Positions 1 through 64,000 of a stretch of 64,000 bases of DNA are shown here, one piece after another. Under the pieces are notes generated by a model, which saw only the letters and a program-made list of their open reading frames with translations, was not told the DNA's origin and ran no database searches. A program made the translations under genes and the position numbers. Every line of letters starts with the position of its first letter. The first letter of the stretch is position 1. This DNA comes from Pomacea canaliculata. Lineage: Eukaryota > Mollusca > Gastropoda > Architaenioglossa > Ampullariidae. Location: the NCBI RefSeq assembly GCF_003073045.1, contig NC_037599.1, positions 21,890,555-21,954,554 of the forward strand. Direction: 5' to 3'.

Positions 1-138
1 AATCATTACACATATTCGCACTCGCTCGCAAATCATTTACGTTAGTTGATAGCTTAGTTTATTCCTTGCTGCTCGTTTGAGGAGCATAGGGCCTCAACAA
101 TACCTCGCCAGCGGACCGGTTTTGGGTGTAGCAATATG

Positions 139-176
139 AATCGTTGAGCAATATGAATCATTGAAGCGAGGCATGC
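139..176 (+). repeat. Left arm of a 38-nt inverted repeat flanking the hAT
   Basis: This arm matches the reverse complement of 3707-3744 at 37 of 38 positions. A shorter unit, AGCAATATGAATC plus TTGA, is also tandemly duplicated at about 130-163. The two arms lie outside the hAT and its TSD, so they predate that insertion and were then about 330 bases apart. Confidence 0.8.
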
Positions 177-281
177 GAAGAGAATGTACTGAACCTTACA
201 AGAAATAAAATACTACAAAGTTACATTTAACAGTTGAGAAACAAATGAAACTTTTAGGTTTAAATTATTATAGCTTGCAAG

Positions 282-3200
282 CAGGGCCGGCGCTAGGCTG
301 TGTTGCGCCCTAGGCGAAAAAAAATTCTGCGCCCCCCCCCCCCACACACACACCTCACAAAAAGTGAACCATGTTATATCATTTATTTTGCAATTTATGT
401 TGTCCTGGTCCTGAAATTGATGCTTAAAACCTCACTTTTCTTGCTTTTTGCTGTGCAAAACGAGTTATCAGTTCCTTCAGATTGAGTGCATTTGCCAAGT
501 CATGCTCAATAGATATGGTGGCCAGCCCAGTCACTCTCTCTTGCAACATTGTTGATCTCGTATAGTTTTTAATTATTTTTAATTTTGAGAAACTCCGTTC
601 TGCACTGGCAACAGAAACTGGAAGGGTCAATAAAATTCTGAGAGACACTACAACATTCGGCACAATATCAAATAGTTATCTTGGATAATGAATGTTAAGA
701 CTTCTTTGGGGTTCATGTTAGGCTTGGGAAGTCTTCTAGCCACAACCTGAAATTCAGAACAGAGTTCCTCCACTTCAATGTCTTTGCTGTCTCTGTGCAT
801 TAGTGCCTTTTCCAAGACCTCGCAAGATAGTAGGATGTCCTTCGTTGGTTTTCAGAATGCTTGGATATCATAAAGAAATCCAAACAATGCACTGTGCTCC
901 TGAATCTGTTTAAATCTGTCTTCAATGGACGCAGTTCAAACAAGAAAGCTAGGCTGAAATATCACCAGTAATGATTGCGGCGGTCTGTCTCAGAACTCAG
1001 CGCGATCGTGATGTGCTAAAGAATACAAGACTGTCACGGACCCGTTTGTGCAATGAACAGTTTTGCAAAAAGTTACACCACCGCTATCGCAACCCGTTGC
1101 ATCCACACAATCAAAATAAGCACTATAAGAAATAAGGAAATGAAATTAATGTAAAGAAAGACATAAATCGTGTTAATAAAATATATACAGCTATGTCACA
1201 GTGTATAAAATTCATGCGAACTTATCTGTACAAACTCTCATGAAGTGGCTGTAGGACAGTTGCACTGTTCAGTCTGGCACGGCTAAATGCAGTTCACAAC
1301 CTTTACTGACTCAGCTGTGGAAGGATGATAGCTCCAAGCACCCAAACAGACGATTACAAAGTAAATTCAAACAGCAGCACGAGATATCTGCAGCCGCTCA
1401 GACAAGTGAGGTTTTGACATCGTCCTGTGGGTTTTAAGTTAAAAGTTCAAACTACCTCTTCCCCACTCTGGCTGTCCAGCCCTGGTAATGTGATCTGACT
1501 TTCTTTACAGTGGTAGAGATTTATCTCTACCCTTCTCCACTAAGCCACCCCACTGAGGTCCTTTCAATCTTTCTCTCCTCTCTCTTTCTCATCTCACGGA
1601 CAACTATCAAGTAACATCACACCAACTTCTTTGTCCAGTCTTCTAGCCTGATCCGACTAGTCATTAACTGTGACAGATTTATCGCTACCTGTGGGCCTGT
1701 CCACCCATCACCTCCATCGGCAAGTCCTTTCAATTGTTCTCTTCTTTCTCATCTTACAGACGAACTAACAAGTAAAAGCGAACTGACTACATGTTTGCTG
1801 CTTAAAAATAGTAGAAAAGTGGTTTTCTACAAGAACTCATTACGACTAGAGGCGTTAGAACCCAGAAGTGTCAAAGAATGGCTTACTAAAAATAAATCTT
1901 TTTCGAGAATTTGCTGTCAGATTTGATTAATAACTTATAAGTAAGAACTACTTTTTGTCAAGAAAAGGTACGTCTGTTTTTCAATTGCAGGCATGCATCA
2001 TACACACATGCCTCCCCAATCAGACCTACACTTATGAGTAGGGGATTTCAAACACTCGTGTAAAAGGTTTTATGGAGTGCACACACTGATGGAGGCAAGA
2101 AGTGTGTAGCACCCTGCTCTGGTCTTATTTTGCTGTGTGGTCTAAAACTCAAGCTATCACAGCTTCCAGCATCTAGACCACCCTGATAGCAGCTACTTTG
2201 TTCCCATCCAAAGTCACACCTCACAGGTGGGCGGGCAATGAGAGAGTCTGTCAAGAGAGAGTCTTCTGGACACTAACAATGCAAAGTTGTAAATCAGGTG
2301 TCAGGGCAGCTCCCCAAACACAGTCCAGTGATCAACACTGCTGGTGTCCAGCATAGGGTTAGGTGAAAACAAGAGAAGTATATAGACTGTAGGTCTTAGT
2401 AGGCATTATCTCTTAATAACCAATTTCAAATATTCTGTCAATGGAGCATAACAACAAGCTAGCCATTCAAACTGTAGACAAACAGATGCACTCTTAGATA
2501 ATAAAAATAAACATTACAATTTGACAACTAAATTAAGCGTAATACACCAATCGAACAAAAATTTAATAATAATAAGAAAGTTTAAATATTCACGACCATG
2601 AGTCACAACAGTAAGTACAAGACTATTAGCGCCATCAGTGTCAGTAAATAGATATGCTATAAACTTCAAATGGCTCTACCTGATGTTGTCTGCTAAAGAC
2701 TTTAATACTCTATTAACTAAGAACGCGTTCGTGACATTAGCTAAGTTCCTTCGGGTTGAAAGTTCGTAAGTGTAAACAATACTGAGCATAAAACTGTTGT
2801 CATAACCACTCGCGTAACCACTCAGTGTTGTTGTCTCTGATCTCAGCTGCAGTGTTTTCAATGCATAAGTGTGGAACCTCTTCAATAGTAACATAGAGGA
2901 AAGAAAGGTGAGCTTGGAATTAGTGGAATGTGGTCCACTCCATCCTAGGGGTCCGCACTGACCAGGCCCCATCCACCAACCCGCCCCTCCGCTGTCTATC
3001 CTCGGGGCCCTCCGCCCTCTTCTTCCCCCTGGTTAGCTGGTCACTTCAAGTGCGCCCTGTAATAATGGGTTTTCCTGTACTACATGAACTGAGAAACTCG
3101 GTGGTGAAGTCAACCTCAAGCAGAGGAAAAGGTGTCTTCCACCTTTGTCTTCCACCAGCGCAGCCCCTCTCAACTCCCTTCCCGCCCCTCTGCCGCCCAT

Positions 3201-3477
3201 CCGCCCTCTACTTGCCTGCCGGTTAGCTGGTCACTGCAGGTGCGCCCTGGGATAATGCGATAATGGGGTTTTCCTGTCATACATGTACTGAGAAACTAGC
3301 GTGGTGGTCAGTCTACAAGCAGAGGAAAGGTGTCCTGCTAATAACATTTTGTGAAAATGATATTTTTCCCTAAAATTATTCATTGAAAAAAAAAACAGCA
3401 GGCCATTTTTTCCGACCCCCTCGGTCGCTGCACCCTAGGCGATTGCCTAGTTCGCCTAATAGGTAGAACCGGGCCTG
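282..3477 (-). mobile_element. hAT DNA transposon with 8-bp TSD, transposase decayed
   Basis: The ends are near-identical inverted termini: CAGGGCCGG at 282-290 and the complement CAGGCCCGG reading in from 3477. An 8-bp target duplication CTTGCAAG flanks both sides (274-281 and 3478-3485). Eight-base duplications and CAGGG-type ends are hallmarks of the hAT superfamily. On the - strand, 663-424 encodes a hAT C-terminal dimerisation segment (motif SVASAERSFSKLK). The rest of the transposase frame is broken, so the copy looks inactive. GCGCCCTAGGCGA-like sequence recurs just inside both ends. It lies upstream of the first visible TRIT1 exon. Confidence 0.9.
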
Positions 3478-3706
3478 CTTGCAAGAGATGTGGATAGTGG
3501 ACTATTTTTGTTTGATATCCCTGCGCGAGTGGGTGTTTGATCGTCTGCTAAAGAGTAAATACGCGTCAAATTTAAATAAAAACAACAAGAAAAACCTAAA
3601 CACATAAAACTCACGCTTTCTTATTGGTATTGATTTAGAAAAATACCACGAAAATGTCTGCTAATTCGTTCAACAACACTAGAAGATCCATAGTTTCTAC
3701 GCATGA

Positions 3707-3744
3707 GCATGCCTCGCTTCAACGATTCATATTGCTCAACGATT
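3707..3744 (-). repeat. Right arm of the 38-nt inverted repeat
   Basis: Inverted partner of 139-176. It is followed directly by a LINE 3' fragment beginning near 3753, so the original element boundary on this side is unclear. Confidence 0.8.
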
Positions 3745-3752
3745 CCTGAGTT

Positions 3753-3843
3753 GGGCCCATGTGGTTTCGATGTCTTTTGCTTCGCTTTCTACTGTTCTTT
3801 TCCAAGTCCCAACTCTCCTCTTCCCCTGAGGATTCCAGTCCAC
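3753..3843 (-). mobile_element. LINE fragment, minus orientation
   Basis: About 90 bases match 52420-52520 closely (shared stretches CCCATGTGGTT, CGCTTTCTACTGTTC and GAGGATTCCAGTC). In the longer copy this segment encodes, on the - strand, the C-terminal [12 protein letters not shown] region of a non-LTR reverse transcriptase. It is therefore a short relic of the same LINE family. Confidence 0.75.
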
Positions 3844-3940
3844 ATTCTTTACGTACCGAAGTTATTTTATGTTGACATTTTATATTAGACATTATATGGA
3901 ATATTAAAAGTTATGGTAACATAAGTTGCTGTTTTTGCAG

Positions 3941-6900
3941 ATGTACCAAGGCCTTGATGTCATCACCAACAAAGTGACAGCAGCGGAGCAGGCTCTTTGT
4001 CCACACCATCTCATCAGTGTCCTTAGTCCTCTTAGCAGCAATAACACTGTTACCCACTTTCGCAGCGTTGCTCTGCCTATCGTATCCTTGAACTTGCGGT
4101 GTATAAGGCAAATTAACATACAGCACCAGTTTTCTACCACACAAAGTGACTAATTTTAGGTGTCTCGTTTTTCGAAACTCTCAATGCTGAAGACATTGAA
4201 GACACTGTACAAGATAAACAAACAGCTAAACAACGGGTTTAAGAACAGTGATGTGCCAGTGAAAGACGTGAACGGTAATGTCGTCGGAGGAGAGGCAGTG
4301 AAAACTACAGCGCTGGAGGGAGCATTTTTGAGTCAGTTCTGAACAGACCAGATCCCCCTCAGCTTGCAGACTCCAGCCAGCAGCTATAGACCTTGACATC
4401 TGCACAGACCCACCAAGCCTGGAAGAAGTGACAGCAGCAGTCAAGACAATGGAAGAGCGGCAAAGCACCAGGGGCAGATGGAATAACAGCAGAGATGTTT
4501 GAAAGCAGACGTGAATGTGACAGCTCCCAGCTGACTGAAATCTTCAGGCAAATTTGGGAATCAGGGCAGGTCCCTGTTGCGTGAGAAGACAGGGCTCATC
4601 TTCAAGTTACCCAAGAAAGGAGATCTTGGAGACTGCAATAATTGGAGGGGCATAACACTTCTTTCCCTCACCAGCAAGGTCTTCAGCAAGATTGTTTTGT
4701 CAAGACTGACGGCAACTCTTGAGAAAGACCTCCGACCACAGCAAGCAGGATTTTGCCCTGGCGATCCTGCTCCGAACACATCTTCATTCTGCGACAGATT
4801 CTGGAGCAGAGCAACGAATGGAACATCCACCGCTGTACATCAATTTCATCGACCTGGAGAAGGCTTTTGACAGCATCCCACCGCGAGTCCTTATGGAAGA
4901 TCCTGAGGCATTACGGAGTCCCTGCAAAACTTGTTCAGGTCATTGCAATGCTGTACAGCGATTTCAAATCCCAGGTTGTCTGTGACACGGAGCTCACAGA
5001 CCCCTTCAACGTCAGTACCGAGAAATAGGGGTGAAACAGGGCTGCATTCTTCGCCGTTCCTCTTCATCCTGGCCATGGACTGGATCATGAAGACTTCCAC
5101 CGACAGCGAGAGGAGAGGGCTCAGATGGACCATGACTATGACAGCAACAACAGCACTGGAAGACTTGGACTTTGCTGATGACATTGCCCTGCTGTCACAC
5201 CGCCACCAAGACATGCAGGAAAAAACAAAGGCCTTCTCAGAAACAGCTGGAAACCTTGGCTTGAAGGTCAGCACAAAAAAGACTAACAGTATGAGAGTGA
5301 ACGCCAGAGTCCAAGACAGCATCAAACTAAATGGAGAAGAGATTGAGGAAGTTGACAGTTTCACCTATCTTGGTCCAAAATGTCAAACACTGGGATGCGG
5401 AGGTGGAGATTCGAGCCCGACTGGCGAAAGCCAGTCAGGCCTTTGCCTCACTCAGGAGCACATGGAAGGCAAAAAACATCAGCCAGAAGATCAAGCTGAG
5501 AATCTTCAAGTCAAATGTGATCAGCACCCTCCTTTACGGATCAGAATCTTGAAGATGACCAAAACCATCAGTAACAAGCTTGACGTCTTCCAAAACAGAT
5601 GCCTCAGGCGCATACTTAACATCTTTTGGCCAAACACCATCACCAACGAAGAACTCACCGAAGAAGTGAAACCGAGTCCATCACCACGCAGGTTCAACGA
5701 AGGCGTTGGCGATGGATTGGACATGTGCTCCGCCAGCAGACAGCAGACCTTTCCAGAGTCGCCCTACGATGGACTCCAGACGGCCGAAGAAAACGAGGCC
5801 GCCCAAAGGAAACTTGGAGAAGAACAGTGGAAAGGGAGATGAAAGGAAAGGGCTGGACATGGGGTCACCTAGAGCGTGTTTCAGCCGATCGACATCGGTG
5901 GCGGACTCTGGTTGAGGCCTTATGTGCAACCTGATGCACAAAGAGGAATAGATAGATAGATAGTTTTTCGAAACTCTCAATGCTGCAGTTAACAGATCCT
6001 TATTAAAAATGTTGCTGCTATCATATTCTTTCTTTTTTGGCTAGCATGCATTCCTTTTTTCAGTAAGACCCACAGCAAAAAAAAAAAAAAAAAAGGCTGG
6101 GGTAGAGCAGTTGCATTCCATCAGATCACCATTGCATGCACTCAACAAAGCTGTTTTAAGATATTACAGTTGGAATGCATCTGTCTTCCTAGCACACACA
6201 GGATATCTGACTTATCAGGGGAGAAGTCAGCATGGTTTGTTGATATCATCCCCTAAACTGGTCACCTATTTGGTTCAGTCTCTGCATTCACTAAGTCACA
6301 ATTTATATACATATATATCTATACAAAAAAACAGTTACAGAAAATATGAACCTAATGCATATGAGCTGATCACATTGTCAAATTTAGATTTTACTAAAAA
6401 AAAATCATATCATCAAAGCTACTTTCTTGACTATGTAATCAGACAACATAATATTTAATCTCATGGAACTTCATCCAGGATTGTCATTCACTGACTTAGA
6501 GGCTTCAGCAGAGTATGTTGGTTTAGTACAAGTTGTGTTGACTTATCTGTTGTACCACTATTTTGTAAGAGATTCTTAACTGTTACCAGATAGACAGACT
6601 GTTGGGAGAAAGCAAATTGCCAATCATTGTTGGTGGAACAAACTACTACATAGAAGCCTTGCTTTGGAATTTCTTGATTGATAAAGAGGTAGTTTACTGT
6701 TAATTTATTTTTATTCCAAAAGCCAATAGTTATGTGCTTGTGTCATTTTCATTGTCAGCTGTCTCTGAGCAAAGCCAAGGTACTGATTTATATTTGTCTT
6801 GAAGGAATATGAGTGTGTTTATTGTTTATTAATTTTAAATGTGTCAGATATCTTTTCGCGAGGAATTAAGTGTTTGTCCATTTTACTGCATTTAGTTGTT

Positions 6901-9900
6901 GAAAAAAACCCATTGTTCTTACCAAACTTTGAAATACTAGAACATGGCACTTGACCTGAAGTAGATACTCTATTAGCTTAAAGGATGAACTTCTATCATC
7001 TGACAGAAAAGAATGGTTTGACCTGGGGATGGGAGATGAGGGATGAGGGTAAATAGGATGGAATCAATTCCTGAAACATAGCCACAAGAGTACCTGGCAC
7101 TGCATGTGCTACCCACAGTTCTCCACAAGTCAAAACTATTCTTTTCTGTCATAAGTTTGGCCTTCAGAATCTATAAACCTTAACATGTAGAGTGTTTTCT
7201 GTTAGGTCTATTGTGAATAAATAGGTAATGTATGAAGAATTCATCTTTATATTGTTACAGTGTTACAATATGCAGTTTGTGAATTTGTCATGTCCATTTA
7301 TTAAAATATGCTGTTGACTGCTCACAGGGTAAAGGTCAAGAAGCTTCTTTAAAAGCGCCTGTTTTGTCCAGTGAAGATGAATCAGAGAATATGGAAAATG
7401 AAGACTGTTTGAGGAAGCAAAAGTGGGCAAAGAGGGAAAAAGAAGGCAAATATGCAGATTATGATTCTAATCAGCTTTACACTCTTTTGCAAAAAGTGGA
7501 TCCGGACTCGGCCAAGAGGCTGCATCCTAAGAATCGACGTAAGGTGGTGAGGTAGGCATTAGGAAAAAAAAAACCTGAAGGTATATGTGTATATATAGAT
7601 ATTATTGACATACTTCTGAATGTGTAAATGTGCGCTAAGCTTACTTGATTTTTAAATACCTTATAATTTTTTTTTTAATGTGCAAAACCACATATACATT
7701 GGTGCTGTCCACCCATCCATTATGTCCTGTAAACTGTGCACTTCTTTTCTTTCACAATCTTCAGAGTCTATCCTTTCATATTGTCATCTCTTTCATAGTC
7801 TCATCTGGAGTACTTTTTTTTCATTTGAAGAAAAGAAAATTGATTGATTGTTGACAGAATTTGTAAAGTTACTATTTATAAAACATAAGCATGCATGATT
7901 TTAAAAATAACATTAACATTTCATTTAAAAAAATCACTGCAAAGTCAAAGATGCTTTGCTCATGTCCAGCAAGCTACGGGTACACTGAAAATTTGCACCA
8001 CTTTTCTTTTTGCACACAGCCTTTCTACTTCATAGACATGCATTTGAGTATCATTCTGTTGATTGATTTTCTTTTTTTGTGGTAAAACGTTGCTTTTCTA
8101 AACGGCATATTTCCTCTTCTATTCAAAGAATTCTCCATTTTTAAGAGCATTTCTTATGCAGCTGAAACAAATTGTAAGAGTTTTTTTAAAAATCAGTTTA
8201 TTTAATAATAGTCTGCTGTTTTTTCTGTTTGTTTTTGTTTGTGCTTTTTTTAACTCCCTCTTTGGGTAGGATTTTAGGTCTTTCAAAATATTACACTGTC
8301 AACTGTTTCACTAGGATTAATCAACAAAGTTTGATGCCTATCTCAAGACTGTGATGGTCTACCTTTTCTCCAGACACAGTTCTGTCCCATGAACAGTTTC
8401 CCCCCACCCTCCACTCAGTACCTGTTGTCATTGTAATAATGTTGAATGTTTTTCAACACTCTTTAAAGCTTGCATTTTTTTTTTCTTATCCTTTTCAGTT
8501 CTCTTTTTTTCCGTTATGTATAAAATTCCCAGGACTGTGCACATCATGTCTAGTTTTTAAAAAGTCTTTCTTTTTTGTTGGATTAAAAACACATCCAACT
8601 TATTGTGAACATTGGTCACACCATGAAAGACAAAACTTGCAGAGTACTAATTTTATGGGTAAATAATTTGATATTCAAGATTCTTGTTGTCTTTGGGGTT
8701 TTTTCTATATCCAAGCAATTGCTCAACATCCATAGGTTTGGAAAAGTAAAACTTTAATTTTTATTTTCACATTTCATAGTTTTAATTAATATCCACAACA
8801 CATTGCAATCCTCGCGTAAGCTGTTGGTAGTAAGTTAACTGAGATCTAGTACAGAATACTATGAAAGTGAAAAAAGGTGTAAGAATGCCGCTCTGTCCCA
8901 TCGATGCAAAAAGGAAGATACATCCCACACTCCATCTTTATGTTTTTTAAGTAATTATGCTAATATTAAGAACATTGCAATCATACTCGGACCAGACTAT
9001 GTCCATTGATCAAAGTATATGTGCTGATAGGATGAATAATGATTTTAAACCTCACAAATGCCGCAGGCTTCTAGTCAGCAAGCTTATGTCATAATTAATA
9101 TCATTTACATTGGACAGGTTTGTGTGTTTGCAATATTTCTACCCTTCAAACCAGATTATTATAAAAAAATATAATTTATGAGGCCCAAACCCGTGAATTT
9201 CGTCACAATGATAATGTAATTTTTTCAAGTATGATATTTTTAGAATAGAGTTTCAAATCCCAGCAACGTTAGCTTTTAGAGCTGGGAAACTTCTTAGTTA
9301 TTGATGCTTATAGTGGTGATGCTTGTTATGTAAATGATAAAGAACTTATGCAGGGCCCTTCAGGTTTATGATGAGCATGGCATACCAATGAGTGATATTC
9401 ACCAAGCACAGCACAAGAATGGCAACACTCCAGGGCTGAGTGGCAGCTTGCGCTATCCACATTGCTGCATATTTTGGATGGAGTGTGAGCAGAGAGGTAC
9501 ATAGCAACATTGATAAAAGCTAGATGAAATACTGTACTCTTAAACTCAAGAAAACACTGGTTGTGAAATTTTTAGTGCTGTGTGATTCATTGTATGAACA
9601 AAACATAAAACTTGATACAGAGTCACTCTCTTATTTTTATGTTATGCAGTGTTCTATTGCGTGAAATCAGTATAGTTATGAAGATATTATGTTTTTGGTG
9701 TACTAGTGCTTGATGAGCGTCTTGATAAAAGGGTGGATGAAATGGTGGCGAATGGGCTTGTATCGGAACTATGTCAACTTCAGTCGGATTATTTGGAAAG
9801 TGTGAAGATGCAGGGAGGGTAAGTGTGGCACAGCCTTTTGCAAGGTATTCACCCAGAAGTTTTGGTGTTGTTGTTTTCTGGCATAATTTAAAATAAGTTT

Positions 9901-12371
9901 ATTAATGAGACATGGCACCAGATAAAGGCATCTAATGCGAGCTCTTTACAAAGTATGTTCAGGATTTTTTTTTTTTTTATCATATCTACCACATATATCT
10001 GTATATATTATAGTTAAGACCACACCAAGACAAATGCTACATATGACAGGTGTTTTCTTTTTGTGTTTAGAGAGCCAGATTACACTCTTGGTATTTTCCA
10101 AAGCATTGGATTCAAAGAGTTCCATGACTATCTGACTTTGCCAGCAGATCAGAAGGAACTTCTCTTGGACAAGAGTACCTCTCCAAAGGTAAAGTAAAAA
10201 ATGTGCAGTAAACGTGTTTTTCTTCATCTGAGGCCAATTTTTCTTACATGTTTCTTGTAAGATGGACTTGAACGCTCAAACATTTGCTTAACTGTCACTA
10301 GTAATTTTTTTTTTGAATAGGAGAAAGAGAATCATTGGTATAAGGTGACAAAATATCTTTATCTATCACCACCTCCCATATATTGGAGAAAGCAACACGT
10401 TTTCACAAGTTTATTTGCTTTTACTTAAAAAAGAAATTTGAAATAAGTGTTTTCTTAAGACATTTGGCATTTAAATTTTGTTTTATATATTCTCATGACC
10501 TTCAAAGGTGTTCAAGCATTAAAACTAGCGACAAGACAGTATGCTCGCAGGCAGCTGAAATGGATCAAAAACAGATTTGTGCACAGTAAGTGTTTACATG
10601 AGGTCATTCAGTTAGGATACATAAATGAATTTCTTGGGTTGTTGATAGAGTTTTTAGAAGGTAGGTAAACTGATTTATTTTTAGCTTGATAAAGAGTTAC
10701 TACATTGAAGGTAAGTGGCTGAATCACAACGTGGGGAAGGTTAATGAAAAAGTTTTCAAAGTTAGTTCAGTTCATAGGCATTAAGAAAAACACTGCTGTC
10801 AAAAAAATCCCATGTTTCCTGCTTCATATTTAAGAAATGTAAAATTGAACAAGTTATAACAAAGTTTGACATTGTTTACAGTCTTGTTCTGTACAGCATG
10901 GTTTTGTTTTGTAGGGCCAGGCACACAAGTGCCTTCTGTATATGCACTGGACACAACAGACCCCTCTCAATGGGATGAAAAGGTGTTCAAGCCTGCTGTA
11001 GAAGTTGTTAAAGCAGCTTTAAGGGTAAGTGCTATACTGCTGCAGTTTCAGTTGATAATTTGTTCTCGGAATTTCTGAGTTGTCATTTTTGAATTTTAAA
11101 GATTTTTTTGTTTTGTTTTTGCTATGTAGTAATTTTGAAAGTAGTAAAACGTAGTTAGTAGTAAAATGAAAGAAATTTCTAACACTACTTTGTTTAATCT
11201 AAACATCACAATTTACATTTCACAGCTTGCTTTATCTCACTTTTCCTTTTTCATTTATTTCCTTTCTTCCTTCAGTGAATCGGTTTTTATTACACTTCAT
11301 GTTTTGCGTCAGGCATGTATGTACAGTCACACATAAAGACTGAATGTCTTGGAAGCCACAAACTCATGGAAAACAATTGTGCTTTTAAAATTTAAAGAAT
11401 CAAAATAAGTTGCAAGTTTATTGTGTTGTCCTCTTTTATATAATTGCTTTTATAATGTGCATGTGTTATACCTTTATATTTCCTATGTTTATGTGTTTAT
11501 ACATTTATCTACAGGGTGAAAAGCCAAGTGTACAGCCTCTGACTCCAGTGACTGATAAATCTACAGTGCATGTTCACAACATATGTGAGGTCTGTGGTGG
11601 GCGAGTCTTTGTTACTCTGCATGAGTGGCAAGGTAAGGCTGCAGGACCTCTGCTCTTTTCCTCATTATTGGTCATTGGCAACGGGAACAGTTCCATGATC
11701 TAGTGCTGATAAGAGTTTATCCATTTTGTATTTTGGCATTTAGCCCAACCTAGAAGGTTCATGCTGAAATATAAACACACTTTGAATATCACTACCACTG
11801 AATTTATATACAGTATGGCAAAATCACTTTGCCCTGGAAGAATTTACCACTTACTCTGCCTTTTTAGAAATTCATATGGTTGTAAAATTGTCTGAAGTTT
11901 TTATCATACTCCTGAAAAATTCAAGAGGGAATTCTTTCGATAAATGAATTTCAAGTTAATGCAAGAAAAAAATGAAAGCTGCCAATAAGCCTGCCTTTTT
12001 GGTATTAACTCCAAGTTTTATTTGGGCATGGAGTGTTAAGTAAAACTATTGATGATTAAAGTAACCTATTTTGAACCTAGATGCATTGTAAAGTCCGAGT
12101 ACCACCAGAGAGTTAACCATTTTTTTTTACACAGAATTCCAATCCAGAATAATGATCAGGGTTCATGTCCAAGGTACATCGTATTTCATTAAGACTGCAA
12201 TTTTTTTAAACACTTTTTCCAGAGCATCTGCAGAGTAAGAGGCACAAGAAAATGATGTGGCGAAAGAAAGAGAGAGAAGGAACACAATTTACAAGTCAAG
12301 AAAATGTCACAGTCAAGAGTTTAGCAGCAGCAAATGATGTTTGGAGAGACACTCAGGAATATAAATCGTAA
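3941..12371 (+). CDS. TRIT1: tRNA dimethylallyltransferase (TRIT1), 5' end missing
   Basis: TRIT1 transfers a dimethylallyl group to A37 of tRNAs that read UNN codons, in cytosol and mitochondria, and in animals also modifies tRNA-Sec. Exons seen: 3941-4081, 6590-6688, 7328-7551, 9354-9496, 9707-9818, 10071-10188, 10508-10585, 10915-11024, 11515-11632 and 12223-12371 (stop TAA 12369-12371). Family motifs in order: YQGLDVITNKVT, then CPHHL, IVGGTNYYIEALLW, RRKVVR, LGIFQSIGFKEF, RQYARRQLKWIKNRF, and a C-terminal C2H2 (matrin-type) zinc finger beginning CEVCGG and continuing across the last intron to HLQSKRHK. The first exon(s) with the P-loop are not in the window and should lie to the left. 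All junction phases agree except 10188/10508: the conserved frame there needs one extra base, such as a G before 10508. A LINE sits in the first visible intron. The gene converges on the F-box gene downstream. Confidence 0.93.
4190..5962 (+). mobile_element. 5'-truncated non-LTR retrotransposon (LINE) with 23-bp TSD
   Basis: A perfect 23-bp duplication (GTTTTTCGAAACTCTCAATG plus CTG) occurs at 4167-4189 and 5963-5985, so the insertion is defined to the base. The body encodes reverse-transcriptase pieces in several frames: LPKKGDLGDCNNWRGITLLS near 4609-4668, FIDLEKAFDSI near 4850, the catalytic FADD box in DLDFADDIALL near 5167-5199, LLYGSES near 5530, and a C-terminal GRPKETWRRTVERE block near 5800-5840. 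Frameshifts break the ORF. The 3' end is a short GATA tandem tail (about 5948-5962). There is no endonuclease region, as in most 5'-truncated LINE copies. It sits in a TRIT1 intron in the sense direction. Confidence 0.92.
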
Positions 12372-15300
12372 TTGTGCAAACAAGTTTATAAAATATACAG
12401 CGATTTACAATGGTTTATGCATAGATGGTTGTGTTTGATGATGTGAGACATGATTGTCTAGGGCAGGGGGGCAACATCCGAGCCCTCGACGGGATTTTGA
12501 CTGGCCGCAGACTGTTTCTGGTCGTACATGATAATGTCGCAGCCACAGTCTGCCGCAATCTCCCACTACTAATTACTTGCTTATCGAATAATAGTGACTG
12601 TTAGTTATTCTTTGTTCTTTGTTTTCAGTTAGAAAATTTAAAAGTCGGCAAGAAAGCAGTATGTTTGTTGTGCAGTGAAAGTGTTGCCGTGTTTTCGCCA
12701 TGATGCGACGAAACATTATGGCAGGCTGTGGCAGGCTATCATGGCTATGCAGGTTTTTTTGGCAAGAAAACTTGTAAAGCAGCAGAATTATTCGTAAAAA
12801 CCAAAAGTCCAGAAAGCTGCTACTCATGCAGCTTTGTGTCGCATACAACAGCAAACACAGCAAATCGTTCAGTGATGGTGAATTTGTCAACAAGTGTATG
12901 GTCCATGTAGCTGATCAAGTCTGAAGAAAGAAGTTTGAAGAAGAGTTTGTCGAGAAGAACATTGAAAGCAAAAGACTGACATCAAGAAAAGGCGGTACTT
13001 CATTTCAGCTGTTTTCCTTGGCATTGGATGAAAGCACTGACATCGATGACACTGCACAGTTGCTCATCTTTGTACGAGGCATTTCAGAAAACTTTGAAAT
13101 TACAGAAGAATTGCTGTAATGGAATCAATGAAAGACACTACTCAGATGTGTGGAAATACAATGCAATTAATGGCCAGTAGTACTACGGATGGTTTGTCCA
13201 TCTTTGACAGGAAAGAAAGTTGGTCTACTGAGAGATGATGCTTGCACCAGGGAATTTTACATTAACACGATTTATTCCTTGCATATGTAGATAATACGCG
13301 ATTAAGGTATTGATCCAGTATGCTGGCCCGCCAAGGACTTCATTTCCCCATATCCGGCCCGCCGACCGGAGAAGTTGCCCACCCCTGGTCTAGGGGCTAT
13401 GTCAGTGTAATTTATCTGGGGCTTAGTGTATTTAAAAAAAAATCCAATTCTCTATGTGGACACACTAAAGACAAATTATGATCCCATATATGCAAAAACA
13501 GTTTTTTGTTTTCTTTTTACCATTTTTGCAGTTTAAGATAATTGTCTGTTAGTGACAAGGTTATCACTTGAGACAGCTGTGTTTCTGCGACTATTAATAA
13601 GGGATAATGGTCACAGCTTTGGGTGGAATGTAACACTAAATGATAGATGTGCCTGTAATATGCATCTTTTTATACTGAGAGAGAACAAAAGTCCAGATAA
13701 GGTTCACATCTGCACAGACAAATGTGTGTCACACACTTTGACATTAATATTCAGTTTAATTTTTAAAGAACACAAAAGGCAACAAAGCAAGGGAATTAAA
13801 TTGCATCTTTCAACTGTTAGCTCATCACCAGACATTTAAATCCTCACCACAAATGCAAGAAAATGGACTCGATACCTCTTAATAAAAAGTATAAGCAAGC
13901 ACAAGGCCTCCACACTCCAAAGCCCACCATAAATAAAGAGGCCAATACAATTGGAATAATGTTTTGGTGGTCTAAAACTTAATGGTTTATAACCCGTACG
14001 AAGATATCAAATTTTGGTTCTCTTTATTAGCTCCAAAAAGAAAATCATTAATGATTACAGTTTCAAAAATACAACAAACTTCAGCAGAAGAAGCACAAGC
14101 TTTTGCCAATCTTTTTATTTTAAATTAACTGCTTTATCACAGATTTTCTTTTTTAAACTTTATATTTTAATGGTTTTCCAATAGCAAAATATATAGTTCC
14201 TTTTTTCTTAAACATGTGGCTCGCACAGAAAAATTGCCAACTTAAATGTTTTCATTCCCATTCTCCACAACAAAAACTTATGCAACCTTTCAGTACAAAC
14301 AGCACCTCATGAAATACCCTTTATCACATCATTTTACTGAGGAAAAATGCCAGCAAATAAATAACACAGATCACAAAGTATTTGTTAAAAAAGGAAAGCA
14401 TTCTTGGCACAAGATGCTGGAAAGAAATCTTGAGAATTTGGGATTATTAGACTACACATCAAAAAAGTAAAAGTGCACTTTTGATTGCAAATGCTCTGAG
14501 ATTACTTCTAACACAAGCATGAACATAAAGCTTGTTTGTAAGATCACAATATCCATTTTCCTCTACATATGTACAATGCATGTAGCTTCTACAATCTTGG
14601 ATACACATATTACAATAAACATCCACAGCATATGGAAAAAAAGTGATTAAGGAGGAAGAATTCAATCAAGGAAACCCTGTGTTTCCTACCCTCCATGTTA
14701 AGGACATGATTAGACATAGTATGCTTGAATTCATTTGGCTAGCACTTGTATAAGGTAGTCCACAGTTGCATATCAACTGGGCAAAATACATGTACACTGT
14801 ATCACACAGATAAACCTGCTTCTCGTTAGGAAGCCATTACTCTAACAAGGCTATCAAGTACGAGAGTTACAATTTAAAAGAACTTCTTTTACAAAAGTAG
14901 CTGGATGAGCTAAATCTCATTTACAATTTTTGCAATTAAGTGTTAAGAATAATATAACTATATTAGTTTCACACAAAATAGATTGAAAATGCCAATCAAG
15001 ATGGTGGAAAACAAATTTACTGGCTAAAAATTCTAAGCATAAATCTGAACTGTTTAAAAAGCTTTTAAATTATAAAGTAATGCTCTTATGTGAAGGATTA
15101 TTTAAAGAAGGAAAATGTGAACATTATATTCATAAAGACAAAGCTCAATAAACTTTTGTAGTCAAGATTAAATAAGCTGTTGAATGTGATTAACGAACTT
15201 AGGATGTAGTTTACAGCTACATGTCTGCTTTCACACTAATAAATGTGACAACAGTTTTCCCAAAGTACACTAAACATGAGTATTTTATCTCTTTGATGTT

Positions 15301-16303
15301 TGAAAACTTGTTACATCAACTATCTGCTTACTGTTGTTGCTATATACTAGTTAATACCCATAAGAATATTTTTAAAGCCAGATTAGTGTTTCAGTTTGAT
15401 GATTTAAAAAAAAAAACAGTGGAAACTGAGATCTGTACATAACTCCTAAGGCATCTTACATTATGCCATCCAAACTATTACATAGCCTTCCAAACCACAC
15501 TCATATCAATAATATCATGAATGGTTGCTACAAACATTAGCAGTAAACCTTGAAAAACAAGGTGATTCTTATATCATTTACAGACTTCCATCTGGGAAGT
15601 AATTTATATTACGCCAACTTCCTACATGTTGATGGAGAATGTTTCAAAACGAAAAAAATATAAAAGTAAAAAAATATAGAAAACTCTGACTTTATCATGA
15701 TCACTTTTTGTTTGAGATTCAACATTTCTTTCAATATGATAACTGAGAAAACATTAAAGGTAGGAAGGTGAGGGGGGTGAGGAGGTGGAGAAAAATATAA
15801 AGCACAATTTGTGTATAAAAAAACTACAGACAATGCAACAATAATGTATTGTGCAACAATAATTGCATTATATTTGCATTCAGTATGGTTTGTCACAAAA
15901 CAGCTGTGTTTATCAGCACACCAAACACTGTATAGTCAAGATTACACAACATATTTACCATAAGCAACATTTGAGATTTACAAACAGATCATTTGGCTGT
16001 TGTTCTGCATAAAATACCCCTGTACAGAACATGCATCTTGCTCAAAATTCCTATCACAACAAAAGACTATCTTCTTTTCAAAGCAGTCAAAAAGAGCCAC
16101 CTTGCTACGGAATGCAGCAGACCCAAACTCTTCCAGTAATCAATGATTAATGGTGACCATAAGTTAACAAATAAGTCTTGATAACCAAGATTTTTGTACA
16201 AACCAGTTTGCCCTACCATCAGACTGAAATGTAATAATGAAATAGTTATTCACAGAGTTCATTTCAGCAAGATTTAATCAATAACAGATGACAGGGTTAC
16301 TCT
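12372..16303. other. Convergent spacer between TRIT1 and the F-box gene
   Basis: Apart from the hAT at 12464-13387, this AT-rich stretch shows no exon-like coding. It should contain the 3' UTRs of both convergent genes. No other repeat or RNA gene was recognised. Confidence 0.6.
12464..13387 (+). mobile_element. Internally deleted hAT transposon with 8-bp TSD
   Basis: Ends are CAGGGGGGCAAC on the left and GTTGCCCACCCCTG on the right, an inverted pair. The 8-bp duplication GTCTAGGG flanks it at 12456-12463 and 13388-13395. The inside retains pieces of a hAT transposase of the type also found in GTF2IRD2-like and ZBED proteins: a lysine-rich N-terminal stretch near 12740-12900, an ALDESTDIDDTAQLLIF block near 13021-13080, and FEITEELL near 13092-13115. 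Stops and frameshifts interrupt it, so it is a dead copy. It lies just 3' of the TRIT1 stop codon. Confidence 0.9.
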
Positions 16304-19300
16304 TTACAAAGGAAACAACCTGATGAAATCTTCAGGTGTGAGCACCTTTTCAGACTTATTGCTCTCTCCAACACAGGGGTGACCCAAAGACTGAAACATA
16401 ATCATTCAAAGACAGCACAAAGTTAGTTCCAACTGACGCAGTCCATGATGATGGATCTTTCATGACAATTTAACTAAGCTAATAAAGGCAGCGTCATACC
16501 ATCTTAACAAGTCTACACTCATTTTCTTTTTCATTTTTACCTGCCAGTAAATGCTGCAGCAATGACTGCACATGGCCAAGAGATCTGCATATGTCTCCTT
16601 CCTCCCAAAACGTCTGGTGATAAATTTGAAATAAAAGTAGTTAACTTGATTAACTTCCAGCAAACCCTCTTTTGAGTATTTACCTTTCCACCCAAACAAC
16701 CCAGGTAAAATTAATGACTTCCAGTAGGATCTCTTCAAAAGATAATTGCTCCCCACTTCAATGATTCAACTTCTCTTATCATCTATATCTCATTTTCAAT
16801 CATCTTGAATGTTCATACACACAACACACATGCTACCCGAGATTAACTAGTACAGAACGAGAAACAAAGCTTAAAGCTTTTTACAAATAAAAAATATGTA
16901 TTTAAAACAGAAAAGAAGCCAGAGTCAACATTTACCCGGAAAAGCACAGAGCATGTAAATAGTCTTAACCTACTTGTAACATCTCTTGTAAATATACTTC
17001 CAGTCAACATTGTCCAAGGTCTCAGCACTGTCCACATGTTTGGGCAAGAAAGTGAGCAGCTGACGACCTGAGAAATGGAACAGGCATAGATTGCGCCAGA
17101 GGGAGGATTCTTGGCTCACAATGTGCAGAGTCTGGGCAGTCTGGCCAGTATGGATGACATCACGATGATCAGCAATTTGGAAAAGGATCTGCCGCAGGCA
17201 GTCTTGAGGCAAGTCCGAAAGCAGGATCCTAGAATCTTTTTCCCTCTAAAGTCCACATAGACAAAAGTAACAATTATTAGATTTAAAACACTTTGAGGGT
17301 GAGGGGAAACATGATATTATCAGTAACTAATAAATTTGCTACAAAGCTAACAATGCAAAAAAAAAAAAAAAGTTCTGCTAAATCATTTGTATTGAAGATA
17401 AAAAAATTGAAATGACAATTGCTTTGTCTCTGACTTAGAGATGTTAAAGGAAATGATGTTTAAACTGGAAGCTAATGTAGCAACATAGCAAAGCAGACAC
17501 CACTTTAAGCAGATGCAATATGCTGAGAAACAGCAGCATGACTGAGATTTGAATCTAGAACACTGACCCTATGTGTGTGTGAGTGAATGTTCATTTAATG
17601 CATATCCTAAAGATGATCTCAAGCACCTGAATGTGTTTAAAATACTTTGAGTGTATGTGTTAAAAGCACAATATTAATGTGTTATATTATTATTAATGTG
17701 TTGTTTTTATTAGCTGAGCTCCTGCACCACCCCACTCTCCGACAGCCGCACATCTTCTTTCATCAGATATACAAGGGAATACAAGAAGTCTGGCTCCACA
17801 CTACAGCAAAGGTAAAAGTTATTCAGTATATTTTAAGAACCTATAATCATTCAAACATATTACAATTAAAAACTATAAAAAAAAAGGAACACAACCTCTT
17901 TAAGCTGGTAGTCTGCAAGTTTATTGGACAGCTTTATGAGCATCTGGATATGCTGATTCCACAGACAGTTGCTTCCAATGTGCGAGTCCTTTCCATTCTC
18001 TAGTGCCTGTTCAGCCTGAATTATCAACTTTTTTACAGGCCCAAAATTCATCTCTGTTCGTACAGCTATTGTGAAAAAAAACACAGTTTGACATGATGTT
18101 TCTATTCACCTTGACAGTTTATAATAATTATGTGTAAATTACCGTTCGTTTGTTAAAAACTCTATGGTCAACTTTGAGGTGAGTAAAGCACTTTCAGTAT
18201 CATGCCATTATCACTCCTATCAAAGCTTATTTTTAATAATGTACGTATAATCTGCAGACTGTCTTGCACTTGTGTTTGATTAGAAAGTAGATGGATGCAT
18301 GGCATTTATTAAATGTGCATCTAATATCATTCTCTGTTATGCAGCTTTAAGGACCATTTTCCTCCTATATCCAAATATCCAAAACCACACAATATGTATT
18401 TTTAAAACAACTCCACTTTTAATTACAATTACCTATTAAATTACCTTCATTCACAGTTGCCTCCAAAATGTGAAAGACATGCTTTTGTGCTGTTCCACTT
18501 AGATTTGCCAATTTTCCTTCAAATATCAACTGCAAAAGCTAAACAAAAAGGACAGTCAGTTTTTTACCCTTCTAAAACTTAAAAAAAAATGCTCTCAAAT
18601 TGTTTGAAAAAATAAAATTCTTATTAAGAACTGAAATATAATAAGAATAAGAAAAAAAGAAAATAATATCAATTTTACGCTTGCCTTGCAGACAAAGTTT
18701 GCACGTCGAATATCCTTAACTGCCCCTGCCATATCGAGACGTAACAGTGCCTCACTGAGAGAAACCAACTCTTTACGCTGTGCAACAGATAAAAAACACA
18801 CACACACACATGCACAGAACATAAACAGTGAAATTTGTATATTTTCTGCAATGCCAATAGAGTCTAGTCAAGACTAAATGAGGGATATTTACCTTATGTT
18901 TCTCTTGTTTTCTTTTTTCTCAATGTTAAAAAAATGTATAAATTTAATTGCATTTTTGCAGCTTTTTTTCTGTAGCACTATTTCCCTCATGTTGAAAAAA
19001 ATGTTGGGAACTAAAATAACTTCAAACAGGTTATGTGTGAATAGTGCTTTAAACTCTACCTCTTTTGTGGTTCCTTTGTTATAAAATATATGTGGCTGTC
19101 TTCTCTCCATTGTTTGTCTGTGAGGCCCTGAGTCTGCTAAAGCCATCCGGATTAGTCTGAAATTCAATGAAACCATCAAACGCCATTTCACAATATTTTG
19201 ACTTTACCTTTATGACATTATTGGCTAGCTTACATGACTTGAAGGTGCTGGTCAAATAAATATAATATATGAAGGCAGTTAAAAAAAAAAAAAATACAAC

Positions 19301-19797
19301 CGCGGTGTGCTTGAAAAAAGAGAATATTACATTATTCTAGATGCTCCATCGGCTAGAGAATTCAGTTTCCATAAATTTTATTTCATGCTTTCTTTGCCTC
19401 ACCTTGTCAATGAATGCACTGACCGATTTCTTCGCGTTCTTGGAGGGGAAAAAAAGATACTTTTCCATATGCTATATATTCCGACCCTACGTAGACGTCC
19501 GTACCTTCGTGAAATTTAATTATAGTGAATATAATAAAAATACAAAATCCTACCTTTCATAGTAAGCAGCAGAAAGCTTCCCATTTTCTTTGACGTAACA
19601 GAGATGTAATTTTACAGGTGTATACACCGTATGGAAGCAGATAACAGTATAAACAATATTCCTCACTACCTTGCAACCACATTTTCGTTGAGATTTTCGA
19701 AGACTTTAATTCTCCATAGTCGAAGTCGCTCCCAGCCTTCCGACGTTCGGACCCACTGATCACCAGGAGAACGCCAGTCCTGACCAAGGAACGGCAT
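16304..19797 (-). CDS. FBXO32: F-box protein of the FBXO25/FBXO32 (atrogin-1) family
   Basis: Substrate-recognition subunit of an SCF (SKP1-CUL1) ubiquitin ligase; the vertebrate members are atrogin-1/MAFbx and FBXO25. This is the single ancestral-type gene, so the symbol is approximate. Nine exons in transcript order: 19797-19670, 19438-19403 (only 36 nt), 19156-19060, 18777-18685, 18538-18445, 18065-17896, 17245-16974, 16613-16541, 16390-16304. All phases agree and give 349 residues, close to the 355-367 of human members. The start is fixed by the family-diagnostic N-terminus [12 protein letters not shown]. Next come FYNKGTTKE (residues about 78-86), [18 protein letters not shown], and [14 protein letters not shown]. 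The F-box runs from about residue 214 ([31 protein letters not shown]). The C-terminus has CSHCCSIYW and ends [12 protein letters not shown]. The intron after 18685 uses a GC donor. Confidence 0.95.
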
Positions 19798-21456
19798 CGT
19801 TATGCAGTTAGTACAGAGGAAACACACGGCACACACGCGCACACAGAAGACGAAAGACAAAACAATCTGCGCACTGTTTATCCACACATGCAAATGACGG
19901 TCTAGCAATACGGGCAAATCGCAGCCTTTTATACCATTGGTCACAAGACGTACATCTCGCGTTCCCATTGGTTATAATTCTGGAAGAATACGTCAGCTTC
20001 ACATGGCTTTGTTTACATCTCTCAGCTGATCAGCCCTGCCACAAAACGCTCCTCTAAAGAAGCCAGCACAAACTTTTTCCCTCGACTTTTGAAAAGATTA
20101 ACATGAGTAAAAGGGTTAAATGTCTGATGAGGCCGAGATGTAGGTCTGTAGGTTTGTCTGTCTGTTAAAAGGTTAGAGAACTAGGCCGTCCGATGAAAGA
20201 AATTTTGGCAGGAAAAACTGGGTCGTGACGTGCATAATAAATTACAGCTCTAAAATAATGCGCAGTAAACCAGGCAAGTCGATCAAACCACATGTTTTTC
20301 CACGTGCTCCTACTCTTGCGATGAAACTTCTTTGTCTGTTGCGTCTCTTTCTCTCTTAGAACATTACGTACGTAGTCTTATATCCTCCCTGACCCCATTA
20401 ATTCACCCCCCTCAGAAAAAGGTTTCAGACGTTTTAGGTGCAACTAGGGCGGCTTAAGAGCTTGGCTAAGTTTGCTGTACTTTTGATATGCTCCTGAAAT
20501 GTTATACTGCCTCTATTAAGTTGCTGAAACCATATCACTATTTTACGTTGAACAAAAAAGTCTTGAAAATGTAGGATTTTCCGAAGCTATATGTGACGTG
20601 ACTGATGTATATATATATTACATCATAAGAAAAAAAACCACCTGCATTGATGAACAAGTCTAAATTCAGTATATTTTGTGATCCCTCAATGCACTTTGTA
20701 ATAGAACCCATTGTAAAATTTTTTTTTCAACTCCGATTTAAGTTCCTGTGGTCGTACTGGGCCAGTCACTATATACAATATGAATGTGTGCAGACGTCAA
20801 GCAGTCTGTTGATGATTGTTCTAAATATGTGTCTGGATATAAGCACTTACTGTGGCAATCATAGAGATGAGTGTTTTTTCGCTGCACCCTGAACTCTCTT
20901 GTTTTGTGACTCATTCAGCCTCTCAAAGTGTCCTCACACCAGTGCCCTTCACATTAGTCAAAATACCATACCATTAGACAATCTTTCGATAGTCTTGTAA
21001 AATCTACCTAAGTCCATCCAGATATGTGTAAATGTAGAGATACGCACCTATATTTACATCTATTCTACGAGTATACAGTCATATATAAAGATAGATAAAG
21101 ATCCATCGACGGATTTACATCTATTTTAAGCATATGCAATTATATATATATATAAAGATGGATTTACAACATCTATTCTAAATATTCAAAATTATGCATT
21201 TATATGTTGCATTTCTGAAATTGGTGCTGATGTACGGAACACTGTCACCAATTCAAAAGTTCTTAATTTAGTCTTTGCTGTCACCTGCCTGGAAGGCCCG
21301 CAAAGCCCCTTTCTGGCGACAATAAAACGGTGCAAATTTGTTTCGTTTGGCTTAGAATACTGTGACCTTTAGGACACTCTTGGTGGGAGGTCGGCGTAAG
21401 AACTGACTGGTGAACAGACCGACCTTCCCATGATGCTGTAGCTTGTTCGGCAAAGA
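19798..21456. other. Upstream region of the F-box gene
   Basis: Presumed promoter and 5' flank of the - strand F-box gene. A CA-rich ACAC tract lies near 19825-19850, and AT dinucleotide runs occur near 20610-20620 and 21140-21155. No further genes or clear TATA element were recognised. Confidence 0.5.
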
Positions 21457-21707
21457 TCAGGAATTGTCAGCTGCTTCATCCTTCAAGTCCTCCATCCCCT
21501 CTTCCAAGCTTTCCAACGACCTGTCAAAGTACGAAAGTGAATGAAGGTGAGAGTGATTCTGGCAAATAAAATAAAGCTGGTGCGCACAAATATCAGACAG
21601 AATGGATCGAATGCTACTTACCGCTGTTTGCCTCCCTTCTGCCACGAAGTCTTCACCCAGATGTAATAGTACATCTCTCTCTGCCTCATCTTGAAAGATC
21701 GCATTTC
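21457..21707 (-). CDS. Possible last two exons of an unrecognised gene
   Basis: On the - strand, 21707-21622 is bounded by an AG acceptor and a strong GTAAGTAGC donor. It reads through MRSFKMRQREMYYYIWVK. The next segment, 21520-21457, starts after TTTGACAG, continues in phase, and ends at TGA with an acidic tail (SLESLEEGMEDLKDEAAD). Matching phases and good splice signals favour real exons over a chance ORF. No family was recognised and no upstream exon was found, so function is unknown. Confidence 0.4.
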
Positions 21708-24700
21708 CTGACTAGCTTTAACCTGATCAGACACAACGCTGGGTTATCGCCGTGCACTCTACATGCAACTTTAATAAGAGGGAGATAATGAACCCCTCGG
21801 TATACCTTGTCATCTGTGCTGACTCACTTGCTCACAGAGAGCAGGGGAAGGGGGCGGTGAGGAATTTATTATGCATTGTCACAGAGAGAGGAGATTGACA
21901 AGCGATATCAACTTTTATGACTAACTTCCATTGAAGTGCATGTTGAGAGTGGTTAAGGGGGTGAATGAGTGAGAGAAAGGAGTTGCATACACTCCAGCTG
22001 AGAGGAAAAAGAACATTAATACGTCCGCGTTTGCCACGTTGCACCGAAAGTGTCCCGCATTTCTAACACTCAGTGCCAGCTCTCATCCAGTTTTATGCTT
22101 TTTCTCGCAATTTTAATTTCAATCTACATTTATTGTAATAACCAATTCAAATCTCTTCATATATGCAGTTTTAATTTCTACATCTTTTATAGTCACTGTC
22201 TAACTATGTCTGTTATAGTCGCTAATTTTATTGTCTATAATCAATTTAATACCTGCCTATATATACAACAATTATAATCTCTAGCTATAGCTATTATAGA
22301 CACCAATTTTAATCTCCTTATCCAGTTGAATAGCTGTCTGTATCTATTATGGTCACCAATTTCCCTACTCCTCACAGTTTCTCCTTTTGATATGTCTGTC
22401 TTTTCTTGTTGAAGAGCTTAAAATAATTACCCTGCATTTTGATCAGTCCATTCTTTAATTGTTGTTTAATTGTTGTCGAAGGTACATGACACAATATACT
22501 GAATATAATCTGTCCACGATGTGTTATTATACAGGACATTACCTTTTGTTGTCAAAGTAAATAAGCATTAATTGCACTGCAGGTCTGTCATTGTGACGAA
22601 GATAACATATCACATTATCGAAGATAACACATATGAGCATGATAATAATATAAACGTCTGCTCCAACGGTGTTTAAACTATAGAGCCTTTGACCTCTGTG
22701 ACCTCCAGGTCATGTCCTGGATGAAGCGGGTGTGCTTTTCTTGGGGCTTGTGAGTCGAAAGTGACTATACAAATATGCATCAATTTACAGCTAAATTTTA
22801 AAAGAAAAATTGTAGATACCAAAGTAGCTTCCATTCTTTAAGAGCAGGCATTCCGATTGGAAATGGAAAAAAAAAACCCCATTGTATCTCGTTCACATAT
22901 TCCCAAAGCTCACACACACACACACAAAGCGACACCCCTCACTACAGAACATCAAAAGCAAAAACTTATCTCAGTTGCTATTTGTGTGCATGACTAAACC
23001 TTAATGAAGGCATAGATTAGATAAGCGTTTATAAGTTTTTTTTTTATCATACACAGAAGCGGACAGAAATTTCAAAGGCTTATTATTTATATTATTGATA
23101 TTATTAAAGCAGAAACACTCTGATATATACTATACTTGCATTCACTTGAAAGTCTCTCTCGCTTGACTACTGAGGTAGGTATCTGTCTTTTCAGAACTGA
23201 TCTGGATTCTTCCCTGACTGCCCCAACCTTGAGATGTTACTGACTACTCACGAGTGTATATAAAGTGTTCTTCTGCACGGTTGAACATGTGTAAACTCGT
23301 TACATTTTGTAATGTTAAAGAAAGACAGTAGAATAATAATAAAAAAAACATCATGCTTGTCAACATTCGTGATGCATGGCTTAGTTTTTAATGCAAATAT
23401 TGTGCAAGTGTGTCTAGGTGTGTATCCTGCGATATGAGCTTCGGGAATATTATAGGTGGTATGGTTATATGCACAACACTGAACCCTGGTTGACCGCAGT
23501 CAGTTAATTATCAGCTGCCTCAAGTTCAAACTCCAACCCGTCACTACAAGTCAGCCTGACGACCGGATACCAATCTTCACAAAGCTTCTCGGGGCATGGT
23601 TGGGGTCAAGGTCTATGCAAACAATTAAACGTCGAAGCTGCACTGAAAGGAAACAATTACACTTATGTATGTGGTGCAGTGGGTGCAGGCCCCAAGCTCG
23701 GCCCCACTTAGTGGTCCACCAAATAATCTGCTCAGAGGATTCAAGACAAAACACCGTATATGCTGTCAGGACTGCCTACCAACCGGTACTTGGAGAATTG
23801 TCTGTGATGTCACTGGGTAATGAGAGAGAAGGATGGAAGTAAGCAAGGAAGAAAATGTTGAAAAGGCTGAGATAAAGGGGGGAGAGAGAGAAGAAAAACA
23901 TCGAAAATTTAAGGGTTGAAATGCGCAGTTCATCGTGCAAACATCTAATATTTTCAGAGATGTTGGAGGGATGGGGAGATAGAGAGAAGAGACAGAGGAT
24001 AGGACGCCAAAGCATATTTCTTTTCCAATTATTCATGAGTGTTTACCATGAAGTGTGTGCAATGAGCATTCAATGTTTAGTAAACTTTTGGAAGAAAAAC
24101 ATTTTCCTTTAATGAGCAAAAGAAAGTCCTTATTCACCAACTGAGCTGAACGCCGACAAAAAGCATTGCTATACCAGAGATGTTTCTTTTTTGAATAAAG
24201 CGATCTGCACCAAGCATAAGTCGTCATCACACAAACCTACGTCCATCCCTTCCACATCCAACGACGAAAGCAGCCAACAAACCAATCAATCAAAAATTTT
24301 TCATGATTTCTTCCCTCACATTCTCTATTTTTTTTACTCGCTCCCTTGCCTGCTTCTTCTGTCTTCCCTTCTTTTATTTTTCTCCGATCGCGGTCACCTC
24401 AAAAGCCCCCTGGACATTCCTCAGCGTCACACTGCGCTTGCGCACAAGACGCCTCACGCGCGTACACAGCACGTGCCCTGCTGACATCTTTGCCAACTTT
24501 CGCTGTCCTTGACCTGTAGTAGTAAAAACACTTGCAGCTCTGCAAACAGGTGCTGATGCCCACGTGCACACGAGCCTGTCGCTCCCCCCCTCCCCCTACC
24601 CCCCTCTTCCAATCTGTACTGTCTCCAACCCCGCCGGCTGCATCAAGTATTTCTGAGCACTCCTAACAACCTACCTCCCCTCCCTACCCACCCCCAAACC

Positions 24701-25078
24701 CACTCTGTTCCATCCTGACTTGGAACCAAAGCAAATTGTGTCGACAGGAACTGTTGTAGGGGGATACATAATAATACTTCATCGTACAGAAGATGCACTG
24801 TTACTAAAGTTAGATGACCCCCATTTTGCAACCTGGAGAACAAAGGCGGTTCAAATCACATTTACGCAAAGTAGTTTGGAAAAGTAAGAAATGAAAGGGT
24901 TAAAGACAGGGGTGAGACGGAACAGACAGACAGGCAAACAGCGAAACGGACGGACAGACAAAAAATGAACTAAGCCTCAACAGTGGACAGCAAAATACCA
25001 CCTTCCCTATAGCCCTATAGTTTATGGGAGAAAAAAAGTCCAAATAAACTAATTTCTAAAAGCACATGATGACGACAA

Positions 25079-25250
25079 GGGGAGGCAGCGTAGCATACAG
25101 GTTAATGCACTCCGACCATAGAGCCAAAGGTCGCTAGTTCGAGGCCTGCTCTGGCTTGTGGCTTGATAACTCCCTTTGCCTATACAGCAGGGCTTACCTT
25201 TCCACCTGCCGTGACCTAAACACAGGAAACCACTTTAGTTCTCTGCGTCA
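25079..25250 (+). repeat. tRNA-derived SINE
   Basis: The head resembles a tRNA with polymerase III promoter boxes: an A-box-like TAGCATACAGGTTAATGC near 25092-25109 and a B-box-like AGTTCGAGGCC near 25136-25146. It is followed by a non-tRNA body. The right boundary is approximate. It does not fold as an intact tRNA, so a SINE is preferred over a tRNA gene. Confidence 0.6.
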
Positions 25251-27445
25251 GAAAATGTAGACATCCGTATATCTGGTACTAATCTCATTTTTAATCAGTG
25301 CACGGTCAGGAAAATGTGATTGAAGTTTGCACCAAAGTTTCAACCAAATACAAGAGTACTTAACGACAGGAACAATGCAATACAATTGTATTGATCTGCA
25401 AAGGTAGTTACAGGTAAGATTTATAGGTGCTCATGTGCTAGCAATATGCAGCGAAGTGCATCATATACATAACTACAGTGAATAAAGTTCTTACTTTATC
25501 TCTCTGTATATATATATAAGCAACAGTATAGGAACAGAAAGTACACTGCAACAGGACACCTTATGCAACATAACACGGCCAGTAGAATTAATGAATGTAT
25601 GGCACGTGGAATGAATTAGCTGCCGTGACGATCCATTCTTAGGACAGAAATCGTACTTTAGCACGTGATATGCTGACTTTCAACGTCCGAATAATCCGAA
25701 CTGTCGGAGGCAGTGAAACCAAAAGATGAAATAGAAAGTAATGAGATTCAACGAAGGACTGATAGACTGATAGTGAGAATGATTAAAGTTGCCAAAGGAG
25801 GTCCAGGCGCTGCTAATTCCGACTGAGGATCATGTCAGTGTTGACTTTCCCATTTAAGCTGGATATCGAAGATAGTACCTAAGTATTTATAAGACTTAAC
25901 TCGATCCTTTGAGGAGCTGAGGATTTAGCCTGTATCTTGAGGAGGAGTGCTAATTAATCTGTTCATGTTTCATTCTGGTTTTATGACATTACCAGTGGTA
26001 AATGGATGTCTTCTCAGTAAGTTCTATTACAGCTCGTGCGCAGTGCCTATATGTATCCTGCAATTTGTAAACCATAGAACATATATCTGTTTAATATTAT
26101 GACAAAAGATTAAATAGAATAGTGTAAATAAAATGGAATGTGGCCATATTTTTCATTGCAGTATTTCATTCGTGGGATTCTGTCTTGGCTTACACGTTGG
26201 CTGATGGCAGCACGTCAAATGCCTTTTTGTGATCGAGAGATTGTGAATTGTGACCTACGTACGTCGCCGTACGAATTGGCACCCTTCCAAGGTCAGAGGT
26301 CAGCTTTCAGCAAGAAGTGTTATGTCCCAGAAAACTGAAACGGCTTCATTGCACGGCGACTGAGAACTAGGTGACACACAGTCGCTGCCTCTCGGGTCTG
26401 CTTCTCCAGCAGCCAAGCGCGCTGGTGGTAAGTTGAAGTTGTTCTTCTTCCAGAAAATAAAAATGCACATCCTTCCTACTTTGCAGGTTCGTTCCGTTGA
26501 TCAACAGCTGCAGCGCAAAAAATTAATTTAAAAAAAGGTGGGTTGAGAAAGTTGCAAGGAGTCTGCATCTGTGCCAACGAGAGTTCTTGAGGTTTTTATT
26601 TTCTTTCTGAGGGGGCGTACTTTGTATTTTTCCCACCATTAATAAAGGCTTCATTTTTCTTTTGACAGCAGCTCAGTCGAAAAGTTTAATTTGCGGCTTC
26701 TTTGGTGGTTCATTTTGATTCTTCATTTCTCATGTCACACCTAACACTTGCTGGGCGAGCGAACAGAGGGCGGCCTGACGAGTTTAGGGTGCCCCAGATA
26801 GTAAACATGCAACTCTGCACGGCTCTTGGCGATAACAGGTAACTGTAGAGACGACATGATCGAGTTAAATAACATAATCCTCGGTTACTGGTTTTTTAGA
26901 AGATTCAAAAGACTTTTGGTGTTTGGGGGGCGTTTTTGTAGATGTTTACTCTGGGTTTCTCCTCCCTCGCTCATTCTCTTTACAATGATTGCATGATTAC
27001 CTCTACGGTGAAAGCGCTTTCACAATTAAATCATCAATGGATGAGTTGAATAGCAACAACTGCGCCTAGGTACTGAAACTCCTTCTCTACTGTGAGTATT
27101 TATTTCAGAGCCAGCAGGCTTCAAGGATATCAGAGATTGAGAAGAAGAGATCGGTCATGGACTGCGAATAGACAGACTCACAAGGAGGGGTGTTGGGGAC
27201 GAGTAGAACGGAATGAAAAAAGATATATCTAACTTGAATTACGTATGATGTGCTGTCACGAAAGTAGTATTATATATAGGGGTGGGGGTAGAAAGTTATT
27301 GAGCATTTATTAGAAAGAGCCTATGTCAGAGAGAATAACGTGTCGGGTATTCAAGAATGCTGCTGACATGTTAATAAGAAACAACACCCACTTTGTTTCT
27401 AATTTTTAAAAATTGTTTTTCGTTTTTATTTATACATCTAAAGTA

Positions 27446-27900
27446 TGGAAGCGGGTAGGTTAGTGGTTAAAACACGAAGGCACGACACTAGCCGATCTTA
27501 TACCCGTATTTTCCCAGTTGAGCAAGCTGTGGAATCTGACTTTAACGGGATTAGGAAGGTAAGAGCGAGTGAACGATAGATGAATACCAGTCTTACCAAA
27601 TAAGCGAGAATTCTAATACCTCCCCCGGTCCCTCCCCAATGACCCCTAGGTCACGTGACTTTCACAAAATTCTCACGTACTCAATAAGGAACGCTCAGAA
27701 CACTGACGTTCGAATACCCATAAACGCAGTAAACTCCCCCCAGTCGATTTAACGAGTAGGAATGGTTACTTGAGAGGTTAGGGAAAGTAAGGAAGCGAGG
27801 GAGACAAGACAGGCACACTTCCCCCAACTCCAACCTCGCAAATAACTGGCCTCGAGAGAAGTGAGGTTTCTAACATTTCACAGACTCAAAGGCCGAAAGG
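27446..27900 (+). repeat. SINE-like repeat, diverged copy
   Basis: The start, GTAGGTTAGTGGTTAAAACA near 27455, resembles a tRNA A-box. The part at about 27730-27875 matches the body of the SINE at 63800-63920: CAGTC, then GGGAAAGTAAGG, GCGAGGGAGA, and GAGAAGTGAGGTTTCTAAC. It may be two overlapping copies. Boundaries are approximate. Confidence 0.5.
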
Positions 27901-28224
27901 TTAAAGGACGATTTTTTTTTTTTTTGGTCGTAAAGGGTCTATGGCTGCTGTTGATAGGAACACTCGTGAGCAGATGGAGACAAATTTACATTGCTTGTCA
28001 TGTCAGGTTTTATAGCTGCTCACAAAAACTCACGTTGATTGGGACATTTGGAATTTCAATGTTATTGAGTTCATGCGACACTTCAGAAACAAGGAATTCT
28101 CCATTGCACTACGTGAATGCCAGACAACGGCTACCTGCCAGACTTTTAAACTAGAGCGCCAGAGAGAGTATGTGTTTGTGTTTAACTCCCTCTTCGTATG
28201 TGTGAAAGGTAAAACAGGGAGTAG

Positions 28225-28510
28225 GCTGTTGGCATCCTGACGAGTCAGCCAAGCGATTTTTCTATCCAGCGTTTTCTTTATCGTCAGCATGGAAAGCGTT
28301 CTAGCCCTGAAGCTTGCCCACTCTGCAGCTTCGAAACCCATCTGAATACTTCCCTCATTCCCCCAGTTGACTCGGCTGTTGAGTGAGTACCTGGCACTGA
28401 GGGGAAAAAAAAGGTCAGCAAGGGAGAGGAGACGGACTCTGCCCCACAAAGCTTGCCCACGAGGTAAGCGCGATCTCTAACGTCTCCTTCCTCTTCGACC
28501 GAAAGATTTC
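28225..28510 (+). repeat. SINE-like repeat, second copy
   Basis: Shares CAGCAAGGGAGAGGAGA, CTGCCC and GCGATCTCTAAC-type blocks (28415-28484) with the SINE at 63713-63945. This repeat also explains the long - strand ORF at 28030-28449, which is therefore not annotated as a gene. Confidence 0.55.
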
Positions 28511-30169
28511 GAGGTTAAGTTTATCGTTAACTCTGTTTTACCTACAAGGTACTACTGGATGGTGAAGACAAAGCAGTCAGCTAGTCTACTCCGATATTTT
28601 GTTCTTTTTAGCTACTTTTTCCCCCTGAAACAGCAGTAAGCACCCGTGTTATTAAGTCCATTTGTAGTCTGTGCAAATGGTCACGAAAGCAGATCCTACG
28701 TCTAGCCTTATCGATGTTTATCTCCTTTACCTCTTCATCGGTGTTTGACACTATGAACCTCTTTTCCACAGTCTCTCTCTTTGACCCCTGATTTATCATC
28801 AACCGACTTTAGGTACAGATAACACACTTACTTTAACTGATGAGCCATCCATTAAGTGGGATGCTGTCCTGTGCACATTGTATATTTAGAATTCTGAACC
28901 CAAAGACATCACGCTGCCAGTCATCACCATTTCTTGCGGATAAAATTGGAAGTCCATTTTTATCGTGGAGCCAGAATAAAACCCTGCCTCACCTACCGAT
29001 CACCACTGGATGACCAGTCATGTCTCACTCTGGCAGGAGACTACACAGCTACAGATCCCCATCGCCATAGAAATATAAAACAGGATGAAGTAGGTCTTTA
29101 GGTTTTCTGGAAGACCATGCAACTGACAATGGCCAATAAACGAAAATAAACAAATGGGTACACCACAAGATCAAGGTATTTAGAGAAGACCATCCACCAG
29201 AACAGAAAGGTGGTAGAAGTGTGTAATCTTGTATATAATACATTGTTTGAGCTTTTTCTTATTTCTACTGCTTTGTAAATGAAAAAGGCAGTAGATAGTG
29301 TAAGTAACGTTATCCTCTCGTCAAAAGTATGAAATGAAAATGGGGAAGATGCTGAAAATATTTTCTGGGATAAAATATTTACGAAGATTCATACGAGGAG
29401 AAGGTGCTGTCCTGTTACAGCTGTATCATGACAAAAAGGACATTTAAGACATTCTGAATATGTAACGGTGTTGATAGTATTACAGCACGTTTATACCTGT
29501 TCTTAATTTATCAACATATTTATCTCAGCTTTGTATTTCAGACACACAAGTAATTGTTTAAACTAATGTGAGACTTGAATGTGTTATATGGAAGAAGAGC
29601 ATTATGCCCCTGCTGGTGGTGACAGTGCTCCAGTCAGCAGAGAGAGTCAGTTGTAGCACTCGTTCTTGACACCAACTTTTTAAAACACAATTCTCAGGTG
29701 CTACCCAGAGACAGGGGTGGCCTCATTAAAAATGCAATGCATTAGCCATGCTGTTATTCGTGCTTTCACTTTTTCTTTGGCAGGATATCAACTATCAAGT
29801 ATGTCCTTGCTGCGCCGCCAGCCACCTGTTTCTTTCTTCTTTTTTTTTTAAAGTGTGACATCTTCGTATAAATCAAGCAGTGCCGTGGAAAAAAAAAAAA
29901 GGACAGAAGGTGACTTAGACGGGGTGGGAACGCCTCGCCGTAGACTCTATGGGGTGTAACCTGCTTGATGCGTTTGTCTAGTGTTTCACACAGAGGTCGC
30001 AGGAAATCAAGCAAGAACATGTGCTTTTCTGCTGGGCCAAGACTAGTAATGCTATAGTATATAATTAATATAATTAATCGGTGGCGATTTCTTGTTTCAG
30101 CTCTTCGAACCATGATTTTCCTCAGAGCCTGAAAAAGGGAAGAAAGAACGGGTTTGGTCATCGTTCACA

Positions 30170-33100
30170 ATGCTGCCGCCAGTCCTGGCAGTCGTGGGAC
30201 TGCTGCTTGCCGCAGCTCCTTTGTCGGTGGATGGCCGCATGGGCCGTTGTCACCAGGCTCCTAGGTTCACCGTCAACGGCGTCGAGCCGCTCCAGCAGAC
30301 GCGAGGCAAGGTCACGGTCGTTGCTCTCCTGATCAGCACCTGCAGCTTTTGCCTGCAGCAAGCGGAAAGGTGAGTCGCTTAGCAACAAGGATACCTCCCT
30401 CCCCCCACCTTTAAGTTGGAAATCATGTGGAAACTCATCTCACTTTACAGGCCGGTAACTGTAGTGATGCTGATGAGGATATATATATAAAACTCAGTGA
30501 GTCACACCTTTCACAGACCTCAACTCCAGCTTCAGAGTCCAAAGATAGATTTGCTGTTAAAATGTGGCTTGTACAATCATGACTGAATCACTGAAGTTTC
30601 TGCTTTTCCTAACAAACATAAAAACATATCAGATAATTTCTGAGAGTTTGTTACTTTGTGTCTGTATCACTTTGCTCAACTAGTTTCGAATAAAGCCCAG
30701 AATACTGAATCATGTAAACAGAAGAATATTGTTATTTCCAAACTTCTGTATAAGCTTAGCTAAATAGTTATTTTTGAGCAAGATTACGAATGCATTAGCT
30801 AGTTTTTTCTGTTCATATTACTTTTTCATTCGCTGGAAATTTTTGTGCCACAGAACAACAGTGGCTTTTGACTGCAATTTAATCGGTTGATGAAAACACC
30901 TTAACATATATGTTTAGTGAACGCCATGATTAGATTGATAGATGTTTTTGATCTGTTGCATAAGGAAGTGAACAAATTAGTTCTGAAGTTTCCATTTAGA
31001 AACATACCTGCAAAAAAAGAAGGCAATACATTGGCTTGTCACAAAAGAAGCTGTTCTAGACATCTGTAACTTTGCTTGCAGATTGGAAACTCTTAAAACT
31101 GAGTTAGCAAATGAAGGCCACAATGTGGAGATGTTCATTATAAATGGGGTGTCGGTGGTTCACCAGACAACATCAACAATCTAGTCAGCCGCGTATCATT
31201 TCCAGTATATCAGGATGACAGTTCTGAACAGATTTGGAACCAAGTCTTCAGGGGCAGAAAAGATGATATTCTTATCTTTGACAGGTATGATGACAATAAG
31301 TAACTTGAAATGAATGTGTAAAAAGTTATTTTTTAATTTAAAACAATAGAAGCAAAAATCTGCATTTATATTCAAGACAAAAATGTTACAATTCAATCCA
31401 CAGCAAAGTTATGATTTAGAACTATTCACATTTGGGATCTAAAATTTTCCATAAATGATATAACTTCCTTATTTATATATATTTGGAGTAAACCATGTCC
31501 TTTTATCATTTTACTAATTCACAGCCTTTGTTTTAAAGTATTTCAAGCAAGTGCAGTTTTAGAAATTTACCTAGGAAAAAAATCTGCGACAAAACTTTCC
31601 TATTCAGTTGTGTATATGAGCTTGTCTTATTAAATCTAATTAATAAAAATTCATATATTATTACAATAAATAAAAAAAGGACACTAACATTTAAAGTTAA
31701 ATCAACTTTCTATTTTTTCTTAAATCAGCTGCTATGGGACTTTATTTTTTCATTTTACTGATGATAAATATGTTTGGAATAACATAATCATGACTGTATG
31801 TTTCACAGATTTCTAAATATCACGAGGCAATGTTTTAGCTATATATTCCTGCTTGTGTTTCTCTGAAAATACCTTTTTTTTTTTAGTTTCATAAAGTTTT
31901 GTTATCTTGAATGAGGTATGCATTTCACTTGTATTGTTCAAAATTTCATTTTATTAGATGTGGAAAACTTACTTACCACCTGGAGTTTCCAGCAGTATAT
32001 CTAGGCTACAACTATGTGCGGACTGCAATACGAAGAACACTCAATCGTCCCATATGCCCAGCATGCCAAGATCAGTCCACTGACCCACATAACAGCATGA
32101 TGGGCGACGCTCCAGCAGCAAATAGATTTGCTCCTAGACAGTCACGTCCTCGTGGTCATCGCAACAGGAATCGCAACACCAACCAAAACAGGAACCACAG
32201 CCACTGTCCAAGGGATGACCCCCTGTGCACAGAAATTCATCAAGTCACACAGCAGTGGCACCGTCTCCAGAGACAAAATACTCTGAGCCACAACTTTAAT
32301 GAGCAAGAAGGCTTGAGAATCTTCACAGAAGAGGCTGGCACCCAGTTTCCTGGAATGGCTCCTCTTTGAGAATGCACACGATTTAACACCACAACACAAC
32401 GCTTGCGTCCGAGTCACAGATGTTATTGTCCAAAGGATGATGTGTCTCCAAATTGTAACTGTTCTTACCCTTTACATGGTCAATCTGATGCTATCATTGG
32501 TTGGAGATGTGGTTGCCACCACCCACATGAGTATGTGCGAAATCTTTGTCGCTGTCGTGCATGCTTTGGCCATCGTGAGTGTCAAGTTCCTATCATAAAG
32601 TCAGTCTGTCACATGAGATGTAGATGCCCATCTGGCTCAGATGATGCCAGCACACAGATGATAGAGACATCTTGACAGTGACATGAAGACCAACTAACAT
32701 CCTGACAGACACAGAATGCCATCTGACAGCACACTGGTCAGGGAGATAGATGACAATGACAAAGTGGTCAGTTAAGAACTTGACAATGACAAAGTGGTCA
32801 AACTGGGCCTGACAATGACAGAGTGAAGTCGGTAATTGACAATGAGAATCATCTTTAAATACCGTTCCCTGAGAGTGAAACGGTCAGTTAAAGTCATGAC
32901 GATGACAGCTTGGTCACAACTGACAGTGACAAGATGGTGTTTCAGGGTCTAGCTGAGAGTGACAAAATAGCCAGCTCTCTTCCTGACAATGAAACAATAC
33001 AGAGGAAGACACCAGCTGACAGTGACAACTGGGTCAACTCTCATGAAGATGACAAAACAGAAACTGACAGTGACGAAAGCTAATCAACCATGCTTCAGGC

Positions 33101-33229
33101 AGACAGTGACACACCAACAACTCACGGTCCTTACCATATGGCACAGGTCAGTCACTGTGACAGGGAAACAGAATGTTGTGACAACAGCATGATATCCACA
33201 GATGACAATGACATCCGTCATTTCAGTAG
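30170..33229 (+). CDS. SELENOP: Selenoprotein P with a UGA (Sec)-rich C-terminus
   Basis: Selenoprotein P is a secreted plasma/haemolymph protein that stores and transports selenium. Coding exons: 30170-30369, 31082-31284, and 31958 to a TAG at 33227-33229. Residues 1-22 look like a signal peptide. A thioredoxin-like domain follows (KVTVVALLISTCSFC, VSFPVYQDD, DDILIFDRCGKLTYHLEFP), with Cys58-x-x-Cys61 where vertebrate SelP has Sec-x-x-Cys. An Arg/Asn/His-rich linker and a region with about 14 Cys follow. UGA codons begin at 32367 (context PL-U-EC). From 32673 onward there are 33 more, mostly as UGA-CAR-UGA pairs. Two single-base breaks interrupt the frame, at the G run 31146-31149 and at 32805-32809; each is bridged by one added base. 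There is no TAA/TAG in the UGA frames before 33227. I did not find a convincing SECIS in the 3' flank. Confidence 0.92.
32673..33211 (+). repeat. Sec-pair repeat: UGA-X-UGA every ~7-11 codons
   Basis: Fourteen UGA-X-UGA units start at 32673, 32751, 32781, 32810, 32837, 32870, 32897, 32921, 32954, 32984, 33017, 33044, 33065 and 33203. The middle codon is Gln in ten, Glu in two and Arg in two. Units from 32751 to 33065 are 21-33 nt apart. Single UGAs lie at 32367, 32703, 32724, 33107, 33158 and 33179. The spacers between pairs differ in sequence. The unit phase shifts by one base between 32781 and 32810. Confidence 0.85.
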
Positions 33230-35436
33230 GCCGTCATGTCCCTCAGAGTCATTCTTTGAAAAGCTGTGGTGGCAAAACACATCAGTCTATTCCTGCTTTA
33301 CCTCAGACAAACAGGTCAGTATGAAACCATTGGACAAAACCTAGCGGCGTTCAACAGCTGAACTTTGATCAGTGCTGTCTAAGGTAAAGATGGAAATGTT
33401 GCTTTCTTATGTCCTATACGCTGAAAATATACTTCTTTTTATGAGAATATAACCTCTGGCTTCTTAAGTTTCAGTATTCTAATGATAGAATAATCATTCT
33501 GTGCATTTGATTCTAAATTTACTTATCAATTATTATACTTATTCTACTTTTACAATTATTATACTTATTTACTTACCAAAATCCCACATATGATCAATAC
33601 TACAGAGCTTCAACTGATCTGTATGTCACATTTAAATTATTAGAAATCTGATATAAACTGATAATAAAATACAAAAGTTATTATTATATTTTAACTGTTG
33701 TACTAAAAATGAACATTTATACAGCATCAAACAATTTTCAAACTTAACTACATTTGTCACATGTATGCAATGTTAACAGTGATTTAAATGGCATCATATA
33801 TTAACATGTATTAACAAGCATGTAATCTTGACACTTCATAACCAATACTTCAAGATTTGATAATTTTATTATTATAATTAGGTAATCATAAATTCTACTT
33901 GATTCATTATCATAAGATAATAATAATTATCATTATATAGCTAATCATAAAGACTACTTGATAATAAGTTTCATTTATGCATTCATAGCACCTTGTTTGT
34001 TTACAGCTGCTTTAACACATGATGACAAAGTAACAAGTGAAAACTTGGTTTAAAATTATATAAAAGATATCTCAGTTATATGTCACTTCAGAACTGAACT
34101 GTGCTAAAGTAAACAAATGAAACTGCTTCTGTAACAACAGACAAGTTTGATATCTTCAGAAATCACTCAAAAGAAAACAGAGTTTCTTGGATTTAATTTC
34201 TTTCATAAAACATTAGGTTTGGGACCAGGATTATTGATTATTTTCCTCCTTGCATCTGAGCAAACCAAGTCTGGCCACACAGTCATTTTTGTGATGTAAA
34301 AGAAAAACCAATAGAACAAAATTAATATTTTGTCATTTATTATAATTCTAATTTAACCAGTTTTGTGTAACCAGCATAGAAAAATGTGAAAGTAACAAGT
34401 GCAATTTTATGAATTAAAAAAATTGTATATGCAAAAAGTATGCATCCCTTTTCAGCATATGTTCTACATGTCAAATGTGATATAAATATTGCAGCTTTTG
34501 TGAGAAAATGATTAAAGAACAAAATTTAATACTGAGACTGTCATTTAATTAATGTATACCCATTTGTGTAAAAATAAATATCAGACCGCATTCTGTGTAG
34601 AAACAAACATGCTCTATGGCCATTCAGTGTTTCTATTCATCATAACAGAATGAGCGTTAATGTCCTTCAGTTTTTATTTTCCCAATTTCACACTCTTTCC
34701 AACTCTTTAAGTCAGTTCTGCAATAATATTGCATAGCACTTTAGATGATGGAATGGGTGGGGAAGAGTGGTTTAGTAAGGGATGGGAAGTGTTGTCTTTA
34801 AAAACATTTTGCCAACTGTGCTGAGATCATGTTACCAGGTAATGAAAATGCATCATAAATGCAACATACAATCATGTATTTATTACCACAAATTGTTTTT
34901 GCAACCATCTGTTCTTCACTCTAAAGCAACAGTACACACGAAATGCTGATCAAGGGTAAAAAAAAAAGGTAATTAAATGATCATATATCAAAAATGAGAG
35001 TGAGAGAATGACTAGGCATAAAGGTGCATTTAACACATGAAACATAACATTTTACAGAACTATAATAACTGCAGCAATTTAGAATTACACGTTTTGCCAC
35101 TTGGTGTCTCCGTACTGTGGACAATGCTTAAATATTCCTTTTTTTTTTTTTTACCTATTTCCTGCTATTCTATTTTTGTACCCATTTAAACAAACTCTAA
35201 GAGCTTCACGCATATTATAAACATGCAACAGCTATACAAGAAAATATATAATAGTCCAAATACACATCAGGAAGAACCAAATGATCTGGAAGCAGCTGAT
35301 ACCAGAAAATCTAGTTTCAGCAATAAACTAATGTGAGGGAGAAGATGGTATGACAATTGGTGTTTATAAGTCACCAGAACTCACAGCATGTTACTGATCA
35401 GACTAATAATAGTAAAAAAAAAAAAACCCCCAAAAA

Positions 35437-35615
35437 ACGTGTGATTTATATCGCACGTGATCATGCTCATAAAGGAGCAAGCTTTCAGCATTTAAGATGA
35501 GAACAAGACATGAGAAGCATACAGAGGACGGAAGGATAAGCAACCGTGCAGACAAGTAATAAAAGATAAACACAGAGGACACAAAGAGGAACCAACAGTA
35601 AGGATTGGGTTTCAC
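35437..35615 (+). repeat. Dispersed repeat, diverged third copy
   Basis: Resembles the copies at 45745-45975 and 51210-51415: a CGCAC/GCATACTCA-like head, GCTTTCAGCATTTAAGATGA near 35480, and ACACAAAGAGGAACCAA near 35579-35595 shared nearly exactly with 51379-51395. Boundaries are approximate. Confidence 0.5.
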
Positions 35616-36472
35616 AAATATGCCGAGGAAGACAAGCAGGTGGACAAGTCAACACATGGAAAAAGTAAAAGAAATAGAAGGTGAAGTTTCTGGATTGTTG
35701 TTAGGAATAAAAGTGGTCTGACTTCCTCATTCCCCATTACAGTTAAATACAGCAAAGGGGCTGTATGAATCACGACAAAGGTCAATGATAGGAAAACTGT
35801 ACAGAATAAAGTGGTCAAGATGAATTATTCTCTCTATATTCTTAGACTTAAACAACAGGAAACAAGTGATGCTGTTGTTTTATAAAACGACATTTGTTTG
35901 CAGTCTAAGACTTTGACCTTTTCTGCTTCATACAATAAGGCTGAGGATACTAGATACAAGACTTTTTAAATCAGTTAATGAGCATTAGTATGAAACATCC
36001 TGGCTTAAGTAGTGAAATAAAAACTAAGAAAGACAAAAAGTGCTGTGGTGGATTTCATTATAAACTGACACTCTAGTCTGCTATAGTAGACAGGTAAATT
36101 TGCTTGCTGACTGCCATAGCTATAGCAGACATTATCAGGCAGCTAAACCTACAGCCTTCAGTGGATCTAGGATAAAAATTACAGATCAGATATCACCTGA
36201 ATGATCGCCTTTCTATCTCTTACTATCCCTATTAAGCTTTTATTTTTGGATGATTATCAAAAAGGAAATGAAATAGTTAAATGTGTATGCACACTTACAA
36301 GCAAGAGAGAAACTGTGCAAGAGAGACAATGTAGAATTTGCTGATAAATGGGATTTGATGTATGTGTACTTGAACTATTCTTCCTTGTTACTTCATATAC
36401 TGCTCACAGAAATTTAATCTGCACAGTGTAAGCTGATTAAAAACATGAAGGAGCACATGTTTTGTGAATAGG

Positions 36473-36812
36473 TGGATTGCTGTCTGCCTGCCAAGATCAG
36501 CCCTTAGCATCTTGCGAAGTTCTCCGCTGTTAGTCTAGGCACAAACTAATATCCCTGGACTGCTGGCAGACAGTTTTTCCAGTTAACTGCTAAAACGAGG
36601 CATTGGACGACACAGCTTCTGGTTTATTCACATTCTTTGTTACGCCTCACAGAGATTAACAGCGGATCACCTCGGCAGACAGACAGCAATCCACCTATAC
36701 ACATCCTTGGTCTCGGGAGCCTAAACAAAGAATGTGACTAAACTGGAAGCTTTGTAGTCTCATGCCTCGTTTTAGTAGTTAACTGGAAAAAATCATCTGC
36801 CAGCAGTCCAGT
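36473..36812. repeat. Interleaved inverted repeats (possible foldback/MITE)
   Basis: Two inverted pairs alternate. Pair A is AGGTGGATTGCTGTCTG (36471-36490 area) against its complement at 36680-36700. Pair B is about 36557-36641 against 36725-36812, sharing CTGGACTGCTGGCAGA, CCAGTTAACT, CTAAAACGAGGCAT and CACATTCTTTG. A TAATA motif lies next to both ends of pair B. The order is A, B, A', B', so it is not a simple single hairpin. Confidence 0.65.
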
Positions 36813-37657
36813 AATACAAGTTCATGGTGAAATGTTGTGTCCTGTGACTGTTTTGACATGTATGTAAAGAGGTATGGGTAGTAACACTCATCGGGAAGTA
36901 TGATTAGTTTGCAAAAAACATAATGTTTGGGAATGCAATATAAATAGTATGTAGACAAATCAGCACGAATATAAATCATTAGTTAACAATGTCAAAAATG
37001 CTTGAGGTTCTATGTACAGTCTAGTCACTAAACTTCAACATGTTTACATTCTAACAGCAATAAAATCTTCCCATCACAATGATGATGAATGACTCATTCT
37101 CCCACAATCCATTCCTCTTTTCATCTTTTAGACTGCAGTAAGTGAAAAAACAAAAAATTATGCCCATCCTACAATGGTTATCCATTAGTAAGGCAGATGG
37201 TGGTGATGAACATGAAACTGCTGGTGGAAGGCAAGTTTTGTCATCAGTCTTGAAATCTGCTGGAGAACAAAGAATGTCTCTCTCCCAACACTGGTGGGTG
37301 ACAAATGATTTGTCTCTCTCACCAGTGTGGTCCAATAAACAAAGATGGAGTGCTCTTTAAATTTAGGTTTTAAAGCATCTCAAATCAGTAACATGTGTGG
37401 ATCTCTATGAAATGCTGTAAAATCTGGCCCAGTGACCTTTTAGTCATGAATTCTCTGATAGCATACCAAAACATATTTACCTGTTTAAACAGATTAAATC
37501 TCAACCATAATATTCTACATTTTTTCAAACACCCGCAGTAGTGTTCAGAGTTTGTACATTATCAAAAACAACCATGAGTTTTTATGTTTAAAAAAGCTAG
37601 ATTTTTAAAAGTTATGCAGGCTACTGGTTCCCTTTCTTTACTGTTCCTTACAACTGT

Positions 37658-40607
37658 TCACAATTCTTTGTCTCGAGAAAACAGTTGTTGGCTGCTCTCG
37701 TCATTGCCAGAGTCAGCAGCAATGGCATCGTTGACAGCATGACTGATAGTGTTGAACAGTTTGTCAGGATCCACCCAAGGACCCCAGGCTTCCAGCACTT
37801 GGCCTTCATGGCTCACCAAGTATTTCCAAAAGTTCCACTGAGGCACTTTTTTGGATTGCTCTACAACACAAATAACAAAGATGATAATGAGTTCTCCTGT
37901 ATAGCTGAATTTGAAATAATTTACAGTTATAAGTGTCTCATTATCTGGCATCATTTCAAAGACAGATATGTCCACACTCTTGGCCTCTATCTCTTTCACT
38001 GTTTAGACCTACATTTAATGTGAATTTTTAGTTTTATTTTATACTTTTATTTTTAATTTTATTTTCAGAACAATAAACAACTTGACTTCTTAACGAAAAT
38101 TGGTTTAATTAAAAAAAAAATCTATCAGCAATTCCATGTGTTTGGAATCCTAGCTCTTAATGCTTTCTAAAGATCGGAAAATGATTTGTAAGACTCCGTT
38201 GGTTCTTTTTCAAAAATTATTTACTTGTAGATGCAGCAACATTTTTTCATATTATTTTGTCTTGTCTATTTCATTTTGTTTTTACAATGTTGCAGGTGAC
38301 TTTTACCACTTCTATTGGCTGTGTATTACAAAAGCAAACCATAAGATGATGTAATATTCATAAATACATACACTACTGAAATCAGTTGTGTGGTTTTATG
38401 TGTGTTGAGTGTGTTTAAGATAAATCTCAACAGAAAATTTCTAGCTTTCCTTTAAATATAAAAACTAGTTCACTTTGCTAATTTTTAACAACACACTTAC
38501 CAATTAAAAATGTATATGCATCGAGGGCATCTTGTCCTTTGACATGTACTTTGGCAAACATGGGAAAGTTCACACTGTAAGTTTTTTTTGCAAATCGATA
38601 GATGGCAGCATTAGACTGAAAAAAAAATCAAAATTGACATTCCTCATAAAGATTCCTAAATGCTGGTATTATCATTCTTAATGAGCTTTCTGATGAGGAT
38701 AGTTTCATTTTTTGACAGGCATATGGTCAGAGACACTGTTTCAAAAGCAGTAGATTTAAAATGAAATTTCATCTTTATTCATCAATCTGATGTTCACCAA
38801 CATTTCATTAAAATTTGTTCTTTAAAAGTATGTGATAATAACAAAGCTATATAATCTGAATGTTTTGCCTACCTTAGGCTCTTGTTGACCAAATTGATTA
38901 CAAGGAAAGGCAAGAACATTAAATTTCCCTGTTGGTCCCAGCAATTCTTGCAACCTGACTAAGCTCTTGTAATGATTGTCTGTGTATCCACATTCACTGG
39001 CAACATTAACAACGAGTGATACCTGCAATCCATAAAACAATACAATAACAATCTGATACATGTAAAGCATTCTGATCTAAGAAACACTAAATAATGAGCA
39101 TCATAACTATACTGCCTAATCATATCTAGAAGATTAACAAACTAGAAAGATGGATTTTTCCATGTAGTTTTAGCCAAGTAAAGGAATATAAAAGTACTAA
39201 GGTACAACTCTACAACAATTTTAATATAGGTATAACAACAATTTTTAAATTAAAAATAGATAAATAAGAAAAGGAAGAGGTATGGCTGATAGCATTATAA
39301 TTCAGCAATGCAGCATATTTACAATTAGATGTTTATATATATAGCCATGAGCTAGTTCAGTGGTTCTCAAAGTATTTCGGACCGCGGACCACTTTACTTA
39401 AGTAAAAAATATGGCGGACCACCAAGGCCTAAAAATCACTTGGTACTATGAATTTCAAATTTAAATTGCAGCATTTGTTTCATTACAATTCAAAACTAAA
39501 TGTATTTCTGTGACAGTAGCATAGTAATAAGTTGACATAAAACTACTTATACCTCGTTCTTTGTAGTTAAAATGTTAATGCGAGGAATGCATCACTTTAA
39601 ACATCACTTTGCTGACATATGGTGACTGTCAGCCGCGGACCACCTGACTTATGCCCGCAGACCACCACACTTTGAGAACCACCTGAGCTAGTTAATACTG
39701 TAATGATGATGATGATGATGATCATGATGTTGATGATGCAGAATTCTGGCATGTAGCCAGAATCTCTGCCCTTTACATTACAAGGCTAAGCATAAGATAC
39801 AGACATTGAAACTAACTAGAAAAAGGGTTTTGTTTTAAAATTTAGTACTTTCTCTCTCTCCCACACACACATATATATACACACACCAAGTATAAGCAGC
39901 TATAGTCCATCCCAATAACCGGTGTTATTCAAACACTGTTTACTTTATTTACTCATTTTCTTAAGTGAACAGTGAAAGTAAATGTAGAAATAAAAGTACT
40001 AATACGTCTTTTAAGAAATATGACAAGAATAAATCTCAACAACTTGAACTGATCATTAACAAAAGTCAAAAGATAACATCTGAATAAATTGTATGAATAA
40101 CCATAGAACAATGCCTGCCCCATGTTTTCTTATTCAATTTTTGTTCTCTATTTAATTGAGTGATGGGAAATTCAGCGACTGATTTTACTGCTCAGTCATC
40201 ATCAATGCTGCAGGAAAGCACAACTGATGATGACCACGAACTTCTACACGTTCGTGGGATGACTGACAGCAGAATCTCTTTTGTGTGCGTCTGTGGAGAC
40301 CAGACGCTTGAGAATTTCCTCGCCTCCTCAGCCTGTTGCGTCTTTGGAGTGGAATTAGGATCTTAAGTTATTTTCTTATGGATAATGAAATATTCTGGAA
40401 AATATTTACCTTTCCTTTGTATTTTGTCAACGAAACAACATTCTCGTTAATATCCATCACCGTGTGAGAGTAGAAATTCAGTTTTTCGTCGTCTGCTGCA
40501 CGGGTTACACAAGTCAGCAGCAACCAAATAAGAGAAACACATACTACCAGTTTAAAACTTATAAATTTTGTATGCCTGATTTGAACATTATTTCCTGAAG
40601 GCAACAT
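37658..40607 (-). CDS. GPX8: Glutathione peroxidase of the GPX7/GPX8 type (Cys form)
   Basis: Members of this subfamily are ER peroxidases that reduce H2O2 and feed oxidising equivalents to protein disulfide isomerase. The choice between GPX7 and GPX8 is not resolved. Exons in transcript order: 40607-40410, 39022-38873, 38615-38501, 37860-37658; phases agree and give 221 residues. A hydrophobic segment at residues 18-33 could be a signal peptide or type II anchor. The peroxidatic position is Cys77 in [10 protein letters not shown], encoded TGT, not UGA. A second Cys107 lies in AFPCNQFG, with Gln109 and the Trp163/Asn164 pair in QWNFWKYLV completing the active site. Short length and no dimer loop fit GPX7/8. 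The C-terminus SRDKEL resembles a KDEL-type ER retrieval signal. A hAT MITE sits in its first intron. It is transcribed divergently from CDC20. Confidence 0.93.
39358..39685. mobile_element. hAT-type MITE (328 bp) with 8-bp TSD
   Basis: Terminal inverted repeats are CAGTGGTTCTCAAAG on the left and CTTTGAGAACCACCTG on the right. The 8-bp duplication AGCTAGTT flanks it (39350-39357 and 39686-39693). Subterminal GGACCGCGGACCAC and GCCGCGGACCACCTGAC are also inverted. There is no coding capacity. Same family as 54171-54656. It lies in the first intron of the peroxidase gene. Confidence 0.92.
39701..39738 (+). repeat. GAT trinucleotide microsatellite
   Basis: Imperfect tandem GAT/ATG triplets just right of the MITE. 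Confidence 0.8.
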
Positions 40608-42179
40608 GACAAAAACAAAAACTGTGCTACGTGAGAAAAGCTACATAAAATGCAGACAATTTACTTCGTAACGCAAACCGGAAGTTCGTATAAGTCCCAC
40701 ACGATAAACGTGGAAGGAAGTGTCTTTTAAACAAAATGTAACACAATGTCATCGCCACAGAAGTCTGAGAGAAGTCTATGATTTGATGGTGTCGGTCATC
40801 TCTACCTATAAATAATCGGGCCGGTCGTTTCCTCAAAGACCTTATCGCTCCAGCCACAAACTTATATCCGTCCATGCTCCAGCCATGTCATATTATCGTC
40901 TCAAGACCACGTCCAACACTAAAAGCCTAATATATATTTCATTTAAATTAGTTCAACCACCATTTACTAATTAAAAATAGCTGTTTGGCAATACCCTTCG
41001 CATATATTTTACAATGACTCAGAAATCTGATTTTCTCTTTCAAATAAAAAAAAAATACAGATCTTGTCATCATTCTATTTTGAATTTGTATTTTAACTTT
41101 TTCATATTGCGTATGCATGTACTCTGAAGTCGAGAGAAGTGCTATATAAATATCTATATAATTTATTACTATTTGCAGAGGTTTGGGGTTAAGTTAAGAG
41201 CATGAATCTTCGCACGGCTATATTTGAAATGAGCGGCTATGGTTCTATTGGCAATATTTGACTTTAATATAGCTATATCTTGTCACCGTTGATCGATGTC
41301 TTTTGGACCCGACACGATTCGGCTTTTGGTGTTACGACAATATTATGACTGGGCCGCATGGTCTTGGGGCGAAATGACCTAGTGAAATCCTGGAGCATGA
41401 TTTTTTTTGTTTTTAATAAGATGGTTGCTTTTAGAGACAATTCATTTTGAGGGGTTGAAAGTTGTGACTGTTCACAATTCGACGCTAGCAGATCTACTAT
41501 TACATAATCGAAAATCTTTTGCTGTTTTCATTCGTGCACCCAGCAGCCACCCACACGTGCGCCACCCGTTACTTCGACATAGAGATGTATGGTAACAAGC
41601 TGACCAATCATTTTAAAGTACGCCATTCTATTGGCCAATCGCGTGGAGCGGTAAGATTGAAACGAAGACTGCGTCGTGTCTAAACTTGTTGCTTATGGTG
41701 GTTACTGTAAAAAGGTAATTTTAGCCTACTTCTTTACCTTTATATAAGGATATCTTGGTCTGCGATCATGTATTTTGAACCAAATTTTCTTGGAGACATT
41801 TCACGACGATTATCAACGCTTGAATGTGAGACTAGCACTCTTTATTTTAATCTCACGTTGTTAATGATCGATTGAAAACGAAGGTGTAGATAATTATGTT
41901 ACTGTCAAATTTTATCGCAAATTCAGATTAAAGAAAATTAATGTTCATTAAAAGTAATGTTATTATATAACTTTTCCAGTGCTGATTGTCGATCGCCTCA
42001 AACCGATCTAAAGTGGCATAGTATTGACATTTACTCATTTCTATTGTTAAATGGATAGTAATCAGAGTAAATGACAGATGTCAGTTGTGACAGTTCCATG
42101 ACGCTGTAATGATTGTTATCACGATAACCAGCCTGTTTGTTTTTCTTTCTTTCGTTTTCACTTAAGGAATTAATTGAGA
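40608..42179. other. Divergent promoter region, GPX7/8-like and CDC20
   Basis: About 1.6 kb separates the two start codons. A probable CDC20 5' UTR exon ends at 41714 (AAAAG followed by GTAATT). It would splice to the acceptor at 42166, 13 bases before the CDC20 ATG. CCAAT motifs lie just upstream of that exon. Nothing else was recognised. Confidence 0.55.
41604..41639 (+). promoter_or_regulatory. Paired CCAAT boxes, likely NF-Y sites of CDC20
   Basis: CCAAT occurs at 41604-41608 and again at 41635-41639, 31 bases apart, and an ATTGG at 41630-41634 abuts the second. NF-Y sites about three helical turns apart are typical of G2/M cell-cycle promoters, including vertebrate CDC20. The position upstream of the probable 5' UTR exon fits. 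This is inferred from motif and position only. Confidence 0.5.
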
Positions 42180-45100
42180 ATGTCGCACTTTGATCTTGAG
42201 AACGAAGTGAATAGTGCATTGAAGATGGATGCCCCACTAACAAGAGGTCCATTAATGAGATGGCAGAGAAAAAACGCAGATCCAGGAAACCAATCGCTCA
42301 ATTCCTCAGTGGCAAATGCCAGCCTTACTTCGTCCAGTAAAACACCAATGAAACTTGTTAACCAGCCCTCTATGGGTCAACCAAAGACTCCCTCAGCAGA
42401 TACAGGACGGAAAACACCCAAATCTTCAGCTGGTAAGATATTTTCCACTGATGACAAATAAATGCTCTTTTAGGACTGGATTGGAAGATATTGCCTGATA
42501 CTTAAATAGGACAAATTTAAAAATACAACATTTATTGCAGCAATTGTCAGGGATCATGCAGAATGATGGGTATCAATGCTATTTTTGATTCAAGATCAAA
42601 TTTCATGTCAGTGCTATAAAGATGTTTTGAAATAATAGAGCTTCTAATAGAAATAATAAACATATAATTTATAAAAGTGCTTCTGTTCCTTTTATTGTCA
42701 TTTTTAACTCTTTTTGTTGAAGATGGTAATGTTCACATTATTAACCTTTATTATCTATAGGAACAGAAGAACTTCGTAAGTTGAGGACCACCTGTATATT
42801 TATTCAAATGCTTATTTCTCAAAACTTTGAAGGTACTCACAAGACACCAAGCAAAACCTCTAAGACTCCCAAGAAAACACCAAAAGCTGGCGATCGCTTC
42901 ATTCCAAATCGAACAACAACTCAATTTGATGTTGGACATTTCAAGCTATCCAGAGATGCAGAAGCAGAGTGTGAGGCTTCTCAGGAGCTGTTAAGTCCCT
43001 CGCAAGTAGAGTATCAGAGACTAATGAGTGAAAATCTGAATGGTGATCGTTTGAACCATAAGATTATTTCCTATAAAGAAAAGGCTCCTGGTGCACCAGA
43101 AGGTAAGCCTGGCCATGAAAATCTCCAAATAAACATTTAGGTGTGGCAGTCTTTTAATAAATGCCAGCTGTGTGTTGACATTCCTCAATGACTAGCAAAG
43201 TAAAGCCCTACTCTAGACTATGTAATGTTGCATGGTCATCAGGGCTTCTGCTAAGGCTAAATTCATTGGGGTCCCAGGGACCCCTTCAGATTTTTAAGGG
43301 GTCCCTGTTCTTCGCCCAAATATGAATGGGACCCCATTGACGAAAATTGAAGGGGTCCTCTGAACTTTTAATGCGTACTGTACGCAATTTTTTGCGTAAG
43401 CAGAAGCCCTGGTCATCATCTGGCTGAAAATTTGTTTTTTTACAGATCAATATTTTTGGGGGTGGGGGGTGAGTTTGTTTTGTCCTGCTTTTCTCTGTGT
43501 GTATGCATGTAGCATTGTCTGGATTAGATATGCAAATGATTAACTTATTTATGCAATACTTTATTGTTGCAGGTTATCAAAGCAACTTAAAGGTGTTATA
43601 CAGCAGTACAAAAGCACCAGCAAGTGCAAAGAAAACTACACGACATATACCACAGATTCCAGAACGCATACTAGATGCTCCAGATATTTTGGATGATTAC
43701 TGTGAGTTGAAACCTACATCACATCATCTAGCTTCCTCACAAAGTTTATACATCCACACAAACAGCTCTTCTTTGTCTAACTTCAGATCTTCTGCAAAGC
43801 TATTCTGGGGCCATTTGAATCTGGACCTAAGTCTTTTACGGTCTAAATGACTTGAGCTGTTTGGGAATTACCAATTTATAAATCTGATGATATTAAAAAT
43901 GTGCATGGAGAATGCATTTGGATAAAGGCTGAGGTTCTCATCATGTGTGTAAAGATATTACATACTTTGCTGCATAATATTGTGCCATCTTATGAAATCT
44001 CCAGTAGCTTTTCGGTCTTTGCAACCCTTCATTTCCCATCATTTTGTTTTTGTAATTTGCAATAGGGAAATGAGCTGTGAAAGTGCTTCTATTATTGCTG
44101 CTGCTACTACTACTTTAACAACAGATTTAAAGTCTAGAATTCCTTGTTTTTCAGATTTAAATCTTTTAGACTGGTCAAACACCAACCTGCTTGCAGTCTC
44201 ACTGGGTGGGAGTGTGTACCTCTGGAATGCCTCAACAGGAGAGATCACTCAGCTTTTGCAGATGGAAGGGCCAGAAGAGTATGTTGGTGCAGTATCCTGG
44301 ATCAAGGAAGGCAACTATCTGGCTGTAGGGACAAGGTCAGGTGAAGTACAGGTATTAAATCATTTTTTATGGATGATTTCTGGCATGGTGTGAGGAAGTG
44401 GTTGGTGCCTGGGAGCTATTTTCCATGCACCAGAGATATGAATCCTTTTATAGCAGTTAAATTAGTCATTTTTATGAGATCTGTTGGTAAAGATTGAAAT
44501 AATAATTAGGATTTCCTCATGAAAATCACTGTGTGCACATTCAGGTGATATATCTATGGTTCATGTAGACTTCTTCCTTTGCTAATTATTGCCTGGTGGT
44601 TTGCACATATAGCTTTTATTTGACTGTTAGATTTGGCATATATTTTCAAGATTAAAGAAAATTGTATTTTTTTTTGTAGAGCCACATAGATGATTTACAA
44701 GGTGTATGTGCATGGGCGTGTGTATATTCTGCACAACTTTGATAAATGGATGATAACATACTGATGTATGTGTTATACTTGTGATTGATTACATAATGCT
44801 TTTTCTGCTGTCATTTTGCAGCTCTGGGATGTTGTTCAAAAAAAGAGATTGAGAAACATGGCTGGACATTCTGCTAGAGTTGGATGTCTTTCCTGGAATT
44901 CCTATATTGTTAGCAGGCATGTAATTACTTTATATTTACTCGATATGATAATTGATTTTTTTTTCTCTCTGGGGTGCACATTCCATACATTATTCATAAG
45001 GTGTCTTCCATTTCTCACCCTTATGTGTTAGCCTCAGACTAAAGTGGACCTTTGTATTAAGATAGTTTATACAGCATAGGGTCTTGTGTTTATACAGCGC

Positions 45101-47026
45101 AGGCTTTTCAACAATGTAATCATCTTAGCATCTAAGATCCAGTCAAAGTCAGCTGTGTATCTCTGTTGTCATAGTTTACCTCCATAAGTCAAACATTAAC
45201 ATTTGTTTTGGTTTTTTGGTTGTTTTATTTTTCCAGTGGTAGCCGAAGTGGTAACATTCACCATCATGATGTGCGTATGGCAGAACACCACGTGGGCACT
45301 CTGAGTGCCCACACGCAGGAAGTTTGTGGGCTGAACTGGTCACCTGATGGCAAGCATCTGGCCAGTGGAGCCAATGATAATCTCCTATGCATCTGGCCAG
45401 CTCAGACAGTGGGAAGTGTTGCTCAGCCACTATATACATTTACACAGCACCAGGCTGCTGTCAAGGTAGGCACACCCATGCTGGTTGAGAACTTACTAAG
45501 CATTGTCACCAGATTCAGTGTAATAGTCAATGAGGACAAACCTTGCAATTGTGATGTCTAGCTTTGAAGCACGTGAATCAGCATCTACAGCATACTTTGC
45601 ATGCTATTTTTAGTAGGTAGTGAAACTGATGCTGGTTTTTCCAGATCATCGACAAGTTAAAAATATTACTATCTGTGAAAAAAAGCATAATTGAGGCAGT
45701 CCACTGTGGCTTAAATAAAAAATATTTGTATTCACCGAAGTAATGATAATAATCATAATAAATGCAAAATTTTTAAAGCGCATACTCACACTCCTAAAGA
45801 GTATACTCTTAGCGCTTCAGAACAAGAACGAAACATAGCATACGAGGGACAAGAAAACAAATAACTTATGAGCTATAAAAAAATAAACAACCGTACTAAA
45901 CGAAGAATAAAATCAAATACAGAAAACGCAAAGAGGAACCAAATAACAAGAATAAGAGCTGAGAGTAACCGAAAAAGTAAACAGCAGTTTAGACTTTAAA
46001 AAAAAAAAAGTTATCTGGTAAGTTGATACTGATTTTCTGAAAGTTCATAAAGGTGATATTTGCATGTGTATAAATATTTTTATTCAGCATGATTTCTGCT
46101 ACAACCATTTACCATCTTTCCCACAGAATGTATTCAGAATGGAATGCCTGTCTATGATATCAAAATCTAAAATTTTGAGTTGCTTTTTCATTGAATGCTA
46201 AACAAGTTCTTAACCTTATCTCTTCCATAACTTCTACTATATACTGTGATTATTTTCTACCAGGCAGTATCCTGGTGCCCTTGGCAGCCAAGTCTTCTCG
46301 CTAGTGGAGGAGGCACAGCTGACCGCCACATACGCTTCTGGAACTGCAATACTGGAACTAGCTTGAATGCTATTGATACAAAATCACAGGTATATTTCTA
46401 CATGGTGCTACTTTATAAACACAATAGGATATTTATCTACTTCATGCTGTGTGTGTAAGAATATGTAAACTACTGATAATTCGAGTCTTATTCCAATCAT
46501 TTGTCTGCTATCTGTGATTAACCTATGTGTACCTGTCAGGTATGTGCCATACTTTGGTCACGGGAACACAGAGAGCTGATTTCCAGTCATGGCTTTGCAC
46601 AGAACCAGCTTATCATCTGGAAATATCCAACAATGTCTAAAGTCGCTGAGCTTACAGGTTAGACACCTGCTTATTTCACATTTCATTTATTGGGTTTTTG
46701 TTTTTCCTTTTTAAAGTGTAGTATTCGATGAACATGAGTTTTTGTTGGGTTTCAATGAGTTTCTATTGTTCCCAAATGTCCTGAGAGCTTTTTATTTGCA
46801 TTAACACATTAAAAAGAATATCTTTCTTCATCTGTTCTTCTTAGGTCACACAGCCAGGGTACTTCATATGGCTATGTCCCCAGATGGTGAAACTGTTGTG
46901 TCAGCAGGCGCTGATGAGACCCTCAGACTTTGGAAGTGTTTTGCTGTGGATGAAGAAAAGAAAAAAATGAAGACAAAAACTGTAGGAAAAGAGACAGGGT
47001 CCTCACTGAGAACCATGATTCGATAG
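42180..47026 (+). CDS. CDC20: CDC20 (fizzy), APC/C coactivator
   Basis: CDC20 activates the anaphase-promoting complex and is the target of the spindle checkpoint. Nine exons: 42180-42432, 42833-43102, 43573-43701, 44155-44351, 44822-44916, 45237-45465, 46264-46389, 46540-46657, 46845-47026; phases agree and give 532 residues. Start context [10 protein letters not shown] matches the family. Motifs: PLMRWQRK near residue 25, a TP-rich stretch with repeated KTP (residues about 55-101, possible CDK sites), the C-box DRFIPNR (105-111), a MAD2-binding-type [10 protein letters not shown] (181-190), then WD40 repeats from about 215 ([78 protein letters not shown]). It ends in the APC/C-docking dipeptide Ile-Arg. 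No KEN box is seen; the region aligned with human KEN reads SEN. Intron 5 has a GC donor. The end of 'exon 5' is fixed by YIVSSGSRSG. Confidence 0.98.
43242..43409. mobile_element. 168-bp MITE with 9-bp TSD in CDC20 intron 2
   Basis: Terminal inverted repeats are GGGCTTCTGCT and AGCAGAAGCCC, flanked by the 9-bp duplication TGGTCATCA (43233-43241, 43410-43418). Inside are further inverted GGGGTCC and GGACCCC blocks. The boundary could also be read as CAG/CTG ends with a 5-bp duplication. A 9-bp duplication favours Mutator-like, but the superfamily is not settled. Confidence 0.85.
45745..45975 (+). repeat. Dispersed repeat, copy 1 (CDC20 intron 6)
   Basis: Matches 51210-51415 over about 200 bases: GCAAAATTT, GCATACTCACAC, CTCTTAGCGCT, GAGGGACA, ACTAAACGAAGAATAAAATC, and AATAAGAGCTGAGAGTAAC. 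It has an AT-rich head and no coding. It may be a SINE or a MITE. It lacks clear polymerase III boxes. Confidence 0.75.
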
Positions 47027-48684
47027 CCTGATGCACTTTGTGCAGAGTGACTGTGCAATATGTAAAACAGTGAAAGGATGGGGGTGGGGCAAAAGAAGCC
47101 TTACTTTTTTGGAATAGCCAACATGGAATGCCTTCTGTCTTAGGTGTGACTCAAGTAAAATGAAGATATTTTTTGGTGGAGGAGACTGACAGTGAACACT
47201 CGCATATTGGCACGGAGAGGCTGAAATAATATGAAATTTTAGGGTCTGTACCGATGACATTTGGTGTATTTTGTTAAAATTAACCTGAAAAGGTTTGGGT
47301 GGTGGTCAGAGAGTAGTTTGTCAGAACTGCGATACAATTATTTATTATTTAAAGGCAAATTGTCATGAAAGGATTTTTAAATACAAACTTTCAGCACATT
47401 TTCCTTTTTACACCGATAGCCCTTTAACAAATTCAAGAAACTATAGAGCTCCTACGCTGTAGATCTATAGTTTAAACTTTAAGATTGTTAAAGTCCTTTT
47501 TTAGTTGAATCTTAATAGACTTGTATTTGGAAAATGTTGTCATTTTAATTGCATTTTCTATGTTTTAACATTAAATAAGTATTAATAAATAAATCTGCGG
47601 TTTGAGCAATTTTAAGCATGTTCAGTCTTTTAAAAGTTGACTTTTATTTTCTTTTGTTGCAATGTCTTAAGCTATAGCAACCTGTTAAGATGCACAAAAC
47701 ACACTAATTTTTCGCTGACATGCTATTAAATGCTTCAATCTTGTCTACAGTGCATGCTTGAGTATTGTTTGTATTTGGATAGCACCATATTTTCATTATT
47801 TGATCTAATCTGGTACACACATGCATGTGTGTAAGACCGAGGTCTGTTTTTAGCACGAACTTGTATTACATGTCCGTGGTTTGTAACCAGTGACATTAAA
47901 ATTAGGGCCGAGGGAGTTCTTTAATAAGAAAGATGTTTTTGTGCAAGTTTTACAATAAAATCATTAATTTTTGTATATTTATTTGTTTCATAAAGACTGC
48001 ATGCTAGGAAATTTTTTTAGACACATTTGGAATATGTCTGCTATACGTGACAGAACATAAAATTTAGCTAATTCACACAAATTTCATAACATTCTATTCT
48101 GTCAAGAGCCCTAATACAGCAAAAAAATTCATTTTATCATAAAGATTTAAAACTTAAAAAAAGCATTTGTGTGGTTTTTCTTTCAAACAATTGAACAAAA
48201 AGTAAACTGAACGCTTCCTTTTGCTAGCCAGTGGTCACCATTTCCACTTCATGGCGTTGGACCTGACATCAACCATTGGACTCTTCTTCATGAGTGCCTC
48301 CTTTGCGTGAAATCGCTACGATATAAGAGTATAACATAATTGTAATGATAGCGGGGGAAAAAAGGCCTAGTCTCAAAAACAATGTTTTCACAGTGTAACT
48401 GCTGATAACGCTTACAAAATTCTAAAAAGTTTAAAACCATGTTAACTACTCTTTCCAAACTGTCAAAAGCATTTAGCTTGAATTTGTACTATTGTACCAT
48501 TATACAAGTCCATGATTGTAGGCTTTCCAAACTATTAAAACCAAAAGAATTCAGTTTGAACTTGTACTATTGTACCACGGACTTGTATATTATTACAAGA
48601 CTGGGATAATACTGCACCAAGGGCCTATACCGTTATTACGGGGTTGTCTCCCTTTATTAACCGCGGACTATGTTGTAAACAATC
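47027..48684 (+). other. CDC20 3' UTR and spacer before AHI1
   Basis: AATAAA polyadenylation signals occur at 47584-47589, 47588-47593 and 47954-47959 downstream of the CDC20 stop; the first pair is the likelier end. No exon or repeat was recognised. The AHI1 start lies about 1.66 kb from the CDC20 stop on the same strand. Confidence 0.5.
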
Positions 48685-51600
48685 ATGGCAGTCGACGGTA
48701 AGAATTTCAAAACAAGCTGCTCATTATTTCCCATCATAATTGATATTCTGCATATTCAATGTCTATTTCTGTGAGGATGTATATGGAAATGGGATTTTAA
48801 TTACGTTTTATCAGTTATTTAAACTTTATTATCTTTTTAAAAGCTATATTTACTCTATCGTCTTGGTCCAGGCGTGCTTTAACCTGTTTCACTATTAAAA
48901 TGTTTATAGCATAATGACGATACCTGCATTTCTTTTTCCCCAAAAAATTTTCTCTGTTGAAGTCTCTTGTTGAGTAGGAAACTTTAATGGCAACCATGTT
49001 TTTTTGCACGTCAAAATGCAAGCGAATAAAGGAAACTAGATTCTACGACTTATCACTTGATTAGGCATGCTGGATTCTTAGACTCATTAAGACTAATTGC
49101 CATGATTTTTGAGACTGAGGTTGCTGGTAACAAATTTGGTTTTTTGAGTTTGCAGTATTTTCTGGTCATCTTGTGTTGATAAAGGTATTAAAATAAAATT
49201 AAAATAAGAATTTACTCAAATAAAGAGTTTCACTTTTTTCCATATGAAAAGACGCTTAAATGAATGTAATGTGTATGATAATCAAGAGAGTTAGAGGGTA
49301 CACGAAGAAAATGAGGTTGCTGCTTACAATGAATAAATATGAAATTACCCTACCAAAATTTTTGATTCATAATATTCACAAATTAAGAAACTAATATGCA
49401 TCAGAAAGTCTTCTCTGTCACCAAACATATGAATAGCCCCAGCAGGTATTGCAGAATCGTCAAACCTTGATTTCTTCATTGATGGGACAAACATTTATGT
49501 AAATGCATTTATTATGTTAAAAATACTCCCACCATCACTAAATCTGATCAAAAGATTATTGCTGAACAATACTTAGTAAGTCTGATCTAAAAACAAATAG
49601 ACAATTTATGTAGAAAGACACCATAAAAGCTATCCAACACAACAATATCAGCATAAACTCTATAGTACTATATGCTCCAAACTACATTTGTAACACATAC
49701 ACCACTACTTTTGTTAACTTTTCCACTCTATACAGAGTTGATTCATGTGAAACATTTAATCCAATCAGTAGGACCAACTTTTCACCAGTGTTACATGTTC
49801 TTCATTGTTGGGATTGTTGGTAAGCATATTTTTCTGTTGTATGTTTACAAAAATAATAGAGGCTTCATCTAGTACAAAAGTCAGAGTTGAAGAGCTGCTC
49901 CAACAGGTGGTTTCACAATCAACAAAGTAAGTACTTTTTTGAGACTATGATTAGTATTTGCAAGGGCATATGTTTTAGATATAGTATGAGGACTACATGG
50001 GAAAACAGATCCGCTCAGGCTAAAATTACAGGAGGGATTAAAAAGTCTTAGATCATGTCAACGCAACATCTCAACAAAAGTGTGAAAAAGCTGTCCCCTT
50101 CTTGTTTCCCTTGACGTAAGCCTTTATCGGCACTAAGCACAGTAAGATTCATAGATCATAACTGAGATAAGAAATATTTCTCGTGGGCAAGGGACTGTAC
50201 TCTCTCTGAAGTATGTGACAAACTTGCATTAGCTGTTAAAAGATGTAAAAGGATGATGACTTTTTCAGCTTAAAATAATTCATTTTTATGACTTCAGGGA
50301 GGCAGCTGAAGTGAAAAAAAGAAAGAAAAAGAAAACAAAAGAGACAGATGAAAATACTGTGGTAAGATTACATATTCATAATTTTCTTATTAAAGAAGCA
50401 CAAAATAGTGCAAATTTTATGTGGGACTTTAGTGACTTGTGTGCTTTTTATTAGAACTTGTGAGATGTTACTACACTCAGAGTTAAATAGAGAGATGCAC
50501 ATTCATACGGTGTTTTAAATTACTTTCATCCATCATGTACTTCAGAGTTTCAAAATAATAAATATCATTAATTGATATAACTTCTGCATGCAGGATTAAG
50601 GAGTAAATGAGAATGTGGTCTCACTCATCTTGGTTGGTGTAGATAATATGGGATGCTTGAGGTAGTTTTATGATTACATGTTTATGTGTAACTTTTGTAT
50701 TCTGTATTCTGTCTGTCAGTCTGCACAAGGTTAAAGAGCACTGAGCTCTTGTGTGGGGGATTTGCTATTGCTAAATTCATATTTTACAAGATTTTAAAGT
50801 AATGTTTTAAAAACTACCTATGGCATGCAAATATAGATTGATGAAACTGAAACGTTATTTCAGTTGAATACGTCCTAAAAAGTATTTCACTTACGCCTTT
50901 GTGGGCTGTTTTATAACTATTGTTCTTTATTTTTCAGCTTTAAGACTTTATTTGTGTATTTTTTGCAGAGTTAACTTGCAATTTTTGTGTATTCAAACTA
51001 CATAATTGTGAATAAAAGCATTGTTTTTAAAAAAAAAAGGTGCAAAATAGCATCTAAGCTAAAATAGATGTGCACATTTGCAGTCCAGATGACTTAACTT
51101 GACATTGACAGATCTAAGTGACACTACTGTGGCAGTTTCTCCACATTCCCATGCCCTAAAAGGAGACTGCATAGTTCTTTGTGGTTATAAACATAGTTTT
51201 AATAATAATAATATAAAAATGCAAAATTTGTAAAGTGCATACTCACACCCCTAAGGAGCATGCTCTTAGCGCTAAACATTGACAGCATGTGAGGGACAGG
51301 AAAACAAACAAATAACATATGAACTATAAAAGGATCAACAACCATACTAAACGAAGAATAAAATCAAATACAGGAAACACAAAGAGGAACCAAAGAATAA
51401 GAGCTGAGAGTAACATGATATTGCAAAAAGAAGGGTGTGAAAAAGGACTATCATTATGGGAAAGGTTGTTAGGAGTAATGTTTACGGAAGAGGTGCGTTT
51501 TCAGTGCATGTTAAAAGGATTCAATAGTGGGTAGGTGTCAAATATGGAACAAGAGAGAGTTCCATTGTTTTGCTGTACAATAACCAAAAATCCTATGGCC

Positions 51601-54600
51601 ATATGTTGTTGTTTTGGTGACAGGAAATCCATAAAAATACAAAAAATCATTTTGCTAAAACTCAAAACAAATCTTGTGTGCAGAAACAGATTTTCTTCAT
51701 GGTCTCATGTTACAACTGGTGTAGATGACTGTAGCAGATGATCCATACTTTATCATTGAGTCCTTAAAGTGTACACATAGATGAATATATTTTAGTTAAA
51801 CAAGATGACTTTTTTTTGCCTATAGTACATACAGTTTAAAAATTTTGATTAAATTACAGATGATTCTGTTGCAAGTTTTCTGTATTTTCAAATATTTTCT
51901 TTAATTATCTCTTTTGGGGATGTTTACGGACAGCTTGAGTCCCTTCGTAAGGGGAGTGAAATCACAGGTCTGCACAAAGATGAAGATACAGCACTCTTGG
52001 CTAATATCTATGAGCCTGACAATAGTCCAAAGAATGAGAAGAGCAACAAACAGCGACAGAGGAAGCAGCAGCAAGCTGGTAATTGTTATTAAAAATGGCC
52101 AATAGAAGCAGCTCACTGCACTTCCACATGCAGATGCACAGGGATTCATTTTAGTTAAGTCCGTAAATTTTATGTGTGTGTTTGAGAGTGAGAGAGTGAG
52201 AATCATTTTTCAGAGTCTTCACTTACATGAGAAATTTCTTTTTCATTAAAAAAATAGCTTCTTCTTTAATTTCAGATGCAGAATCTTTCAAGACTTTGAA
52301 AGACAATATAGAGATTGCTGAATTGGACAAAAAGAAAGTGAAGAAAAAGAAAAATGTAGAAGAGACTTCTTTATCTTTTCCAGCAGATAAAATTTTGTAA
52401 GCATTTTTATTATCTTTTGGACCCATGTGGTTACAACATCCTTTTTTTCGCTTTCTACTGTTCTTTTCCAAGTCTGCTTTGGCCTCCCAACTCTCCTCTT
52501 CCTCTGAGGATTCCAGTCAAATGCCGGCTTGGCGATGGTGTCAGCTGGTTTGCGCAGGGTGTGTCCTATCCAGCCCCATTTGGGTTTTTTAATGTCTTGG
52601 CTAGTGGCATTCTGGTTGGTTCTTTTCCACAGGTTGCTGTTGGAGATCTTTTCAGGCCATCTTATTCCCAGAATATGGCATAGGCTTAGGTTGGTAATGG
52701 TCTGGATCTTGTTGATGGTGTTTGTCACTCTCCGTGTTTCAGAACCATACAGTAAGACTGCCTTCACATTGGTGTTGAAGATGCTGGTCTTACTGTAGAA
52801 GGATAATGTTTGGAAGTTCCAGATAGGGTTTAGACTGAAAGGGGGCTGCCCAAAACCGGGTCCACTGGTGAGGTGTTGTTGTGGCCCTAAGCTCCTCTCG
52901 GAGTAACAAGGACTAAACTAACTTTTATTAACTTTTAGAATTTTGTTGATCTGCTTTCATGTTAAGTATTGGTCATCAGTAGAAAAAGTCTGGATTTCTG
53001 TTCATTAAAATAGATATTTGCTATCCTTTGAAACAGTTTTTTTCTTACTTTTTCATGCATTTAAACCAAAATCCAAAGTCTACATTTCAGTGAAAGATTT
53101 TCTATAAATTGTCAATTTTTTTCTTGTAATATGGCTAGCAGAAGTAATATAATGACTTTATTGTTTGATAAAAAGTTTGACTTTTTTTTCTTCTTTTATA
53201 CTTGTTTTTAGAGAACTACCTCCAGCCGACTCATTCAAAACACCTATTCCCAAAGAAAGAAAGAAAAACAAAACAAAAAACATGACAGAGCCACCTGATA
53301 TTACAATAGCAGATCCAGAAATTCCTGATTCTCCTACAAAAATATCAAAAAAGAAGAAAAAAGAAGAGTTAATGGAGAAAGAAGTTCTTCCTGATGCAGA
53401 GAAACCATTGCCTGAAAGATCTAAACAAAAGAAGAAACAAACACCTGATGCGAAAATACTGAATAAGGACACCAGCGAAGCAGACACAACCATGTTGTCT
53501 CCCAAAGCAGTGAAGAAAAAGAAGAAAAAACCAGATGAGTTGCAGTCTAGTGATAAAGAAGACTTGCAGCCTATTCATAAACAAGATGGTTTGTCAGAAA
53601 ATGTGATGACATCCCCAAGGCAAAAGAAAAAGAAAAAAGCTAAAGAATCAGAGCCTCCCGAAGAGGTAAAGCCTTCATCATCAGACCCATCCGTTATTCC
53701 TTCTTCAGAAGACAAAAAGAAGAAAAAGGCAGGCTCAAAAATGTCTGCTGAGGCAGAAGAGAAAAAAGTATCAGAAGAAACTCAAGAAAGTGCTGAGGTC
53801 AGTAATATATATCTAGATTTGAAAAAAAAAGCTGTGAGGAGTGTATCGTTGCTGTATTCAGCCTGACAGTAATTTGATAATACTGTATATGCATGTGTGT
53901 GTCTGTTTTACCCATCTTGAATGAGCTGTTGTTGGTACAAAAACATTTGGGCAAAATGGTTTTCTATGGGTTTTTTTGGTTGTTTGTTTTTACTTTTGAA
54001 AATGTCACAAGTTCAGTCTTAGAAAATCTTATATAAAACCACTAGAATGCATTTTCAATTCATGCAGGTAATTTAATGGTCATGTTACTGTGCAGTAAAT
54101 GGAAGAGAAGTATAATTAATTTTTTTTAATAGTATGTTGATATCTTTCAAGAGTAGCAGACAGACTAAAGCAGTGGTTCTCAAAATGTGGTCTGTGGACC
54201 ACTTGTTGGCTGCAAGCATAAGTCAGGTGGTCAGTGGCTAACAGCCATCTTACGCGAGCAAAGTGATGTTTAAATCGCCAGATACTAATTAGTCCATTAT
54301 TGATTTCACACGAGTTTTAATTTTATTGATGCTCATTTGCATAAAACACTCACTTACCAACTAAGTCTTTATGTCACAGCATGAACATAGTGTCATTTCA
54401 CTACGTCATCCGTTGCCCCTTAGTAACACTGTGCAGTTCCTTATTTTTAATTTTTATGTGTTCTTTGCAAAGTATGTAATTTTATGTTTATTTATTACTA
54501 TACTACTGACTCAAAAGTACATTTAGTTTTGAATGAAAGAAATGCAGCAATTTAATTTGAAATTCACGGTACAGAGTGATTTTAGGCCTTGGTGGTCTGC

Positions 54601-57600
54601 CTTATTTTTTACTTCAGTAAAGTAGTCCGCAGTCCGAAATACTTTGAGAACCACTGTCCTAAAGAACACTTTGAATGCATGATGGGGAGAAAATAAATGT
54701 GGCAACTGGCATGGTAATTAAATATTACATTTTATTTTGGAAAATAGGGGGATGCGACAGGAAAGAAGAAAGCTAAAAAGAAGAGAGGTAATGTGCTTTT
54801 TATTGCTTTCTCTTTTTGTTTATACCATACATTTTGGAAAATAGGGGGCTATAGCATGAACAATGAACTTTTGTCTACATGTGCACACTTTACACATCTG
54901 TTTATTTTTAAGAAAAACATTCAGTGTTTTAAAGTACATTTAATGGTATGAACATTGCTGCATCATTTTTTTGAGTAAGAGTCCTGATGTCTCAGAAGCA
55001 AGCATCAATCAAGTAAATATGTGCAATTCTGCATTAAAGATTTTTGATTTTATACTTCTGTGTAGCTGATTTAAATAAAAGTGAGCAATGACAGGTACTA
55101 TATGCAATCATATTTACATGGCAGTTAAAGCCAAGGATGGTGCAGGTGATGCAGGCGTTGAAGCAGAAAAGATTGAGGAAGCACCTGCTGACATCCCAGA
55201 TGCAGGCGAGGTGCTGGCTGTCATGATACATCGCACAGACAAACTAAAAAATGACTTTAATATTTTGCATCCACTTGTCCGTGTTCACATTGTGGATGAA
55301 AACACTGGCCAGCATTTCCCCAAGCAACACAAGTGAGTAATATGAGATCTTTCTAGACATACCGAATAAGTTGACATTGTTTTTATTTTAGATTTTATTA
55401 ACAGCACAGCTGTATTGTTTGATCGACAAAGATTTTGGAGATTGTTACTCGAGCATAAGTTTTTTCAGAAATACTACACTTCCTGTACATACTGTGATTT
55501 TTGTTTTCATTACATGTGGCTTTCATTACATTACGTATGGTTTATTTTGTCATATTAGTTTTATATATATATTTTTCTATAAAAGGTATTTAAAATTTTT
55601 ATAATTGTAAGGAGATTTTCTTACCTGTTTATTTGTCAGCAAAGATTTTTCATGTGACCCAGGAATCCTTATAAGATGGTAAAGAGATTGTCACAATCTG
55701 AATTTTTCTCCTTTGTGTTCATTTACTTGATGAAATTTAGTTTTGCACACGACCCTTTCTGCTTCCCAGGGAGAGAGCTGTAACATCTTTCTATGAGACA
55801 TCACATGATAAAGTGGATTGTGTGTTACCTATCATGACTCAGCCATTCGACTTCAAGGAAAGAAAGTATGTACATTAGCAGTGTGTTCCACATTAAAATT
55901 CATCCTTTGAAAGTGTACCAGTGAGATTAAGAAGTATTTTAAAAAATATTCTTTGTTCAAAGGAACTCAGCTTGTTTTCAACCATTAGTGTTTGTTTAGA
56001 TATCATTATTCACTTGTTCAGAACTTATTACAAGTTTTAATTATCAGGCATTAGCAATGTCATAATTCATTTTGGGTTTTTTTTAAATATATGTCTTAAT
56101 GCTAATATTTTTCATATACTAAATATTTTGTTAAAAATCTCCAGATCAACAATACCTGCTTGGGAGGAGTTGTTAATTTTTAATGAGAACTACAACCACT
56201 TTATCCAAACGACCCCCAAGGCTCTCATCCTTTTTGAGGTTAGGAACAAATTTGTTTAGTCCCTCTTCTTCACATCCCTGTTTTGTCTTACTGTTTTTCC
56301 CCTTTTCTTTACATTTTATCTTTTGAGATAAATAAGGAATTTCAGAACCTTTAAAATCTTGAGATTTATTGCTTTATCTGTCTATATACAGTACACATAT
56401 TTGTTTTAAAGGTAGTGGCTACCTTTATTATATCTTCATTCAAAAGAGAGTTTTTGATTTTGGTTTGTTTGTATTGTTCTTGAAATATAATGACTTATTT
56501 ATCTTTTTTTTGCTGCTTGGACTTGACTTACATTAAGAACCTTCCATTTAGTCTTAAGCTTGGGTACTAGTTAGATATGTCTGATTCTTGTGGCTGTGAT
56601 GTTTTGCAGATTCTGGACTTCACAAGCATGAATTCTACTAACAATAGGCAAGAAACTGGCTGGTACCACATTGCTTGGGCTTTTCTGAAGGTGAGACTGC
56701 ATCATCAAAATTGTAAACAGAATTAGCCACTTGCATAAGAACTTGCTTGATGTGCACAATGGCCAGTAGGTAGACGCAAGACAGAATAGAGGTTTCTATA
56801 TTTTATTGTGAGAGAATCCATTTCAGATTTGTTCCCTCTTTCCCTGGTGAGCATTTCCTGTGGCTCTACCCATGTATACATCAACTGTAAAACATTGTTT
56901 GCCATTTCTACCAACCAATCAGCTGTTAACAACTCTTCTATCTTTTATCATCTTGAGAACCATCTCCCTTTAATGCCACCAGACAAGATCATTATTGTGA
57001 ATCAGCCCCTGTTGGTTATACCTGATGCAAGATAGGATTCATCTGAGAGACCAAGTAAAACCAAAAATTGACTAGACTACCCCATTGTCTTCTTTTGTCA
57101 AAGTTTCACCAGTTTTTACTGATGATAATGATTTTCATAGGCATTAGCTCAATCGACATATTGAAATGCCAAGAGGGCCTCAGCATTTACTGCTGACCAG
57201 CAGATGGAACTGCTGCTAGTTTGAGAATTTCGGTTCCCAGTCACTTAATCCCCAGACACTTCATCCCCGACACTTCATCCCCGACACTTCATCCCCGAGA
57301 CATTTAATCCCTAAGCACTTCATCCCCAGACACTTCATCCCTAAACTAAATTCTTAACTATAAAAAAATTATGAAGTCAGCGAAAAATTTTATTGAAATT
57401 TATTAATTAATCATACTTGAAATTCAAATAATTCAAATTCAAATCATGCTATTAACCTTCAACGTCATTTGAACATCTACAACATTAGTTAAATTCATAT
57501 AAGCAAGTAAATGTAATGTTTCGTCAACAATATGATATGAAAATTGTTCTTGAGTGTTCGCGAGGTAATTGCTGTTAATCAATATGAAAGGTAAGCTAAT

Positions 57601-60600
57601 GATCGGAGGTACAGAAGACGATCCATTGACTCATATCTCTCAACAATGTTGCTAATTCTCCTGGCTAACTCAGCGTATTTCTTCTTTGCACGTTTCTCTG
57701 TGCCGGCGCATGATTGTAGAACAGACGCCTTGTGTAGCTGACAATCCTTACGTAGACCATCAAGGAATTCGAAGGAATCGACGATGTCTTCCTCACATAC
57801 ATAGGCCAGTGCTGGGAGACATCTGACCATTCCACGTAACTCGTCGTCTTCGTCATAGTCACTTCTCATCCCCAGTTCAGAGACTTTGCGTAATACCGCT
57901 TGACTTAAGTGAAAGTAACAGCCCGTTACTTTACATGACTAAAAGCGGTCATCGCAGCTTTCTCAAAGTCTGTTACTATAGTCTCTGGAGCTGCATTAGG
58001 CACTAGCTCTCTAACTGCACCCAACAATCTATTATAGGTTGCTCTTGATTTGTCCTGAAGAGGAAGTGTCGGGGATTAAATGTCTCGGGGATGAAGTGTC
58101 TCGGGGATGAAGTGTCGGTGGATGAAGTGTCGGGGATGAAGTGTCTGGGATGAAGTGTCTGGGGATTAATGTCTCGGGGATGAAGTGTCGGGGATGAAGT
58201 GTCGGGGATGAAGTGTCTGGGGATTAAGTGACCGGACACCGAGAATTTCCTACTAAAGAACTAATTAGGGACTATTCCAGGAAAGGAACTCTGTAGTTAG
58301 AAGAATACATTCTTTATAGCTTCATAACTTGACATTGACTTCTTATATGACATCACGACTAAGCTAACATTGATCTTTTCACCACTTTATTTGCTGTCAT
58401 ATTGAAAGATTTGTAGTCAGGAATGCAATGGTATCAGTAATCATTTCTTAAGATTTAATTGATGTGTTTTCTGTCAGAGTACCACCAGAAAAAAAAATCT
58501 TGTTTCAAGAGTGTATTTCCTGTGATGCAAATCAGAGAATTATTAACAACAACAAAACTTCTGCTATGTTGTTTATTGATAATTTTTTATTTTGCAGATT
58601 GTTGGTGCCAATGACAAAATCAATGTTGGCTCTAGAGCTAGACTTCAGCTGTATCAAGTGCCACCTCGTAGAATCACCAAAAGGGATCAAGTAGAGGTAG
58701 GGGCACTTCACCTACATTTTCTAAGGAGAGATTGTATAGGTTTCAGCATAATGTCAGGTTTGGAAAACTAGGGATTCTTAAAGCTCTACGTGTAATGTGA
58801 TCATTGGAGGTCTTCAGATCCTTATTTTATAACAATACAATTTTATTTTGATTGTGCTTCCAGTTATCAATCTTTTAAGATGCTGATTATCAGTGAGGTA
58901 TAATTCTTGAACAGCCATACCAGTGGTGGAAGATGCCAAAACGAGATCCATACCCATCAACCTTGTATGTCACACTTAAGAACACTACACCACCCCTGGT
59001 AGTGGAGCCCTCTATGCGTTCTATGTTTGCCACACAGAAGGTAGGTTATTTCTTGGCTGTTGTTGTTATAAACTGGATCAGAGATACTATTACAAGAAGT
59101 TTCTAAAACCCTTTGTTTTATTTGCTTAGTAATAATAAGGGAATCGGCTCTCCTTGATTTTGTTTGTTTTGTGGTTGTGCTTCAATTTGGATAAAGGTGT
59201 TAGACCTTCATGTTTACTTGTGCTTCTGCTGTGTTTTCCTTCCTATTCTGGTTTGCAGCATTCTGCATATTATGTTATTTTGAAATGCGATGATATTCCT
59301 CCATGCATCACTCTCTTCGGCAGCGACCCTAACCCTTTTTGTAGTTTCATATGTTAACATTTCTTCATATTCTCAGGATTACTCATTATCTTCCCAATAT
59401 TCTTCTGATGTCACTGACCATATTCTCTGGAGTCCTTACTGTTAAATCTAGAGTAATCACCCTTTACTGCCAGAATCACAGCAAGTCCTGACACTGTTCT
59501 TCGTTCTACATCTTTGATACTATTTTGTTAACTTGTTCTACAATCTACATCTTTGTTACTATTTTGTTAACTTGTTCTACATCTTTGTAACTGTTTTGTT
59601 ATCTTGTTCAGCGCAATGAATCTGCCTTTGGCTGAGGTATTGCTGTTTATAAATTCCCACTTATTCCCACACATTATTATTAATTGTGGTAGATTGTGAA
59701 TCTCTATGAACAATGTGCTTTACTTCATTCACTGTAGTTTTGATATAGGAGTAAGTTTTTTTTATCTTTTAATTTTTTTTAATTTTATTGTTGTTATTGT
59801 TATTTTTTTTAGGAGCAAGGAGCTATGACTTATGAAGATCTCAAACGAAGCATGAACTGGGACACTAAAAATAACAGACTAGAAACAAGACCTATCACCA
59901 CTTGGACACGGTTGTTTGGTCAGCTGTGTCGAATTCCAAATGACCTAATCCTCACATTACCTGGGTTAAGAAAAGGCTGCTTTGTCATTTGCTTTTCTCA
60001 TGATGGCAGGTGAGTATGGTAAGATTTGCCTCTTTAACTCAGAGGCTAACCAAATGATTTAATTTTTCAGGTGCTAGAATAGTGTATATTTGTTAGAGTA
60101 CTCTATATTTATATATATTTTGGTCGTTTTTTCCCCCTGATATTTTTGCATATTTTTTGGTATCTTTGTTTTTTTCATATTTCAGAACTCTTGCATGTGC
60201 ATGTGGGGACAGAGATGGCAACCCTATCTTACTGTATGAGGTATAAGACAATTTTTGAATGATATGAAATTCAAAATCATTTTCATTTATAAAACATGTA
60301 TTAGTTTTTCTAGTGACTTTTAAAAATCCATTATTGTTTAGACAATTTTCAAAAAGAATCAGTACATTCTGAATAATTATTTTTATTGTTTCAAGCTTTT
60401 CATTTTTATTTCATAAAACGTTTTAGATGAGATGAATCATAGAAAGATGTTTTCAGTGCTCCCTTTAACTTTTGACAACATTTTTATGGTCAGACATTTT
60501 CAGTATTTACGTGCCACTTTATGCTCCTGTCTTAAACCAAAATCTTTCTCCAGATTCCTTCAGGAAAACAAAGAATGGAACTCAAAGGCCACTTCAGTCT

Positions 60601-63316
60601 AGTGTATGAACTGTCCTGGTCCAAAAAGGATACCCATCTTGCATCAGCTTCATCTGATGGAACTGTTAGGTAAGCTGCTCTAGATGTTAAAAATAAATTG
60701 TTTAAGAAGTAAGAAATATGAAAACGATAATAACAATGACTGACAAGCCTTTCTGAAGTCATCCCTATATTGTTATTTAGTAATATTTTTACCAAACAGC
60801 TGTAAAATAATGAAGGAAAGAGCACTTGTGAACATTTTAAAACTATACCTCTTCATTTTATCTCCATGATTAACATTTCTATTTGTTTCTGTTTGAACAG
60901 GATTTGGAATGTAATAGAAGCAAAGCCATTTGCTGAAAAGGTACTCCCTCACCCATCATTTGTCTACTGCTGTAAATTTCATCCCCGAGTGGACACAGTT
61001 GTAGTGTCAGGTTGCTATGACCAGGTGATTCGGGTGTGGGACATAAGTCAGGAGGAAGAAAGTGGACAGGTAACTCACTGATGAGAGTTATAACCCTTCC
61101 CCTAACAGGTCGGGGTCACCTCATCTTGATTTTATTTCCATGTTGTGGCCATATTTTTATTTGGATGTTAGTATTGAGCCTTCATGTTTTGTATTTACTA
61201 CAGCTGCATTTTGCTACTCTCACCCATTTTCCAGCTGGATTATATTTGTTTTTCTCTAAATATAAGTGCAATCTGATTGGAGTTATCAGCCGAATTCCCA
61301 CTCTGATGTATATCATTTGTGTTGGCAATGACCTTAACTGAGTTGCAGTGAATAAAATCAAGCAAAGATCATCTTTTTGGTTTTTGATTTGATGTCACGT
61401 CAATTTTCTCCTGATATCAACCCTTGATTTCTGGAGATTTTTGGCAGTTTGAAGTTATTGATTTATGTTTTCATTTTATTGTTAAATGTATCATGAATAC
61501 TGATATTGCTGTGTTTCTTTGTGTTTTCTGTGATGTGCTTGTGCACTTTTGACAACACAATAGATAATGGAGCTGGATTCTTTGTCTACAGCTTGTGCAG
61601 GAAATAGAGGGACATTTGGGTCATGTCAACTCTCTTTGCTTTAATGATGATGATGGACAGAAGATGTATTCTGCTGACAACACTGGTAGAATTAATATAT
61701 GGAATGTGTTTGTCACGGAGGAAACAGGACGAAGATGTGAGTAGTCTGATTTCTTCAGCATGACCTTTAATAAAAGTTGTTCCTAAATCAGGTAAAATAT
61801 TTTATAGGGCTGCTTCACAAAATGTTGAAAGTGTTACCCCATAAAAAAATGTGTGCATATGCATAGATGTATGCTTGAAAAAAGAAATCATGAGTTACAT
61901 TTTCTGCTTGTACCTATAGCATACTAGTGAAAGTGGGGCACTTTGTACTTTTATTTCTCAGGAAATATCTTGACTTTTATGTTAGTGTTTAATTCTCTGG
62001 TTTTTACAAAAATAACTTTTACAGCTTTTATACGTGACTGGACGCTTTACAGTTCTCTAGAGGAGCCAGAATTGAAGGTAATCAGAAATCTAGAAGTTCT
62101 TTCTGCAAATTACTTTTTACAGAACAATAACTGTACAGTTTGATGTTATGTAGTCTTCATGCTTTCATATTATAGGCCCATGATTTTAGTCGCGTTCCCC
62201 AACTTTGGGTAGATCTTCCTTGACACGTTTGCATGCTCTCATCTTATATTAAAGAACTAAAGCTAATTTGGCAAAAGTTTATCATGTTTAACATTGAAAC
62301 ATGATAATTTCAAAAGATACATTTATTTATCTCCATCTGTCCTGTTTTCTTTGAATGTCTTTGAGATGTCTTTTTCCACTTTTTAAAAATTATTTTTATT
62401 ATTAGGGTGTGTCCATTAGTCGACTGGAGCTACATCCAACAGGAAGAAGACTTTTGGTCCACTGTAGAGACAATGCCATTCGCATGCTTGATTTGAGAGT
62501 GTAAGTGTACTGTGAGTGATATCTTGAAAAATCAATGGTTGTCAACCCCACCCTCCGCCACCCATTATTCTATATGTTATTTTTATTATATATATATGTA
62601 CAAACATAAACGTGTATAAGGAATTAAGCTTTGACTTACTGCATTGCACAAGACTACATGAAAAGTATGACAGATAGAAATGTAGATAAATATAAGTGTT
62701 TAATACTCATTTGCAATATATAAGTTGTTCATTACTGATGCTTCAGACAACGAGTTATGCAGCAGTACATTGGAGCTATCAACTTCAGGGAAAAATTAGG
62801 AAGTTGCATGACACCATGTGGAACTTTTGTCTTTGCTGGCAGTGAAGATGGCTATGTTTATGCTTGGAACACTGACACAGGTAAGTGGTTTATATGTAGA
62901 CACAGTAACATTGAGTCAGAGAGTGGGTAGGAGAAGGAGGTTCAATATTTTTTCGTCAGTTACATGTTCCTTTTAAAGATACCAATGATTTTAGCTTTTA
63001 GAATTCTGAGTATTATTAAGCTGCTACCAGAGTGTATGCAGCTATCATTCACCAAAATCAAAATGGAAAAACCTGGCATATGCTGTATATGGTGAACCAC
63101 TTACCGTTCAACATCTTTCTGCCATCAGATTTCAGTTATAGTCTGACATAAAAAAAAATTTTTGTGTTTGTGCAGGTGACCAGGTGGCGAGGTACACAGA
63201 ATTGAATTACCACAAACCTGTGACTGATGTTGCATACCATCCCCGTGATCACATTATAGCCATGTGCTCTCTTGGTGAAAATCAACCCATCCTGGTCTAT
63301 AAATATGATCCATTCA
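48685..63316 (+). CDS. AHI1: AHI1 (jouberin), WD40 ciliary protein, 3' end beyond window
   Basis: AHI1 acts at the ciliary transition zone and basal body; human mutations cause Joubert syndrome. Exons: 48685-48697, 49860-49926, 50298-50361, 51934-52078, 52276-52396, 53212-53797, 54748-54787, 55125-55332, 55770-55865, 56145-56238, 56610-56690, 58598-58696, 58915-59040, 59813-60009, 60186-60240, 60554-60669, 60901-61069, 61592-61736, 62025-62077, 62406-62500, 62747-62880, 63176-63316. Phases agree and give about 948 residues. Residues about 45-345 are Lys-rich with KKKKK blocks. Family signatures follow: [68 protein letters not shown], then WD40 repeats ([72 protein letters not shown]). The SH3 domain of vertebrate AHI1 would lie past the window, if present. 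The first two exons are less certain. Confidence 0.95.
51210..51415 (+). repeat. Dispersed repeat, copy 2 (AHI1 intron)
   Basis: Direct-orientation copy of the repeat at 45745-45975. It shares ACTAAACGAAGAATAAAATC and AATAAGAGCTGAGAGTAAC exactly. It may extend right to about 51530, where copy 1 has no match. Confidence 0.75.
52418..52800 (-). mobile_element. LINE 3' fragment, minus orientation (AHI1 intron)
   Basis: The - strand encodes the C-terminal part of a LINE reverse transcriptase: [46 protein letters not shown] and [15 protein letters not shown]. These align with the same blocks in the element at 4190-5962, but with many differences, so it is an older copy or a related subfamily. The 5' part and the 3' tail are missing, and no TSD was found. 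Confidence 0.85.
54171..54656. mobile_element. hAT-type MITE (486 bp), second copy
   Basis: Ends CAGTGGTTCTCAAAATG and CTTTGAGAACCACTG match the family at 39358-39685. Flanks GACTAAAG (54163-54170) and TCCTAAAG (54657-54664) agree at 6 of 8 positions, an eroded 8-bp TSD. Inner blocks AGCATAAGTCAGGTGGTC and TTTTAGGCCTTGGTGGTC are shared, inverted relative to the first copy. It lies 91 bases before an AHI1 exon. Confidence 0.88.
57242..57350 (+). repeat. Minisatellite in left MULE end
   Basis: Tandem units of about 14-17 bases built around CACTTCATCCCC, with variants CACTTAATCCCC and CATTTAATCCCT. Confidence 0.9.
58064..58226 (-). repeat. Minisatellite in right MULE end
   Basis: About ten units of GGGGATGAAGTGTC(TC), the reverse complement of the left array, ending in GGGGATTAAGTGACC. 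It is longer than the left array, so the two arms have changed copy number independently. Confidence 0.9.
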
Positions 63317-64000
63317 GTACGTGTGTAGCCAGTCTGGGTGGCTAATGCATATGTTGGCATTGTGCAGTAATTCAAGTTTTCTAAAGAATTTAGAAAGAAC
63401 AGAAAAAACTATAAAGAGGGAAGCAGCACCTATCATACGACAGTTAAAACAGCTGACACACAGACTGAAGTAAGACAGAAGGTTTTATGAATACTGACAG
63501 ACAATAGTCATACATGCAGATATGATAATAATGAGTAGATTATAAAGCATCTTAAATTGTGACAGCGGCTAGTTTTTTTAGTTGCATCAATTAGCTCATT
63601 TATCCTTACCAAACTGTCCTGCTCGGATTAAACCTACAAGTGATTTATAGTGCTTGTGTGATAGCTAGAAGCTTGTTATTGGTTCCATTGTTCCAACCCC
63701 CTACAGTCAGGGCAAAACAGGGGAAGCAGATATCTGAGTGTTTAGAGCGCTGGCATCCAAACTGAGAGCATGCTAGTTCCGTACCCAAGTCAGTACAGTA
63801 AAGTTCGCCCAGTCAACCCAGCTGGCGGGAATGGGTTGGGGAAGGTAAGGCAGCAAGGGAGAGGAGATGGGCACTGCCCTAAAGTAAAACTAGCCCCAAG
63901 AAAAGTGAGATCTCTAACACCTCAAACCCCCCCATGACCTGATGGCAAGATGGCAAGATGGCTTTTTGCAGTTCAACTATCCATTAATCTTATTTGTAAA
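63317..64000 (+). other. AHI1 intron with SINE
   Basis: Sequence after the last visible AHI1 exon. If the GTACGT donor at 63317 were skipped, the frame would stop at TAA 63343-63345, giving a form without SH3. The rest is intron-like and contains the SINE at 63713-63945. Confidence 0.5.
63713..63945 (+). repeat. tRNA-derived SINE
   Basis: An A-box-like TGAGTGTTTAGAGCGCTGG (63736-63754) and B-box-like GCATGCTAGTTCCGTACCC (63768-63786) form a degenerate tRNA head. A body with CAGCAAGGGAGAGGAGATGG follows, then ATCTCTAACACCTCAAACCC. Short GATGGCAA tandem units follow at 63940-63962. Related copies lie at 27446-27900 and 28225-28510. Confidence 0.7.

Follow-up and report, generated by a model that had tools for sequence, protein, structure and literature searches.

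The window analysed here, a 64,000-nucleotide stretch of Pomacea canaliculata contig NC_037599.1, contains a gene whose sequence supports its assignment to selenoprotein P (SelP) with a multi-UGA C-terminal domain. Its coding frame carries 34 in-frame UGAs, 33 of them crowded into a tail that is free of TAA, TAG, Cys and Trp codons. We consider it very probable that this SelP is a secreted selenium carrier, made in a 34-Sec form by readthrough past the first UGA (UGA1), and that the two one-base slips in the assembled coding sequence are errors or private alleles. In a translation of 29900–37500 with TGA taken as Sec, the gene lies on the plus strand in three coding exons joined via phase-2 introns, with the splice sites read by eye. 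Exon 1 (30170..30369, donor GT at 30370) encodes a hydrophobic N-terminus, seen by eye, and the start of a thioredoxin-like domain with the motif CSFC, and exon 2 (31082..31284), as assembled here, shifts frame by one base near 31148. The last coding exon (31958..33229) encodes the rest of the SelP_N domain, a linker that by eye is rich in Arg and Asn with some His, UGA1 (32367..32369), a Cys-rich domain (32370..32672), a Sec-rich tail (32673..33226) and the stop codon TAG (33227..33229). A possible short upstream ORF of 6 codons with a UGA end (30112..30132, plus strand) becomes relevant if the 5' leader includes it; a leader ORF is a feature of oyster SelP.

The identity of the N-terminal part is clear from profile and protein matches. 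With the exons joined by XX at the exon 2 slip, the query matches PF04592 (SelP_N) over residues 25–218 with E=1.4e-37 and 129.8 bits, against a cut-off of 23.2. It also matches an NCBI Pomacea canaliculata protein named selenoprotein Pb-like (93%), and tblastn places the NCBI P. canaliculata protein on the window in three segments at 99–100%. The PDB yielded one weak thioredoxin-family match (E=0.081). The original prediction had called the upstream exons clear SelP; the SelP_N and NCBI matches support the SelP identity, but with its frame slip exon 2 is not entirely clear. An exon-by-exon SelP_N search of the 440-Mb genome in which the window lies gave three matches, two of which correspond to exons 1 and 3 of the present gene; exon 2 is absent from the matches altogether. 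The third (L011, the C4 match) is only just above the curated cut-off (23.3 versus 23.2 bits), has one TGA inside and by our reading falls in a CVCVCV low-complexity stretch, and we rejected it as a second SelP copy. By this exon-by-exon search, to which exon 2 contributed nothing, the genome has a single convincing SelP locus. A third genome match of TGACARTGACARNGTGGTCA (L003) was treated as chance, a comparable array not being seen there. No Pomacea SelP was found among the literature matches listed, in a search whose literature did not extend to the 2019 mollusc survey discussed below.

The N-terminal redox site in exon 1 is CSFC, with Cys rather than the Sec of a U-x-x-C motif. In an alignment of nine homologues (P0001 included; P0002, P0010, P0011, P0013, P0014 and P0015 left out), all eight proteins that cover the site have Cys there, a sample that is biased because gene finders would cut proteins with Sec at this position. 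We treat the CSFC form as a variant inside PF04592 that gives no ground for exclusion from SelP. Two Babylonia areolata proteins outside the alignment, P0010 and P0011, read NSSFS at the redox site and have Ser at both Cys positions. At the other end of the domain, seven of the eight aligned homologues besides P0001 end a few residues from the UGA1 position, and P0009 extends beyond it, two of the eight being from the snails Nucella and Babylonia; these ends are known as protein only, and proteins do not reveal which stop codon terminates them. When UGA1, its surroundings and the sequence beyond were searched for homologues, 23 candidates came up, none at E<=0.01, a result that says little because the length filter also bars short models such as P0001.

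The two one-base slips lie in exon 2 near 31148, a slip absent from the earlier reader's account, and in the tail at 32805–32809. The profile search also found a contig protein from another source, P0013, that reads 31008–31300 in a single frame and has two residue differences from the window, both upstream of the exon 2 start. Because exon 2 is unbroken in P0013, the exon 2 slip is likelier to be an assembly error or a private allele than decay, and by analogy the tail slip may be of the same origin. Just before UGA1, at 31911–32366, the window differs from the contig protein P0002 at one residue in 152. Both P0002 and the NCBI model P0001 stop at UGA1. The exon 2 segment of P0001 (31115–31285) aligns from a later acceptor, without the piece LETLKTELANEGHNVEMFIIN, and this later acceptor appears to be a way round the frame slip. 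We take the longer exon 2 as real because LETLKTELANEGHNVEMFIIN has counterparts in Nucella and in a contig protein. The locus is an instructive example of misannotation, in which the NCBI protein ends at UGA1 and seems to be spliced so as to bypass a slip of the assembly.

Downstream of the linker, the 285 full codons of 32367–33229 comprise 34 TGA and, ahead of the terminal TAG, no TAA or TAG when one slip at 32805–32809 is allowed, just as the original prediction had it with a slip at about 32807. These counts constitute the multi-UGA C-terminal domain looked for in a SelP. Nine of the TGAs are in frame A, at 32367, 32673, 32679, 32703, 32724, 32751, 32757, 32781 and 32787, and the remaining 25 are in frame B after the slip, from 32810 to 33209, followed by the TAG at 33227. 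The earlier description of 28 TGAs in 14 TGA-X-TGA pairs is exact, six further TGAs being single, and Gln is indeed favoured as the middle residue (Gln 10, Glu 2 and Arg 2). The starts of consecutive pairs are 21–33 nt apart from 32751 to 33065, in agreement with the spacing of mostly 21–33 nt described earlier, and with the slip bases dropped the frame is held across UGA-to-UGA distances of 5 to 17 codons.

The UGA pattern is far from chance: over 20,000 codon shuffles of the 183-codon Sec-rich part the pairs averaged 5.7 and never exceeded 13, versus 14 observed. The densest other TAA/TAG-free 549-nt stretch in the window (both strands, sampled every 5 codons) holds 9 TGAs versus 33 in the tail. 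Of 12,606 other 417-nt blocks, taken at steps of 10 codons, none has more than 6 pairs, a number reached at about 39600–40100, where there is a TGATGATGA run, versus 11 in frame B alone. Every one of the tail's 33 TGN codons is TGA, which leaves no Cys or Trp codon; TGA is one change away from each of TAA, TGC, TGT and TGG. The 150 non-UGA codons of the tail include no TAA or TAG, against 5.35 expected from base shuffling (P=0.004). Because duplicated units are not independent, these codon statistics overstate the case. A C directly follows the UGA in 27 of 33 cases in the tail versus 262 of 1348 TGAs elsewhere on the plus strand, an excess due for the most part to the Gln codons. Four of the other five frames of 32810–33227 contain TAA or TAG (the two plus-strand frames have 3 TAA in one case and 2 TAG with 1 TAA in the other), and one reverse-strand frame has neither.

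UGA1 stands apart from the other UGAs, 303 nt upstream of the paired array, with the Cys-rich domain in between. The division of Cys and Sec across this part of the protein is complete, in that 101 residues contain 14 Cys and no UGA and the next 183 codons contain 33 UGA and no Cys codon. Five C-X-C pairs occur in the Cys-rich domain (shuffle P=0.016), and the U-X-U pairs of the tail look like the Sec counterpart of these preceding pairs. No unusual RNA structure was found at or just after UGA1, where five of five windows have a positive z. The array had also been predicted to have grown through the duplication of a U-Q-U unit some 10 codons long, a proposal that is partly supported. Tandem Repeats Finder reports a single array, at 32735–32800 (period 30, 2.2 copies), and the 19 units chosen by eye share the 11-nt core TGACARTGACA between nearly random flanks, a pattern that is partly true by construction because the units were picked on the pair.

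A SECIS candidate, marginal and partly post hoc, lies at 33321..33390 on the plus strand, starting 92 nt past the TAG, and presents an ATGA, a helix, AA at offset 12–13 and a GA. The strict descriptor pass over 32300–40000 gave two matches, both within the Sec tail. In the pass over 33230–41000 the candidate at 33321 is the best of 6 and is equalled in 1 of 20 shuffles; in the pass over 33230–35400 it is the best of 2 and is equalled in none of 40 shuffles and in 1 of 29 other window blocks. A narrower loop limit drops the candidate and leaves a best score of -12.8, which at least 12 of 60 shuffles bettered, and under the widened limit it scores -15.4, reached by 2 of 100 shuffles, which is a post hoc result because the limit was widened after the candidate was first seen. 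On the same scale, two elements beside GPx-like exons score -14.1 and -13.9, and an element beside a SELENON-like exon reaches -25.2. A stabler stem competes for the 3' arm of 33321–33390 (z -3.37). Rfam gave no match of any family in 28000–42000 at E<=1, and no SECIS at E<=10 in 33200–35600, 35500–38500 or 33230–33560; the alignments built toward a SECIS covariance model held 3 and 2 sequences and paired poorly.

As a control, Rfam SECIS_1 was run on the species' own genome, where it gave five matches, all below the curated cut-off, among the 150 of 9639 candidates that were scored; it also matched in 4 of 14 control genomes, never above the cut-off. One 3-kb locus of the P. canaliculata genome combines a SECIS-like match with an in-frame UGA in an SCUG motif. 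From the translations, we take the SCUG-bearing exon to be SELENON-like and the exons at two other SECIS-like loci to be GPx-like. The SECIS-like elements beside these exons (L005, L007 and L008) all fall below the Rfam cut-off, and the remaining two of the five SECIS_1 genome matches look doubtful.

Taken together with the gene structure, the UGA array suggests the following course of translation. Ribosomes would first translate the thioredoxin-like domain with its CSFC site and then reach UGA1 at the end of that domain, where most would probably terminate to give a selenium-free short form. Ribosomes that insert Sec, presumably an inefficient event at UGA1 in which any SECIS would take part, would continue through the Cys-rich domain and read the 33 further UGAs processively to the TAG, yielding a form with 34 Sec that could transport selenium. 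Judged from the sequence, processive reading after a checkpoint at UGA1 appears the most likely mode. Since the last coding exon contains every one of the 34 UGAs, exon-junction-dependent decay would not be expected unless the 3' UTR is spliced. The late UGAs of oyster SelP are reportedly efficient, a finding attributed to Baclaocos et al. For mammalian SelP, mouse mutants support an inefficient first UGA, as described in excerpts of PMC5133445.

Other explanations of the locus are less persuasive. Some of the decoding at the UGAs might give Cys or a different residue, or only part of the tail might be made, as excerpts of a review describe partial Cys replacement and short SELENOP forms (PMC8230778). 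We regard this as rather unlikely for a tail without Cys codons, an absence which suggests that Sec itself is selected. It is very unlikely that UGA1 is simply the true stop of the 259-residue NCBI form and the UGA array a 3' UTR remnant of a lost Sec tail. That reading gains from the termination of the NCBI model at UGA1, the want of a secure SECIS and the slip that breaks the tail, but a decaying tail would be expected to gain TAA by single transitions, whereas here 33 UGAs are retained without a TAA, TAG, Cys or Trp codon and the 101 residues past UGA1, with their 14 Cys, remain open.

The slips themselves could mean that the locus is a SelP pseudogene in this lineage, with two genuine frameshifts, the more so as the neighbouring CDC20-like and GPx-like exons looked unbroken by eye. 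This we consider extremely unlikely, given that exon 2 is in one frame in the contig from another source, that the exon-by-exon genome search found no other convincing SelP locus, and that 31911–32366 differs from P0002 at only 1 of 152 residues. Scarcely credible, finally, is a minisatellite with a TGACARTGACA core whose coding look is incidental: the conserved 11-nt core between nearly random flanks, one recent tandem duplication and the reverse-strand frame that likewise lacks TAA and TAG would all fit it, but the array stands in frame behind a SelP domain, keeps that frame with UGAs 5 to 17 codons apart, and has stops in the other plus frames of 32810–33227 (3 TAA, and 2 TAG with 1 TAA).

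Within our preferred reading of a 34-Sec carrier, a more speculative possibility, which we hold only tentatively and think doubtful, is that the tail is a chain of Sec-X-Sec beads patterned after the C-X-C pairs, with Cys selected against and the checkpoint shifted from the redox site to the domain boundary. Diselenides were predicted earlier for Sec-rich SelPs, according to excerpts of PMC2397514, and we suggest a diselenide within each U-X-U pair. If the bead reading is true, each pair could bind metal or lock up its selenium in a local diselenide; a stop at UGA1 would release a complete Sec-free redox protein and reading on would release a selenium store, with the UGAs shielded from nonsense-mediated decay by their position in the last coding exon. 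With Cys in the N-terminal site, the first UGA comes only after the whole domain, which would make the checkpoint experimentally separable from redox function. With 34 UGAs in one exon and a Sec-only tail beside a Cys-only domain, the gene would offer a compact test of ribosome processivity at UGA, and it is equally a test case for why Sec instead of Cys is retained.

Vertebrate SELENOP resembles the Pomacea protein in combining a thioredoxin-fold N domain with a Sec-rich C tail, and in the human protein two U-X-U pairs (URU and UEU) close the tail. The SelPs of Lottia, a gastropod, and of amphioxus are, like that of Pomacea, invertebrate SelPs. The mollusc SelenoP survey of Baclaocos et al. 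2019, J Mol Biol 431:4381, reportedly describes proteins with a SelP N-terminal domain followed by tens of UGAs, as in Pomacea; set beside these, Pomacea SelP has 34 UGAs mostly in U-X-U pairs and has Cys in the N-terminal redox site. Excerpts of a 2024 paper (PMC10875847) cite the mollusc survey for gastropods. Human SELENOP has 10 Sec, the first in U-x-x-C, and vertebrate SELENOP has two SECIS elements, according to excerpts of PMC8230778, whereas Pomacea SelP has no N-terminal Sec, 34 UGAs and an uncertain SECIS. Excerpts of PMC3473315 report Lottia gigantea SelP in 2012 alongside amphioxus 3NSelP, whose repeated Trx-like domain carries 3 Sec and whose C-terminus carries 2, in contrast to the long C-terminal array of Pomacea. 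Sea urchin SelP has 28 Sec (excerpts of PMC2397514) and is again an aquatic invertebrate protein with a Sec-rich tail, a likeness drawn by description. The original expectation that mollusc SelPs carry tens to more than a hundred Sec agrees with excerpts of PMC8230778, which give 46 for oyster and 132 for a bivalve. Multi-Sec invertebrate SelP is already known because these two, Lottia SelP and the sea urchin protein have been published; three traits of Pomacea SelP may be distinctive, namely how regularly its UGAs are paired, a tail with Sec throughout, and a first UGA placed at a domain boundary. Its strict pairing and Cys-free, all-Sec tail make it a clean example of mollusc SelP.

The surroundings of the gene contain several further features, all recognised by eye. 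A glutathione-peroxidase-like gene of four exons, with Cys in its site (NVASECG), lies on the minus strand at 37562–40640, convergent with SelP, and a long inverted repeat, possibly a small mobile element, occupies the intergenic region at about 36470–36820. ORF translations at 42174–45561 on the plus strand resemble CDC20-like WD40 exons, and ORFs at 4535–5934 resemble retrotransposon reverse transcriptase.
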